Source: Pirellulaceae bacterium
Lineage (GTDB): Bacteria > Planctomycetota > Planctomycetia > Pirellulales > Pirellulaceae
Direction of reading: 5' to 3'
Length of the DNA: 48,322 nt
Assembly (NCBI GenBank): GCA_022448315.1
Contig: JAKVCA010000038.1
Coordinates: forward strand, 1 to 48,322
Part shown: piece by piece, positions 1 through 48,322 of the stretch
Layout: each line of letters begins with the position of its first letter
How positions within the stretch are numbered: position 1 is the first letter of the stretch
Made by a program: the position numbers and the translations under genes
Notes under the pieces: model-generated
What the model saw: the letters and a program-made list of their open reading frames with translations, nothing else
Database searches by the model: none
Told to the model about the DNA's origin: nothing

Positions 1-606
1 ACTCGCACCAAGACCCGCACCTACAAGGTGTGCAAGATGGTTCCCGAGACTCGCACCAAGACCTGCACCTACAAGGTGTGCAAGATGGTTCCCGAGACTC
101 GCACCAAGACCTGCACCTACAAGGTCTGCAAGATGGTCAAGGAACAGCGCACCAAGACTTGCACCTACAAGGTTCGCAAGATGGTCCGCGAGACCCGTAC
201 CAAGACTTGCTGCTACAAAGTTTGCAAGATGGTTCCCGAGACTCGCACCAAGACCTGCACCTACAAGGTCTGCAAAATGGTCAAGGAGCAGCGAACGAAG
301 AAGATTCCTTACACGGTTTGCCGTTACGAGAAGGAAACCCGTGTGAAAAAGGTTCCTTACACCGTCTGCAAGCCTGTGCATTACACGAAAGTGATCACGG
401 TTCCAAAACGCGTATGCAAGAAGGTTGCTTGCACGCGGACGATCTGTGTTCCTCGAGTGGTTTGCGAACAGGTGCCTGTCGAAGTTTGCAGTGATCCATG
501 CCGAGGTGGTTTACTGAACCGCATCTTGGGTGCTCACAGCAATCTTTTGGGTTCCTGCGAAAGTGAGCCGGACTGCGGTCGCGAGGACAGCGACGCAGCC
601 CACTAG
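1..606 (+). CDS. Cys-rich YTV-type repeat protein, 3' part (5' end outside window)
   Basis: The frame is open from the first base, so this is the C-terminal 201 residues of a longer protein. It consists of about ten imperfect 16-residue units (48 bp each). The first six follow TRTKTCTYKVCKMVPE closely; the later ones (PYTVCRYEKE, PYTVCKPVHY) match the planctomycete YTV repeat. The end, VPVEVCSDPC followed by a loose tail, looks like a real C-terminus. Each unit carries one or two Cys, many Lys/Arg and Val, and no obvious membrane segment. YTV-repeat proteins are known from planctomycetes and have been linked to their disulfide-rich protein cell wall; a structural envelope role here is inferred. 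The central units are nearly identical at DNA level, which suggests recent expansion. A strong terminator follows 49 bp after the stop. Confidence 0.85.
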   Translation, partial: TRTKTRTYKVCKMVPETRTKTCTYKVCKMVPETRTKTCTYKVCKMVKEQRTKTCTYKVRKMVRETRTKTCCYKVCKMVPETRTKTCTYKVCKMVKEQRTKKIPYTVCRYEKETRVKKVPYTVCKPVHYTKVITVPKRVCKKVACTRTICVPRVVCEQVPVEVCSDPCRGGLLNRILGAHSNLLGSCESEPDCGREDSDAAH

Positions 607-654
607 AAAATGCCTTGGCTTTCTCAACCGGGAAAGCAAAACTGGTCGAAAAAG

Positions 655-690
655 AAAGCGGCTCGGTGACAATCACCGAGCCGCTTTTTT
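655..690 (+). terminator. Rho-independent terminator after the YTV repeat gene
   Basis: A perfect 15-bp stem (655-669 with 673-687) closes a 3-nt loop and runs into six T residues. The left arm begins with A residues, so it could also work on the minus strand for acs. Confidence 0.9.
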
Positions 691-710
691 AGTTTCGTGT
701 TTCGTGCCTT

Positions 711-741
711 AAAAAAAGCGGTGACCAGTATCGCCTTCACC
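711..741 (-). terminator. Possible terminator of acs (minus strand)
   Basis: On the minus strand, just past the acs stop, a 5-bp stem GGTGA/TCACC with a 12-nt loop is followed by CGC and seven T residues. The stem is short, so the call is weak; the bidirectional hairpin at 655-690 is a better candidate for the same job. Confidence 0.35.
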
Positions 742-755
742 TTCATGCTGGCTTC

Positions 756-2714
756 TTATTCGTCATCCTGACGGAGTTGAGCGAGAACCGAAAAGTCCTC
801 GAGCGTGGTGGTGTCGCCCGTTGCTTCTTTGCCAGCGGCAATGTCCCGCAGCAGCCTTCTCATGATTTTGCCGCTGCGTGTCTTCGGCAATGCGGCGGTA
901 AATCGGAGGTCGTCCGGAACGGCAAGTGCTCCAATCTCTTTGCGGACGTGTAACTTCAGTTCCTGCCTGAGTTCATCGCCCGCCTCAGCATCCTTGGCTG
1001 TCACGAACACGGCAATGGCCTGTCCTTTGATTTCGTCTGGACGGCCGACAGCAGCGGCCTCGGCGACTTTGGGGTGAGACACCAGAGCGCTTTCAACTTC
1101 AATGGTGCTCAGTCGGTGGCCGGAGACATTGATGACGTCGTCGATACGTCCCATGATCCAGTAATAACCGTCGTTATCGAGTCTCGCGTTGTCACCCGTG
1201 AGATACATGCCTGGAACTTTACTCCAGTACTGCTCCTGATGTCTCGCCTCATCGCCCCAGATGCCTCGGAGCATTCCGGGCCAAGGCTTCGAGATGCATA
1301 ACATCCCGCCGTGATTGGTATCCACTGGATTACCCTCTTCGTCCACGATTGTGGGGATGATCCCGGGGAGTGGTTTGGTGCATGAACCGGGCTTGGTCGG
1401 GATAGCCCCGGGCAACGGAGACATCATGATTCCGCCCGTTTCGGTCTGCCACCAGGTGTCGACAATCGGACACCTTTCGGCGCCGATTTTTTCGTGGTAC
1501 CAAATCCACGCCTCGGGATTGATACCTTCACCTACGGTGCCCAGTAATCGTAACGTCGAAAGATCATGCTTTTCGACATGCTCGTCGCCCCATTTGATGA
1601 AGGCACGAATGGCGGTTGGAGCGGTGTACAGAATCGTGACCTTGTGTCGTTCGACGATATCCCAGAAGCGATCTTCTGCCGGGTGATTGGGAGCTCCCTC
1701 GTAAAGCAATACGGTGGCACCATTGGCCAAGGGGCCATAGACCATGTAACTGTGTCCCGTGATCCAACCACAGTCTGCCGTGCACCAGTAGATGTCGTCT
1801 TCCTGATAGTCAAAGACCCATTTGAACGACATTTTGGTGTAGAGAGAATAGCCGGCCGTTGTATGTTTGATACCTTTGGGTTTTCCGGTCGATCCACTCG
1901 TATAGAGGATGAAGAGTGGGGTTTCCGCGTCCAACGGAGTGGCCGGGCAATCCTCATCGACCTCGTCAAGTAGATCGTGCATCCAGACATCTCGGCCCGC
2001 TTGCATCTGGATGTCGTTCTCGGTTCGTCTGAGGACCAGGCAGGACTCAATGGAAGGACTCTTGGAGAGTGCCTGGTCAACGATGTTTTTAAGCGGAAGG
2101 ACCTTTCCGCGGCGCCAGCCACCATCAGCCGTGATGATCAATTTTGCTTCGGCATCGTTGTTGCGCTCGGCAATGGCCTCAGCGGAGAAACCGCCGAAAA
2201 TGACGGAGTGGATGGCTCCAATTCGAGCACACGCCAGCATGGCCACCGGCAACTCGGGGGTCATGGGCATGTAAATGGAGACACGATCGCCCTGCTCAAT
2301 CCCCAGCTTTTTGAGCCCATTTGCCATGCGGCAGACTTCGCGATGCAACTCTCGGTAGGTCAGTTGCCGATGGTCTCCCGGTTCGCCTTCCCAAATGAAG
2401 GCGACCTTGTCTCCTCGACCCGCTTCGATTTGGGCGTCGAGGCAGTTGTACGAGATGTTCGTCTGACCCTCAACGAACCAACCTACGCCATTCTCGGTTT
2501 TCTCGTAGACCGTTTCGAATGGACGGAACCAGTGCAGCTCTTCTTCAGCGAGCTTGCCCCAAAAAGCCTCGGTGTCTTGAATGGACGCGTCGTAAAGCGT
2601 CTGGTAGGCATCTGCGGAGTTGATCTTCGCTTTCGCGACGAATTCGGGGGTCGGAGGAAACAGGCGACTTTCCTGCATCACATTGTCGATCTGGCTGGAT
2701 CCCTCTGCGGTCAT
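756..2714 (-). CDS. acs: Acetyl-coenzyme A synthetase
   Basis: AMP-forming acetate:CoA ligase that activates acetate through acetyl-AMP; cytoplasmic. The 652 residues match the usual length of Acs. Visible signatures are the N-terminal ACAS region, the P-loop-like [16 protein letters not shown], the adenylation motif [23 protein letters not shown], and the C-terminal [11 protein letters not shown], whose lysine is the catalytic and acetyl-regulated residue in this family. The frame is open back to 2762, but ATG 2714 is preferred because GAGGAG lies 12 bp upstream and the product then has the standard length; the longer form has no ribosome binding site. No acetyltransferase or deacetylase gene is adjacent. 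Confidence 0.95.
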
Positions 2715-3296
2715 AAACCCTGGACTCCTCGGCGTGGTCAAAAGAAACGGACGCTGTCCCATCTGGACATGAAAAAGCCCGGATTCTAGGGAGCGAGGTT
2801 GGGGCTGTCAACGAATTGCATCCTGTGGCTCATCGCGCGACTTCGCCTGAGGGAAGAGTCACTTCAGAACGAAGCTGCCACCTCAATAGATGGCTCCGCG
2901 GGCATTCGACAAATCGGCGACAGCAAAGACCGTGGGTTGTTCGTCGTCCTCAATCCCAGCTCTCACACTCTTTATGGGGGGCATGCATCAAGAATTCACA
3001 ATCGCTGTGCGAGTCTGAGAGGCCGAACGTCGCGTTTTATCGAGTTTTTTGGGCCTGAAATGGGCTTTCAGGCTCACTTGAAATGGCCCACTTTTGTGTT
3101 CCCCAAAGTTGCCAAGTTTCTAAAAATACCTAAAGAAAAATTAGCTTTCAAAATGCCTATTTTGACATTCAGCAGGCTGTGTGCTTTGCCGATGTTTTCT
3201 ATGTTACGTTACTTCCATAATGCCCCGGAATCATTCAAACTGTTCATTTATCAACTCACGCGGGATTTTTATGGATTGAGGAGTGATGATCCAATC
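2715..3296. other. Intergenic region between acs and the 98-residue gene, with a hairpin
   Basis: This 582-bp stretch separates divergent genes. The plus-strand frame of the downstream gene is open back to 2799, but that sequence has no domain-like character and is locally AT-rich around 3110-3240, so I treat it as non-coding. A hairpin GCCTGAAA/TTTCAGGC (3053-3060 with 3066-3073) can compete with an outer pairing GGGCC/GGCCC (3051-3055 with 3085-3089). A TTGACA hexamer at 3162-3167 could be a -35 box, but no good -10 follows at the right distance. Confidence 0.5.
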
Positions 3297-3593
3297 ATGG
3301 AGCAGTACGGCGAAGCGATCCAAGACCTGACTGATTTAAGACAATTTGTTTATCTCGCGTTATGCGAGCAAAATGACTTCGAGCCTGGAGCTTTCAAATT
3401 CAGCGAAAGAATTCTGGTTCGAGCGGGTCAACCTTGTGGTTTGTTCTTTTGTTTGCACGGCCCACGGAGCGTCAAACTAACAGCCATTTGGGAGACTGAC
3501 CAAAACCATATCATTTTCTACGGTTCGTCCGGCGAGCGGAAACAGAAAACCCGTTTGGCAAAAGGCCCATCTTTAGTGACGGGCTCAGCCTGA
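3297..3593 (+). CDS. Conserved small protein of unknown function, 98 aa
   Basis: I cannot name a function. The protein reads as a compact soluble domain: helical start (EQYGEAIQDLTDLRQFVY), then alternating strands (RILVRAGQPCGLFFCLHGPR, TAIWETDQNHIIFYGSSGER). There is no signal peptide or membrane segment. It resembles short proteins I remember from planctomycete genomes, but this is recollection, not a search. ATG 3297 is chosen because GAGGAG lies 13 bp upstream and because the conserved-looking sequence begins there; an in-frame TTG at 3276 is an alternative. csrA follows 77 bp downstream on the same strand with its own ribosome binding site, so the two may be cotranscribed. Confidence 0.75.
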   Translation: MEQYGEAIQDLTDLRQFVYLALCEQNDFEPGAFKFSERILVRAGQPCGLFFCLHGPRSVKLTAIWETDQNHIIFYGSSGERKQKTRLAKGPSLVTGSA

Positions 3594-3670
3594 GAACAAG
3601 GACGTGATTCGACGCGATCTGTAGAGACCAAATAAGCTCATTGCAGCATGACTCATGGAGGATAAATCTT

Positions 3671-3853
3671 ATGCTTGTGCTATCCAGGAAGGAAAGCGAG
3701 CGTATTCGATTAGGAGATAAAATCGTGTTAACCGTGGTTCGAGTATCGGGTGACAAAGTGCGACTGGGAATTGAGGCACCCTCAGATCTACTTGTCTTAC
3801 GCGAGGAACTCGAACCCCACGAGGAAGAAAAACTGAAGAGGATGGCGGCCTGA
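3671..3853 (+). CDS. csrA: Carbon storage regulator CsrA
   Basis: Small RNA-binding post-transcriptional regulator; the dimer binds GGA motifs in mRNA leaders and alters translation or stability. The 60 residues have the full CsrA fold: MLVLSRKESERIRLGDKI at the start, VRVSGDKVRLGIEAP in the middle, and VLREEL at the strand-helix junction containing the RNA-contacting arginine. The start at ATG 3671 is fixed by GGAGG ending about 10 bp upstream and by the invariant N-terminus. A terminator follows 30 bp after the stop, so csrA ends its transcript. No flagellar genes, its usual neighbours, and no FliW gene are present in the window. Confidence 0.96.
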   Translation: MLVLSRKESERIRLGDKIVLTVVRVSGDKVRLGIEAPSDLLVLREELEPHEEEKLKRMAA

Positions 3854-3883
3854 TCAAGGCCGATCTCTCAGGCTTGAACTCAA

Positions 3884-3916
3884 AGCCCTCGGCCCAAGTG
3901 CCTGGGGGCTTTTTTT
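3884..3916 (+). terminator. Rho-independent terminator after csrA
   Basis: A stem of about 9 bp with G-U wobbles (3884-3892 with 3902-3910) is followed directly by a run of seven T residues (3910-3916). Confidence 0.8.
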
Positions 3917-4000
3917 CATTCTTGCCCAAGCCATTCGGAAAAGGTCGAGTGTTGAACGCTCCACGGCATGACGCTTTGCCCGCGCGAAACCGGTGCCCAC

Positions 4001-4642
4001 TTATGAGCTTTCGCGGGAAGCTGACTCCGACTGAAACTCGTAGAGTTTGTTCGCATAAATGTACTGCTCGATCGATCTTGGCGTTTGAAATCGGATGGAT
4101 TTTCCTTGGCTTAATCGATGGCGTATCTCGGAGCTGCTTAAATCAATGGCCGGAAATTCGATTCGGTGGCGTTTCTGAATGGTGCGGAGGTCACCGGCCA
4201 CATAATTTTGCAGGATCTTCCAATCGGGTTCAGCCTCTTCACCTCGGACCACGACGAGGGGGATCGCCAATTCACAAATTTTTGTAGGCTCGCGCCATGT
4301 CGAAAAGTCGTTGAGTGAATCCGCGCCCATCAAAAGAAAAAACGTCGACTCGGGAGCCGACCGCGTCAACTGTTCCAGCGTGTCCACTGTGTAACTGATG
4401 CCGCCTCGCTCGATTTCTAAGGCATTGACCCGATAGCCGCTCTGCCCCCAAGTTGCGATCTGGAGCATTTCAAGACGATGTTTATCGGACGCGATAGGAC
4501 CCTCGATTTTGTGCGGCGCGTGTTTTACTGGGACGAACCAGACTTCATCGAGTTGTGCCTGTTCACGGCAAAACTCGGCAAGGAGTAGGTGCCCGAAGTG
4601 AATGGGGTCGAATGAGCCACCGTAAACGCCAATATTGGGCAT
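4001..4642 (-). CDS. nadD: Nicotinate-nucleotide adenylyltransferase
   Basis: Transfers AMP from ATP to nicotinate mononucleotide, giving deamido-NAD in NAD biosynthesis; cytoplasmic. The 213 residues show the nucleotidyltransferase signature GGSFDPIHFGHLLLAE at residues 9-24, the substrate loop FVPVKHAPHK, the MGADSLNDFSTW segment and the C-terminal SSSEIRHRL motif that corresponds to ISST-IR of the family. ATG 4642 precedes the conserved N-terminus MPNIGVYGG and is secure. The gene diverges from priA across a 403-bp gap. The common partner genes obgE, proA and rsfS are absent here. Confidence 0.95.
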   Translation of the reverse strand: MPNIGVYGGSFDPIHFGHLLLAEFCREQAQLDEVWFVPVKHAPHKIEGPIASDKHRLEMLQIATWGQSGYRVNALEIERGGISYTVDTLEQLTRSAPESTFFLLMGADSLNDFSTWREPTKICELAIPLVVVRGEEAEPDWKILQNYVAGDLRTIQKRHRIEFPAIDLSSSEIRHRLSQGKSIRFQTPRSIEQYIYANKLYEFQSESASRESS

Positions 4643-5045
4643 GGTTTGGAATTCCGAGAATAGGGACAGCAGGGGTCTGGTTTTGTTATAGTAAGCGTGT
4701 TCGACGCGACGGCTTTCGTGTCGACGGCTGGTTTGGGTCGTTTGACTTCTGGGAACGACGCTGAATCCGGGGAGTCATGCTGGCAGGAAATCCGCGGATC
4801 GCATCCGGTCAATTTGTGGTGAAGTTGTTCATGATCGTACCGGGAACAATTTAAAATTCCACCCTGAGTGGGTGCGTCTCGCACAATTGCTGGCTTTTGC
4901 GCGAGTCGCATCATTTGACTCAATTTTTCGCGGAGACTGCATCCTTCGGAGGCCCCTCGCGGGACTCGGGGTGCCATCTGGATTCCCGACACGCTGGTTG
5001 TGAAATCTCGTTTCTTTTCGTTTGAACCTGTTGCCGACTTTTCCC
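4643..5045. other. Divergent intergenic region nadD-priA
   Basis: This 403-bp gap should hold promoters for both genes. On plus, TATAGT at 4687-4692 with GGGACA 18 bp upstream resembles a sigma-70 promoter, but it lies about 350 bp from priA. Open frames here (for example 4829-5053 minus) have no recognisable product and no ribosome binding site. I see no RNA gene. Confidence 0.4.
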
Positions 5046-7346
5046 ATGGACAAACGCCAACAATCTCTTTTTGATGGTGAGGAAGCGCCGTGGGTCCAAG
5101 ATGATGCTCAAGATTTTCTTGTCGCGCAAGTCGTGTTTTCAGAGCAACCTTTCGGACCTTATGACTATCGGGTTCCCGAAGAATGCCGCAATCAGGTGGC
5201 GTTGGGCAAAAGGGTCCTCGTACCGTTAGGGCGTGGAAACCGCACGCGGGAAGCCTATTGCATCGACGTATGCAGTGCGGCGGAGCGTTCGGCGGCGGTG
5301 GATATGCGGAAACTCAAGCCCCTTCGAAGGGTGTTGGATCGGGACGCGCTACTCAACTCCGAGATGCTGGACGTGGCACGTTGGATCAGCGATTACTACG
5401 TGACACCGTTAGGGCAGGTGATCGAAACGGTTGTCCCTTCCGGGGTCCGTGCGCAGGCGGGCACACGCGAGGTGGTCCTTTTGGATGTTCCCAACGCGGT
5501 CATTGCCAAACTGACCCAGCTGAAATTACCGCCCAAACAGTCGTCTGCGCTTCGGGCTCTGGCGTCGAGTCCCAAGCCTCTCACGGTGAATGAACTTTCA
5601 AAGAGAGCGGGCTGCACCGCTGCACCGATTCAGTCGCTTCGAAAAAAAGGTTTGATTCGCGAAACGATCGAGCGGATTGAAACGAGTGAACATGCGCTCG
5701 ATTCCGAAACCGATGATGCTCCCAAATCGCTCAACGAGCAGCAGGAGGCTGCGCTGCGTCAGATCGGTCAATCACTTGATTCTGGTGAGGGCGGAACACT
5801 GCTTCTGCACGGCATTACGGGGAGCGGCAAAACCGAAGTTTACATTCGCGCGATCCAGCGAGTCCTCAATATGGGGCGGCAAGCGATTGTTCTTGTGCCT
5901 GAGATCAGCCTGACTCCTCAGACTCGACGGCGATTCCGCTCCCGTTTCAAGCGAGTCGCCGTCATGCACAGTCACTTGAGCCAAGCAGAGCGGCATTGGC
6001 ACTGGCAACGGATTCGACGAGGTGAGGTCGACGTGGTGGTTGGCGCTCGCAGCGCCGTCTTCGCACCCACGCCTCGACTCGGACTGATTGTGATTGATGA
6101 GGAACATGACGCTTCATTCAAGCAGGATAATATTCCGCGGTATCACGCCCGGGATGTCGCTCGCTATCGAGCGTCTCTTTCCAAAATTCCGCTTGTGCTT
6201 GGCTCGGCAACGCCGAGTCTTGAGAGCTGGCATGACGCGGCGACGGCACGAAGTGATCGAATCAGTTTGCCTGGTCGTGTCCGCAATCTGCCTCTGCCCG
6301 AGGTTGCCATCGTTGACTTGAGAGATGAGTTTCGTTCGAAAAAAAGTTGGGGGATGATCAGTCGCCCGCTGGCACGTGGCATTCAGGAAACGGTGGCAGA
6401 AAATGGACAGGTGATGCTCCTTCTGAATCGCAGAGGTTTCGCGACCAGCATTCAGTGCCCCGCTTGCGGGTTCGTCCTCAATTGTCCGAACTGCGATGTG
6501 GCTCTGACCCACCACCGTGACGGGCGGAAAGCCGTCTGCCACTACTGTGATTATGTGGTCCCCGAACCTTCTCAGTGTCCGGAGTGTCTTTTTGATGGGA
6601 TTCGGTTTGCTGGATTCGGGACGCAAAAACTGGAAGAGGAGGTGCAGAAGAAATTCCCAGGGGTTGCTTGCCTGAGAATGGACAGCGATACGATGAGAAA
6701 GCCCGGAAGCCATGAGATGGCCTTGGAGAGGTTTCGTCGTGGCGAAGTCCAGATCTTGCTCGGGACTCAAATGATTGCGAAGGGACTCGATTTTCCAAAC
6801 GTGATGTTGGTCGGTGTCATCAACGCGGATACGGCTTTGCACTTTCCCGATTTTCGTGCTGCCGAACGCACGTTTGGACTTTTGACACAAGTCGCAGGCC
6901 GTACTGGCCGTGGCGATCGAGGGGGGCGCGTCTTCGTCCAAACCTTCACTCCCGATCACAACGCCATCGTATTGGCAGCGAAGCACGATTTTTCAGCATT
7001 CGCAGAACAGGAATTGCCGGTGCGTGAAAGCCTACGTTATCCCCCTTGGGGGACGATGGCTCGATTTGTAGTACGAGGCCCTATCGAAACACAAACCCAG
7101 GCTTTCGCGGACCGACTGGGTGACCGCATCCGATCGTATGTCCAATCCGACGCCGCAACTTTCCGAGTGCTTGGTCCTGCACCGTGTCCCATTGGCAAAT
7201 TGAGAAACAAGTTCCGTTTCCATCTTTTGGTCCAAGGACTCGAGGCCCAGTCCTTGCAAACAGCGGTCCGTGCCGTTTCTGAGTCACTTCAGGTTCCTGA
7301 GGACATTCAATGGGTCGTGGATATTGATCCTCTCGATATGCTGTAG
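5046..7346 (+). CDS. priA: Primosomal protein N' (replication restart helicase PriA)
   Basis: 3'-5' DNA helicase that recognises stalled or repaired forks and reloads the replisome. The 766 residues contain an N-terminal DNA-binding region (QVVFSEQPFGPYDYRVPEE), Walker A GITGSGKTEVY, Walker B VIDEEHDASFKQ, LGSATPSLES (motif III), and a zinc region with the cysteine pairs CPACGF, CPNCDV, CHYCDY and CPECLF. Helicase motifs V-VI are seen as GTQMIAKGLDFPNV and QVAGRTGRGDRGG. The ATG at 5046 is preferred to the in-frame TTG at 5022. All cysteines of the zinc sites are present, so the enzyme should be functional. It stands alone; the next gene begins 209 bp later. Confidence 0.96.
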   Translation: MDKRQQSLFDGEEAPWVQDDAQDFLVAQVVFSEQPFGPYDYRVPEECRNQVALGKRVLVPLGRGNRTREAYCIDVCSAAERSAAVDMRKLKPLRRVLDRDALLNSEMLDVARWISDYYVTPLGQVIETVVPSGVRAQAGTREVVLLDVPNAVIAKLTQLKLPPKQSSALRALASSPKPLTVNELSKRAGCTAAPIQSLRKKGLIRETIERIETSEHALDSETDDAPKSLNEQQEAALRQIGQSLDSGEGGTLLLHGITGSGKTEVYIRAIQRVLNMGRQAIVLVPEISLTPQTRRRFRSRFKRVAVMHSHLSQAERHWHWQRIRRGEVDVVVGARSAVFAPTPRLGLIVIDEEHDASFKQDNIPRYHARDVARYRASLSKIPLVLGSATPSLESWHDAATARSDRISLPGRVRNLPLPEVAIVDLRDEFRSKKSWGMISRPLARGIQETVAENGQVMLLLNRRGFATSIQCPACGFVLNCPNCDVALTHHRDGRKAVCHYCDYVVPEPSQCPECLFDGIRFAGFGTQKLEEEVQKKFPGVACLRMDSDTMRKPGSHEMALERFRRGEVQILLGTQMIAKGLDFPNVMLVGVINADTALHFPDFRAAERTFGLLTQVAGRTGRGDRGGRVFVQTFTPDHNAIVLAAKHDFSAFAEQELPVRESLRYPPWGTMARFVVRGPIETQTQAFADRLGDRIRSYVQSDAATFRVLGPAPCPIGKLRNKFRFHLLVQGLEAQSLQTAVRAVSESLQVPEDIQWVVDIDPLDML

Positions 7347-7555
7347 GGTGGGTTGGAAACAACGCAGCCTAGACGAGAATTCGGGGACGGATGCCGAGTC
7401 ATGACCGACGACTGCTCTGGCTTGTGGGAGAACGATCTCCTAAACTGGGGCTGGTGATGGGACTTGCGGTATTTCCGGATGACTCACGCCTTTAAGGACA
7501 ACGAGTGATTTGGCGGATCGACTTTGGCAACAAGGTCCGATTCGATGAAGGGCCT

Positions 7556-9394
7556 ATGTCTTACCGATCCATCAAACGTGTTCTGGGTGAAACCCGGCTG
7601 GAGCTGAAATGCCTTGTGCTTTTCGGTATCTGCATGTGTTTGTTGATCGCCTCAGCCTTTTTTCTGGTCGAGCGAGCAGCTGTTCGGTTGGTCGAACAGA
7701 ACACCCGAGAAAAATCTCGAGATCTCATCACCGTTCATCTGGTGAAAGCCCATTTCAAGGCGTGGGAAGGCCCCGAAGGCAGTGGGCACACGCCTTTCGA
7801 GGAACGCGAGTTTGTCAAGGACGTGACCGACGAATTCGGTCGTACGGAATTCGAATTTGATGTTCTCGTGGATGACGAATCGGTCAGCCGACAAGCAATT
7901 ACGCCGGTTGTCCCCGACCCGACTGAAATTCGGTTGATGGAAGCGATGCGTGAGCAGTTGCTGGAAAAGCAACGTCGTGGCTTGATGGCAAGGTCCGATA
8001 CCGACGCAGAAAGCGAGTCGGGCGAGGAAGCGGAATCGGGCGTGATCTTTACACCGGAGCAGGTGGAAACGAGCCATGAGGAGAGATACGATTCCGCAGG
8101 GAATTATCAGTACTACCAGCCGATTGTTTTTTCGCAGATGTGTCGGGATTGCCACTACACGCAAACCGACAATCTTTCCAGTTTGGAGTCCGTCGGGACG
8201 GTTGCCGCCGAAGAACCATTGAGCGTCGTCCGATTGACGTTGCCCCAGCAGGCGACAAGATCAGCGATTTACTGGACTTGGGCCGTCCTGATCACGTTAG
8301 CGATCCTCACCGTTTCCGCAGGAGTCATTACCCTTTACCTCATTGTGCGTTATGTGATCGTCAAACCTCTGAAACACTTGCGTGAGGTAAGTGATCAGAT
8401 TCGTAATGGTAAAATGGAGACGCGAGCCGAATTGCATACCGGCGATGAATTCGAAGAGCTGGCTTCATCGTTTAACCGTATGTTGCGACATTTGGCCGAT
8501 AGTCAATCTGAACTAACGGTGGCGAATACGGATCTGGACAGGAAAGTTGAAGAACTCGCGCATCTGAATATGCAGTTGCATGAGATGAACCAGGTGAAAA
8601 GCGAGTTCCTCGCCAATATGAGTCATGAATTGAGGACTCCACTCAATAGCATCATCGGTTTTTCTGAAGTGCTCAAAAACATCGATTCGATGACCGACAA
8701 GCAACGTCGCTACGCCACGAATATCATGAAGTCCGGAAAGTTGTTGGCGGAGATGATCAACGACATCCTCGATCTGGCGAAAATCGAAGCCGGTAAGATG
8801 GAAGTCAAGCCGACGGAATTCAAAATCGAAACGGTCGTTTATGCTCACTGCGACATGGTGCGATCGCTTTCCGAAGAAAAAAATATTGACCTTCTGGTTG
8901 ATCTTGAGCCCGACCTGCCTCTGCTGTTTCAGGATCAAGTGAAGCTTCAGCAGATCTTGACCAATCTGTTAAGCAACGCGATTAAATTTACACCTGAAGG
9001 AGGTCGAATCACGGTCTCCGGAAAAATGTTGCCGGATCAGCGATTTGAATTGGCAGTCAGTGATACTGGCGTTGGCATCGCTGAAGATGATCGATCGACA
9101 ATTTTTGAAAAATTCCGTCAGGGGAAAGTGGTTCGAGGTGAGGACAATCTAACGCGAGAGTATTCGGGAACAGGTCTGGGGTTATCGATCGTGCGCGAAC
9201 TCTGCAGTTTGCTGGGCGGTGAAGTCGAGTTGGAGAGCGAGGTGGGGCGGGGAAGTTTATTCCGAATCTTGCTTCCCACGAGATTCAACTCAAGGCCGAA
9301 AAGGGAGTCGGATCTTTCGGTGCGGCTCGACGAACTGTCGAGGATGCAGCGTCCTGAATTTCGTCGACTAGGGGCTCCCGCAAATTCGTCCTGA
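7556..9394 (+). CDS. Membrane sensor histidine kinase with a CxxCH (heme-c-like) sensor domain
   Basis: A 612-residue two-component sensor kinase. One membrane segment lies at about residues 17-38 and another at about 237-266. Between them is an extracytoplasmic domain of about 200 residues that ends with CRDCH (C196, C199, H200), a canonical c-type heme attachment motif. This placement resembles Tll0287/DUF3365-type sensors, which bind heme. A HAMP linker follows (about 265-315), then a coiled coil, the phosphoacceptor H357 in NMSHELRTPLNSIIGF, and an HATPase domain with N box (NLLSNAIKFTPEGG), G1 (DTGVGIAEDD) and G2 (GTGLGLSIVREL). ATG 7556 is chosen over GTG 7505 because the membrane segment then starts near the N-terminus. 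No response regulator is adjacent. Redox, gas or heme sensing is inferred from the motif only. Confidence 0.88.
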   Translation: MSYRSIKRVLGETRLELKCLVLFGICMCLLIASAFFLVERAAVRLVEQNTREKSRDLITVHLVKAHFKAWEGPEGSGHTPFEEREFVKDVTDEFGRTEFEFDVLVDDESVSRQAITPVVPDPTEIRLMEAMREQLLEKQRRGLMARSDTDAESESGEEAESGVIFTPEQVETSHEERYDSAGNYQYYQPIVFSQMCRDCHYTQTDNLSSLESVGTVAAEEPLSVVRLTLPQQATRSAIYWTWAVLITLAILTVSAGVITLYLIVRYVIVKPLKHLREVSDQIRNGKMETRAELHTGDEFEELASSFNRMLRHLADSQSELTVANTDLDRKVEELAHLNMQLHEMNQVKSEFLANMSHELRTPLNSIIGFSEVLKNIDSMTDKQRRYATNIMKSGKLLAEMINDILDLAKIEAGKMEVKPTEFKIETVVYAHCDMVRSLSEEKNIDLLVDLEPDLPLLFQDQVKLQQILTNLLSNAIKFTPEGGRITVSGKMLPDQRFELAVSDTGVGIAEDDRSTIFEKFRQGKVVRGEDNLTREYSGTGLGLSIVRELCSLLGGEVELESEVGRGSLFRILLPTRFNSRPKRESDLSVRLDELSRMQRPEFRRLGAPANSS

Positions 9395-9735
9395 CGATCA
9401 TATCGCCGCTCCGGTGCGACTGCGCGTAACGAGCGGATCCTAAATGATGACGGCGAGATGCCGTTTTGGTGAATCGCAGGACGGGTCCTTCGGGTTGCCA
9501 ACGCGAGAATTGCCAAGGTCACGCGTGCCCATCGATGCCGAGATCGGGTACTTTGTGGGAAGGTTGGTCGGTTGTGTTGAATTATGGCGGTCGCCCAACT
9601 CGAAGCTCCGTGCTAACATCCCCATGGGCCAGGTCGTTGAGAGCACCTTCAGACTCTGGGGTACAAGGGCGAGTCGGGTGAGGCACGGTCAACGACCGAA
9701 GCAAAAATGGGAAATGTGAACACCACGACGCAAAC
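9395..9735. other. Intergenic region upstream of rnhA
   Basis: In these 341 bp I find no convincing gene; the open frame 9444-9719 lacks a ribosome binding site and domain character. TGCTAACAT at 9611-9619 could be an extended -10 element for rnhA-recG, with no good -35 box. An 18-bp imperfect direct repeat (CACCACGACGCAAACATG at 9721-9738, repeated at 9739-9756 with two changes) spans the annotated rnhA ATG. Confidence 0.4.
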
Positions 9736-10248
9736 ATGCACCACGACGCGAACGTGATAGCGGAGGAGTCAAGCTTGGCCCCGGATCAGTCGAAATCAGG
9801 TATTGAAATTGAGTTGTACACGGACGGCGCCTGTCGTGGTAATCCAGGTCCTGGCGGATGGGCTTACATCTTGCGGCACTTACCGACCGGCAAGGAGGTC
9901 GAGTGCAACGGGGGTGAACGGGATACCACCAACAACCGCATGGAGCTTCAAGCAGTGATTGAGGGGCTTGCGGCACTTAAACGACCCTGTCGTATCGAGC
10001 TTTTTATTGACAGCGAGTATGTACGGCAGGGCTTGGAGTCTTGGGTTGCAAAATGGAAAAAGAATGGCTGGCGTCGAAAGACAGGTAAGGGAATGTCCGC
10101 CGTCAAAAACGATGACCTCTGGAAGCGACTTGACGAGTTGGCTTCAAGGCATCAGATGAAGCTGACACGCGTGGCAGGGCATAGTGGGCATGTCGAAAAC
10201 GATCGCTGTGACGAGCTGGCGGTCGAGGCTGCTGAGGCCGTGCGCTGA
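9736..10248 (+). CDS. rnhA: Ribonuclease HI
   Basis: Endonuclease that cuts the RNA strand of RNA-DNA hybrids such as Okazaki primers and R-loops. The product of 170 residues has the full RNase HI core: YTDGACRGNPGPGGWAYI (first catalytic Asp), NNRMELQAVIEGL (catalytic Glu), FIDSEYVRQGL (second Asp), the basic-protrusion region WKKNGWRRKTGK, and VAGHSGHVENDRCDELA with the active-site His and final Asp. The start is uncertain. ATG 9736 has no Shine-Dalgarno and lies inside a short direct repeat, whereas an in-frame TTG at 9775 has GGAGGAG six bases upstream and would give 157 residues starting just before the core. recG follows 15 bp downstream, so the pair is probably an operon. Confidence 0.93.
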   Translation: MHHDANVIAEESSLAPDQSKSGIEIELYTDGACRGNPGPGGWAYILRHLPTGKEVECNGGERDTTNNRMELQAVIEGLAALKRPCRIELFIDSEYVRQGLESWVAKWKKNGWRRKTGKGMSAVKNDDLWKRLDELASRHQMKLTRVAGHSGHVENDRCDELAVEAAEAVR

Positions 10249-10263
10249 CGTTAAAGGTCTGAC

Positions 10264-12459
10264 ATGGGAGTTGAATCGAATTCAGGTTCCGAGTTTCGCG
10301 AGGACCAACATGCGGGTCAAGCGTCAGCGGATGTTGGACCTGCCACGAAGTCGGACAGGGACCACGGGGAGCCAGGTGAGTCCGCAGGTGGACCTGACGA
10401 TCTGAAGACCGAAGTCCAGTTTCTCCGCGGAGTGGGGCCAAGGCGGGCCGAGATGCTGCAGCGGATGGGGCTTCGCACGGTTCAGGACCTTATCTTTTTC
10501 TTCCCACGCGATTACCAGACACTGGCGGCCGTTACGCCCATCGACTCGCTGCTGGAGTCAGAAAGTGCGAGCGTCCACGGGGAACTCGAGTCGGTATCGT
10601 CGAGGCGCACACGGAGAGGGATGCACCTGGTCACCGCGAGGCTTTCCACCCACGAAGGCGAGTTGAAGGTGGCGTGGTTTAACCAGCCCTTCCTCGCGAA
10701 TCGACTGCACAATGGGATGCGAGTCGTTTTGTCTGGCAAGCCGAAGAAGCGGGACGGGCAGTGGGAATTTTCGAATCCAAAGTGGATGGTGTTGCGTGAG
10801 GATGAAGCGGTTCCCGGCGGTCAAATTCTACCCGTCTATCGACTTACTGAAGGCATGCCGCCGCAGCAGATGCGTAGTATCGTGGCCTCCGCACTGGGAA
10901 ATTTTCTCCCAAGCGTCGAGGAAGTGTTGCCCGAGTCTTTTCGACGTGATCACCAATTGATCTCGATTCATGAAGCATTGAAAGGTATCCATGCGCCGGA
11001 ATCAGAGCCACAACTTGAGGAAGCAAGACGTCGACTTGTGTTTCAGGAGTTGCTGGTCCTGCAACTCGCACTTGCCATGCGAAGGGAAAACCTGCAATTA
11101 AAAAGTCGGGCGCCTCGACTGACCTCCAACGCCAAAATCGACGCGCGTATCTGCAGACTCTTTCCATTCGATCTCACGGAGGCCCAGCGGCGCGCGATTG
11201 ACGAGATTTGCGTCGATCTGGGCCGTGAAGTCCCCATGAACCGTCTCTTGCAAGGCGACGTCGGCGCTGGAAAGACGGTGGTCGCTTTTTACGCCATGCT
11301 GTTGGCTGTCGCGCATCAACATCAGGCCGTCCTGATGGCACCCACTGAAATCTTGGCCGAACAACATTTCAAAAACCTGCAGCGTCTGTTGTCACACAGC
11401 CACGTTTCGGTGGGGCAGCTCACCGGTCGCTTGAAACAACGCGAAAGAACCGAGTTGCTGGAACAACTCGAGACCGGGCATATCGACATACTGGTTGGAA
11501 CTCAGGCGATTTTGCAGCCGGGGGTTCGCTTTCGAGCATTGGCCATTGTGGTCATTGACGAACAGCATAAATTCGGGGTGAAACAGAGGGCGGTGTTGAG
11601 GGAGGCAGGTGAAGACCCGCATTACCTGGTCATGACGGCAACGCCGATTCCGCGAACGATGACCATGACCGCGTTTGGAGACCTCGACGTTTCCACCTTG
11701 GAGGGACGGCCGCCTAATCGTCAGACCATCCACTCTTATCTGGGTGAAGACGATTCGCGTGATTCCTGGTGGGATTTCTTTCGTAAAAAGCTTGATGAAG
11801 GTCGGCAGGGTTATGTGGTCACCCCATTGGTGGAAGAGACTGACGGTTCACAGGAAGCGAGTGTGAAGTCGGTGTTCGAAAACCTCTGCAACGAAGCGCT
11901 CTCCGGGTATCGGGTGGGCTTGCTTCATGGGCGGCAGACGCCCGAGGAAAAGGCCGATGCCATGTTTCAGTTCTCTACAGGCGAACTCCAGGTTCTAGTG
12001 GCGACGTCGGTTCTTGAGGTTGGAATCGATGTGCCCAACGCCACGTTGATGACCATTGAGTCGGGGGAGCGATTTGGGCTGTCGCAGTTGCACCAACTCA
12101 GAGGGCGTATCAGTCGTGGGACGCACCCCGGGTTTGTCTGTGTTTTTGCCGATCCGAAAGGGGATCAGGGGAGGGAAAGACTGAAGGCCTTTGTGAAATC
12201 CAACGATGGATTCGAACTGGCCGAACTCGATTTTTCATTTCGTGGACCTGGCAACATGCTTGGCACGCGTCAACATGGCATGCCGCCTTTGAGGGTGGCG
12301 GATTTGCTCCGGGATCGAGACGTCGTGCTTGAGGCTCGACAGGCGGCACAGGGCCTGATCGGTCAGGAGGCACAATGGCTGGATGCTCAGTTTGAGCCAT
12401 TGAGGAAGCAGGTGTTGCGTCGCTACGAATCGGTGTTGGATCTGGGGGACGTCGGGTGA
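10264..12459 (+). CDS. recG: ATP-dependent DNA helicase RecG
   Basis: Branch-migrating helicase that remodels stalled forks, Holliday junctions and R-loops. At 731 residues it is slightly longer than typical because of an N-terminal tail of about 45 acidic or polar residues before the conserved LRGVGPRRAEMLQRMGL. The wedge/OB domain follows, then Walker A GDVGAGKTVVAFY, motif Ia APTEILAEQHF, DEQHKFGVKQR, TATPIPRTM, and the C-terminal motifs ATSVLEVGIDVPNA and QLRGRISRG. AAAGG lies 7 bp before ATG 10264. The gene starts 15 bp after rnhA; both enzymes act on R-loops, which fits co-expression. Confidence 0.95.
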   Translation: MGVESNSGSEFREDQHAGQASADVGPATKSDRDHGEPGESAGGPDDLKTEVQFLRGVGPRRAEMLQRMGLRTVQDLIFFFPRDYQTLAAVTPIDSLLESESASVHGELESVSSRRTRRGMHLVTARLSTHEGELKVAWFNQPFLANRLHNGMRVVLSGKPKKRDGQWEFSNPKWMVLREDEAVPGGQILPVYRLTEGMPPQQMRSIVASALGNFLPSVEEVLPESFRRDHQLISIHEALKGIHAPESEPQLEEARRRLVFQELLVLQLALAMRRENLQLKSRAPRLTSNAKIDARICRLFPFDLTEAQRRAIDEICVDLGREVPMNRLLQGDVGAGKTVVAFYAMLLAVAHQHQAVLMAPTEILAEQHFKNLQRLLSHSHVSVGQLTGRLKQRERTELLEQLETGHIDILVGTQAILQPGVRFRALAIVVIDEQHKFGVKQRAVLREAGEDPHYLVMTATPIPRTMTMTAFGDLDVSTLEGRPPNRQTIHSYLGEDDSRDSWWDFFRKKLDEGRQGYVVTPLVEETDGSQEASVKSVFENLCNEALSGYRVGLLHGRQTPEEKADAMFQFSTGELQVLVATSVLEVGIDVPNATLMTIESGERFGLSQLHQLRGRISRGTHPGFVCVFADPKGDQGRERLKAFVKSNDGFELAELDFSFRGPGNMLGTRQHGMPPLRVADLLRDRDVVLEARQAAQGLIGQEAQWLDAQFEPLRKQVLRRYESVLDLGDVG

Positions 12460-12614
12460 TGGCGGCAGGCGGTTTTCGCAGGCGATGCCGACGTTCGCTG
12501 AAGCGATGTCGTCCCTCAAGCAGGCTGGCTTAATCGTGCGACGCGAGATAAAACAGAAGATTGGCAGCAGGCCTCAGGGCTGCCCGACAGGTTTGCGCAC
12601 CGGTTTCAGGGTTC

Positions 12615-12631
12615 AGAACTTTTGAAGTTCT
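12615..12631. promoter_or_regulatory. Short inverted repeat upstream of the rhamnulokinase gene
   Basis: Arms AGAACTT and AAGTTCT are perfect 7-bp inverted copies separated by TTG. The repeat lies just upstream of the AAGGAG ribosome binding site, so it could be an operator half-site pair or a small leader hairpin. No cognate regulator is visible in the window. Confidence 0.35.
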
Positions 12632-12649
12632 TGGTTTCAAGGAGACGAG

Positions 12650-14149
12650 ATGGTAGCTGCCCCCCGAAAAACTTACCTCGCCGTTGATTTGGGCGCTTCG
12701 AGTGGACGCGTATTGGCCGGAAAGTACGACGGAGAGAAGCTGCATCTGGAGGAAGTGCATCGGTTTGGGAACGGAGGTGTGAAGGTTGGCCCTCATCTCT
12801 ACTGGGATTTACTCAGGCTTTGGACAGACATCAAAGAGGGGCTGAGAAAGGCTCATCAGGCCTTTGGGGAATCGATTTGCAGCGTCGGAGTCGATACGTG
12901 GGGGGTGGACTTCGGTCTTCTGGGCCCCAACGACGAGTTGCTTGGCAATCCGATTCATTATCGCGACGCTCAGAATCATGGAATGTTGGACGACGCCTTT
13001 AGCCGAGTGGATCGACGCGAGATTTTTGCGGAGACCGGCCTTCAATTCATGGAGTTCAACAGTCTTTACCAATTGCTGGCGTTGAAAAAACGGAAGGCCG
13101 CAGTTCTCGAGGGAGCCAAGTCATTCCTGATGATGCCCGACCTGTTTCATTGGTTGTTGAGCGGCGAAAAATCAAACGAGATGACGAATGCTTCCACTTC
13201 TCAGTGTCTCAATCCCCAGACCGGACAGTGGGCCAAGGGACTTCTGGATCGCTTCGGTTTGCCTACGGATATTTTTGGTCCTTTATCTCCATCCGGAACT
13301 CAATTGGGCAACTTGCAGTCTTCCCTCGTCCAGGAAGTGGGTTTGTCCCATGCCAAGGTGATTCTTCCTGGAACGCATGACACTGCGAGCGCGGTTATGG
13401 CCGTACCTGCTCAAAGTTGTCCGGATGAAATGCCAGATTGGTGTTACATCAGCAGTGGCACTTGGTCATTGATGGGCATCGAAACGGCAAAGCCGCAGGT
13501 GACCGATCGGATTTACGATCTGAATTTCACCAATGAAGGTGGTGTCGGCGGAACGACACGTGTCCTCAAAAATATCGCAGGGCTATGGTTGATTCAGGAA
13601 TGTCGACGAGTCTGGGCAGAGGCGGGGCAAACTTTTGATTGGGGGGAGTTGGTCAAAATGGCTGACACTTCGTCCCCGTTACAAAGTTTCATTGCACCGG
13701 ATGCTCCCCGGTTTTTGGCACCGGAATCGATGCCGCGAGCGATTTGTAACTATTGTCAGGAAACTGGACAAGCCGTTCCTCGGAGTGAAGGGGCCGTGAT
13801 TCGATGTGCGTTGGAAAGCCTTGCTCTTCGCTATCGGGAGGTGCTTGAGTGGTTGGAGGAAATTGCAGGTCGGAGGATCGAGACCATTCACATCGTCGGT
13901 GGGGGAACGCAAAACGAACTGCTCTGTCAGATGGCGGCCGATGCGTGTCGACGTCCTGTCATCACGGGTCCGGTTGAAGCAACTGCTCTCGGGAACATGA
14001 TGCTTCAAGCGGTATCGCTGGGGGACTGTGGTTCCGTCGCAGAGGCTCGCGAGGTCATTCGAGCGAGCTTCGAGGTCAAAACATTTACCCCGGTCAATGC
14101 GGATCCGTGGGACGAAGCGTTCGCAAAGTTCAAAACACTTACGGACTGA
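12650..14149 (+). CDS. rhaB: Rhamnulokinase (FGGY family)
   Basis: Phosphorylates L-rhamnulose to rhamnulose-1-phosphate in L-rhamnose breakdown; cytoplasmic. The 499 residues have the FGGY N-domain start YLAVDLGASSGRVLAG, GVDTWGVDFGLL (typical of RhaB), HYRDAQNHGM, PGTHDTASAV, the YISSGTWSLMGIE segment and the C-terminal ATP-binding IHIVGGGTQNELLCQMAAD. RhaB rather than xylulokinase or glycerol kinase is indicated by the DTWGVDF and ISSGTWSL motifs. AAGGAG lies about 6 bp before ATG 12650. No rhaA, rhaD or fucose-pathway gene is adjacent. The rhamnose may come from sulfated algal polysaccharides, which would fit the sulfatase at 39.8 kb, but that link is inference. Confidence 0.9.
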   Translation: MVAAPRKTYLAVDLGASSGRVLAGKYDGEKLHLEEVHRFGNGGVKVGPHLYWDLLRLWTDIKEGLRKAHQAFGESICSVGVDTWGVDFGLLGPNDELLGNPIHYRDAQNHGMLDDAFSRVDRREIFAETGLQFMEFNSLYQLLALKKRKAAVLEGAKSFLMMPDLFHWLLSGEKSNEMTNASTSQCLNPQTGQWAKGLLDRFGLPTDIFGPLSPSGTQLGNLQSSLVQEVGLSHAKVILPGTHDTASAVMAVPAQSCPDEMPDWCYISSGTWSLMGIETAKPQVTDRIYDLNFTNEGGVGGTTRVLKNIAGLWLIQECRRVWAEAGQTFDWGELVKMADTSSPLQSFIAPDAPRFLAPESMPRAICNYCQETGQAVPRSEGAVIRCALESLALRYREVLEWLEEIAGRRIETIHIVGGGTQNELLCQMAADACRRPVITGPVEATALGNMMLQAVSLGDCGSVAEAREVIRASFEVKTFTPVNADPWDEAFAKFKTLTD

Positions 14150-14361
14150 TACGATGATCAAAGGACCGTATCTTGGGACGTTTGGGGCGCATTTTTTCCA
14201 AATGTTTTGTGTCCTAGGCGATGCCGAGTATGCACAAGCCACGACGCAACTCGCCGAGAGTAGTCTCAGGATTGATGCTTAATTCGCGTTCGAAAAGCCT
14301 AAAGCAAGAAGACCGGTAACCGGGAATCCCGCTCGCGGTAATTCCGCCACAGCTTTCGATA

Positions 14362-14395
14362 TAAAAAAAGGCCGCTCATTGGGGAGAGCGGCCTT
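14362..14395 (-). terminator. Rho-independent terminator of the YWxAH repeat gene
   Basis: On the minus strand, a 10-bp stem (14386-14395 with 14368-14377, core GGCCGCTC) closes an 8-nt loop and is followed by a run of T residues (A residues 14363-14369 on plus). It lies 33 bp beyond the stop of the minus-strand gene. Confidence 0.85.
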
Positions 14396-14427
14396 CGGTG
14401 TGCACGGTGATTGTCAGGGACTGGAGG

Positions 14428-15663
14428 TCAGCGGAGTCTTGAGTGTCGCGCTGACCTTTCGACAATCTGCGTCAGGTGGGACGACGCACGCTGGAATTGA
14501 CGGCCTGTCTGGTCGAGCAGATCCGCGAACCACAATACGGTTTCCGCATGGACAGGTGTCGTCGGCTCAATCGGGGATTGGGGGGAGACGGACGGTTTCA
14601 GGTGCATCAACTGATGCCACCTTTCCAACGCTTCTGTTCCGTGCAATTTCAACTCCACGTACTGCCAGAAATCTCTTTGCGCTCGTGCAGGTGACTGCAC
14701 GTAGGGATGCGTGACGATCCAGGACTGGTAGGTCGACAAAAGACTTGGAGCCGCTGCCCATAGTTCCATGTCGATCGACCGAATTTCCCTCCTCGGGGTG
14801 ATGTCGAGGTGCCGATGAGCGTCCCAGTAGCTCAGCTCGATGGTTCGGTAGGCCTCGATGTCAAGGTGCTGATGAGCCCGCCAATAGTCAACCGCGTTAT
14901 TTTTCTTTGCCGATGCCACGGGATCGACGTCGAGATGCTGATGAGCGTCCCAGTAGCTCAGCTCGCTGGCTCGGTAGGCCTCGATATTGAGGTTCTCGTG
15001 CGCCTGCCAGTAGTCGACTGCCGGGCAGACTGGCAATGGGTCTGCAATGACCAAGTCGTAAGGACGGTACTCTTCATTCAAGGTGCGTACTTTGCTAATC
15101 GCACTTGAGACAGCTCGCTCGAGAAGGTCTGTCAGTGAGCTTGAATCCGTGAACGGATGATGCTCAGGGAGGGTACGAAGATTCAGCGACTGTTCGTAGC
15201 AAGTGCCTTGAAAGTCGAGATGTCCTGCAAATTCAGGTTCGTCCTCGACCGAGGTCCAATCCAAGGCTGCAAGTCGCTTGAGAGTTTCGCAGGAAGTCTT
15301 GCGATCTTGTCGTGGGGGTACGTTAGAAAACCGCCGCGATAGTCTCACTCCTTCTGTGTGATGTCCACCGAAGGAGGGCCAATCGTGCCCTACAAGATCG
15401 TCACAGATCGCAGGTATTGCCGGTGAGACCCTTGCTTCCGGAAAATCGTTTTGATTTTTCGGGGTAGGGCCACTCAACTCAGGTGACTTTGAATAAACCT
15501 CGTAGAGATATTCGCTGCATTGATTTTCAGCCAACGGCCAATCAAGATTTGAGCGAGTTGCCCCGTCCTCCTGAGCGTTCAAGCTCATTGGAGTCACGAC
15601 CATCAAACCTATTGCAAACGCTGAAACCAACCGCTCCAACTTTTTCGCCTTACGAAGATTCAT
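14428..15663 (-). CDS. Secreted protein with tandem YWxAHxHLDI repeats, unknown function
   Basis: I do not recognise this 411-residue protein. An N-terminal basic stretch (MNLRKAKKLERL) and a hydrophobic segment ending MSLNAQ form a signal peptide. The middle, about residues 205-287, holds four copies of YW(D/Q/R)AH(Q/E/R)(H/N)L(D/N)(I/V), stepping 19, 23 and 19 residues, with EAYR-ELS links in between. The block is a 42-residue (126-bp) tandem duplication still clear at DNA level. The region before it is Cys- and Pro-containing and polar; the C-terminus is helical (SSHLTQIVERSARHSRLR). The start at 15663 is set by GGAGGACCGGAG directly upstream; the frame is open to 15894 but lacks a signal there. 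The repeats are rich in Trp, Tyr and His, so ligand or metal binding is possible but unsupported. Confidence 0.8.
   Translation of the reverse strand: MNLRKAKKLERLVSAFAIGLMVVTPMSLNAQEDGATRSNLDWPLAENQCSEYLYEVYSKSPELSGPTPKNQNDFPEARVSPAIPAICDDLVGHDWPSFGGHHTEGVRLSRRFSNVPPRQDRKTSCETLKRLAALDWTSVEDEPEFAGHLDFQGTCYEQSLNLRTLPEHHPFTDSSSLTDLLERAVSSAISKVRTLNEEYRPYDLVIADPLPVCPAVDYWQAHENLNIEAYRASELSYWDAHQHLDVDPVASAKKNNAVDYWRAHQHLDIEAYRTIELSYWDAHRHLDITPRREIRSIDMELWAAAPSLLSTYQSWIVTHPYVQSPARAQRDFWQYVELKLHGTEALERWHQLMHLKPSVSPQSPIEPTTPVHAETVLWFADLLDQTGRQFQRASSHLTQIVERSARHSRLR
14801..15052 (-). repeat. 126-bp tandem duplication inside the YWxAH protein gene
   Basis: Two copies with a period of 126 bp (about 14801-14926 and 14927-15052) share long identical blocks such as GCGTCCCAGTAGCTCAGCTC at 14819 and 14945. 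Each encodes two YWxAH motifs. Confidence 0.8.
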
Positions 15664-16160
15664 ACTCCGGTCCTCCCGACCCAATCGGATCCTCCGCGAA
15701 ATACTTTGCCCGCGTCTGGTCGCAGGTAAAGGTAGATCCGTGAGCAAATTATTCGTTGTTGATTGAAGCCAGAATCGTATTGTCCCGTGTTCCGTCCTCG
15801 TAGGTTTTTGCGACGGCACAACCTGGCAACGATTCTGAAATAAAAAACGCAGATGACTCTGGGTGAACAAGCGCCCGGCGAAACGACTTCCCACTGACTT
15901 TGAGCCTGTGGGAAGATATCGGCGTCAGCTAAACCGAAGCGGTACGTGAACTTGGAAAAGAGGGGCCGACTTTTTGGAACACGCGATAGTTGGTATGACC
16001 AGTGAAGGGATGCTACTCCCGACGGAAGTTGCGCCTGTTCGGTTCGTGCCGACTTCGATGATTGTTCTCGACTCAAACTGTCGGAGTCCGAATATCATTG
16101 ATGCATTTGCCGTCACAATACGGAGCATTAACCCAAAGGGAATGTCGCACGTTTCCAAGG
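15664..16160. other. Intergenic region between two minus-strand genes
   Basis: These 497 bp carry no gene I can support; open frames at 15660-16076 and 15974-16177 have no domain character. A perfect 8-bp inverted repeat CTTCCCAC/GTGGGAAG (15887-15894 with 15908-15915) has no T-run on either side, so it is not an obvious terminator. Confidence 0.4.
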
Positions 16161-19100
16161 CTAGAGGTTCAGTTTGAGAAAATCGGTCATCACGCCTCTC
16201 ATGTGACGTCGAAGGTCCGGTTGCGAGACTCCGTGGCGACTTTTGGGGTAGATCATGAGTTGAAATTCTTTGCCCGATTTTTGGAGTTCGTAGGCGAGTT
16301 GCATGGTGTTGGTGAGGTGGACATTATCATCCATTGCCCCGTGAATCAGTAGAAGTTTGCCATGGAGATCGCCCGCCGCCTTGACCACAGAGGAACTCTC
16401 GTAACCAGCGGCATTCTCTTGGGGGCGGCCCATATAGCGTTCGGTATAGATCGTGTCGTAATTTGCCCAGTCCGTCACCGGTGCCCCAGCGATTCCAGCT
16501 TTAAAACGCTTGGAGTGCGTGAGCGCGTAAGCCGTCATGTAGCCGCCATAACTCCACCCCCAGATCCCGATGCGTTTTTCATCAACCCAGTCGTGCGTGA
16601 TCAGCCAATCCAGGCCATCCTCGATATCAGACAATTCCTTGGTTCCGAGGTTCCGATGGATGGGCCAAGCACTTTCCACTCCTCCGTAGGTTGAGGAGCG
16701 ATTGTCGCACATCCAGATAATGTACCCCTGTTGGGCCAGTAGTTGATGCCAGAGGTAGGTTGATCCGCGCCACGCGTTTCGAACTGTCGGGGCTTGAGGC
16801 CCACTGTAGACATGAACGAGGACGGGATATTTTTTAGAGGGGTCAAAATCAGGTGGAACGATCAACATGGCATCAAGTCGATACCCATCACGAGTCTCAA
16901 CCTGCATGAATTCAGGTGATGAAATTTGTACGTGACGAAGTCGATCTGGAACATTCGGATTCAGCAGGCGTTGCAGGTTGCCCTTTCGGTCAAGCAAACG
17001 GGTCTGTGCTGGTTGGTTTGCTCTAGAGCATGTGTCGATCAAAAAGTTTCCTGACGGACTGATGCGGGTGGTATGATCCCAACCCCATTCCGTCACGCGT
17101 TCTCGCTTTTTTCCATTCAGAGAAACGCGATAGGTATGTCGCTCGATTTTCGAATCAAATGTTGCGGAAACCCAGACCTCTTGCCGTTGCTCGTCGATTT
17201 TAAGCAGGTCCCTGACCTCGCCAGGGCCCTTGGTAATGACTCGCTGAAGTTGGCCCATGGGGTCGTAATGATAGATTTGTTGGGTGCCACTGCGGGAACT
17301 CAGCCATAAAAACGACCCGTCCTCCAGCCATCGAGGTTGACCCGGGGACTCAATCCATGCGGGCGAAGATTCGCGAAACCAACGGGTGGCCTGCCAGATT
17401 TCATCGTTCAAGGAAGCGACGTTGAGATCGAGAAACGTCTGGACTCGATCCTGCACTTGATAGACCAATTGGTCTTTTTCCGGGTTCCAACCGACCCTCG
17501 ATATCAGGGGTTCCGGAGTCTGTGAGTCTGTCAGGTCCAGCCATTGAACTTCGCCTGTCACCACATCAACAATGCCGATACTGACAGTGGGGTTAGGGTC
17601 ACCCGCTTTGGGGTAGGCCGTGATCTCAAGCGTCTGCCGAGTGGGGATGTGGTCGGTGACAGTGAATTGTTGGACCGCTCCTTCATCCAATTTCAGGAAT
17701 GCAATGAAGCGACCCGATGGACTCCACCAAAAGCCTTTGAAGTTGCCGCGGCCGTAGAGTTCTTCCTGGTAAACCCAATCGAGTTTGCCGTTGAACAGGG
17801 TTTGGCTTCCATCGTTGGTCAGTCGACGTTCCGAACCCTCTTCGGCGAGCGAGTTCACGTAGAGATTGTTGCTTCGAACATAGGCAACTCGGCTCTCGGT
17901 TGGGTCGATTTCGGCGAGTTCTTCCTTTTCATTCGTTTGCGTCAACCAACGGGCCAAGCCGGTTTCGTGACTTACGTAGATCAGGTCTCCATCGTGGAGG
18001 TAAAGCCGCCCGTCACCACGAGGCCCAAGTGTTCCTTGGGTCTTTGCCAATTTCTCCGCAGCATCAGGACTGAGCTTCTCAAGTTTGGCGAGAGCTTCCG
18101 CAGTCGATCTTTCGTCGATTGCAGGTTCTACTCGCGCGCGGTTCCCCGTTGCTGCTTCAGTGCGCGTCGTGCGCCCATCGAGGGATTGTCGGTACCAATC
18201 GTCACCTTTTTCCCAACTGAATGTCTGCCGCTCGCCACTGTAATTGACTTGCCCACCCGGGCCAAAAATTTTGTCCAACGTCAGTCTTTCGGATGGCCGA
18301 ATTTTTCCCAATAGGGTCAGCGAATCCGTTGGCGTCGCTTCGGAAACCCGGAAATAGGGGAGCGAGGTTCCACGTTCAAGGAATTCATCGAAGAAATTCC
18401 ATGACAACAGACTGTCGCTCGCCTCGGGTTCCAGCAGGCTTGCCAACAGGCGACCCCCCTGAGCGGTCTTGAGGACAAACGTCCCTGCCGGGAACTCCTG
18501 CCGGATCGTTTCGATTGATGTCAAAGCTGCGGGGCGGCGATGTCCTTGGAAGGGGCGGGAAGCCACCTCCACTTCCTCAATGACCCATCGTTGCACGCTC
18601 CTGACTGCAGACTCTTTCAGGATGTAGACGGGAAGACCATGCCATGCCAATCGTTCGGCAACCCAACTCTGGTCTGGCGTGAGCCAATATTCCTCGGGAA
18701 GCGTGGCGATCGTGCCAGACTGGTAACGTCCCCAAAATTCAACTTCCACATCCTGCGGTTGGTCGCCCTCGCCGTAGCCGAGTATGGTGGTGGGCGTATC
18801 AAACGGGGCCAGTTCTGCGGTCAATGGTACCTTTCGCTGTGGCGGCAACTCCGTTTTTGCTTTGCGGGTCACATTGATGACTTGCGGCTTGAGCTCGATG
18901 CAACGGTCGATGATCGCTTTGACGAAGACGCGCGAAGCGTCGATCCGTTCCTGATAAGTGGCGTATGAGTAGGCTTCCGAAAGAATCCCCAAGATTCCGC
19001 GAAGCCCAGCATACTCCGTGCTGTAACGAGGTTCGTAACCATAGGTTGACCATCGAGTGCGGTCGCGGTTGAAGTTTCCATAATAGAACGTGTCGATCTG

Positions 19101-19946
19101 TTCTTCTTCACGAAGTCGCTGGGTGACCGCGGGGAGAATGTCCTGTCGGAGGAATTCTCGAAGCTCAGAAGACGATCCCGGGTGGTGAGGAATATCGTAG
19201 GTCAATTTGTAACGGTGCCGTGAGCCGTTCGTGGTATGGCAGTCGATGAAGACGTGTGGATCCACTCGATTGAAGAGTTGAACCAATGCGCGTGTTTCCG
19301 GAGCTTCGAGTTTGATGAAGTCGCGATTGAGGTCCAATCCTGCTGGGGTCTCACGCAGGCCCATGCCGTGGCTAGGTCCAACCTGTCCGGGTCGATGGTT
19401 CGTGCCGAGCCGATCGTTGGCGTCCGCGCTGTAGTTAGGGATGATGTAAAGTTCAGCTTCCTTGAGCCATGGGTGGTCTGGCGTTTGCGCGAGGGTCCGC
19501 AGGAGTTGCAAAATCGCCTCTTTGCCAGCGCACTCTCCCGAGTGAATATTGCCGATCAGAACGACTCGCAAGCGGTCATCATCTTCAGCCGGTGATGAAT
19601 CCTGCTGCTCCGGTGCGACCTGCACGCACCAGATCGATCTTTGTTCATCCGTTCTACCGATTTCATAGAGCTGAAGATGGGGTGAACGATCAGCGATGGC
19701 TTTCAGATAGTCCTCGACCTGCCGGGACGTCGAGGTCGCCTGATACTGGCTTACTTCAGCAATCGTCTCGGGCCATGGTTCTTCCTCGGCTGCGTCCTGC
19801 ACAATGACCTTCTTCGCGATGACGTTCTCCGGGAGGGCCTGACCGGGAGTCGCTGTTGGAATGATCCAGAGGGATAATGAGAGGCCGCAAATCCAAAGAA
19901 TGCTTGTCGCTGTAGAGCAAGTCGAGAAGCGGTGAAGCGAGTGCAT
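16161..19946 (-). CDS. Secreted two-domain peptidase: M14 zinc carboxypeptidase fused to DPP-IV-like S9 peptidase
   Basis: A 1261-residue protein with an N-terminal signal or anchor (hydrophobic about residues 14-36). Residues about 60-350 form an M14 carboxypeptidase: zinc ligands H135 and E138 in NIHSGE, H237 in FIDCHTTNGS, and catalytic E324 in ILSEAYSY. A linker of about 300 residues follows. Residues about 640-1000 form a beta-propeller with DWVYQEELYGR; its E728-E729 pair matches the Glu pair by which DPP-IV holds the substrate N-terminus. Residues about 1010-1261 form the alpha/beta-hydrolase with S1132 (GWSYGGYM), D1206 (HGAMDDNVH) and H1238 (SRHGVS). All catalytic residues are present in both halves, so both should be active. 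The substrate is probably peptide taken from outside. The frame is continuous with no sign of an assembly join; the closest simpler descriptions would be two separate proteins. Confidence 0.9.
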   Translation of the reverse strand: MHSLHRFSTCSTATSILWICGLSLSLWIIPTATPGQALPENVIAKKVIVQDAAEEEPWPETIAEVSQYQATSTSRQVEDYLKAIADRSPHLQLYEIGRTDEQRSIWCVQVAPEQQDSSPAEDDDRLRVVLIGNIHSGECAGKEAILQLLRTLAQTPDHPWLKEAELYIIPNYSADANDRLGTNHRPGQVGPSHGMGLRETPAGLDLNRDFIKLEAPETRALVQLFNRVDPHVFIDCHTTNGSRHRYKLTYDIPHHPGSSSELREFLRQDILPAVTQRLREEEQIDTFYYGNFNRDRTRWSTYGYEPRYSTEYAGLRGILGILSEAYSYATYQERIDASRVFVKAIIDRCIELKPQVINVTRKAKTELPPQRKVPLTAELAPFDTPTTILGYGEGDQPQDVEVEFWGRYQSGTIATLPEEYWLTPDQSWVAERLAWHGLPVYILKESAVRSVQRWVIEEVEVASRPFQGHRRPAALTSIETIRQEFPAGTFVLKTAQGGRLLASLLEPEASDSLLSWNFFDEFLERGTSLPYFRVSEATPTDSLTLLGKIRPSERLTLDKIFGPGGQVNYSGERQTFSWEKGDDWYRQSLDGRTTRTEAATGNRARVEPAIDERSTAEALAKLEKLSPDAAEKLAKTQGTLGPRGDGRLYLHDGDLIYVSHETGLARWLTQTNEKEELAEIDPTESRVAYVRSNNLYVNSLAEEGSERRLTNDGSQTLFNGKLDWVYQEELYGRGNFKGFWWSPSGRFIAFLKLDEGAVQQFTVTDHIPTRQTLEITAYPKAGDPNPTVSIGIVDVVTGEVQWLDLTDSQTPEPLISRVGWNPEKDQLVYQVQDRVQTFLDLNVASLNDEIWQATRWFRESSPAWIESPGQPRWLEDGSFLWLSSRSGTQQIYHYDPMGQLQRVITKGPGEVRDLLKIDEQRQEVWVSATFDSKIERHTYRVSLNGKKRERVTEWGWDHTTRISPSGNFLIDTCSRANQPAQTRLLDRKGNLQRLLNPNVPDRLRHVQISSPEFMQVETRDGYRLDAMLIVPPDFDPSKKYPVLVHVYSGPQAPTVRNAWRGSTYLWHQLLAQQGYIIWMCDNRSSTYGGVESAWPIHRNLGTKELSDIEDGLDWLITHDWVDEKRIGIWGWSYGGYMTAYALTHSKRFKAGIAGAPVTDWANYDTIYTERYMGRPQENAAGYESSSVVKAAGDLHGKLLLIHGAMDDNVHLTNTMQLAYELQKSGKEFQLMIYPKSRHGVSQPDLRRHMRGVMTDFLKLNL

Positions 19947-19991
19947 CGGTTCTTCCAGAGTACGAGGTGGGGAGTGAGAGGTTCCGCAGGC

Positions 19992-20564
19992 TCAATGAAC
20001 GACCTTCTTCTTTTTCAGCTCAAAGTAACATTTCATGCACGCTGACGTGTCGGCCATCGCGTCATGGGCCGATTCGAATTCGGTACCAAAAAGCTTCAGA
20101 TGCAATTCGGTCAACGTCGGCCATTTGTAGCCGTATTTTCCGGGGATTCGACAATACTCCGTCCCTTCTCGCATCGTGCAGATCGAGCGGCGAGTGACCA
20201 GCGTGTTGACCCAGCCTTGCCTCAGGATTTCAGCGCCGACCACGTTCAGATCAAAAGAGATGTTATGGCCCACCACGTCGGTGGCTTCTTCGATGGCCGA
20301 CCGAAACTCTTCGAGTGTCTCGCCAAGGGGTTCGCCATGTCTGAGTGCGTATTCGGTCGTGATGCCGTGTTGTCGAGTTGCGCCGGGGCTGATGGCGAAT
20401 CCTTCCGGCGCGACGATTCGACAACTTCGTTTCTGCTCGGTTCCATTCTCGTCCGTCAGAATCCAGCCCAATTGAACGAGTCGTGGCCAATTCGACACAT
20501 CCGACGCGGGAGCGTCCCACCGTCGGGGTAGACCGGAAGTTTCCGTATCAAAAAACAGGTGCAC
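19992..20564 (-). CDS. DEDDh 3'-5' exonuclease (DnaQ-like)
   Basis: A 190-residue stand-alone exonuclease domain of the DnaQ/RNase T superfamily. ExoI is FFDTETSGLP (D6, E8), ExoII is VVGHNISFDLNVVGAE, and ExoIII is SAHDAMADTSA with the His and Asp of the DEDDh type. The YKWPTLTELHLKLFG segment is the region that normally precedes ExoIII. It has no polymerase, BRCT or UvrC-like GIY-YIG part. It could serve in proofreading, repair or RNA trimming; which cannot be told from sequence. The start at 20564 gives MHLFFDTETSG, right for the family. It lies between the peptidase fusion and the NHL protein, with no clear functional link. Confidence 0.88.
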   Translation of the reverse strand: MHLFFDTETSGLPRRWDAPASDVSNWPRLVQLGWILTDENGTEQKRSCRIVAPEGFAISPGATRQHGITTEYALRHGEPLGETLEEFRSAIEEATDVVGHNISFDLNVVGAEILRQGWVNTLVTRRSICTMREGTEYCRIPGKYGYKWPTLTELHLKLFGTEFESAHDAMADTSACMKCYFELKKKKVVH

Positions 20565-20679
20565 GCAAACCTCGACATTCTGTTGGGCGAAGTCGACTCA
20601 AAAATACGACTTGGACTTTGTCAGAGCAGCCTCTGCGGGGGGACCGTTTCCCGAGGGATTCGCGTTGCCGCTCGAGAGC

Positions 20680-22887
20680 CTAGAAACCAGGGTTCACCTG
20701 GAGTGGGATGGAGCCTTTCACCCTGTCGCTTCTGGGTTCTGCGGTGAACGGAACCGTCCAGACCACACTGCCGACTTTGCAAAGACCCTCTCCACCTTTC
20801 TGGCAGTAGTAATAGTTTGTCGAGATTTGCACCGTTCCAGAACCTGACTTGGTCACTGGAATACTGACTTCGAACGAATCGAGCGGTGGATCGACCCGGA
20901 CTGCGTTTTCCGGCAAGCGACTCGTATCGACGACGCCCGAATTGCTGCTGCCGTCCACGTAGTAAGCCATCGGGGCGATGGGGTTGATTTTCCAAGCTGC
21001 CGGCAGAACAAACTCGACATCGAAGGTGACTTTTCCATCAACAACCTTCACGGATTGTGGGTCCAGTTTTACCTGTTCAGCAGAGGCAAAGCTGGGTCGT
21101 TCGGCCGGTGGTTTGCTCGGTGGCTCCAGCCCTTGAATTTCCAGAGTCTCGGTTGCGCCGCTCTTGGGATCAATGACTCGGATCGCATGGTTGTTTGTGT
21201 CGGCCACATAGATCTTGCCGCCACAAAAATGGAGGCCCGCCGGCTCATCAAAACGTGCGGGTTGGTCGGTCATGCCCGGCTCTCCATCGCCCGCAAGCGT
21301 TGAAGTGGCACCCGTCTTGGCATCCATGATCTTGATTTTGTTGTTGTAGGTGTCCGCCACGTAAAGCATGCCTTCGTCGTAGGTGACGCCGATGCAATGC
21401 TGCAGCAGGACTCGCTCGCGATCACCATCTCGATCGCCGAAGGTGAAAAGACGAGCGTTGGGGAGTTTCGAGGTTCCGACAACCGTTCGGACTTTTCCGT
21501 TGGGGTCAAAGGGCACTGCCCGGATCGAGCTTCCTTCGCTGTCCGCAACGTACAACCAGTTTTCGTCCGCTGCCAATCCACTAGGCTGCGCAAAAGATGC
21601 GAAACCAAGATCATAGGGGCGACGCGGAAGGAGTGGCCCGTCCACGATGTCTTCTCGTGCGTTACCCGCGTAGGGATAGATTTCTGATTCGTTAAGGGGC
21701 ATCTTCCAGATCATGTGCGGTCCTGCCATGGCGATGTAGAGTTCATCGTCTCGAATCAAGAGGGCCCAAGGGCTGGCGATGCTCGTTGTCTTCGGTTTAC
21801 CGGACCATCGAAGGGGAAGGCGTCCCGAGTTACCGATTCGCTCCATGCCAGGAAAAGGGGAGTTGGCTTGCTTGCCAGTGCCCGCAATCGTCTTGACCGT
21901 CTTCTCGACCAAGTTGATTTTTCGAATCAGGTGGTTCTCGGTATCGGCAACATAAAGCCGGTCGCCACGCAGGACCATACCTTGGGGTTTGTTGAATTGC
22001 GCTGTCGAATAGTCGCCATCTCGGGCACCCACAACTCCGGACCCAATAACGTCGATCAGCTTGCCTTCCAGATCTGAAATGACAATACGATTGTGGGTAC
22101 TGTCTGCAATAAAGAGTCGATTGGAGTCTGCGTCACCGAGAACTTTCCCGGGAAATCTCAATGGTGTCGCAGGCGCGTCGACCGCATGGAGGTCAAAATG
22201 CGTGGGAGTGTCGTCGAGCAGTCCTTTCTTTCGATAATAGGGCAACGCTTCTTTCAGAATGCCGTCGATGACCGCCGCTTTGGTTTCTCCGCTTTTGATC
22301 CAAACCGCTTGTCCAGCAGGATCGATAAGTAGCAGCGTGGGCCATGCGTTGACACCAATGCTTCGCCAGATCTCGAGTTCTGGGTCGTTGACGACAGGGT
22401 GCTCGATCTCATGCCGCAAAATCGCATCTTTGATGTTGTCCACATTTTTCTCGGTTTCGAATTTGGCCGAGTGGACTCCGATGACCACCAGTTCGTCCGG
22501 ATATTTCTGCTCAAGCTTCTTCAACTCAGGAAGGATGTGCATGCAGTTGATGCAGCAGTACGTCCAAAAGTCCATCAGAACAAATTTGCCGCGTAAATCT
22601 TTCATTCGAATTTTACCACTTGTGTTCAGCCATTCGGCAGATTCGGGAAATTCGAAGGGAAAGTCGATGCGGCGTTGGAAAGGGTGATCTGAGTCTTGAG
22701 GTTCTGGGGTCTCAGGTGAGGTTGTCGCCGTGTAGCGAATCACCTCGGACGTGTTCGGATCGCCAACTTTGAAATTTTCTTTGTATGCAGGCCTAACGGG
22801 GCCAAGCCAGGTACTGAGGGCGATTACCAGAGCCAGCACAACGCTTGAGGTTCCAACCAGAATTACGGCTTTCATCGTCTTACTCAT
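20680..22887 (-). CDS. NHLRC2-like protein: membrane-anchored thioredoxin domain plus NHL beta-propeller
   Basis: A 735-residue protein with an N-terminal membrane segment (about residues 6-27), a TlpA/AhpC-like thioredoxin domain (about 70-220), NHL repeats (about 245-620) and a C-terminal beta-sandwich (about 640-720). The redox motif is in FWTYCCINCMHILPEL; C112-I-N-C115 is the CxxC pair and the CCINC form is that of animal NHLRC2. Propeller blades are marked by repeats such as LYVADTENHLIRKI, LYVADTYNNKIKI and IYVADTNNHAIRVI. The C-terminal part, containing YYYCQKGGEGLCKV, resembles the thiol-interchange N-domain family. The start at 22887 is chosen because GAGG lies about 9 bp upstream and the anchor follows at once. 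The thioredoxin domain probably works outside the cytoplasmic membrane; substrate unknown. Confidence 0.88.
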   Translation of the reverse strand: MSKTMKAVILVGTSSVVLALVIALSTWLGPVRPAYKENFKVGDPNTSEVIRYTATTSPETPEPQDSDHPFQRRIDFPFEFPESAEWLNTSGKIRMKDLRGKFVLMDFWTYCCINCMHILPELKKLEQKYPDELVVIGVHSAKFETEKNVDNIKDAILRHEIEHPVVNDPELEIWRSIGVNAWPTLLLIDPAGQAVWIKSGETKAAVIDGILKEALPYYRKKGLLDDTPTHFDLHAVDAPATPLRFPGKVLGDADSNRLFIADSTHNRIVISDLEGKLIDVIGSGVVGARDGDYSTAQFNKPQGMVLRGDRLYVADTENHLIRKINLVEKTVKTIAGTGKQANSPFPGMERIGNSGRLPLRWSGKPKTTSIASPWALLIRDDELYIAMAGPHMIWKMPLNESEIYPYAGNAREDIVDGPLLPRRPYDLGFASFAQPSGLAADENWLYVADSEGSSIRAVPFDPNGKVRTVVGTSKLPNARLFTFGDRDGDRERVLLQHCIGVTYDEGMLYVADTYNNKIKIMDAKTGATSTLAGDGEPGMTDQPARFDEPAGLHFCGGKIYVADTNNHAIRVIDPKSGATETLEIQGLEPPSKPPAERPSFASAEQVKLDPQSVKVVDGKVTFDVEFVLPAAWKINPIAPMAYYVDGSSNSGVVDTSRLPENAVRVDPPLDSFEVSIPVTKSGSGTVQISTNYYYCQKGGEGLCKVGSVVWTVPFTAEPRSDRVKGSIPLQVNPGF

Positions 22888-23161
22888 ATCTCTAGTCCTC
22901 GACTGAACGATTCCAAGGAGTGATTTTCTTCCATCTTGCCGTGATACGGGTAACCGTATTGTTGTTGTCAGTGACTTCGTTGAAAGTCTTTTCATTGACA
23001 ACCGTGAGCAAACCTCACCTCTCTGCATTGTCACGGATGACAGGAACTTCGGCAACACGATGGCCCTGTAGAAATTATTCGGAGACCGAGTCGGGGCTCG
23101 CTTTCAATCGCGGCGATTTTACCCCCTTGGCGAAGCTTAATGGGCGCGTCATGCTGCAGAC

Positions 23162-24436
23162 ATGAATCGTAAAGTGGGCATTTTAAACCAAGTTGACAAA
23201 TCGCCGACCCCAGAACGGGTCTATGGTCGTTGGTTTTTGTCTGCCTATGTTTCAAATACCACATTGATGCTCGCGGTCAGCTTGATGTTCCGTTACTCCG
23301 ACTTTGTCGCCTCCATTGGCGGTAATGCCGCAGACTTGGGGTGGATTACAGGCCTCGGAACCGCGGGAGCTCTGTGTGTGAGGGTCATCCAGGGAGATGC
23401 GATTGACCGGCTTGGCGTGCGAGTCTTCTGGGGTATTTCCATGGGTTCATATGTTCTGAGTCTGGTTCTACACACTCAGATACAAACGGTCACGGGGATT
23501 CCGGTCTATCTCGTCTGCTTTTTAATGTATGCAAGCCTTGCGGGTGCGTTGGGAAGTTCGATCACTTTTGTGTCGCTTCAGGCACCACGACATCGAGTGA
23601 CCGAAGTGATTGGAATGCTGGGGTCATCGGGATTTCTCGGGATGGCCGTTGGGCCGATCATTGGCGATATGATTTACGCTCAGGAGAACTCGTTGGATTC
23701 AGAGGACACTCTATTTATCTGGAAGGTTCACCAATTGATGTGGACTGCGGCCGCATTTGGAACCGTCTCTTGGGTCAGTGCCATCGCGGCAACGTGGGGA
23801 GCAGCAGGGCGTCCGCAACACATACCCCGACGCCCACCCAGTTACCTTCTCGTTCGCAAGTATCAGCCCGGCTTTTTGCTTGTGGTTTCCGCAGGCATGG
23901 GGTTGGGGATTGGCCTCTTCCAAGTTTTTGTCCGCCCATTTGCCGGACACATCGGCGTCGAACATTTGCGTGTCTTTTTTTTGACCTACAGTCTTGTGGC
24001 GTTCACGGTCAGGTTGTCCACAGGAACCCTGCCAGCTCGGCTGGGTGAAAACAGGATGATCTATATCGGCTTTGCCACCATGGCGCTCGCGATGCTTAGT
24101 TTCGTATTGGTTCAGTCCGAATGGGGCCTGATTTTACCCGCATGTATTGCCGGGACGGCCCACGCGTTTCTCTTTCCTGCCGTGATCGCATCGGGTTGCT
24201 TTGCTTTTCCAACCAGGTATCGCGGACTTGCAACCACCTTGATGTTGGCCATGTTTGACTTCGGAAACTTGATTGGCCGCCCGCTACTAGGGCAATCCGT
24301 CGGTTGGTTTGATGCTTTGGGATGGGACGGGTATCGGATGATGTTTGTCACCGTGGCTTGTCTTCTCGCAGGCATCGCCGTTGCCTTCGCAGTCACCAAT
24401 CGTCGATCATCCGGAAATCGACCGAGCGAGGCCTGA
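23162..24436 (+). CDS. MFS transporter
   Basis: A 424-residue polytopic membrane protein with about 12 hydrophobic segments, beginning after a polar N-terminus (RWFLSAYVSNTTLMLAVSL). The loop between segments 2 and 3 carries GDAIDRLGVRVFWG, a variant of the MFS loop-2-3 motif. The central cytoplasmic loop (WGAAGRPQHIPRRPP) separates the two six-helix halves. I cannot assign a substrate. It diverges from the NHL/thioredoxin gene across 274 bp. ATG 23162 has no clear ribosome binding site, so the start could lie a little downstream. The next gene on the strand is 457 bp away, so it is probably transcribed alone. Confidence 0.85.
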   Translation: MNRKVGILNQVDKSPTPERVYGRWFLSAYVSNTTLMLAVSLMFRYSDFVASIGGNAADLGWITGLGTAGALCVRVIQGDAIDRLGVRVFWGISMGSYVLSLVLHTQIQTVTGIPVYLVCFLMYASLAGALGSSITFVSLQAPRHRVTEVIGMLGSSGFLGMAVGPIIGDMIYAQENSLDSEDTLFIWKVHQLMWTAAAFGTVSWVSAIAATWGAAGRPQHIPRRPPSYLLVRKYQPGFLLVVSAGMGLGIGLFQVFVRPFAGHIGVEHLRVFFLTYSLVAFTVRLSTGTLPARLGENRMIYIGFATMALAMLSFVLVQSEWGLILPACIAGTAHAFLFPAVIASGCFAFPTRYRGLATTLMLAMFDFGNLIGRPLLGQSVGWFDALGWDGYRMMFVTVACLLAGIAVAFAVTNRRSSGNRPSEA

Positions 24437-24893
24437 ACCAAGGGCGAGCCTAAGATCTGGAGGAGATTCCAGCATGGCTCAGCCAAGAGTCACGTGAGTT
24501 TGACCATCCGACGTTGCCCTCGGAGTCTGGGTATAAATCCAACCGCCCGTAATCGATCTTTTACTGCCGTCACTTCAGGCGATGCAACCTTCGCTGCGGT
24601 CAAACGTTTTGAAGCGGGGGGCCGACGGATTGTTTTGAGGCCAGTCGCGTGAATCATTCAATCAGAATGTCGATGAAGTTATCTTCATGAAACGGTCGGG
24701 TAAGGTTGAATTCCATCACGAATTGATTCACAAAGGCATCCCACGTTAGATCCAATGGAGGATCCCTTCGGCGTTGAGATCCGCGTGGCCATTTCCAAGC
24801 ACTGAATGACGTTGTTGGTTTGCAGGTAAGACGCGTCGTTGCTTGGACGGCATGTCGTAGCGATGCATGGCTCGAGATAGGTGAACAACTCCA
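24437..24893. other. Intergenic region with a possible decayed minus-strand reading frame
   Basis: No intact gene is supported in these 457 bp. On the minus strand near 24655-24760 a short frame encodes DLTWDAFVNQFVMEFNLTRP and ends EDNFIDILIE before a stop; it reads like the C-terminus of a protein, but upstream continuation in that frame has no start with a ribosome binding site and low coding character. It may be a gene remnant. Confidence 0.3.
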
Positions 24894-26249
24894 ATGATGA
24901 CGTCCCTGAGGGATTTTCGAAAAGCGGCTCTCCCACTTTTCGGATTATCGTTTTTCTTCCTGAGCGGATGTCGACCTGAAGATCCCGTCCAAAAAACGTT
25001 TACGAACGAGCCTTTAGGAACTGAGACCCAAGTGCAGTCGGTCAGAGTTGCACGCGATTGGCCCACGCTTTTCGGGCCCTATGGCAACAGCGAGATACCA
25101 AGAGACGTTGATTTTCTCCGCCTCAAGGACGAATTGTCTCGCGAAAAATGGCGAATCGCGATTGGGACGGGCTACTCGTCCCCTGTGATCAGCGCGGGGC
25201 AAGTCACCGTCACCATGCGCATCGCGGACGAAGAAGTGGTGCGAAGCTATGATCTCGATCAAGGCCAAGTCAAGTGGGAAGCCCGCTGGCCCACCTCGTT
25301 CGAGTGTCCCTACGACTACTCAAACGGCCCAGCGAGTACGCCTTTACTTGTCGATGGTCGTCTCTATGTTCTGGGGGCTGAGGGTGCGATGCGGTGCTTC
25401 GATATCCTTACCGGTGAGCTAGTGTGGGGACGACATCTTATGAATGCAGGAGATTTTTCAGTTGGCCCATTCGGTTTGGGGAGCAGCCCTCAGATAGCTG
25501 GAGAACATGTGATCTTTCAGGTGGGGCAGGCAGACCAGCACGGTTGCCTTATGGCGATCAATCGCTCGACGGGCGAGACGGTCTGGACGGCCGTTGAAGC
25601 AGCTGCAAGCTGTTCCACTCCTGTCATTTTTGAGAGGAATGGGAAGGTGATGTTGATCGCGCTCACCGATCTTGGATTGGTGAGTGTGGATGCTCGGGAT
25701 GGCGAGGTCTTGGGCGAATACCCGTTTAGGTCAAGGATTCCTCTCCAAATTAATGCCACGACCCCAGTGCGGCAGCACTCTAAACTATGGGTCTCCGCCT
25801 ACGGGCTGGGAACAACCGCCCTTGAGATCGCAAGCGACGGAGCCTTGGCGAAACTTTGGTCCCATAAAAGGTCGTTGGATAGCCAGTACAATAACCTCTT
25901 AATGAGGCCCGAGGGCTTGATTGGATTTTCGGCGAGAGGCCATGATTTGACCTGTATCGATCCGAGAGACGGAACAGTAATTTGGCAACTCGCGTGCCCC
26001 AGCGGACGAGGCAACTCGATCACGGCAGGCAACCAATTACTGGTGTTAGGTGAAACTGGCATTATCAGCGTCGTCTTACTTGAGGCCGATTCTGCACGCG
26101 TTCTCTATTCGTCCTCCGCGCCCGTTCTGCGGGGCCGCTGCTTCTCCATGCCTGCCTATTCTCAAGACACGCTTGTTTTGAGAAGTGATCAGGAACTTGT
26201 CGGTTTGCATTTACCCACCCGCTCGAACGACAAACGCGTGTCCGAGTAG
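24894..26249 (+). CDS. PQQ-like beta-propeller lipoprotein
   Basis: A 451-residue exported protein with a lipobox: the hydrophobic signal ends FFFLSGCRPE, with C26 as the lipid-modified cysteine. The rest is a WD/PQQ-type propeller. Blade motifs include YDLDQGQVKWEARWP, FDILTGELVWGRHL, INRSTGETVWTAVE and IDPRDGTVIWQLACP. Related planctomycete proteins are annotated as outer membrane protein assembly factor BamB-like or PQQ repeat proteins. There are no quinoprotein dehydrogenase residues that I can point to, so an enzyme role is unlikely. It may be a scaffold in the envelope, but that is inference. ATG 24894 and the next codon ATG 24897 are both possible starts. Confidence 0.85.
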   Translation: MMTSLRDFRKAALPLFGLSFFFLSGCRPEDPVQKTFTNEPLGTETQVQSVRVARDWPTLFGPYGNSEIPRDVDFLRLKDELSREKWRIAIGTGYSSPVISAGQVTVTMRIADEEVVRSYDLDQGQVKWEARWPTSFECPYDYSNGPASTPLLVDGRLYVLGAEGAMRCFDILTGELVWGRHLMNAGDFSVGPFGLGSSPQIAGEHVIFQVGQADQHGCLMAINRSTGETVWTAVEAAASCSTPVIFERNGKVMLIALTDLGLVSVDARDGEVLGEYPFRSRIPLQINATTPVRQHSKLWVSAYGLGTTALEIASDGALAKLWSHKRSLDSQYNNLLMRPEGLIGFSARGHDLTCIDPRDGTVIWQLACPSGRGNSITAGNQLLVLGETGIISVVLLEADSARVLYSSSAPVLRGRCFSMPAYSQDTLVLRSDQELVGLHLPTRSNDKRVSE

Positions 26250-26594
26250 GTGCGGGGACGTCATTCGCGTGGCAAAGGGGTGAATTCTGTCCACCGGGTA
26301 AGGGAGGACCGCATGCGAAAATGCGTTTTGTGAAAATGGCAAAGATGAGTCGACTTTTCCGGTCGCGTTGTCCTTACCACGCACCGTCAGATTTTTGAAT
26401 TCGCCCGGCTGGATGTTCGACAATCAATACTAATATCCGCCGTCGTAGGCGCGATGACTTTGCAATCCGGAGTAGATTTGTATTTGTCTGCGGTCTTTTG
26501 TCAAGACAGCGTACAGTGTGATTGGGGTTAGTAAAACACACTTGTTGCACGGCGAGTCGTCTCTCCCACGAACGGAAGTTTAGGAGATTGGGAC
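26250..26594. other. Leader and promoter region of the porin gene
   Basis: These 345 bp hold no gene I can support. The AT-rich part 26455-26530 is the likely promoter zone (TTGCAA at 26460, TTGTCA near 26498), but no pair with correct spacing stands out. AGGAG lies about 9 bp before the porin ATG. Confidence 0.4.
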
Positions 26595-27857
26595 ATGAAA
26601 GTGAATTGGAGGTCAGCTGTCTTCTCGACCGTCCTTGCTTTTGCGGGATATCAGACAGCTCAGGCTCAAACGCCTTCTTACAACATTTCCGACTCAGCAG
26701 TTCAATACACCTCGACTGCTTACCTCGGAGATGACTGTGCAGTAGATCCTGTTGCAGACTGCACAGATGATGGCTGCACCAGCCTTGGCTCTTCATGCGA
26801 GCCTTGGAAATTGTTTGACGTCAACTACGGATGTCGCAAAGTCGACGTCGGTGGTTGGATCAGTGGTGGTGTCACCGTTGCCGACCACAATGTGGCAGAC
26901 ACTGCACCTATGCCCTTCGTCAATCCAGTTGACGAAGTACTGCTCAACCAAGCTTGGATTTACGCCGAGCGAGCCGCCGACACGGGCGGATGTGGTTTCG
27001 ATTGGGGTTACCGAGTCGATTATGTCTTCGGTGCTGATGCTCCTGACACCCAAGCCTTCGGCGACAGTGGTTGGGATTTCGGTTGGAACACCAATGCCAA
27101 TTATGGTTCAGCGATTCCTCAGTTGTACGGTACTGTTGCTTACAACAATCTGTCTGTAAACATCGGTCACTTCTACACGACGATCGGATACGAAGTGGTT
27201 CCCGCGACGGGCAACTTCTTCTACTCGCACGCTTACACCATGAACTACGGCGAGCCGTTCACGCACACCGGTTTCCTAGGTAGCTACGCTGCCAACGACA
27301 ATCTGACCGTTTACGGTGGTTACACCTTCGGTTGGGACAGCGGCTTCGATAACTTCCTCGACGCCCACACCTTCCTCGGTGGATTTTCGTTCTCCGTTTC
27401 AGACAATGTCGCTTTGACCTACATGACGACCGCAGGAAGCTTCGGCGTTGGTCTAGGCAACATTTACATGCACAGCATCGTTGCAACTGTCGCCATGTCT
27501 GACGATCTGGAATACGTGATGCAGAGCGATTACGGTACCAACACCGAAGTCGGCGAAGCGACCGGTAACGAATGGTACGGAATCAATCAGTACCTGTTCT
27601 ACACCATGAATGACGCTTGGAAATTGGGTGCTCGTTACGAAATCTTCCGCGATGAAGCGGGAACGGCTGGAGGGAGCCGAATCGGTAACGGTTCCGAGAC
27701 TTACAGCGCTGCGTCCCTCGGACTCAACTGGTTGCCTCACTCCAACGTGACAGTTCGACCTGAATTGCGATGGGATTGGGTCAACGAAGGCTCCGGTGCT
27801 TACGGTGGCAACAACAGCTTGTTCACCATGGGTGTCGACGCGATCTTCACTTTCTAA
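26595..27857 (+). CDS. Outer-membrane beta-barrel porin (BBP2/OmpL-like)
   Basis: A 420-residue exported protein with a clear signal peptide cleaved after AQA (about residue 24). A Cys-containing linker (DDCAVDPVADCTDDGCTS) follows, then a barrel of alternating strands rich in Gly, Tyr, Trp and Asn (VGGWISGGVTV, NLSVNIGHFYTTIGYEV, LTVYGGYTFGWDSGF, WKLGARYEIFRDE). It ends in VDAIFTF with a terminal Phe, the usual outer-membrane insertion signal. This layout fits the putative beta-barrel porin-2 family common in planctomycetes. Ribosome binding site AGGAG and a strong terminator flank it, so it is a single-gene transcript, probably highly expressed. The transported solute is unknown. Confidence 0.85.
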   Translation: MKVNWRSAVFSTVLAFAGYQTAQAQTPSYNISDSAVQYTSTAYLGDDCAVDPVADCTDDGCTSLGSSCEPWKLFDVNYGCRKVDVGGWISGGVTVADHNVADTAPMPFVNPVDEVLLNQAWIYAERAADTGGCGFDWGYRVDYVFGADAPDTQAFGDSGWDFGWNTNANYGSAIPQLYGTVAYNNLSVNIGHFYTTIGYEVVPATGNFFYSHAYTMNYGEPFTHTGFLGSYAANDNLTVYGGYTFGWDSGFDNFLDAHTFLGGFSFSVSDNVALTYMTTAGSFGVGLGNIYMHSIVATVAMSDDLEYVMQSDYGTNTEVGEATGNEWYGINQYLFYTMNDAWKLGARYEIFRDEAGTAGGSRIGNGSETYSAASLGLNWLPHSNVTVRPELRWDWVNEGSGAYGGNNSLFTMGVDAIFTF

Positions 27858-27882
27858 GATCGTCCGTCTTCTCCAAAAAAAG

Positions 27883-27915
27883 AACGCCGCTCTGTCATGC
27901 AGGGCGGCGTTTTTT
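27883..27915 (+). terminator. Rho-independent terminator after the porin gene
   Basis: A 12-bp stem with one wobble pair (27883-27894 with 27900-27911) and a 5-nt loop runs into six T residues. Confidence 0.92.
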
Positions 27916-28082
27916 CGTTCTTGTTTTTCAACGTTTCGCCTCTTGTTCCACGCCGAATTCGTCAGACTTGGAGGAACTCTATTTCAATATTTCATCAGGC
28001 GATTGCCGCGCTGTGGGTACTAAAAGGGGGAAGTCTTGGCCCGAACGGGCTTTTCAGCTGTCCCCTTCTGAAGAGAGTCCCC

Positions 28083-28865
28083 ATGAATTTAAACTTGGCC
28101 CTTCTGCATCTGCGAGGGTGTTTTGCAGGCGATCCAACGTCTTTTTTAAGCACCTGGATTTCGCAATCGATCGCAATATTCATGTTTCTCCTCGCGCTGG
28201 GAGGCGATTCTCGAGTATCTGGTCAAGAATGGGCCATTCTGGCACCCACCGATGGGGAGGTGCTGGAAGGAGATGTTCGCTGTGTTCCCGTCTACCTGCG
28301 AAAGCCCGCGGGGGGGCAAGCGATTTTGAGGGTTACCTATCTCAATGAAAAAGGTGGGGTTGCGAGCAATCTTCCAATTGGGCCAGGCCAATATGAAATC
28401 GTTTCTCTGCATCAGGATGGAGAAAAACTGTCGACTGGCGATTATCGGCTTGAAATCTATGTGGACGATCAACTCGATCAACTGAAGGCTAAAGCGGATT
28501 TCAGGATCGAGGCAAACGACGATCCGATCAATCTCCCAAGTCTTGATAGTCCGATTTCCGGTCACCGATATCCGAGTGGCATACCGAAGATCAGATTTGT
28601 CGGGAAATCGTCCTGCAGAATTTACCTGGGCATCAAAAAATCACTCAAACCTGTTTTCATTGTGGCGGTCGACCCTAAACCGAATCTGATCTGGGAGGTC
28701 GATATTCCCTGGTCTTATGGGCCCGGTGTCTATACGGTCGACGTTTTTCTATTTGACCCCAGTGCATTCCGTCAGGTCGCGGAGGATGGTGCGACTTTCG
28801 AGGTGATGCAGGGGAAAGACCAGAGCAACACGTTGCAATGGAGATCCTACAACTCCATGCGTTGA
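28083..28865 (+). CDS. Secreted protein of unknown function, 260 aa
   Basis: I do not recognise a family. The N-terminus has a long hydrophobic segment (SIAIFMFLLALGG, about residues 29-42) followed by a likely cleavage region near VSGQEW, so it is exported or anchored. The rest is all-beta: two sandwich-like domains, about 48-135 (AILAPTDGEVLEGDVRCVPV, DYRLEIYVDDQ) and about 145-245 (SPISGHRYPSGIPKIRFVG, GPGVYTVDVFLFDP). Only a few Cys occur. ATG 28083 is chosen because GAAGAGAG lies just upstream and the signal then starts near the N-terminus; the open frame reaches back into the porin terminator at 27897. The next gene, also exported and unrecognised, starts 116 bp downstream on the same strand. 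Confidence 0.75.
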   Translation: MNLNLALLHLRGCFAGDPTSFLSTWISQSIAIFMFLLALGGDSRVSGQEWAILAPTDGEVLEGDVRCVPVYLRKPAGGQAILRVTYLNEKGGVASNLPIGPGQYEIVSLHQDGEKLSTGDYRLEIYVDDQLDQLKAKADFRIEANDDPINLPSLDSPISGHRYPSGIPKIRFVGKSSCRIYLGIKKSLKPVFIVAVDPKPNLIWEVDIPWSYGPGVYTVDVFLFDPSAFRQVAEDGATFEVMQGKDQSNTLQWRSYNSMR

Positions 28866-28981
28866 AGGGGAGAGATTTAATTCACGAACGAAGTGTCCAG
28901 CGCATGGGGCTATCGAGGTTTGGAGACGCCCTTGGAAAGCGAGAGCAAGTTGGCTCTTGCCCATTGATCATAGGTGAAACC

Positions 28982-30427
28982 ATGAAGTTGCTGTCGGGGG
29001 TGTTCGAGCGGACTGAGGTCGGTGCGAGGTTGCCTTGTCTCCGTTTCGATCGTTTGACGCTTGTTTTTCTTTGCGTTTCGATTTTGGCCGTGAAGGTTTC
29101 TGAAGCCGCTGCTTTCCAGAAAGAGGAGTCTCAATTGATATGGAGTGACCCTTTCGATTGGCAGGACGCAAAACACTATCGGGTTGCGGATCTGAAGTTG
29201 ATTGAGCTCGCGAATCAAGCAGAAAACCTTGAGGTCGTATTTTGGGCGTTGGAACGTGAAGGTCGTGTGATTAAAGCCGACCGGTCAGTTGATGTTGAGC
29301 GTCGCGGTGATCAGGAAATCGAGGCGGGGGATCGACGTCGGCCCGCAATTCACCTCATACCAGGGGAGCCAGAATCGCTCGTCAACCCACGGCTTGGACA
29401 ACTTCTTCAATGGCAAGCGATTCAGCATGTTGGGCTTTACGAGTTGATGTTGAGCGGAAGGTGGGACGAGGTTCTGCAGTTGTCGCCGGAAGACTTGGCC
29501 GCTTTCGAAACGGATTATCGAGCGGCCATTCGTGCACTCAAGGCAGATTGTCGCTTATTGGAAAAGCGGATTCGAAACGAACTGCTGGCCGTCCTGACCG
29601 AGTCGCAGAGGCGTCAATGGGATGTCAGTTACGGGCGTTTTGAAGTCTGGGATGAGTCGATGCACATTGGGCCTGGCCAGCTCCTTCGTCAGCTAAGACA
29701 TTCATCTCAGGTCGCCATCTTGAACGAATCATTGGGTGTTCAACCCGATCTGAAAACCGATCGTCACCTGATCGGTTTTGGAGACCACACTGCTTCGTTA
29801 AGGTTGGCTGAGAGTCTGGTTCGGTGTTCTTACGTGCAACGTGAACTGGCGTTTTCCTTGCAACAGATCGAGCGTTTGGAACGGCCTGAAGTTCCGCCTC
29901 GCAAGTGGCTCGATCAAAGGGAGAGAATGAACCAAGCCGTCAGGCCTGACGAGGGAAAACCGGCAACGAACGCCATGAGGGTAGGGGGGGAGACTAAGAC
30001 AAAAGGGCTCAATATTCCGAGTGACATAGCAAGGGTCTTGGGACCCGAACAGGAGCGCAAGCTACGGGAAATAATTCAATGGAACCATTTCCGACGGGTC
30101 GGTTGGTTGCCCGTTCTGACCGATGGTTCACTGGGCCACCAGCTGGCTGTCAGTTCGAGACAGCGATCGCAATTATTTTCCAAGGCAAAAACGCTCCAGG
30201 ATGCGGTCATGCGTACACATTCGGAGATGGTGGAAAAGTTTCTTGCGGGCGCCACTCGATCTTTTTCCGAAACACGGAGGGTTGCATTCACTGCGATTTT
30301 AGGTGATTTCCCGTCGCCCCCCCTGTTGCTACAGCCCTTACGAGAAATTGGCTTTTTCCACCAGCATCTCCTCTCCGTTGAGGGTGAAATTGATGGGGAA
30401 TTTGCCGACGGAGCGGGAAGCGATTGA
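28982..30427 (+). CDS. Exported helical protein of unknown function, 481 aa
   Basis: I do not recognise this protein. Residues about 24-45 (LTLVFLCVSILAVKVSEAAA) form a signal peptide or anchor. The mature part is highly charged, mostly helical and Arg/Glu/Leu-rich (LLEKRIRNELLAVLTESQRRQW, SYVQRELAFSLQQIERLERPE), with a second similar block near the C-terminus (VLGPEQERKLREIIQWNHFRRV). The two TESQRRQW / GPEQERKLREIIQ stretches are reminiscent of helix repeats in planctomycete periplasmic proteins whose function is unknown. ATG 28982 has AGGTGA 6 bp upstream and places the signal correctly; the frame is open to 28838. It may form an operon with the secreted gene before it. It converges on the rdgB operon, 24 bp between stops. 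Confidence 0.72.
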   Translation: MKLLSGVFERTEVGARLPCLRFDRLTLVFLCVSILAVKVSEAAAFQKEESQLIWSDPFDWQDAKHYRVADLKLIELANQAENLEVVFWALEREGRVIKADRSVDVERRGDQEIEAGDRRRPAIHLIPGEPESLVNPRLGQLLQWQAIQHVGLYELMLSGRWDEVLQLSPEDLAAFETDYRAAIRALKADCRLLEKRIRNELLAVLTESQRRQWDVSYGRFEVWDESMHIGPGQLLRQLRHSSQVAILNESLGVQPDLKTDRHLIGFGDHTASLRLAESLVRCSYVQRELAFSLQQIERLERPEVPPRKWLDQRERMNQAVRPDEGKPATNAMRVGGETKTKGLNIPSDIARVLGPEQERKLREIIQWNHFRRVGWLPVLTDGSLGHQLAVSSRQRSQLFSKAKTLQDAVMRTHSEMVEKFLAGATRSFSETRRVAFTAILGDFPSPPLLLQPLREIGFFHQHLLSVEGEIDGEFADGAGSD

Positions 30428-30451
30428 CTAAGAAGCTCCGCCTCCACCTAA

Positions 30452-30796
30452 TCACTTTGGAAGGATCGCAGGACTTGCCAACACACCTCGAAGCATCCAG
30501 AGGACCACTCCGAAAAAAACGCCCGAGGTGACGACGACTCCGGCCAGGCAAGCGGCGAAGTGATCCCGAAGCAAGATGTAGGAGGGCGGCAATTCTGTCG
30601 ACACAGGCGTCCGGCTCGTGGGGCCAATGTCGACCGCCATCGCTTCCGTCGCTGTTTTCCATTCCAGCCAGCGAACGGCCGCATCCGTCTCAGAGTAGTG
30701 GTGGAGGAGGCGTTGTCGAATGGACCAAGTTCCCATGCCCATCATGACGAGCAACGTGATCCACAGAAACAACCAGCCTAGATCTTTCCCGGTCAT
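30452..30796 (-). CDS. Small membrane protein, 114 aa, translationally coupled to rdgB
   Basis: Two predicted membrane helices (LGWLFLWITLLVMMGMGTW near the N-terminus and AACLAGVVVTSGVFFGVVLW near the C-terminus) flank a polar loop of about 50 residues. No family is recognised. ATG 30796 overlaps the rdgB stop as ATGA, which implies translational coupling; an upstream GTG at 30802 is less likely. Being last in the rdgB transcript does not by itself suggest a function. Confidence 0.7.
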   Translation of the reverse strand: MTGKDLGWLFLWITLLVMMGMGTWSIRQRLLHHYSETDAAVRWLEWKTATEAMAVDIGPTSRTPVSTELPPSYILLRDHFAACLAGVVVTSGVFFGVVLWMLRGVLASPAILPK

Positions 30797-31413
30797 TGCC
30801 ACTCACCCCTAGCAATCAATCTTTGAAGTTGATCGACAAAGGTACGTGTTGCTCGGGCGCGATGGCTGAGTACCGACTTGACGCTATCGCCCAACTGGCC
30901 GAATGTTTGGTGGTACTCTGGCAATTCAAACATGGGGTCGTAACCGAATCCAGCTTGCCCCTGCCTTTCCATGATGATTCGCCCCCGACAGTAAGCTTCA
31001 CAGTCAATGACGATTTTTCCATCGGGACGAGCGAGCGACATGTGGCAGACGTAATACGCACCACGTCGTTCTTGTGGAACACCGCTCAGTTCCGCCAATA
31101 ATTTGTCGTTGTTGCGTTCATCATCCCTAGGCTCGCCAGCAAACCTTGCCGAATAGACGCCGGGAGCACCATTCAACGCCTCAACCACGAGACCACTGTC
31201 CTCCCCCAAGACCCACTGGTTGAGGATGCGAGCCTGCTCCGTCGCCTTGAGCTGCGCGTTTGCTTGAAAGGTGTCGCCTGTCTCTTCCACTTCGATGGCT
31301 GCCGGGAAATCTTTGAGCGTCCTAAGTTTTATGCCGACCGGTTCGAGAAGGATCCTCAACTCGCGTTTTTTCTTTTCGTTATGTGTTCCCAGTACGAGCG
31401 AACGGGCAGCCAT
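30793..31413 (-). CDS. rdgB: Non-canonical purine NTP pyrophosphatase (RdgB/HAM1)
   Basis: Hydrolyses dITP, ITP and XTP to monophosphates, keeping damaged purines out of DNA and RNA; cytoplasmic. The 206 residues include the N-terminal LVLGTHNEKKKRELRILLEP (family pattern ATxNxxKxxE), EVEETGDTFQANAQLKA, the metal-binding VLGEDSGLVVEALNGAPGVYSARFAGE, GFGYDPMFELPEYHQTFGQL and the terminal SHRARATRTF. Length and motifs are normal. ATG 31413 gives MAARSLVLGTHNE as expected. It overlaps the downstream membrane protein by four bases. Confidence 0.95.
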   Translation of the reverse strand: MAARSLVLGTHNEKKKRELRILLEPVGIKLRTLKDFPAAIEVEETGDTFQANAQLKATEQARILNQWVLGEDSGLVVEALNGAPGVYSARFAGEPRDDERNNDKLLAELSGVPQERRGAYYVCHMSLARPDGKIVIDCEAYCRGRIIMERQGQAGFGYDPMFELPEYHQTFGQLGDSVKSVLSHRARATRTFVDQLQRLIARGEWQ

Positions 31414-31507
31414 CAGGGATTCCTTGGAGGTGGGAGCAGTTCGGTTGAACCTGAGAATATCCGGGTACGTACACAGAGTCTAGAACTGAACGTGAGGTCG
31501 ACGAGAC

Positions 31508-31762
31508 TTAAGCGAATAATCGCTTTGCAACTTTAGCGACAAGTTCAGGGTTGTCCTGCTTCCGCAGGTGCGAGATCTCGGAAGCAGGCAAACCCGCTTT
31601 ATCAAGGTAACCCTCCAGTGATTTCCATACCTTCTCTCGTTTCTTGCCCTCCGCAAGATAGAGATCGGTGATCAACTCCTGAATCCTTTGAATCGCGATC
31701 GACTCTCGGTTCTGGTAGTAGTTTTTGATGATTTTCTCTTGGTATCGAGAGCGTTCGGCCAT
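31508..31762 (-). CDS. Conserved-looking small helical protein, 84 aa
   Basis: Not recognised. It is predicted entirely helical and charged (MAERSRYQEKIIKNYYQNRE, QELITDLYLAEGKKREKVW), without a signal or membrane segment, and ends KVAKRLFA. CGGAG lies about 10 bp before ATG 31762; the frame extends to 31789 but without a better start. A DNA- or RNA-binding accessory role is possible but not shown. It lies 94 bp upstream of rdgB on the same strand, so it may be the first gene of that transcript. Confidence 0.72.
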   Translation of the reverse strand: MAERSRYQEKIIKNYYQNRESIAIQRIQELITDLYLAEGKKREKVWKSLEGYLDKAGLPASEISHLRKQDNPELVAKVAKRLFA

Positions 31763-32054
31763 GAGGTAAAACTCCGGTAGGAAATGCAATCGCTGCCTGA
31801 TGCGGCTGGTGGGCCGCGGTCGTGTACTCTATTTTTTCTATATCGAGTTGTGAATGCCCGAGACGATAGGATTTTTCGGGGTTGGCAAGTTGATGGTAGG
31901 TACGACGGACCGACATGTGGGTGGAAAACAGAATCCGGCCCCTGACTGGACTAGATCATTTCGATTTTCTGATCACAGTAGGCTCGGAAGGTACCTACGA
32001 GGCATGTCGAGAAAGAGTGAACACGTTGAGGATACCGAGATGGGAGAAGGGGAA

Positions 32055-32816
32055 ATGCAGGGACCTGTGAGGGTGACGGTTTGGAATGAGTTTATCCATG
32101 AACGGGCGAAACCTGAGGTCAAAGCGATCTATCCCGATGGGATCCACGGCGCGATCCAAACGGGATTGGTCGATCGGCTGGGGGAACGAGTCGTCGTGAC
32201 GACCGCGACTTTGGACCAACCTGAGCACGGCCTTTCGGAGACGGTGGTTGGCTCCACCGATGTCTTGATCTGGTGGGGGCATGCGGCGCACGAAGAAGTG
32301 TCGGATGAAGTGGTTGAGAGAATACAAAATGCCGTGTTAGGCGGTATGGGCTTGTTGGTTTTGCACTCGGGGCATGAATCAAAAATATTCCGTCGCTTGA
32401 TGGGGACAACCTGCATGTTGCGATGGAGAGATGACGGAGAACAGGAGAGGCTTTGGGTTGTTGACCCAGGTCATCCGATCTTGGAGGGAATTGACGGTGA
32501 GTATTTCGAGATTCCTCAGGCAGAAATGTATGGTGAGCATTTTGATATCCCATCTCCGGACGAGTTGATTCTGATCAGTTGGTTCGAAGGGGGAGAGGTT
32601 TTTCGCAGCGGTTGTACGTTTCGACGAGGGAAGGGAAAAATCTTTTATTTTCGTCCAGGGCATGAGACGTTTCCCATTTACTACCAACCCGAGGTTCAAA
32701 AAATAATGGCGAATGGCGTCATGTGGTCGTCTCCCTCAGGTGGAGACTACGAGGGTCGGGGCCGTCAGGTAGCTACCCCGTTAAATTCGATTCGGTCTTT
32801 CGGTGACAGGTCGTGA
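32055..32816 (+). CDS. ThuA-like (trehalose utilisation) protein
   Basis: A 253-residue protein of the ThuA group in the glutamine-amidotransferase-like fold. It begins [13 protein letters not shown], characteristic of the family, then [51 protein letters not shown] and [16 protein letters not shown] near the end. The role is uncertain: ThuA was named from sinorhizobial trehalose catabolism, but planctomycetes carry many copies and their substrates are unknown. The start is ambiguous. ATG 32055 has GGGAG 8 bp upstream; ATG 32040 and ATG 32004 are in frame. A 293-bp gap separates it from the divergent 84-residue gene. Confidence 0.85.
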
Positions 32817-33177
32817 CGGTTGCTTTGACTCTATCGAGTTATGCCACCTTGGACACGTGGAAAAACGGGGAGGATACGGGTTGCCGGTGGACAAGGTCGA
32901 TCAATGCGACCGATGACATTCACGATCAGGATGGGTTGGCGTGGCATGAGTCGATCTCAGGTCTAGGAGCATCACGGTTCCAGGCGTTGCAAAACCGGAT
33001 TGTGTGACCGAGTGACGAGTCGAGAGTGAAGGGGATGATGTGGGGCCACAGCGAATTCGGGCCACAGCAACGCCTCGGCACGGCGACGTTTTGACATCGC
33101 GACTTTGCGAATCGATTTGAGGAAGCACTCGGTGGCTCCGGGCTGACCTACGACAGGATGCAAAGGCTTCCCGCTGG
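32817..33177. other. Intergenic segment with a possible dispersed repeat element
   Basis: There is no supported gene. On the minus strand 32972-33163 is open with the peptide ATECFLKSIRKVAMSKRRRA followed by EALLWPEFAVAPHHPLHSRL, ending LQRLEP. I recall similar short peptides annotated repeatedly in planctomycete genomes, which would fit a dispersed non-coding repeat that happens to have an open frame. This is recollection, not a search. The plus-strand frame 32813-33007 overlaps the ThuA stop but has no ribosome binding site. Confidence 0.3.
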
Positions 33178-33206
33178 TTGTTCCCAGCTTGTGGGGGGGC
33201 TATACT
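33178..33206 (+). promoter_or_regulatory. Sigma-70-like promoter of the PAS-GAF-REC gene
   Basis: TTGTTC at 33178-33183 and TATACT at 33201-33206 are separated by 17 bp. Transcription from here would begin near 33213, upstream of the AGGAGAAGG ribosome binding site, and would exclude the TTG at 33189 as a start. Confidence 0.7.
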
Positions 33207-33242
33207 TGGCTAATTGGGTCCTTGGAACAGGAGAAGGATAAG

Positions 33243-34964
33243 GTGGCATCCTTACCAAAAATTCTCTGTGTAGGTGCGGAACCGACAGCCGTCGAGGCTC
33301 TCGCGAAGAGTCTTGGTGCGGGCGTCGAGTGCCATGCCGTTCCAAACCATCTTGAAGCCGAAAAGCTTCTTCGAACAGAAGAGTTTTCTGCAGTCATGAT
33401 GCTTAATCAAGATGAGGCGGGGATCCAACCTCTTGAGACGATCCGGGCTGCTGAGATCGTGTCCCAGATTGCCGACGGCGTGGTGCTGGTCGATGCGGAT
33501 AACGCGTTGGTTTGGGCGAATCACCAATTCCGACAATGGTGTCCCACCTCCGACATCATCGGCGAAAGTTTTTATAAGGCCCTGGGAAGTGCAGACATCC
33601 TGGGGCCTGATTTTTGCCCCTTCAGCAGTGCTCGTCGAAGCGGGGTTCCCTCGACTACGGTCGTTAGAATCAGCGATCATCAGTTTTATCAACTGAAAGC
33701 CGTACCGTTATCGAGCGTTGATCATGCTGAACCGCAGTTGATCGTCTCCATTCGGGACGTGACGGAGGATTCGATGCAGCGGCAGAAGCTGGATCGTATT
33801 CGCGAGGCCGGTATGGAGCTTGCCGACATCAAACCGTCTGAGATCTACGAGATGACGGTGGATGAGAGAATCGAGCTGCTGAAAACGAATATCCTTCACT
33901 ACACGCACGATTTGCTTCACTTTGACGTCGTCGAAATACGTCTGCTGGATCACAAGACGAATCTTTTGGAACCCTTGTTGGCCGTTGGAATCGGTGACGA
34001 GGCTGCCAATCGTGTGCTCACTGCAGAACCACATCGCAATGGCGTGACCGGGTTTGTCGCGTCGACTGGAAAAAGCTATCTGTGCGAAGATACAGCCAAG
34101 GATCCTCTTTATCTTGACGGTTTGATTGGCGCGAAAAGTTCGTTGACGGTGCCTCTCATTTTGCATGATGATGTGATCGGTTCGTTTAACGTCGAAAGTC
34201 CCGACGTGAATGCGTTCACAGAGAGTGACCTGCAAATGGTTGAGCAGTTCGCCCGGGACCTTGCGATGGCCATCAACACGCTTGAGTTGTTGATTGCCCA
34301 ACAGGCGGATACGGCGAGGCAAAGCGTCGATGCGATTCATTCAGCAGTGGCATTGCCGATCGATGAAATCCTCAACGATACGGTCAATGTGATGGAGCAC
34401 TACATCGGTCATGACCCCGACGTGGTTAGGCGACTTCAGGCAATTCTGCGACACGCGCGGGACATCAAGCAGGTCATTCAAGAAATTGGCCGAGAGATGG
34501 CTCCGGCAAAGGCGGCACCGATTGAAGATGTGGAGGCGCGTCCGCTCCTTAAGGATCGCCGAATCCTAGTTGTTGATGCGGACAAAGCAGTTCGGGACGA
34601 TGCCCACCGATTGCTCGAGCGATACGGGTGCGTGGTTGAAACCGCTCACGAAGGGAGTGAAGCGGTTTTGATGGTGAGAAACTGCGGCGAGAATGCGTCT
34701 TACGACGCCGTCATTTCTGATATTCGTTTGCCCGATTTTTCGGGCTATCAACTCTTGCTGCGTTTGCAACCGCTGATGACGCAGGTCCCCATGGTGCTGA
34801 TGACCGGTTTCGGATACGACCCGGGTCATTCCATCGTGAAAGCCCGTCAAGCGGGGCTGCCGGCGTACGCAATTCTCTACAAGCCTTTCCGGCTGGATCA
34901 GCTTATCGAAGTGGTTGAAAAAATTATCCAGTCCAACGAAGTTCACGCTCCGACTTCATCTTAA
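33243..34964 (+). CDS. Signalling protein: pseudo-receiver, PAS, GAF, DHp-like helices and C-terminal receiver, no kinase domain
   Basis: A 573-residue regulator. Residues about 5-75 look like a degenerate receiver (PKILCVGAEPTAVEALAKSL) without the phosphoacceptor Asp. A PAS domain (QIADGVVLVDADNALVWANH, about 80-185) and a GAF domain (about 205-360; RLLDHKTNLLEPLLAVG, SSLTVPLILHDDVIGSFNVE) follow. A helical pair with AIHSAVALPIDEILNDT resembles a HisKA dimerisation segment, but no HATPase domain follows. The last part, from residue 440, is a receiver with VVDADK, phosphoacceptor D493 in VISDIRLPD, MTGFG and YKPF. GTG 33243 is chosen because AGGAGAAGG lies just upstream, downstream of the promoter. 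It could integrate a small-molecule signal and accept phosphate from another kinase. The metallophosphoesterase gene follows. Confidence 0.85.
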   Translation: MASLPKILCVGAEPTAVEALAKSLGAGVECHAVPNHLEAEKLLRTEEFSAVMMLNQDEAGIQPLETIRAAEIVSQIADGVVLVDADNALVWANHQFRQWCPTSDIIGESFYKALGSADILGPDFCPFSSARRSGVPSTTVVRISDHQFYQLKAVPLSSVDHAEPQLIVSIRDVTEDSMQRQKLDRIREAGMELADIKPSEIYEMTVDERIELLKTNILHYTHDLLHFDVVEIRLLDHKTNLLEPLLAVGIGDEAANRVLTAEPHRNGVTGFVASTGKSYLCEDTAKDPLYLDGLIGAKSSLTVPLILHDDVIGSFNVESPDVNAFTESDLQMVEQFARDLAMAINTLELLIAQQADTARQSVDAIHSAVALPIDEILNDTVNVMEHYIGHDPDVVRRLQAILRHARDIKQVIQEIGREMAPAKAAPIEDVEARPLLKDRRILVVDADKAVRDDAHRLLERYGCVVETAHEGSEAVLMVRNCGENASYDAVISDIRLPDFSGYQLLLRLQPLMTQVPMVLMTGFGYDPGHSIVKARQAGLPAYAILYKPFRLDQLIEVVEKIIQSNEVHAPTSS

Positions 34965-35126
34965 GAAATGGCGTTGCGGGGTACTGCTGGCGGGCCCATG
35001 GATGTCGCGGTTTACGATTCCAACTGCCGTGTCGATAAATCGTTCGTGTCGTCAATGAGGAGATGCGAGCCCGAACTCAATCATGTCGTTGGTTTCAAAA
35101 TATGTTGTCGCGAATGTTGGCGTGGG

Positions 35127-36428
35127 ATGAGGTTGCAAAGTTCAGTGATAGGCATTTGGATTTCCCTGCTGTTCGGACTGTGTGGCCACCTCGTGATCTG
35201 GGTCGCCATCTACAATCGCCTTCATGCAACAGCGATTCGGCGGAGCGTTAAAAAGACTCTCGAAAAGTGGATTTGCGGGGCCGTAGGATGCATCGGTCTC
35301 TTTTATGTTTGGCTAGGCATCCGCCCTTTTCTTCTGAATGACCCTTCGTCCGAAATTTTCATCTCATGGGACGTTTTGGGGGACTTCATCGTGAGTTTTT
35401 ACCTGATCGCATGCTGGTGCGCTTGGGGAGCAGTCGTGATTCGGTGGGGCGTTTGGCGATGGACACAACGTCGGCCAAATTCCGTTCGGGTCACACGGCT
35501 TGGTCTGCTTTGTGGTGCGCACGAGTGTACGCGTGAGGACGAACCTACGCCTGAGGATGAACGATTGATCATGGAACGCGGAGACGAGCTGAGGACTGCT
35601 CGGGTTCAACCTGATGCGAACGCGTTTCCTCAAAGTTGGTTTGGTGATCGATGGACAGAGCGACTGGCCAAGATCCCCGGAAACCAAATCCTGCGGTTGG
35701 AGGTCAACGAAAAAGAGTTCGGTATTCCGGACTTGGCACCGAATTTCAGGGGACTGACGATCGCCCATGCCTCAGACTTCCACATGACCGGCCAGATGAC
35801 TGAAGCGTTCTACCAACACTTGGTCGAGCAGATCAATAAACTGGAGTGTGATCTGATTGCTCTGACCGGGGACCTGATTGATCGACCCAAGTGCCTGCCG
35901 TGGCTTGAAGCCGTATTCGGTCGCCTCGTCGCCCCGTTGGGCAAATATTACGTGCTCGGCAACCATGATTGCCGGATTGCCGATGAGGCCATGCTGCGGG
36001 GGATGTTGAAGAAGGCGGGGCTTATCTCGCCCCATGGGCAGTGGATCACCGTTGAGCACCGAAACGGGCAGGTTCTTTTGGCAGGAAACGAGTTGCCTTG
36101 GTATCCCGGCGCTCATGAGCTTTCGACTCCTCCGCGCAGTGTGGAGGGCCGCGATGCACTCAAGATCCTTCTTTCTCATTCGCCCGATCAAATTCACTGG
36201 GCGGTAGACCGAGGATTTGATTTGATGCTGGCTGGGCACACTCACGGTGGCCAGATTCGTCCGCCTGTGGTGGGCCCCATTGTTTCGCCCAGTCGCTTCG
36301 GCCCCAAGTACGCAGGTGGTGAATTTCAGGTCGGTTGTACCCATCTGCATGTCAGTCGAGGAGTTTCTGGAACTCATCCGCTGAGGTTCAATTGTTTGCC
36401 AGAAATTACTCGAATCAGACTCGTGTGA
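35127..36428 (+). CDS. Membrane-bound calcineurin-like metallophosphoesterase
   Basis: A 433-residue protein with several hydrophobic helices in the first 150 residues (SSVIGIWISLLFGLCGHLVI, ICGAVGCIGLFYVWLGI, FIVSFYLIACWCAWGAVV) and a C-terminal phosphoesterase domain. The metal-binding motifs are complete: HASDFHMTG, LTGDLIDRP, LGNHDC, LLSHSPDQIHW and AGHTHGGQIRPP. The layout resembles YkuE/YaeI-type enzymes, where lipid head groups or UDP-sugars are possible substrates; none is indicated here. The start is uncertain: the frame opens at 34968, four bp after the previous stop, but no ribosome binding site is seen there and the intervening sequence lacks character. ATG 35127 sits just before the first helix. 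Confidence 0.82.
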   Translation: MRLQSSVIGIWISLLFGLCGHLVIWVAIYNRLHATAIRRSVKKTLEKWICGAVGCIGLFYVWLGIRPFLLNDPSSEIFISWDVLGDFIVSFYLIACWCAWGAVVIRWGVWRWTQRRPNSVRVTRLGLLCGAHECTREDEPTPEDERLIMERGDELRTARVQPDANAFPQSWFGDRWTERLAKIPGNQILRLEVNEKEFGIPDLAPNFRGLTIAHASDFHMTGQMTEAFYQHLVEQINKLECDLIALTGDLIDRPKCLPWLEAVFGRLVAPLGKYYVLGNHDCRIADEAMLRGMLKKAGLISPHGQWITVEHRNGQVLLAGNELPWYPGAHELSTPPRSVEGRDALKILLSHSPDQIHWAVDRGFDLMLAGHTHGGQIRPPVVGPIVSPSRFGPKYAGGEFQVGCTHLHVSRGVSGTHPLRFNCLPEITRIRLV

Positions 36429-36572
36429 AAATGCGGCTTCTTTGCGAGACCAAGGGCTGCCTGCTCGAAACGCTTCTGCCGCCTTTTTCAGCGAGTTGCC
36501 TACGAATATCACAAAGATGTCTGCTCGTTCGACTTGATTCGAGGTGGCTCAGTTGGGCGAACTTATACCAAC

Positions 36573-36600
36573 TTGACAGCGAGTTGATTTCAGTGAAAAT
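36573..36600 (+). promoter_or_regulatory. Promoter of the tRNA-Val gene
   Basis: A perfect TTGACA at 36573-36578 and GAAAAT at 36595-36600 with a 16-bp spacer lie 14 bp before the mature tRNA start. Confidence 0.7.
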
Positions 36601-36614
36601 AGCCGAGGCTTTTG

Positions 36615-36688
36615 GGGCGACTAGCTCAGTTGGTTAGAGCGCCGTCTTCACACGGCGGAGGTCGCTGGTTCGAATCCTGCGTCGCCCA
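36615..36688 (+). tRNA. tRNA-Val, anticodon CAC
   Basis: Full cloverleaf of 74 nt. The acceptor stem GGGCGAC pairs with GTCGCCC, followed by discriminator A; the D arm is GCTC-AGTTGGTTA-GAGC. The anticodon stem CCGTC/GGCGG (one G-U) closes the loop TTCACAC with T33 and anticodon CAC, reading GTG codons. The T loop is TTCGAAT on stem GCTGG/CCTGC with one T-T mismatch. The CCA end is not encoded. It lies alone between two protein genes. Confidence 0.93.
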
Positions 36689-36694
36689 CTTTTG

Positions 36695-36736
36695 CCCGAG
36701 TCCGCCAAAAATTTCTCGGGACAATTTCTTTTTTTT
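36695..36736 (+). terminator. Possible terminator after tRNA-Val
   Basis: A 6-bp stem CCCGAG/CTCGGG (36695-36700 with 36715-36720) with a 14-nt loop is followed after seven bases by a T-run to 36736. The gap to the T-run lowers confidence. Confidence 0.5.
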
Positions 36737-36787
36737 GCAGTGGTAATTCTGCGGTTGTCTGAAGGCTTGATTCGTTAATCGCCTCGA

Positions 36788-37351
36788 CTAGCTCACCTCG
36801 ACTCTGGAGTGTCTATACGTTTTCCGGGCCGGTCGTTTTCCCTGATTTCCTGCTCGAGTTTTTCCCCACGGTTTAAAGACAGAGACACCGAAAATGAGAG
36901 CCAGCACGAACACTTGGCCAGTGCCCAAAAGGCGGATGCGAAAATAAAGATCGTTGAAGTTCTCCATGGCCATCGCCTCTTGACCATGTTGCGTAACGAG
37001 CGCGGTTGCGGCGTTGATCCAAGGGCCAAGGCAGGATGCTCCAAAGGCTATCAGAACTGCGGTGGTGACGAGTTTGACCAGAATCCAATACCACTTGATG
37101 AAGCCCCAGTTGGTTCCCATGGACAAGACGCAACCGGTCACAAAGGATGCGCCTGCGGAGGCGATAATGACCCCATCATCGATCGTCTTGATCGCTCTCC
37201 ACGTTGCAGCCAAAGCATCGCCGGGCTTATTCGTCTGGCCGCTTGAAATGATCAATGTCATCATTGCGGTCGCGGCGCCAAACCACGTCGCACAGCAGAC
37301 AAGATGGAGGGTCAAGGCGACTTTGCGACCTTGGGGACCAAAATTCTTCAC
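36788..37351 (-). CDS. Four-helix membrane protein, CopD/DUF2269-like
   Basis: A 187-residue integral membrane protein with about four hydrophobic segments (VALTLHLVCCATWFGAATAM, GVIIASAGASFVTGCVLSM, WILVKLVTTAVLIAFGA, TGQVFVLALIFGVSVF). The first carries a His and Cys (LHLVCCATW) in the place where CopD-like and DUF2269-like proteins have a conserved His. The C-terminus is basic and cytoplasmic. The exact family is not certain from eye inspection. It lies 5 bp downstream of the DUF4013-like gene on the same strand, so the two are almost surely cotranscribed. Confidence 0.72.
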   Translation of the reverse strand: MKNFGPQGRKVALTLHLVCCATWFGAATAMMTLIISSGQTNKPGDALAATWRAIKTIDDGVIIASAGASFVTGCVLSMGTNWGFIKWYWILVKLVTTAVLIAFGASCLGPWINAATALVTQHGQEAMAMENFNDLYFRIRLLGTGQVFVLALIFGVSVFKPWGKTRAGNQGKRPARKTYRHSRVEVS

Positions 37352-37356
37352 GTTGA

Positions 37357-38256
37357 TCAGCCTATGGGAATTTCAAAGAGACCTGCACGCAAGGCCTTGA
37401 GATTCAGGGTCACATTGGCAACGGGATCGCGGTGCGTATAACGTACGAGAAAGCGTCCGTGTTCACGGTGAAATGTCTCAAGGAATCCATCGTTCACCCG
37501 CGCGATCCAAGAATGACTAAGGTATTCGCCCGGTCCACTTTCTTTCGATGGTACTTCGTTAAAGGCATAGACGATTCCGAGGTAGCACCAGGCAACGCCC
37601 CATGGCGACCAAGGTATCGCGAAATGACCCATTAAACTCATGAGGCCCGAGCCCAGCCAAGCTTCACAGTAGCGCCTCGGCCAAGTTTTAATGAGAGCGA
37701 ATGCGGCGGGCAAGTTGAACGCCGAGCTGAATCGAGTTGTTTTGGACACCTGAAGAAAACCCGCGGGAATGAAAAAGGTCACGGCGGTGTACATGGTAAG
37801 CATTGCCACACCCTCTCGAAGGCTCAGGCTCGAACCGTCAACGAACCACATGAAATACTGGATCAGGAGTGGCAATAGCAGCGGGGAAAAGATCGGAAAA
37901 ATCAGGAGCACGAGAGTGATCGCGAACCAGGGCAAATCGGCCGATCCGAGTTCCTCCTGCATGCGAACCAGAAACCAGATGAAGATGGGTGATAGGTAAG
38001 CGAAAATGACAAGGACCGCTTTGAACCCTTCGCTCATGTGGTGAAAGAACTGTCCTCGCCATTCTGGCATGATCGGAGATTGACCTGCGATGAGCCTTTC
38101 AATGAACGCCTTTCGGTAGCCCAAGAGTGTGGGCCATCCCACAACGGGAATCAGCAAGACCAGACCTGCGAGAAAGAGCTTGCGTTTCCAAGCGGGATCC
38201 AGTGCAAACAGCAGACTTGCGGCACGCCAATTAAGTTGTAATGGTGATTGGCCCAT
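37357..38256 (-). CDS. DUF4013-like membrane protein
   Basis: A 299-residue membrane protein with about six helices. The segment GYRKAFIERLIAGQSPIMPE followed by W and HHMSEGFKAVLV matches the DUF4013 pattern of a Gly-Tyr, a basic helix, a PxW turn and a Gly-Lys before the next helix. The family function is unknown. The polar C-terminus includes HREHGRFLVRYTHRDPVANV. ATG 38256 is taken over 38286 because it gives MGQSPLQLNWRAASLLF and leaves no unusual extension. It forms a pair with the following CopD-like gene. Confidence 0.78.
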   Translation of the reverse strand: MGQSPLQLNWRAASLLFALDPAWKRKLFLAGLVLLIPVVGWPTLLGYRKAFIERLIAGQSPIMPEWRGQFFHHMSEGFKAVLVIFAYLSPIFIWFLVRMQEELGSADLPWFAITLVLLIFPIFSPLLLPLLIQYFMWFVDGSSLSLREGVAMLTMYTAVTFFIPAGFLQVSKTTRFSSAFNLPAAFALIKTWPRRYCEAWLGSGLMSLMGHFAIPWSPWGVAWCYLGIVYAFNEVPSKESGPGEYLSHSWIARVNDGFLETFHREHGRFLVRYTHRDPVANVTLNLKALRAGLFEIPIG

Positions 38257-38421
38257 CGGCTTTTTGTATATCGAAAAGAGCCTCAAAGATTGCCATGGAA
38301 TCTCGGACCACTCTCAATCGAGGCTCAACGTCGATTCGGGAGTTTGTTCCGAAACCTTCTAACTCATCTTCGCGTAGTTTCGCCGAAAATTGCAACCTCG
38401 AAAACTCCCTCAACGCGCGTT

Positions 38422-39291
38422 TTAGTGGAGAGGACGACTGCCTGCTGAGATTTGGGGGCAGGAGGCGGGGGGACGGCGACCTTGAATGACGCGGTAAAGA
38501 AGAACGCCGCCCAGACAAAGGCTCAGAATCGCAATTGAGTCAGGCTCAGGAACGGGTTGAACGAGGTGAGCGCTTTTGAAGTAAATTGTTGCGGCGGCAC
38601 TGGTCGTATTGTCGCCAAAGAAAATGAAGTTGGGAATTTCATAGGGGTCCGGAAGTGGCCCGGAGTCCCAACTCGTGTAGTCTCTCAGACTACCCGTCAG
38701 CAACTGAGCGCCGTCAGCCTTGAAACTGTAGGTTGAACCCTTAACATCCAGTTCATAGTCGACATAGCCTTTGGACTGAGCATCAAATGCGGCGGACTCA
38801 CCCGTCGTGAAGCCGGTTTCCTGAGAAAAGATGCGATCACCTTGAATGCCGATTTCAATGCTTGCCAGAGCTCCCGCTGCCGCATCACTGCTCACTGCCA
38901 AGAGGCTGAATCCTGCGCGAGAGTCGCTGGTGTGGGATTCCTCCAGCAAGTTCATGGTGAACTTGATCTGGTACCCGGCGAGGCGGTCGAGAAGGGGGAA
39001 ATTGGCGTTTACCAACGCCCCTGCAGGTGTGAAATTACTGTAGCCCGCGTACTGGACAGTCGTGGTTTGCAGTTCTGTGGCTTGCTCGGCGGGACGATAG
39101 GTCTCGGTTCCCCCGGCGACACTGAAAAAGTTGAGTTGCTGCGGTGTGAAGCCGGCAGGTGTGACTCCACTTGAACCGTCATAAAGAGTCAATATGGAGG
39201 CATTCGCATCGGAAACGCCGAGCAACATCGTCGCGATCCATCCGAATATCAGACATTTCAGACGCATTCGGCTTACTTGTTTCGTAGACAT
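38422..39291 (-). CDS. PEP-CTERM sorting-domain protein
   Basis: A 289-residue secreted protein. The N-terminus has a signal peptide (LKCLIFGWIATMLLGVSDANA). The mature part is a beta-rich domain with many Gly, Ser and Thr (GYQIKFTMNLLEESHTSD, GYVDYELDVKGSTYSFKADG), like the concanavalin-type domains often found with this signal. Near the end VPEPDSIAILSLCLGGVLLY and QGRR form the PEP-CTERM tripartite signal (PEP motif, hydrophobic segment, basic cluster), recognised by exosortase and thought to lead to anchoring or release at the surface. About 18 residues follow the RR, more than is typical. No exosortase gene is in the window. Confidence 0.85.
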   Translation of the reverse strand: MSTKQVSRMRLKCLIFGWIATMLLGVSDANASILTLYDGSSGVTPAGFTPQQLNFFSVAGGTETYRPAEQATELQTTTVQYAGYSNFTPAGALVNANFPLLDRLAGYQIKFTMNLLEESHTSDSRAGFSLLAVSSDAAAGALASIEIGIQGDRIFSQETGFTTGESAAFDAQSKGYVDYELDVKGSTYSFKADGAQLLTGSLRDYTSWDSGPLPDPYEIPNFIFFGDNTTSAAATIYFKSAHLVQPVPEPDSIAILSLCLGGVLLYRVIQGRRPPASCPQISAGSRPLH

Positions 39292-39764
39292 GGCTTTCCT
39301 GAGCGGCGTTGGGGCGGTGAGCAGGGACCTCCTTCAATTATGTCGGGGCACTTTCTAGCGGCAAAGAAAATAAGGGTTCGAAAGATAAGGGGCCGGTATG
39401 TGCGGACCTGCAGGTCCCTTTTTTCGATACAAACGTTTCAGGTGACTACAAGAAGGAGGGCTTGTCCAAGTTGTTCTCATTGAAGCCGGACAATCCGAAA
39501 AGGAAACGAGAGGAGTCCTCGTGTTGCAATCCTCGTCAGCGATTCATCACTTGATTTTTGAATGGCGTCAAAATGTGGGGCATTCTCAAACGGAAACGGA
39601 TGAGGCGATGGTGGACTTTGCGGCTTGAAAAAATGGTCGTGCGAAAGTGGTCTTGCAACAACAATGGTGGAGAAGTGGGGGCCGAGGCGATAAACTGTTG
39701 GCCGTAGAGGTGCCCTGATCCCTCAGGGAAGAACATTTGATTTTTAAACATGGGTGGACCCCCA
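39292..39764. other. Intergenic region between the PEP-CTERM gene and the sulfatase, with two hairpins
   Basis: These 473 bp contain no supported gene. GGACCTGCAGGTCC (39404-39417, self-complementary) is followed by C and six T residues on plus, like a small terminator with no gene before it. CCCTGA/TCAGGG (39713-39718 with 39723-39728) forms another hairpin shortly before the sulfatase start. Confidence 0.45.
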
Positions 39765-41183
39765 ATGCGTAACCTTGTCCTTTCGTGCTCACTTTTTCTC
39801 TTTGTATTCGGGGCTCTGCCTGTTTCGCTTCAGGCTGAGCGACCCAATTTCATCATTATTTTTACCGATGACCAGGGTTACGGTGACCTGAGTTGTTTTG
39901 GTTCGAAGACGATCGAGACGCCCAACATCGATCGTCTGGCAAAAGAGGGGCGAAAATTCACGAGTTTCATGGTGGCCTCCCCCGTTTGCACGCCCTCCCG
40001 AGCGGCGTTGATGACAGGTTGTTATCCGAAACGTGTGGGCATGCACCAGCACGTGCTGTTTCCAACATCCAAAAAAGGGCTGAACCCTGAAGAGCATACG
40101 ATTGCAGACCACCTCAAGTCTCAAGGCTATGCCACCGCATGTTTCGGGAAGTGGCACCTCGGTCATCAACCCGAGGTCCTGCCTACTTCACAAGGATTTG
40201 ATACTTATCTGGGGATTCCTTACTCCAACGATATGAATCATCCGGACAACAAGGGAAAACCCCAAGGCGGGTTCAAGGGCATGGATTTACTTTGGGCCGA
40301 TCCGGAATCCACCTTGACCAAGTGGAAGACTCCACTAATTGAAAATGAGACGATTGTGGAGTTGCCGGTCGATCAAAGAACGGTGACACGCCGGTACACA
40401 CAACGCGCCATTGATTTTGTGACCGAGCATCAGGATGAACCGTTTCTGGTATACCTGCCGCATTCGATGCCCCACATTCCCCTTTACGTTCCGAACGATG
40501 TGAGAGATCCAGATCCACTCAACGCTTACATCAACACGATCGAGCACATTGATTCAGAAGTCGGTCGCCTTCTCGATCAGATTGATCGATTGAAACTGAC
40601 TGATCGAACCTATGTCATCTATGCCACGGATAATGGACCATGGCTCCCTTTTCGTCATCACGGAGGAAGTGCAGGGCCATTGAGAAATGGGAAAGGAACC
40701 ACCTTTGAAGGCGGTCAACGAGTCCCCTGCTTGATCCGTGGACCTGGTATCCCTGCCGGGACGGTATGTTCTGAGCTCACGGGGACAATCGATGTTTTGC
40801 CGACCATTGCGGCCCTGACCGAAACCAAATTGCCTGCTGATCGTAAAATTGACGGCATGGATGTTTCTGGGCTTTGGAACGGGACCGAGGAGCAGTCGCC
40901 TCGAAAAGAATTCTTGTACTACACCTCGCAGGGCAAAATTGAGGGGATTCGTCGGGGTGACTGGAAACTGTTGGTGAAGAATGGCAGGGCACAGAAGGGG
41001 CAGGGGAATAACAGGAAATCCGCCGAGCCTGAAGTGTTTTTATTCAACCTGATTGAGGATCTGGGCGAGCAAAATAATCTGGTAGCCGAACACCCTGAGA
41101 AAGTCGACGAATTGCGCGACGCGATGGAAAAAATGGATCAACGGATTGGGGAGGAAGCCCGACTGCCCTGGACCACAGAGTAG
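39765..41183 (+). CDS. Sulfatase (arylsulfatase family, formylglycine-dependent)
   Basis: Secreted type I sulfatase, 472 residues, with signal peptide MRNLVLSCSLFLFVFGALPV. The catalytic signature is VCTPSRAALMTGCYPKR: the Cys in CTPSR is converted to formylglycine, in the C-x-P-S-R form used by FGE. Metal ligands are FTDDQGYGDL near the N-terminus and YATDNGPW, with the second signature GYATACFGKWHLG and the GTIDVLPTIAALT region near the end. Substrate cannot be read from sequence; planctomycete sulfatases commonly act on sulfated algal polysaccharides. ATG 39765 follows GGTGG by 8 bp; ATG 39750 would add MGGPP. It is transcribed alone, separated by 179 bp from the flavoprotein downstream. 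Confidence 0.93.
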   Translation: MRNLVLSCSLFLFVFGALPVSLQAERPNFIIIFTDDQGYGDLSCFGSKTIETPNIDRLAKEGRKFTSFMVASPVCTPSRAALMTGCYPKRVGMHQHVLFPTSKKGLNPEEHTIADHLKSQGYATACFGKWHLGHQPEVLPTSQGFDTYLGIPYSNDMNHPDNKGKPQGGFKGMDLLWADPESTLTKWKTPLIENETIVELPVDQRTVTRRYTQRAIDFVTEHQDEPFLVYLPHSMPHIPLYVPNDVRDPDPLNAYINTIEHIDSEVGRLLDQIDRLKLTDRTYVIYATDNGPWLPFRHHGGSAGPLRNGKGTTFEGGQRVPCLIRGPGIPAGTVCSELTGTIDVLPTIAALTETKLPADRKIDGMDVSGLWNGTEEQSPRKEFLYYTSQGKIEGIRRGDWKLLVKNGRAQKGQGNNRKSAEPEVFLFNLIEDLGEQNNLVAEHPEKVDELRDAMEKMDQRIGEEARLPWTTE

Positions 41184-41362
41184 TCGAGGGATTCGCCCGC
41201 AGAAGTCAAATAGCAGACGAGTCATCGATCTGTCGGTTGCAGGCTGTGTTTCCGAAAGTCACGTTGGGTTTCTGATTGCACCAACGTGGGTTCGGACTTG
41301 CGGGCGTGAGGCGTTGGAACCCAACCTGATCGTTGACGCATGAGGGAGACGGAATTCACTCC

Positions 41363-42847
41363 ATGACAATGAGACCTTCGCAAGAGATTCAGGATGAATG
41401 GAACCGGTCTTGGCTTTCCAGGGTGAAGCCGGAAGACTGGGTCAATCCCGTTCCGCGAGGGAGGTATAACTTGGTGGTCGTGGGCGGAGGCACGGCAGGT
41501 TTGGTGGCTGCTGCAGGCGCTGCTGGGCTGGGGGCGAAAGTGGCGTTGGTGGAACGTCATCGGCTCGGTGGTGATTGTCTGAATACGGGGTGCGTTCCCA
41601 GCAAGGTGCTTCTCGCGGAGGCTCGGCGAGCTTCAGGTCAAAGTCCGCAGCTCCGCTTTCAAGAAGTGATGCGAACAATTCGCCAAAGACGCGCCGAGAT
41701 TAGCCAGCATGACTCTGCAGAGCGATTCACCCGTCTTGGCGTCGATGTCTATTTCGGCTCCGCCAAGTTCACTTCTTCCAAGACATTGTCGGTGGGTGAA
41801 GCCGTACTCAAGTTCAAAAAAGCGTGTGTTGCGACTGGAGGTCGGCCGGCCTTACCGGACGTCCCCGGAATCAATGAGCAGACTGTCCTGACCCATGAAT
41901 CTGTTTTTTCCCTGGAGTCATTGCCCGCCTCTCTTCTGATCCTTGGTGGAGGGCCTATTGGCTGTGAAATGGCGGAGTCGTTTGCAGAGATGGGTTCGGT
42001 CGTCACCTTGCTGGAGCGGGGTGAACGAATTCTCGGGCGTGATGATCCAGAAGCGTCATCGCTCGTTCTTGACTCGTTGGCACAGCGAGGTGTTCGAGTG
42101 GTTACAGGGGCTCGGTTGGAAAGTCTACAACCGTCCGACGGAGGTCAGACAGCTTCATATATCGAAGGTGGCAAGTCACGTGAACTTGAGGTCGAACAGG
42201 TGCTGGTTTGCACAGGGCGAAAGCCGAACGTGGGAAACATGGGGCTCCAAGAGATCGGGGTGGACTTCGATTCCGCAGATGGGATCCAAGTGAATGATCG
42301 ACTGCAAACTCGTTTGAAAAATATTTACGCAGCTGGGGACGTTTGCACGGCAAAGAAGTTTACTCACCATGCGGATTTCATGTCCCGACTGGTTCTGAAA
42401 AATGCCCTGTTTTTTGGACGAAGTAAAGCCAGCAAGCTCGTCGTCCCTTGGTGTACCTACACCTCGCCCGAAGTGGCTCATGTGGGTATCAGTGCCGATG
42501 AAGCCAGAGAAGATGGAGTCGCCATTACCACGCTGACAGTCCCCTTTACGGAAGTAGATCGCGCACTTTTGGAGGGAGAGACGCGTGGATTTATTCGCGT
42601 TCATCTGAAATCGGGGTCTGATCGTATTCTCGGTGCAACGGCGGTTGGACCTCACGCGGGAGATTTGATCTGTGAGTTGACTGTTGCGATGCAAAATGGC
42701 CTTGGACTAACGCGTTTGGGTAACACGATGCATCCCTATCCCACCCGGGCCGATGCCATTCGCAAGTTGGGTGACGCCTATGGACGAACTCGGCTTACAC
42801 CGCGGGTCAAGCAACTTTTCGCTGCGTGGCTTCGTTTTCAACGGTAA
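41363..42847 (+). CDS. Mercuric-reductase-like pyridine nucleotide-disulfide oxidoreductase
   Basis: A 494-residue FAD flavoprotein of class I. The N-terminus has the FAD fold VVVGGGTAGLVAAAGAAGLG, then the redox disulfide in GGDCLNTGCVPSK, the NAD fold LILGGGPIGCEMAESFAEMG, VCTGRKPNVGNMGL, YAAGDVCTAKKFTHH, and a C-terminal dimer interface with MHPYPTRADAIRKLGD. It lacks the N-terminal HMA domain and the C-terminal Cys pair expected of true MerA, so mercury reduction is doubtful. It has 40 residues before the FAD fold, which is unusual for lipoamide dehydrogenase. The start at 41363 is preferred to the TTG at 41333. No mer genes are nearby. The substrate is unknown. Confidence 0.88.
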   Translation: MTMRPSQEIQDEWNRSWLSRVKPEDWVNPVPRGRYNLVVVGGGTAGLVAAAGAAGLGAKVALVERHRLGGDCLNTGCVPSKVLLAEARRASGQSPQLRFQEVMRTIRQRRAEISQHDSAERFTRLGVDVYFGSAKFTSSKTLSVGEAVLKFKKACVATGGRPALPDVPGINEQTVLTHESVFSLESLPASLLILGGGPIGCEMAESFAEMGSVVTLLERGERILGRDDPEASSLVLDSLAQRGVRVVTGARLESLQPSDGGQTASYIEGGKSRELEVEQVLVCTGRKPNVGNMGLQEIGVDFDSADGIQVNDRLQTRLKNIYAAGDVCTAKKFTHHADFMSRLVLKNALFFGRSKASKLVVPWCTYTSPEVAHVGISADEAREDGVAITTLTVPFTEVDRALLEGETRGFIRVHLKSGSDRILGATAVGPHAGDLICELTVAMQNGLGLTRLGNTMHPYPTRADAIRKLGDAYGRTRLTPRVKQLFAAWLRFQR

Positions 42848-42867
42848 CTGAGGGGGCTCAGCGAGCT

Positions 42868-43794
42868 TTAAGTGCTGGCGAAGGCCTCTCTCATTTGATC
42901 GAGATATCGGGGGCATTCCTCGCGAGGATCTCCCTTCTCCTCGTATTCAAGCACCGTGTAACCCGAGTATCCGACTTCATTGAGAATGGCAGCAAGGCGC
43001 CTAAAATCCGTTGGCTGTCGCGGTTGTCCTTTAGGGGCAATGACGACTTTCACTTGGACATTCACCGCATGAGGTGCCACCTTAGCGAGGTCCTTGTAGA
43101 CGTCCTGACTATGGAAGTTGCCTGTATCCAAATTCACTCCAAACCATGGGCTCTGAATGTCGTTGACGAATCGTAGCAATCCCTCAGCGGTGGCGGTCGG
43201 CCCACCATGGTTTTCCAGTGCAAGCGTTACGCCGTACTTGCCCGCATGGTCACAACACTCTTCCATCGCGGTCACCATCAGCCGATGGGCAGACTCTGCA
43301 TCCGTTCCTGGCTTTTGATGACCTGCAAAAATACGGATCACTGGTGCCCCCAAGAGCGAGGCTTTTTCAATCCAACCCTTGAGGGTGTCGATCTGCGTTT
43401 CACGTTTCCCCGATTCGGGAAAGCCAAAATCGTTCCCGACCGCAGTTCCTGAGATATCAATTCCAGTTCGAAAACAATGACGCTTCAGCTTCATCAAGTA
43501 TTCGTTTGATACCTTTTCGGGGAAGTAATAGCTTGTCAGTTCCGTCCCTTCGAGCCCAAACTTGATGCAGTCATCGACGAAATCAAACAGAGTGAGTTTG
43601 GGGGACGAGCCCGAGAGAAGGTTGCGGTAGCTGTATGCAGCAAGACTCAAACGGTGGCGAGGTCGCGTCGTATGTTCTTGGGCCCGTGCAAGCAGGGCAT
43701 GAGGTGCGACGGAAAGCAGCGACACACCGCCTAAAGTTCCTGCAGTACAGTTGACTAACCAGTTACGACGGGTTGTCGCGGAATAGCGTCTCAT
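42868..43794 (-). CDS. Tat-exported sugar phosphate isomerase/epimerase-like TIM barrel
   Basis: A 308-residue protein of the xylose isomerase-like/AP endonuclease 2 superfamily. The N-terminus carries a twin-arginine signal (TTRRNWLVNCTAGTLGGVSL, followed by a hydrophobic region and APHALLARA). The barrel has the expected metal residues: Glu in LEGTELTSYYFP, Glu in LALENHGGP, Asp in VNLDTGNFHS and Glu in YTVLEYEEKGDP. Such exported isomerase-like proteins are frequent in planctomycetes, often near oxidoreductases or sulfatases; their substrates are mostly unknown. The start at 43794 puts the Arg pair seven residues in; a longer frame begins at 43839. It converges with the flavoprotein, 20 bp between stops, and follows floA on the same strand. 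Confidence 0.85.
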   Translation of the reverse strand: MRRYSATTRRNWLVNCTAGTLGGVSLLSVAPHALLARAQEHTTRPRHRLSLAAYSYRNLLSGSSPKLTLFDFVDDCIKFGLEGTELTSYYFPEKVSNEYLMKLKRHCFRTGIDISGTAVGNDFGFPESGKRETQIDTLKGWIEKASLLGAPVIRIFAGHQKPGTDAESAHRLMVTAMEECCDHAGKYGVTLALENHGGPTATAEGLLRFVNDIQSPWFGVNLDTGNFHSQDVYKDLAKVAPHAVNVQVKVVIAPKGQPRQPTDFRRLAAILNEVGYSGYTVLEYEEKGDPREECPRYLDQMREAFAST

Positions 43795-43927
43795 CGCGTT
43801 TCCAGCATGAGTTTGGGACTTGAGTGTGTTGATCGGCAACTCGGGGCAGCGCGAAAGTCGCCAAAAAAGTCACTGTCATGGCACTCGATAGTCGACTAGG
43901 TACGGGCTTGAGTCGAGTTGGATCGGC

Positions 43928-44983
43928 CTAGGAGTCGCTGGCATCGATGGCAACGCCGCCTCGCCGAAAGGCTTCTGCCAGAGACTGCGGAACTTCGGAT
44001 TCGGCCAGGACGAGTGCGGCTTTGTTCTCCGCCACATGGGCTTTCATTTCCTGTTCGTGCGCAATGGCTTCAGCTCGGCGTTTTTCCGCTTTTGCGCGAG
44101 CGACACGAACATCGGCTTCCGCCTGATCCGCTTGCAGCCTTGCCCCAATATTCTCGCCGACATCAATGTCTGCGATGTCGATGGATACAATCTCGAAGGC
44201 CGTATGGGCGTCGAGGCCGCGCGAGAGCACCGCTTTCGAAATCCGGTCGGGGTTCTCAAGCACTTCGCCATGCATGTCCGCAGAACCGATCGACGAAATG
44301 ATGCTTTCACCAACCCTCGCGATGATCGTCTCCTCGGTCGCCCCTCCAATCAGTTGCTCCAGATTGGTCCTCACGGTCACCCTCGCGCGGATTCGAAGTT
44401 CGACACCATCTTTTGCGATCGCACTCAGTGTCGCCTTGCCGCTTCGCTGAGGATCAGGGCAATCAATGACTTTGGGATAAACACTGGTTTTCACAGCATC
44501 CAGAACGTCGCGGCCCGCGAGGTCAATTGCTGCCGCACGATCGAAGTCCAGATCAATTCCCGCGCGGTTCGCTGCAATAATTGCGTTAGTCACTTTCATT
44601 ACGTCACCGCCGGCGAGGTAATGGGCTTCAAGTCGCTTGGTTGAAATACCGTTCTGGCGATTGATATCCAGCTTTGCCTGTGCGGCCATGACTTTGACCT
44701 CCACGATCACTGGCGGCCGAACTTGGCAAAACCCCATGCGGATCAAGCTCACAAGCGAAATGTCTGCGCCTGACAAAAAAGCGCGTAACCAAAGATTCCC
44801 GTATTTGAGAAAGGCGATGCCTAGAGCGAGGAAAAACAGCAGGGCAAGGAAACTTGCGAACAGTCCCACGATGTACGAAGTCGAGAGGTTAAACTCTTGA
44901 CCCAGTAATGCAGGAATCCCGGAAAATTCGCCGTTGTCATGAGAGGCTTGGAGTCCAGCGGTAACTTGCGTGACTGCCAACAT
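43928..44983 (-). CDS. floA: Flotillin-like protein FloA
   Basis: Membrane scaffold that organises lipid microdomains; 351 residues. One N-terminal membrane-associated segment ([21 protein letters not shown]) is followed by [19 protein letters not shown], then the SPFH domain ([60 protein letters not shown]) and a coiled coil rich in Ala, Glu and Arg ([20 protein letters not shown]). This matches FloA/YqfA-type proteins. The usual partner, an NfeD-like protein, is not adjacent. ATG 44983 is preferred to an upstream TTG at 44998. The leader contains a long hairpin (see 45020-45069). Confidence 0.94.
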
Positions 44984-45019
44984 GGTCGATGTTCCCAAAA
45001 AATAGAAATGTTAACTCGA

Positions 45020-45069
45020 ATGCACTGCATTCCTCGTCGGACACAGGGCGTGTGCCGAATGCGGTGCAT
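45020..45069. repeat. Long imperfect palindrome in the floA leader
   Basis: Outer arms ATGCACTGCATTC (45020-45032) and GAATGCGGTGCAT (45057-45069) pair over 13 positions with one wobble in one orientation. Inside, CGGACAC (45038-45044) pairs with GTGTGCCG (45050-45057, one bulged G) around the loop AGGGC. As DNA it could be a REP-like element; as RNA, a leader hairpin 37 bases before the floA ATG. Confidence 0.7.
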
Positions 45070-45102
45070 GCCCCGTCAATACAAAATGTGGGTCACCCAC
45101 TA

Positions 45103-45118
45103 TGATAGCCGTCTATCA
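45103..45118. promoter_or_regulatory. Operator-like inverted repeat in the floA-methyltransferase divergent region
   Basis: TGATAG and CTATCA (45103-45108 and 45113-45118) are perfect inverted copies. A second, GTGGG-TCA-CCCAC, lies at 45088-45100. On minus, TATCAT (45107-45102) with TTGCGG 18 bp upstream could be the floA promoter overlapped by the repeat. Confidence 0.4.
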
Positions 45119-45235
45119 CTGGCATCCGCAATGCTGCGGGTCGGATTCTGTGGATCACTCAAGCCCGACCATGTTACCCGGTCTGAGATAAAACGCCGAT
45201 CGAACTAATACCTATTGATCCGCGGTCCGCGGAAG

Positions 45236-46309
45236 ATGTTCACAAATGCTGAAGGGACCCTCCATTTGAGCCCATTCGTATTCATCACCTGCCAATACCA
45301 AACCGAGAATTTAATCAAGGGTTGGATGCAGTCGTCGGTGCCTCAGGCCAAGTTTGCCTTCTCGCGACCCGGATTACTGACTTTTAAAATCGAAGGCCAG
45401 ACCATGGTGGCCGCTGAGGCACTGCCTCGATGTCCGTTCATTCGCAGCTTCGGTTGGAGCGGCGAGATGATTTCAGGCACTTTGGACGAAGTTGCGCCAA
45501 AGTTGGAGAGCTACCGGAAGCAGCATCGTGCGGGGTATCTTCACGTGTGGGAGCGTGATTCAAAGCGAGTCGGAGACCGAGGCTTTGAGCCCTTTGCCAA
45601 ACCGGAATGGGAAGCATGGGGAGCAAAGCTGCTTGCACTTGGGGGTCCAGATTGGGCTGGTGTCGCCGTTAATCGCTCCGTTCCATCAGGAGAGAAGGTG
45701 CTCGATTTGATTCAAGTGGATCAAGATCGGTGGTTACTGGGGTTTCATGTCGCGGCTTCAACCGCGTCGAGTTGGGTTGGAGGCGCTCCTCCGGTGACAT
45801 CGGCCAAAGTGATTTCGAGGGCTTACTACAAAATCAAGGAGGCCATGTTATGGTCCGAACTTCCAGTTCAGTCGGGCCAGCATGCTCTTGAACTCGGAGC
45901 AGCGCCCGGTGGGGCGTGCCAATACATGCTTGAGCAGGGGCTGCAGGTCATCGGTGTTGATCCCGCTGAGATGTCACCCGAGATTCTATCTCACCCAAAG
46001 TTTGAGCATTGGCGGATGCGGGCGTCGGATATTCGCAAGAGGAGGCTGGGTCGAGTTGACTGGTTGGTCTGCGACAGCAACGTCGCCCCGCAGCATACGC
46101 TAGATACGGTGGAGGGAATCACGACCAATCAGCATGTTCAGTGTCGCGGCATAATCCTGACGCTAAAGATGCCGGACTGGAAGTTGGCCGAGCATTTACC
46201 CAGCTACCTTCAGAGGGTAAAAAGTTGGGGCTTTTCTTTCGTGACTTCCCGGCACCTTGCCTTCAACCGCCAAGAAATTTGCGTGGTTGCTTCAAGATCG
46301 CTCGCATGA
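45236..46309 (+). CDS. RlmM-like 23S rRNA ribose 2'-O-methyltransferase
   Basis: A 357-residue S-adenosylmethionine methyltransferase of the FtsJ/RlmM type. The N-terminal half has a THUMP-like fold; the C-terminal half has the SAM motif LELGAAPGGACQYMLEQG followed by VIGVDPAEM. The K-D-K-E catalytic tetrad of ribose methyltransferases is present: K199 or K201 (YYKIKEAML), D280 (LVCDSNVAP), K311 (LTLKMPDWK) and E347 (RQEICVVA). RlmM modifies C2498 of 23S rRNA in E. coli; the same target is likely but not shown. ATG 45236 is preferred to the TTG at 45215. It diverges from floA. Confidence 0.88.
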   Translation: MFTNAEGTLHLSPFVFITCQYQTENLIKGWMQSSVPQAKFAFSRPGLLTFKIEGQTMVAAEALPRCPFIRSFGWSGEMISGTLDEVAPKLESYRKQHRAGYLHVWERDSKRVGDRGFEPFAKPEWEAWGAKLLALGGPDWAGVAVNRSVPSGEKVLDLIQVDQDRWLLGFHVAASTASSWVGGAPPVTSAKVISRAYYKIKEAMLWSELPVQSGQHALELGAAPGGACQYMLEQGLQVIGVDPAEMSPEILSHPKFEHWRMRASDIRKRRLGRVDWLVCDSNVAPQHTLDTVEGITTNQHVQCRGIILTLKMPDWKLAEHLPSYLQRVKSWGFSFVTSRHLAFNRQEICVVASRSLA

Positions 46310-46310
46310 C

Positions 46311-46427
46311 TTAACTCGCTCGTTTATGAATCCACAGATGGACGATCATGCCGCCGATGAGCATGCCAAGACCGAAAGCGACGAGGGTGAACGGAAATTC
46401 GACTTCCGTCAGGTGAGCCAAAATCAT
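46311..46427 (-). CDS. Membrane miniprotein, 38 aa
   Basis: A very short gene: MILAHLTEVEFPFTLVAFGL, then GMLIGGMIVHLWIHKRAS. It has one long hydrophobic helix with Gly-rich small-residue packing, an N-terminal His-Leu-Thr-Glu segment and a basic cytoplasmic tail. GGAAGAGG lies about 9 bp upstream of ATG 46427, a convincing ribosome binding site. The stop is one base from the methyltransferase stop on the other strand. Small one-helix proteins of this kind often belong to respiratory or membrane complexes; the partner is unknown. Confidence 0.72.
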   Translation of the reverse strand: MILAHLTEVEFPFTLVAFGLGMLIGGMIVHLWIHKRAS

Positions 46428-46783
46428 TAGGGAGACCTCTTCCAACCAATCCAATGCCGTCGAAGGGAGACGGATCAATCAAGAACAGATAGGATACGTA
46501 CCGCTTCGAAAAGATATCAGAATTTCGTTGGATTGGGGATCAGGGCGAACACGGTTTCTTTGTTTCGCCATCACTTCTGCTCGTGAACGCGAGGGGGGCT
46601 CGTTGGCTTTCAAGTCGAGAAAGTAAAACCTTGGGGGAATAGCCTCTGGGATGACCAAAGGGGGGTGGAGCGATCCCCCTCGACGCGACAAACTGTGGAG
46701 CGCTGGAAACGATGACTTGGTGGGACAAATGGCGAAAGACTTTGGTCACGAGAAGAACCAAGTAAACGACTCAGGAGCGAGTG
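46428..46783. other. Intergenic region upstream of the first purine nucleoside phosphorylase
   Basis: These 356 bp hold no other gene I can support. AGGGGG (46659-46664 region) and CCCCCT (46676-46681 region) form a small GC-rich hairpin in the leader without a T-run. It does not resemble a purine riboswitch. Confidence 0.4.
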
Positions 46784-47620
46784 ATGTTAGATTTGTATGA
46801 CAAAATCGAAGAATCCGTGGAGTTCATCCGCAAGGCATGGGACCACACTCCCCACGCGGGCATTATTTTGGGGACAGGACTTGGGAGCCTGGTGGAGCAG
46901 ATCGAGGTGGAGGCGACCATCGACTATGGTGAGATTCCCAACTTCGCTCAGTCCACGGCAATCAGTCATCGAGGGAGGCTGGTTTGTGGCGAGTTGTGCG
47001 GGCTGAAAGTGATGGCGATGGAAGGTCGTTTTCACATGTATGAGGGGTACCCGCTCAAGCAAATCACTTTGCCTGTGCGCGTGATGAAGGCGATGGGCGC
47101 GGAACTCTTGGTCGTTTCGAATGCCTGTGGGGGAATGAATCCCAACTACAAGTGTGGCGACATCATGATGATTGAGGATCACATTAACCTGATGGGAGAT
47201 AATCCTCTGATCGGGATCAATGACGATCGACTTGGTCCGCGATTTCCAGACATGTGCGAACCCTACGATCAAAATCTGGTTGATGTTGCCCTCGGTGTGG
47301 CACGTCGCGAAGATATTGTGGCCCACAAGGGAGTGTTCGTTGCGGTAGCAGGCCCCAATCTGGAAACCAGGGCTGAGTATCGATTTCTGAGGACGATCGG
47401 AGCGGATGTGGTTGGAATGTCCACCGTGCCCGAGGTCATTGTCGCGGCGCACGCCGGGTTGCGCGTGGTCGGTTTTTCGATCATCACAGACATGTGCCTC
47501 GCAGACGCATTGCAGCCCGCCAATGTGGAGGAAATCATTTCGATCGCCAATGCGGCGGAGCCCAAATTGACACGCATGGTGATGGGGGTTCTGGAATCTG
47601 AGAGCCAGGAAGATTCCTAG
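46784..47620 (+). CDS. Purine nucleoside phosphorylase (first copy)
   Basis: Trimeric-type PNP that splits inosine or guanosine with phosphate for purine salvage; 278 residues. Visible motifs: phosphate-binding ILGTGLGSL, ISHRGRLVCGELCG, MEGRFHMYEGYPL, VVSNACGGMNPNYKCGDIMM, VAGPNLETRAEYRFLR, GADVVGMSTVPEVIVAAHAG and the final VVGFSIITDMC. AGGAG lies about 6 bp before ATG 46784; the in-frame GTG at 46781 is directly upstream. A second, related gene starts 125 bp downstream, so purine salvage is represented by two paralogues here. Confidence 0.92.
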   Translation: MLDLYDKIEESVEFIRKAWDHTPHAGIILGTGLGSLVEQIEVEATIDYGEIPNFAQSTAISHRGRLVCGELCGLKVMAMEGRFHMYEGYPLKQITLPVRVMKAMGAELLVVSNACGGMNPNYKCGDIMMIEDHINLMGDNPLIGINDDRLGPRFPDMCEPYDQNLVDVALGVARREDIVAHKGVFVAVAGPNLETRAEYRFLRTIGADVVGMSTVPEVIVAAHAGLRVVGFSIITDMCLADALQPANVEEIISIANAAEPKLTRMVMGVLESESQEDS

Positions 47621-47745
47621 TCGCCCATCTGTTGGCAGTCTTGAAGTGTTGGTTGAAACACCTGCTGACGCCATGCTGAAAGCCGTCTGCGACAGGACCG
47701 TTGTTTCCCAGTGTGTGAAGCCATAACGAACCGTACTGATTCACG

Positions 47746-48322
47746 ATGAATGATTTTGTTCCGTCGGATCAAGAACCCGAAGTATCCAGTTTGGCGACAG
47801 GTCCCCATGGCCGAACCCGGGAGGAATTGCCTCGGGATGATCGTGCCGATGTCATGGCGGCCTGGCTTCAGGAGAGGATGACGATTCAGCCTCAGGTCGG
47901 TTTGATTTTGGGGTCCGGGTTGGGAAATCTGGGGACCCGGATTGAGGATGCCGAGCGATTTCCTTTTGGCGATATCCCTGACTGGCCGGTATCCACGGCA
48001 GTCGGCCACGAGGGGAATCTGATTCTCGGTCACCTTGCCGATGTTCCGGTGGTGGCCCTTCAGGGCAGAATCCACCTCTACGAGGGTTATTCGTGGGGAG
48101 ACGTCGTCCGGCCAGTGAAAGTCCTTGCTCGACTCGGTATCCGCGGTCTTGTGGTGAGCAACGCGGCAGGTGGACTCAACCCTCAGTTCCGGTGTGGAGA
48201 CTTGATGCTGATTTCGGGACACCTGAATCTCATGTTTCGAACAGCCTCTGCCAACCAAATGCAAAAGGGTGAGATTTCAGGGGCACTTGGCCAAGCAGGG
48301 AGGATGCCCCTTTATCACGAAG
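47746..48322 (+). CDS. Purine nucleoside phosphorylase (second copy), 3' end outside window
   Basis: The frame opens at ATG 47746 and runs off the end after 192 codons. It has a longer polar N-terminus (about 45 residues) than the first copy, then the same family motifs: LILGSGLGNLG, VSTAVGHEGNLILGHL, LQGRIHLYEGYSW, VVSNAAGGLNPQFRCGDLML and GHLNLM. Over the shared region it is clearly homologous to the first copy but far from identical, so the duplication is old or the two were acquired separately. No Shine-Dalgarno is obvious before 47746, and an internal ATG (47857) is possible. It is probably cotranscribed with the first copy. Confidence 0.88.
   Translation, partial: MNDFVPSDQEPEVSSLATGPHGRTREELPRDDRADVMAAWLQERMTIQPQVGLILGSGLGNLGTRIEDAERFPFGDIPDWPVSTAVGHEGNLILGHLADVPVVALQGRIHLYEGYSWGDVVRPVKVLARLGIRGLVVSNAAGGLNPQFRCGDLMLISGHLNLMFRTASANQMQKGEISGALGQAGRMPLYHE

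Follow-up and report, generated by a model that had tools for sequence, protein, structure and literature searches.

A conserved planctomycete gene family that joins an M14 carboxypeptidase and a DPP4-type S9 peptidase in one polypeptide

M14 carboxypeptidases and DPP4-type S9 peptidases are each a well-known kind of peptidase, and DPP4 is known for its preference for dipeptides ending in proline or alanine. Polypeptides carrying several peptidase domains have also been described. Metallocarboxypeptidase D has several on one chain, the third of which is described as inactive yet still of use (PMC11266112). All of its peptidase domains are of the M14 type, and it has no aminopeptidase head. Polyserases likewise have several catalytic domains per polypeptide (PMC1435904). 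They are human, consist entirely of serine protease domains and lack M14. A fusion of M14 with S9 was not described in any of the titles and abstract openings listed by searches of one open-access library, and a sequence-only reading of the DNA studied here knew of no characterised protein with this order. The combination is apparently undescribed, although protein-family databases may already list the architecture.

Bacterial DPP IV of family S9B (Pseudoxanthomonas mexicana, 5yp1, and Stenotrophomonas maltophilia, 2ecf) shares with the S9 half of our protein the whole fold, the catalytic triad and the double glutamate, at ~33% identity along the full length of that half, and, among the matches listed, aligned with the S9 half only. 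The M14 metallocarboxypeptidases, of which the carboxypeptidase D/N group is the nearest in the PDB by sequence, have the same HxxE...H...E set and NR pair, but they are distant, and our protein adds an unmatched domain of ~170 residues after the catalytic domain. Standalone M14 proteins of Planctomycetota and Acidobacteriota (mostly frames of 500-700 aa) are homologous over the catalytic and C-terminal domains and ~25-46% identical; unlike our protein they lack an S9 half, as judged by reading or by frame length.

The window, the whole stretch of DNA that was analysed, comprises 48,322 nucleotides of a contig of a Pirellulaceae bacterium (JAKVCA010000038.1). Positions 16161-19946 of its reverse strand hold one open frame with an ATG start that encodes 1261 amino acids. 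Its features are as follows, with the basis of each assignment in brackets.

16161..19946, reverse strand: whole gene, 1261 aa plus stop (frame reading)
19839..19946, reverse strand: signal-peptide-like N-terminus, about residues 1-36, without a lipobox-like motif (direct reading, crude scan for hydropathy and motifs; cleavage site guessed)
18897..19769, reverse strand: M14 carboxypeptidase catalytic domain, residues ~60-350 (Pfam, model, relatives)
19533..19544, reverse strand: HxxE zinc-binding motif, H135 and E138 (alignment of relatives)
19323..19328, reverse strand: N207-R208, aligned with the NR pair of carboxypeptidase D (alignment; conserved)
19236..19238, reverse strand: H237, third zinc ligand (alignment of relatives)
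18975..18977, reverse strand: E324, catalytic glutamate (alignment of relatives)
18324..18836, reverse strand: M14 C-terminal domain, residues ~371-541 (confident predicted fold; occurs in standalone M14 genes)
18297..18323, reverse strand: short junction, residues 542-550, ~9 residues (flanking domain boundaries)
16164..18296, reverse strand: DPP4-type S9 peptidase, propeller and alpha/beta hydrolase, residues 551-1261 (Pfam, PDB sequence and fold matches)
17760..17765, reverse strand: E728-E729, double-glutamate motif within DWVYQEEL (alignment)
16551..16553, reverse strand: S1132, nucleophile within GWSYGG (alignment)
16329..16331, reverse strand: D1206 (alignment)
16233..16235, reverse strand: H1238 (alignment)

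The sequence-only reading had proposed that one polypeptide joins an M14 carboxypeptidase to a DPP-IV-type S9 peptidase, and the single 1261-residue frame bears this out together with the domain search it had asked for: Peptidase_M14 (residues 78-213, E 5e-14), DPPIV_N (654-979, E 6e-77) and Peptidase_S9 (1068-1258, E 3e-52) all pass the Pfam cut-offs. There is next to no chance that faulty assembly or annotation merged two genes into this frame, since 47 further distinct genes from other assemblies carry the same one-frame join at the same place; a single locus (L085), in which the halves form two overlapping frames, is what such an explanation could appeal to. The proposed secretion-type N-terminus also holds in the hydropathy scan, and a similar hydrophobic, signal-like stretch begins 44 of the 46 fused genes readable there, with a lipobox-like motif in 2 of the 46 by a crude scan.

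The S9 half matches solved DPP4 over its entire length, with Foldseek as well, as a beta-propeller followed by an alpha/beta hydrolase, and the stretch from residue 551 to the end superposes on 5yp1_C with a Z score of 45.7 and an rmsd of 3.1 over 672 aligned residues at 34% identity. In alignments with relatives, E728-E729, S1132, D1206 and H1238 occupy columns that almost all readable rows conserve, the glutamate pair being present in every row of the S9 alignment, so that the complete S9 set claimed from the sequence is upheld. A prolyl tripeptidyl aminopeptidase fits the S9 half almost as closely as DPP4.

In the M14 half, the zinc ligands H135, E138 and H237 and the catalytic E324 are all present, as had been claimed for this set too, and are conserved in almost all readable rows. 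The Peptidase_M14 profile scores 52.9 bits against a curated cut-off of 21.6, although the match spans only profile positions 2-136 of 286, and when the whole model was the query of structure searches, the rows among the matches listed aligned with the S9 half. R185 and N207-R208 align with the arginine and the NR pair of carboxypeptidase D chains. We take R185 and R208 to be the counterparts of R127 and R145 of bovine CPA1, and N207-R208 presumably holds the substrate carboxylate, as in M14. The two bovine residues are tabled as substrate-binding arginines (PMC11266112). The M14 half might instead be a zinc hydrolase that acts on the cell wall or on a non-peptide substrate, which we consider improbable. 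Such a reading could draw on the distance to solved carboxypeptidases (best PDB sequence match E 2e-4), on the lack of a convincing match for the C-terminal domain, and on an AstE/AspA-type match, weak and short of the cut-off for the window protein (E 0.047) but passing it at the corresponding stretch of L116, an M14 relative; it is opposed by R185 and N207-R208, which are kept in the intact fused rows readable at those positions.

The architecture, the catalytic sets and the secretion-type N-terminus of the sequence-only reading stand, but its 300-residue linker was a misreading. The supposed linker consists of the M14 C-terminal domain (~371-541), the ~9-residue junction and the first part of the DPP4 propeller, which begins at 551, and its ~170-residue domain is common to standalone M14 relatives. 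The structure prediction that had been suggested for the region was confident over most of it. An AlphaFold2 model of residues 62-1261 had a mean pLDDT of 85.2 and a pTM of 0.82, with its weakest long stretch at model residues 115-152, inside the M14 domain, and residues 355-545 modelled alone reached a pLDDT of 87.4, the first 13 residues being poor. A disordered spacer is ruled out by these two confident models and by the occurrence of the domain in standalone genes. Because standalone M14 genes commonly carry it, the C-terminal domain probably entered the fusion together with the M14 enzyme. Searches with the domain gave nothing convincing: a single match at E 0.4 among PDB sequences, a best E of 0.14 among PDB folds with Foldseek, and a best Z of 4.2 with VIA-align 2 (rmsd 4.2 over 67 residues). 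Pfam gave one weak match (E 0.19) in one of nine members, and residues 1-545 of the window protein had no match in NCBIfam. This lack of matches does not establish a new fold.

We read 48 distinct one-frame fused genes, that of the window included, all joined at the same place and three of them cut at a contig end (L002, L036, L038). They come from genomes of the window's order, from a phylum sample and, in five cases, from named records (L033, L034, L036, L038, L039); a further gene, of genome G471, was left out. The fused genes with G handles fall into 11 family groups of Planctomycetota (f1, f4, f7, f10, f22, f24, f29, f56, f72, f104, f113), to which f73 is added as a twelfth if G471 is counted, and several fused genes are from outside the window's class. 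The fusion is a conserved planctomycete family and not a one-off.

In the window's order, relatives of the M14 half (E up to 1e-10) turned up in 46 of 396 genomes, and in 32 of these the loci, when read, showed fusion to S9. One further locus (L088) is truncated where its contig ends, one is the pair of overlapping frames mentioned above, and 12 are not fused; five of the 12 were read (L083, L084, L086, L087, L091), and seven were judged unfused because their open frames of 516 to 997 residues are too short for both halves. In the phylum sample, M14 relatives were found in 103 of 392 genomes, and all genomes with an M14 frame of more than 1000 residues were read, along with some of the others. 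Thirteen are fused, namely the window, 11 in one frame and G471, whose gene we infer to be split between two contigs (L122, L179). Among 199 sampled genomes of a second phylum, that of G788, whose record (L041) gives the name Acidobacteria, 103 have an M14 relative, but the matches listed include no fusion and no frame longer than 996 residues. A scan of 84,980 species with just six short peptides from the window protein gave fused matches whose titles name Planctomycetota or families within it, except one recorded only as 'bacterium' (L035).

Relatives of the two halves tend to share genomes. With E cut-offs of 1e-10 (M14) and 1e-110 (S9), and counts that ignore genome relatedness, 58 of the 392 genomes have both, 45 M14 only, 26 S9 only and 263 neither; without the 13 fused genomes the counts are 45, 45, 26 and 263. 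In one genome (L173), distant relatives of both halves are neighbouring genes with frames 54 bases apart. Seven long M14 frames (L107, L114, L116-L120) had no detected S9; in the six of these submitted to Pfam (all but L118) nothing outside the M14 stretch rose above cut-off, and Pfam found no M14 in five long S9 frames (L174-L178). We take the extensions of these M14-only and S9-only frames to be non-coding open frame.

Ratios of dN/dS, obtained by a simple count from close pairs of relatives, were 0.03-0.15 for the M14 catalytic domain (seven of eight pairs; L142-L138 was saturated), 0.04-0.17 for S9 (all eight pairs) and, over seven pairs, 0.04-0.25 for the C-terminal domain; several of the dS values are above 1 and therefore rough. 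These low values point to purifying selection on both halves in the pairs compared, none of which includes the window gene, itself only ~50-57% identical to its nearest relative.

In a tree of 105 S9 rows, the fused genes formed three blocks, but forcing 53 rows (fused, pseudo, cut, split, the M14-less L182, and the nested L037 and L049) into one clade against the other 52 was not rejected (p-AU 0.206). The M14 tree was built from 68 rows and then from 64, without four long rows (L009, L083 9654, L087 and L091). In the 64-row tree, a branch (support 79/93, not starred) sets apart 49 rows that are fused, pseudo, split or cut, together with six nested standalone rows (L082, L083, L084, L086, L100, L121) that were picked after the tree was viewed. 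As the S9 clade was not rejected and this M14 branch groups fused with nested rows, one old fusion, undone repeatedly in either direction, is allowed by both trees. The standalone S9 gene L049, whose genome had no M14 match, nests among fused genes in the S9 tree as the six do in the M14 tree, and the two halves are therefore not interdependent. L037 also carries a standalone label in that S9 tree, but a 51% M14 match lies on a different contig of its genome, and the gene is probably a fused one that was cut in assembly.

The four catalytic M14 residues are intact in 43 of the 48 fused genes and not fully readable in two (L036, L038). Three pseudo-M14 genes (L009, L014, L115) have lost some or all of them and keep their S9 residues; the S9 set is intact in 47 of the 48, and in L002 the contig ends before H1238 can be read. 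All three pseudo-M14 halves are still picked up by a profile built from the remaining M14 halves, which aligns with L014 and L115 along most of their length and with L009 as two pieces with a gap. They occupy three separate places in the S9 tree and long branches in the 68-row M14 tree, as do two of them in the 64-row tree, from which L009 was left out. A further relative (L182, the same gene as L012 and L090) encodes a hydrophobic leader, the M14 C-terminal domain and S9, with an open frame of 941 residues stop-to-stop, versus 1140 in the scan listing. An M14 catalytic domain was not found in any frame of this stretch, which extends only ~1.4 kb upstream before the contig ends (L090), nor in the 200 residues beyond the TGA that precedes the frame. 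Since L182 lies beside fused genes in the S9 tree, it likely lost the catalytic domain by deletion.

These losses mean that the protein does not in every case require two active heads, and the M14 half may have a non-catalytic role as well. Carried further, S9 would be the working head and M14 mainly a scaffolding, substrate-presenting or stabilising module whose catalysis is dispensable and sometimes lost. The three scattered, long-branched pseudo-M14 genes with intact S9 residues agree with this, as does L182, in which a leader is followed by the retained C-terminal domain, still linked to S9; the third domain of carboxypeptidase D, described as inactive but helpful, offers a parallel (PMC11266112). 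We nevertheless regard it as unlikely, given the full M14 set in 43 of 48 genes, the low M14 catalytic-domain dN/dS in the tested pairs and the presence of all ligands in the window gene.

The reading that we favour, and hold to be fairly probable, is a secreted or periplasmic two-headed exopeptidase. Its S9 head (551-1261) would use E728-E729 to anchor a peptide by its free N-terminus and is predicted to release dipeptides, preferably ending in proline or alanine, although dipeptide release is not certain because of the near-equal match to prolyl tripeptidyl aminopeptidase. The M14 head (60-350) would bind zinc via H135, E138 and H237, grip the C-terminal carboxylate with R185 and N207-R208, and strip C-terminal residues using E324; the M14 C-terminal domain (371-541) now lies between the heads. 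With both on one chain, complementary exopeptidases would be delivered together, so we propose that peptides, including proline-containing ones, are trimmed from both ends; the wider role may be peptide breakdown outside the cytoplasm for nutrition.

Two independent exopeptidases might also share a chain solely to be secreted together or made in equal amounts, with heads that do not cooperate. This is compatible with a two-headed exopeptidase and denies only an added benefit of linkage; we give it a real, if minority, chance, as both halves also occur alone and M14-only genes nest among the fused set, against which stands a joint kept at the same place across 11 family groups. At the other extreme, a processive two-ended trimming machine, in which the heads are coupled by the C-terminal domain, as a fold that the PDB does not yet contain, and M14 heads have on several occasions become non-catalytic modules presenting substrate to DPP4, is speculative and rather improbable.

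A conserved chain with an N-terminal and a C-terminal exopeptidase would offer a direct test of whether linkage speeds complete peptide breakdown. The natural series of genes with both heads intact, with M14 residues lost, with the M14 domain missing, in two frames or as adjacent genes allows the role of each head to be examined by comparison. The lost M14 sites show that some lineages manage without the carboxypeptidase and leave room for a scaffold role of M14.

A scan of 20 other ORFs of the window gave no peptidase-family match, and a defence function was rejected because PADLOC gave no match. An exonuclease-type gene on the same strand ends 45 bases upstream of the fusion gene.

M14 and S9 relatives of the fused peptidase gene occur as separate open frames at two loci in other genomes:

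L173, 2313-4133 and 4188-6347 (+): M14 and S9 as separate genes
L085, 2820-4568 and 4486-6660 (+): M14 and S9 as two frames

The L173 genes adjoin, with 54 bases between the open frames, and both are far from the fused genes in relationship. At L085 the M14 and S9 frames overlap. The remaining members of its genus (g24) with a match carry the fused gene, which in one of these members is truncated by the end of the contig. The two-frame state of L085 may be a real split or a sequence error.

Behind the M14 catalytic domain of the fusion lies a further domain:

window 18324-18836 (-): M14 C-terminal domain

It is common to many standalone M14 genes (those without S9) of Planctomycetota and Acidobacteriota, and Pfam and PDB searches returned neither a model nor a convincing match, respectively. 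A third locus, L083, holds two M14 genes from different branches, on opposite strands and about 2.6 kb apart:

5360-7045 (-): M14 gene
9654-11342 (+): M14 gene

In the window, the fusion is flanked by the following:

20680-23058 (-): thioredoxin-like domain and NHL repeats in one 792-residue ORF (Pfam), upstream
19992-20564 (-): RNase_T-type exonuclease gene, upstream
14428-15894 (-): 488-residue ORF, downstream

The exonuclease gene ends 45 bases ahead of the fusion start on the same strand. The downstream ORF had no match in a Pfam scan; its translation contains a repeated motif of the form YWxAHxxLxIEAYRxxELSYWDAHxHLD.
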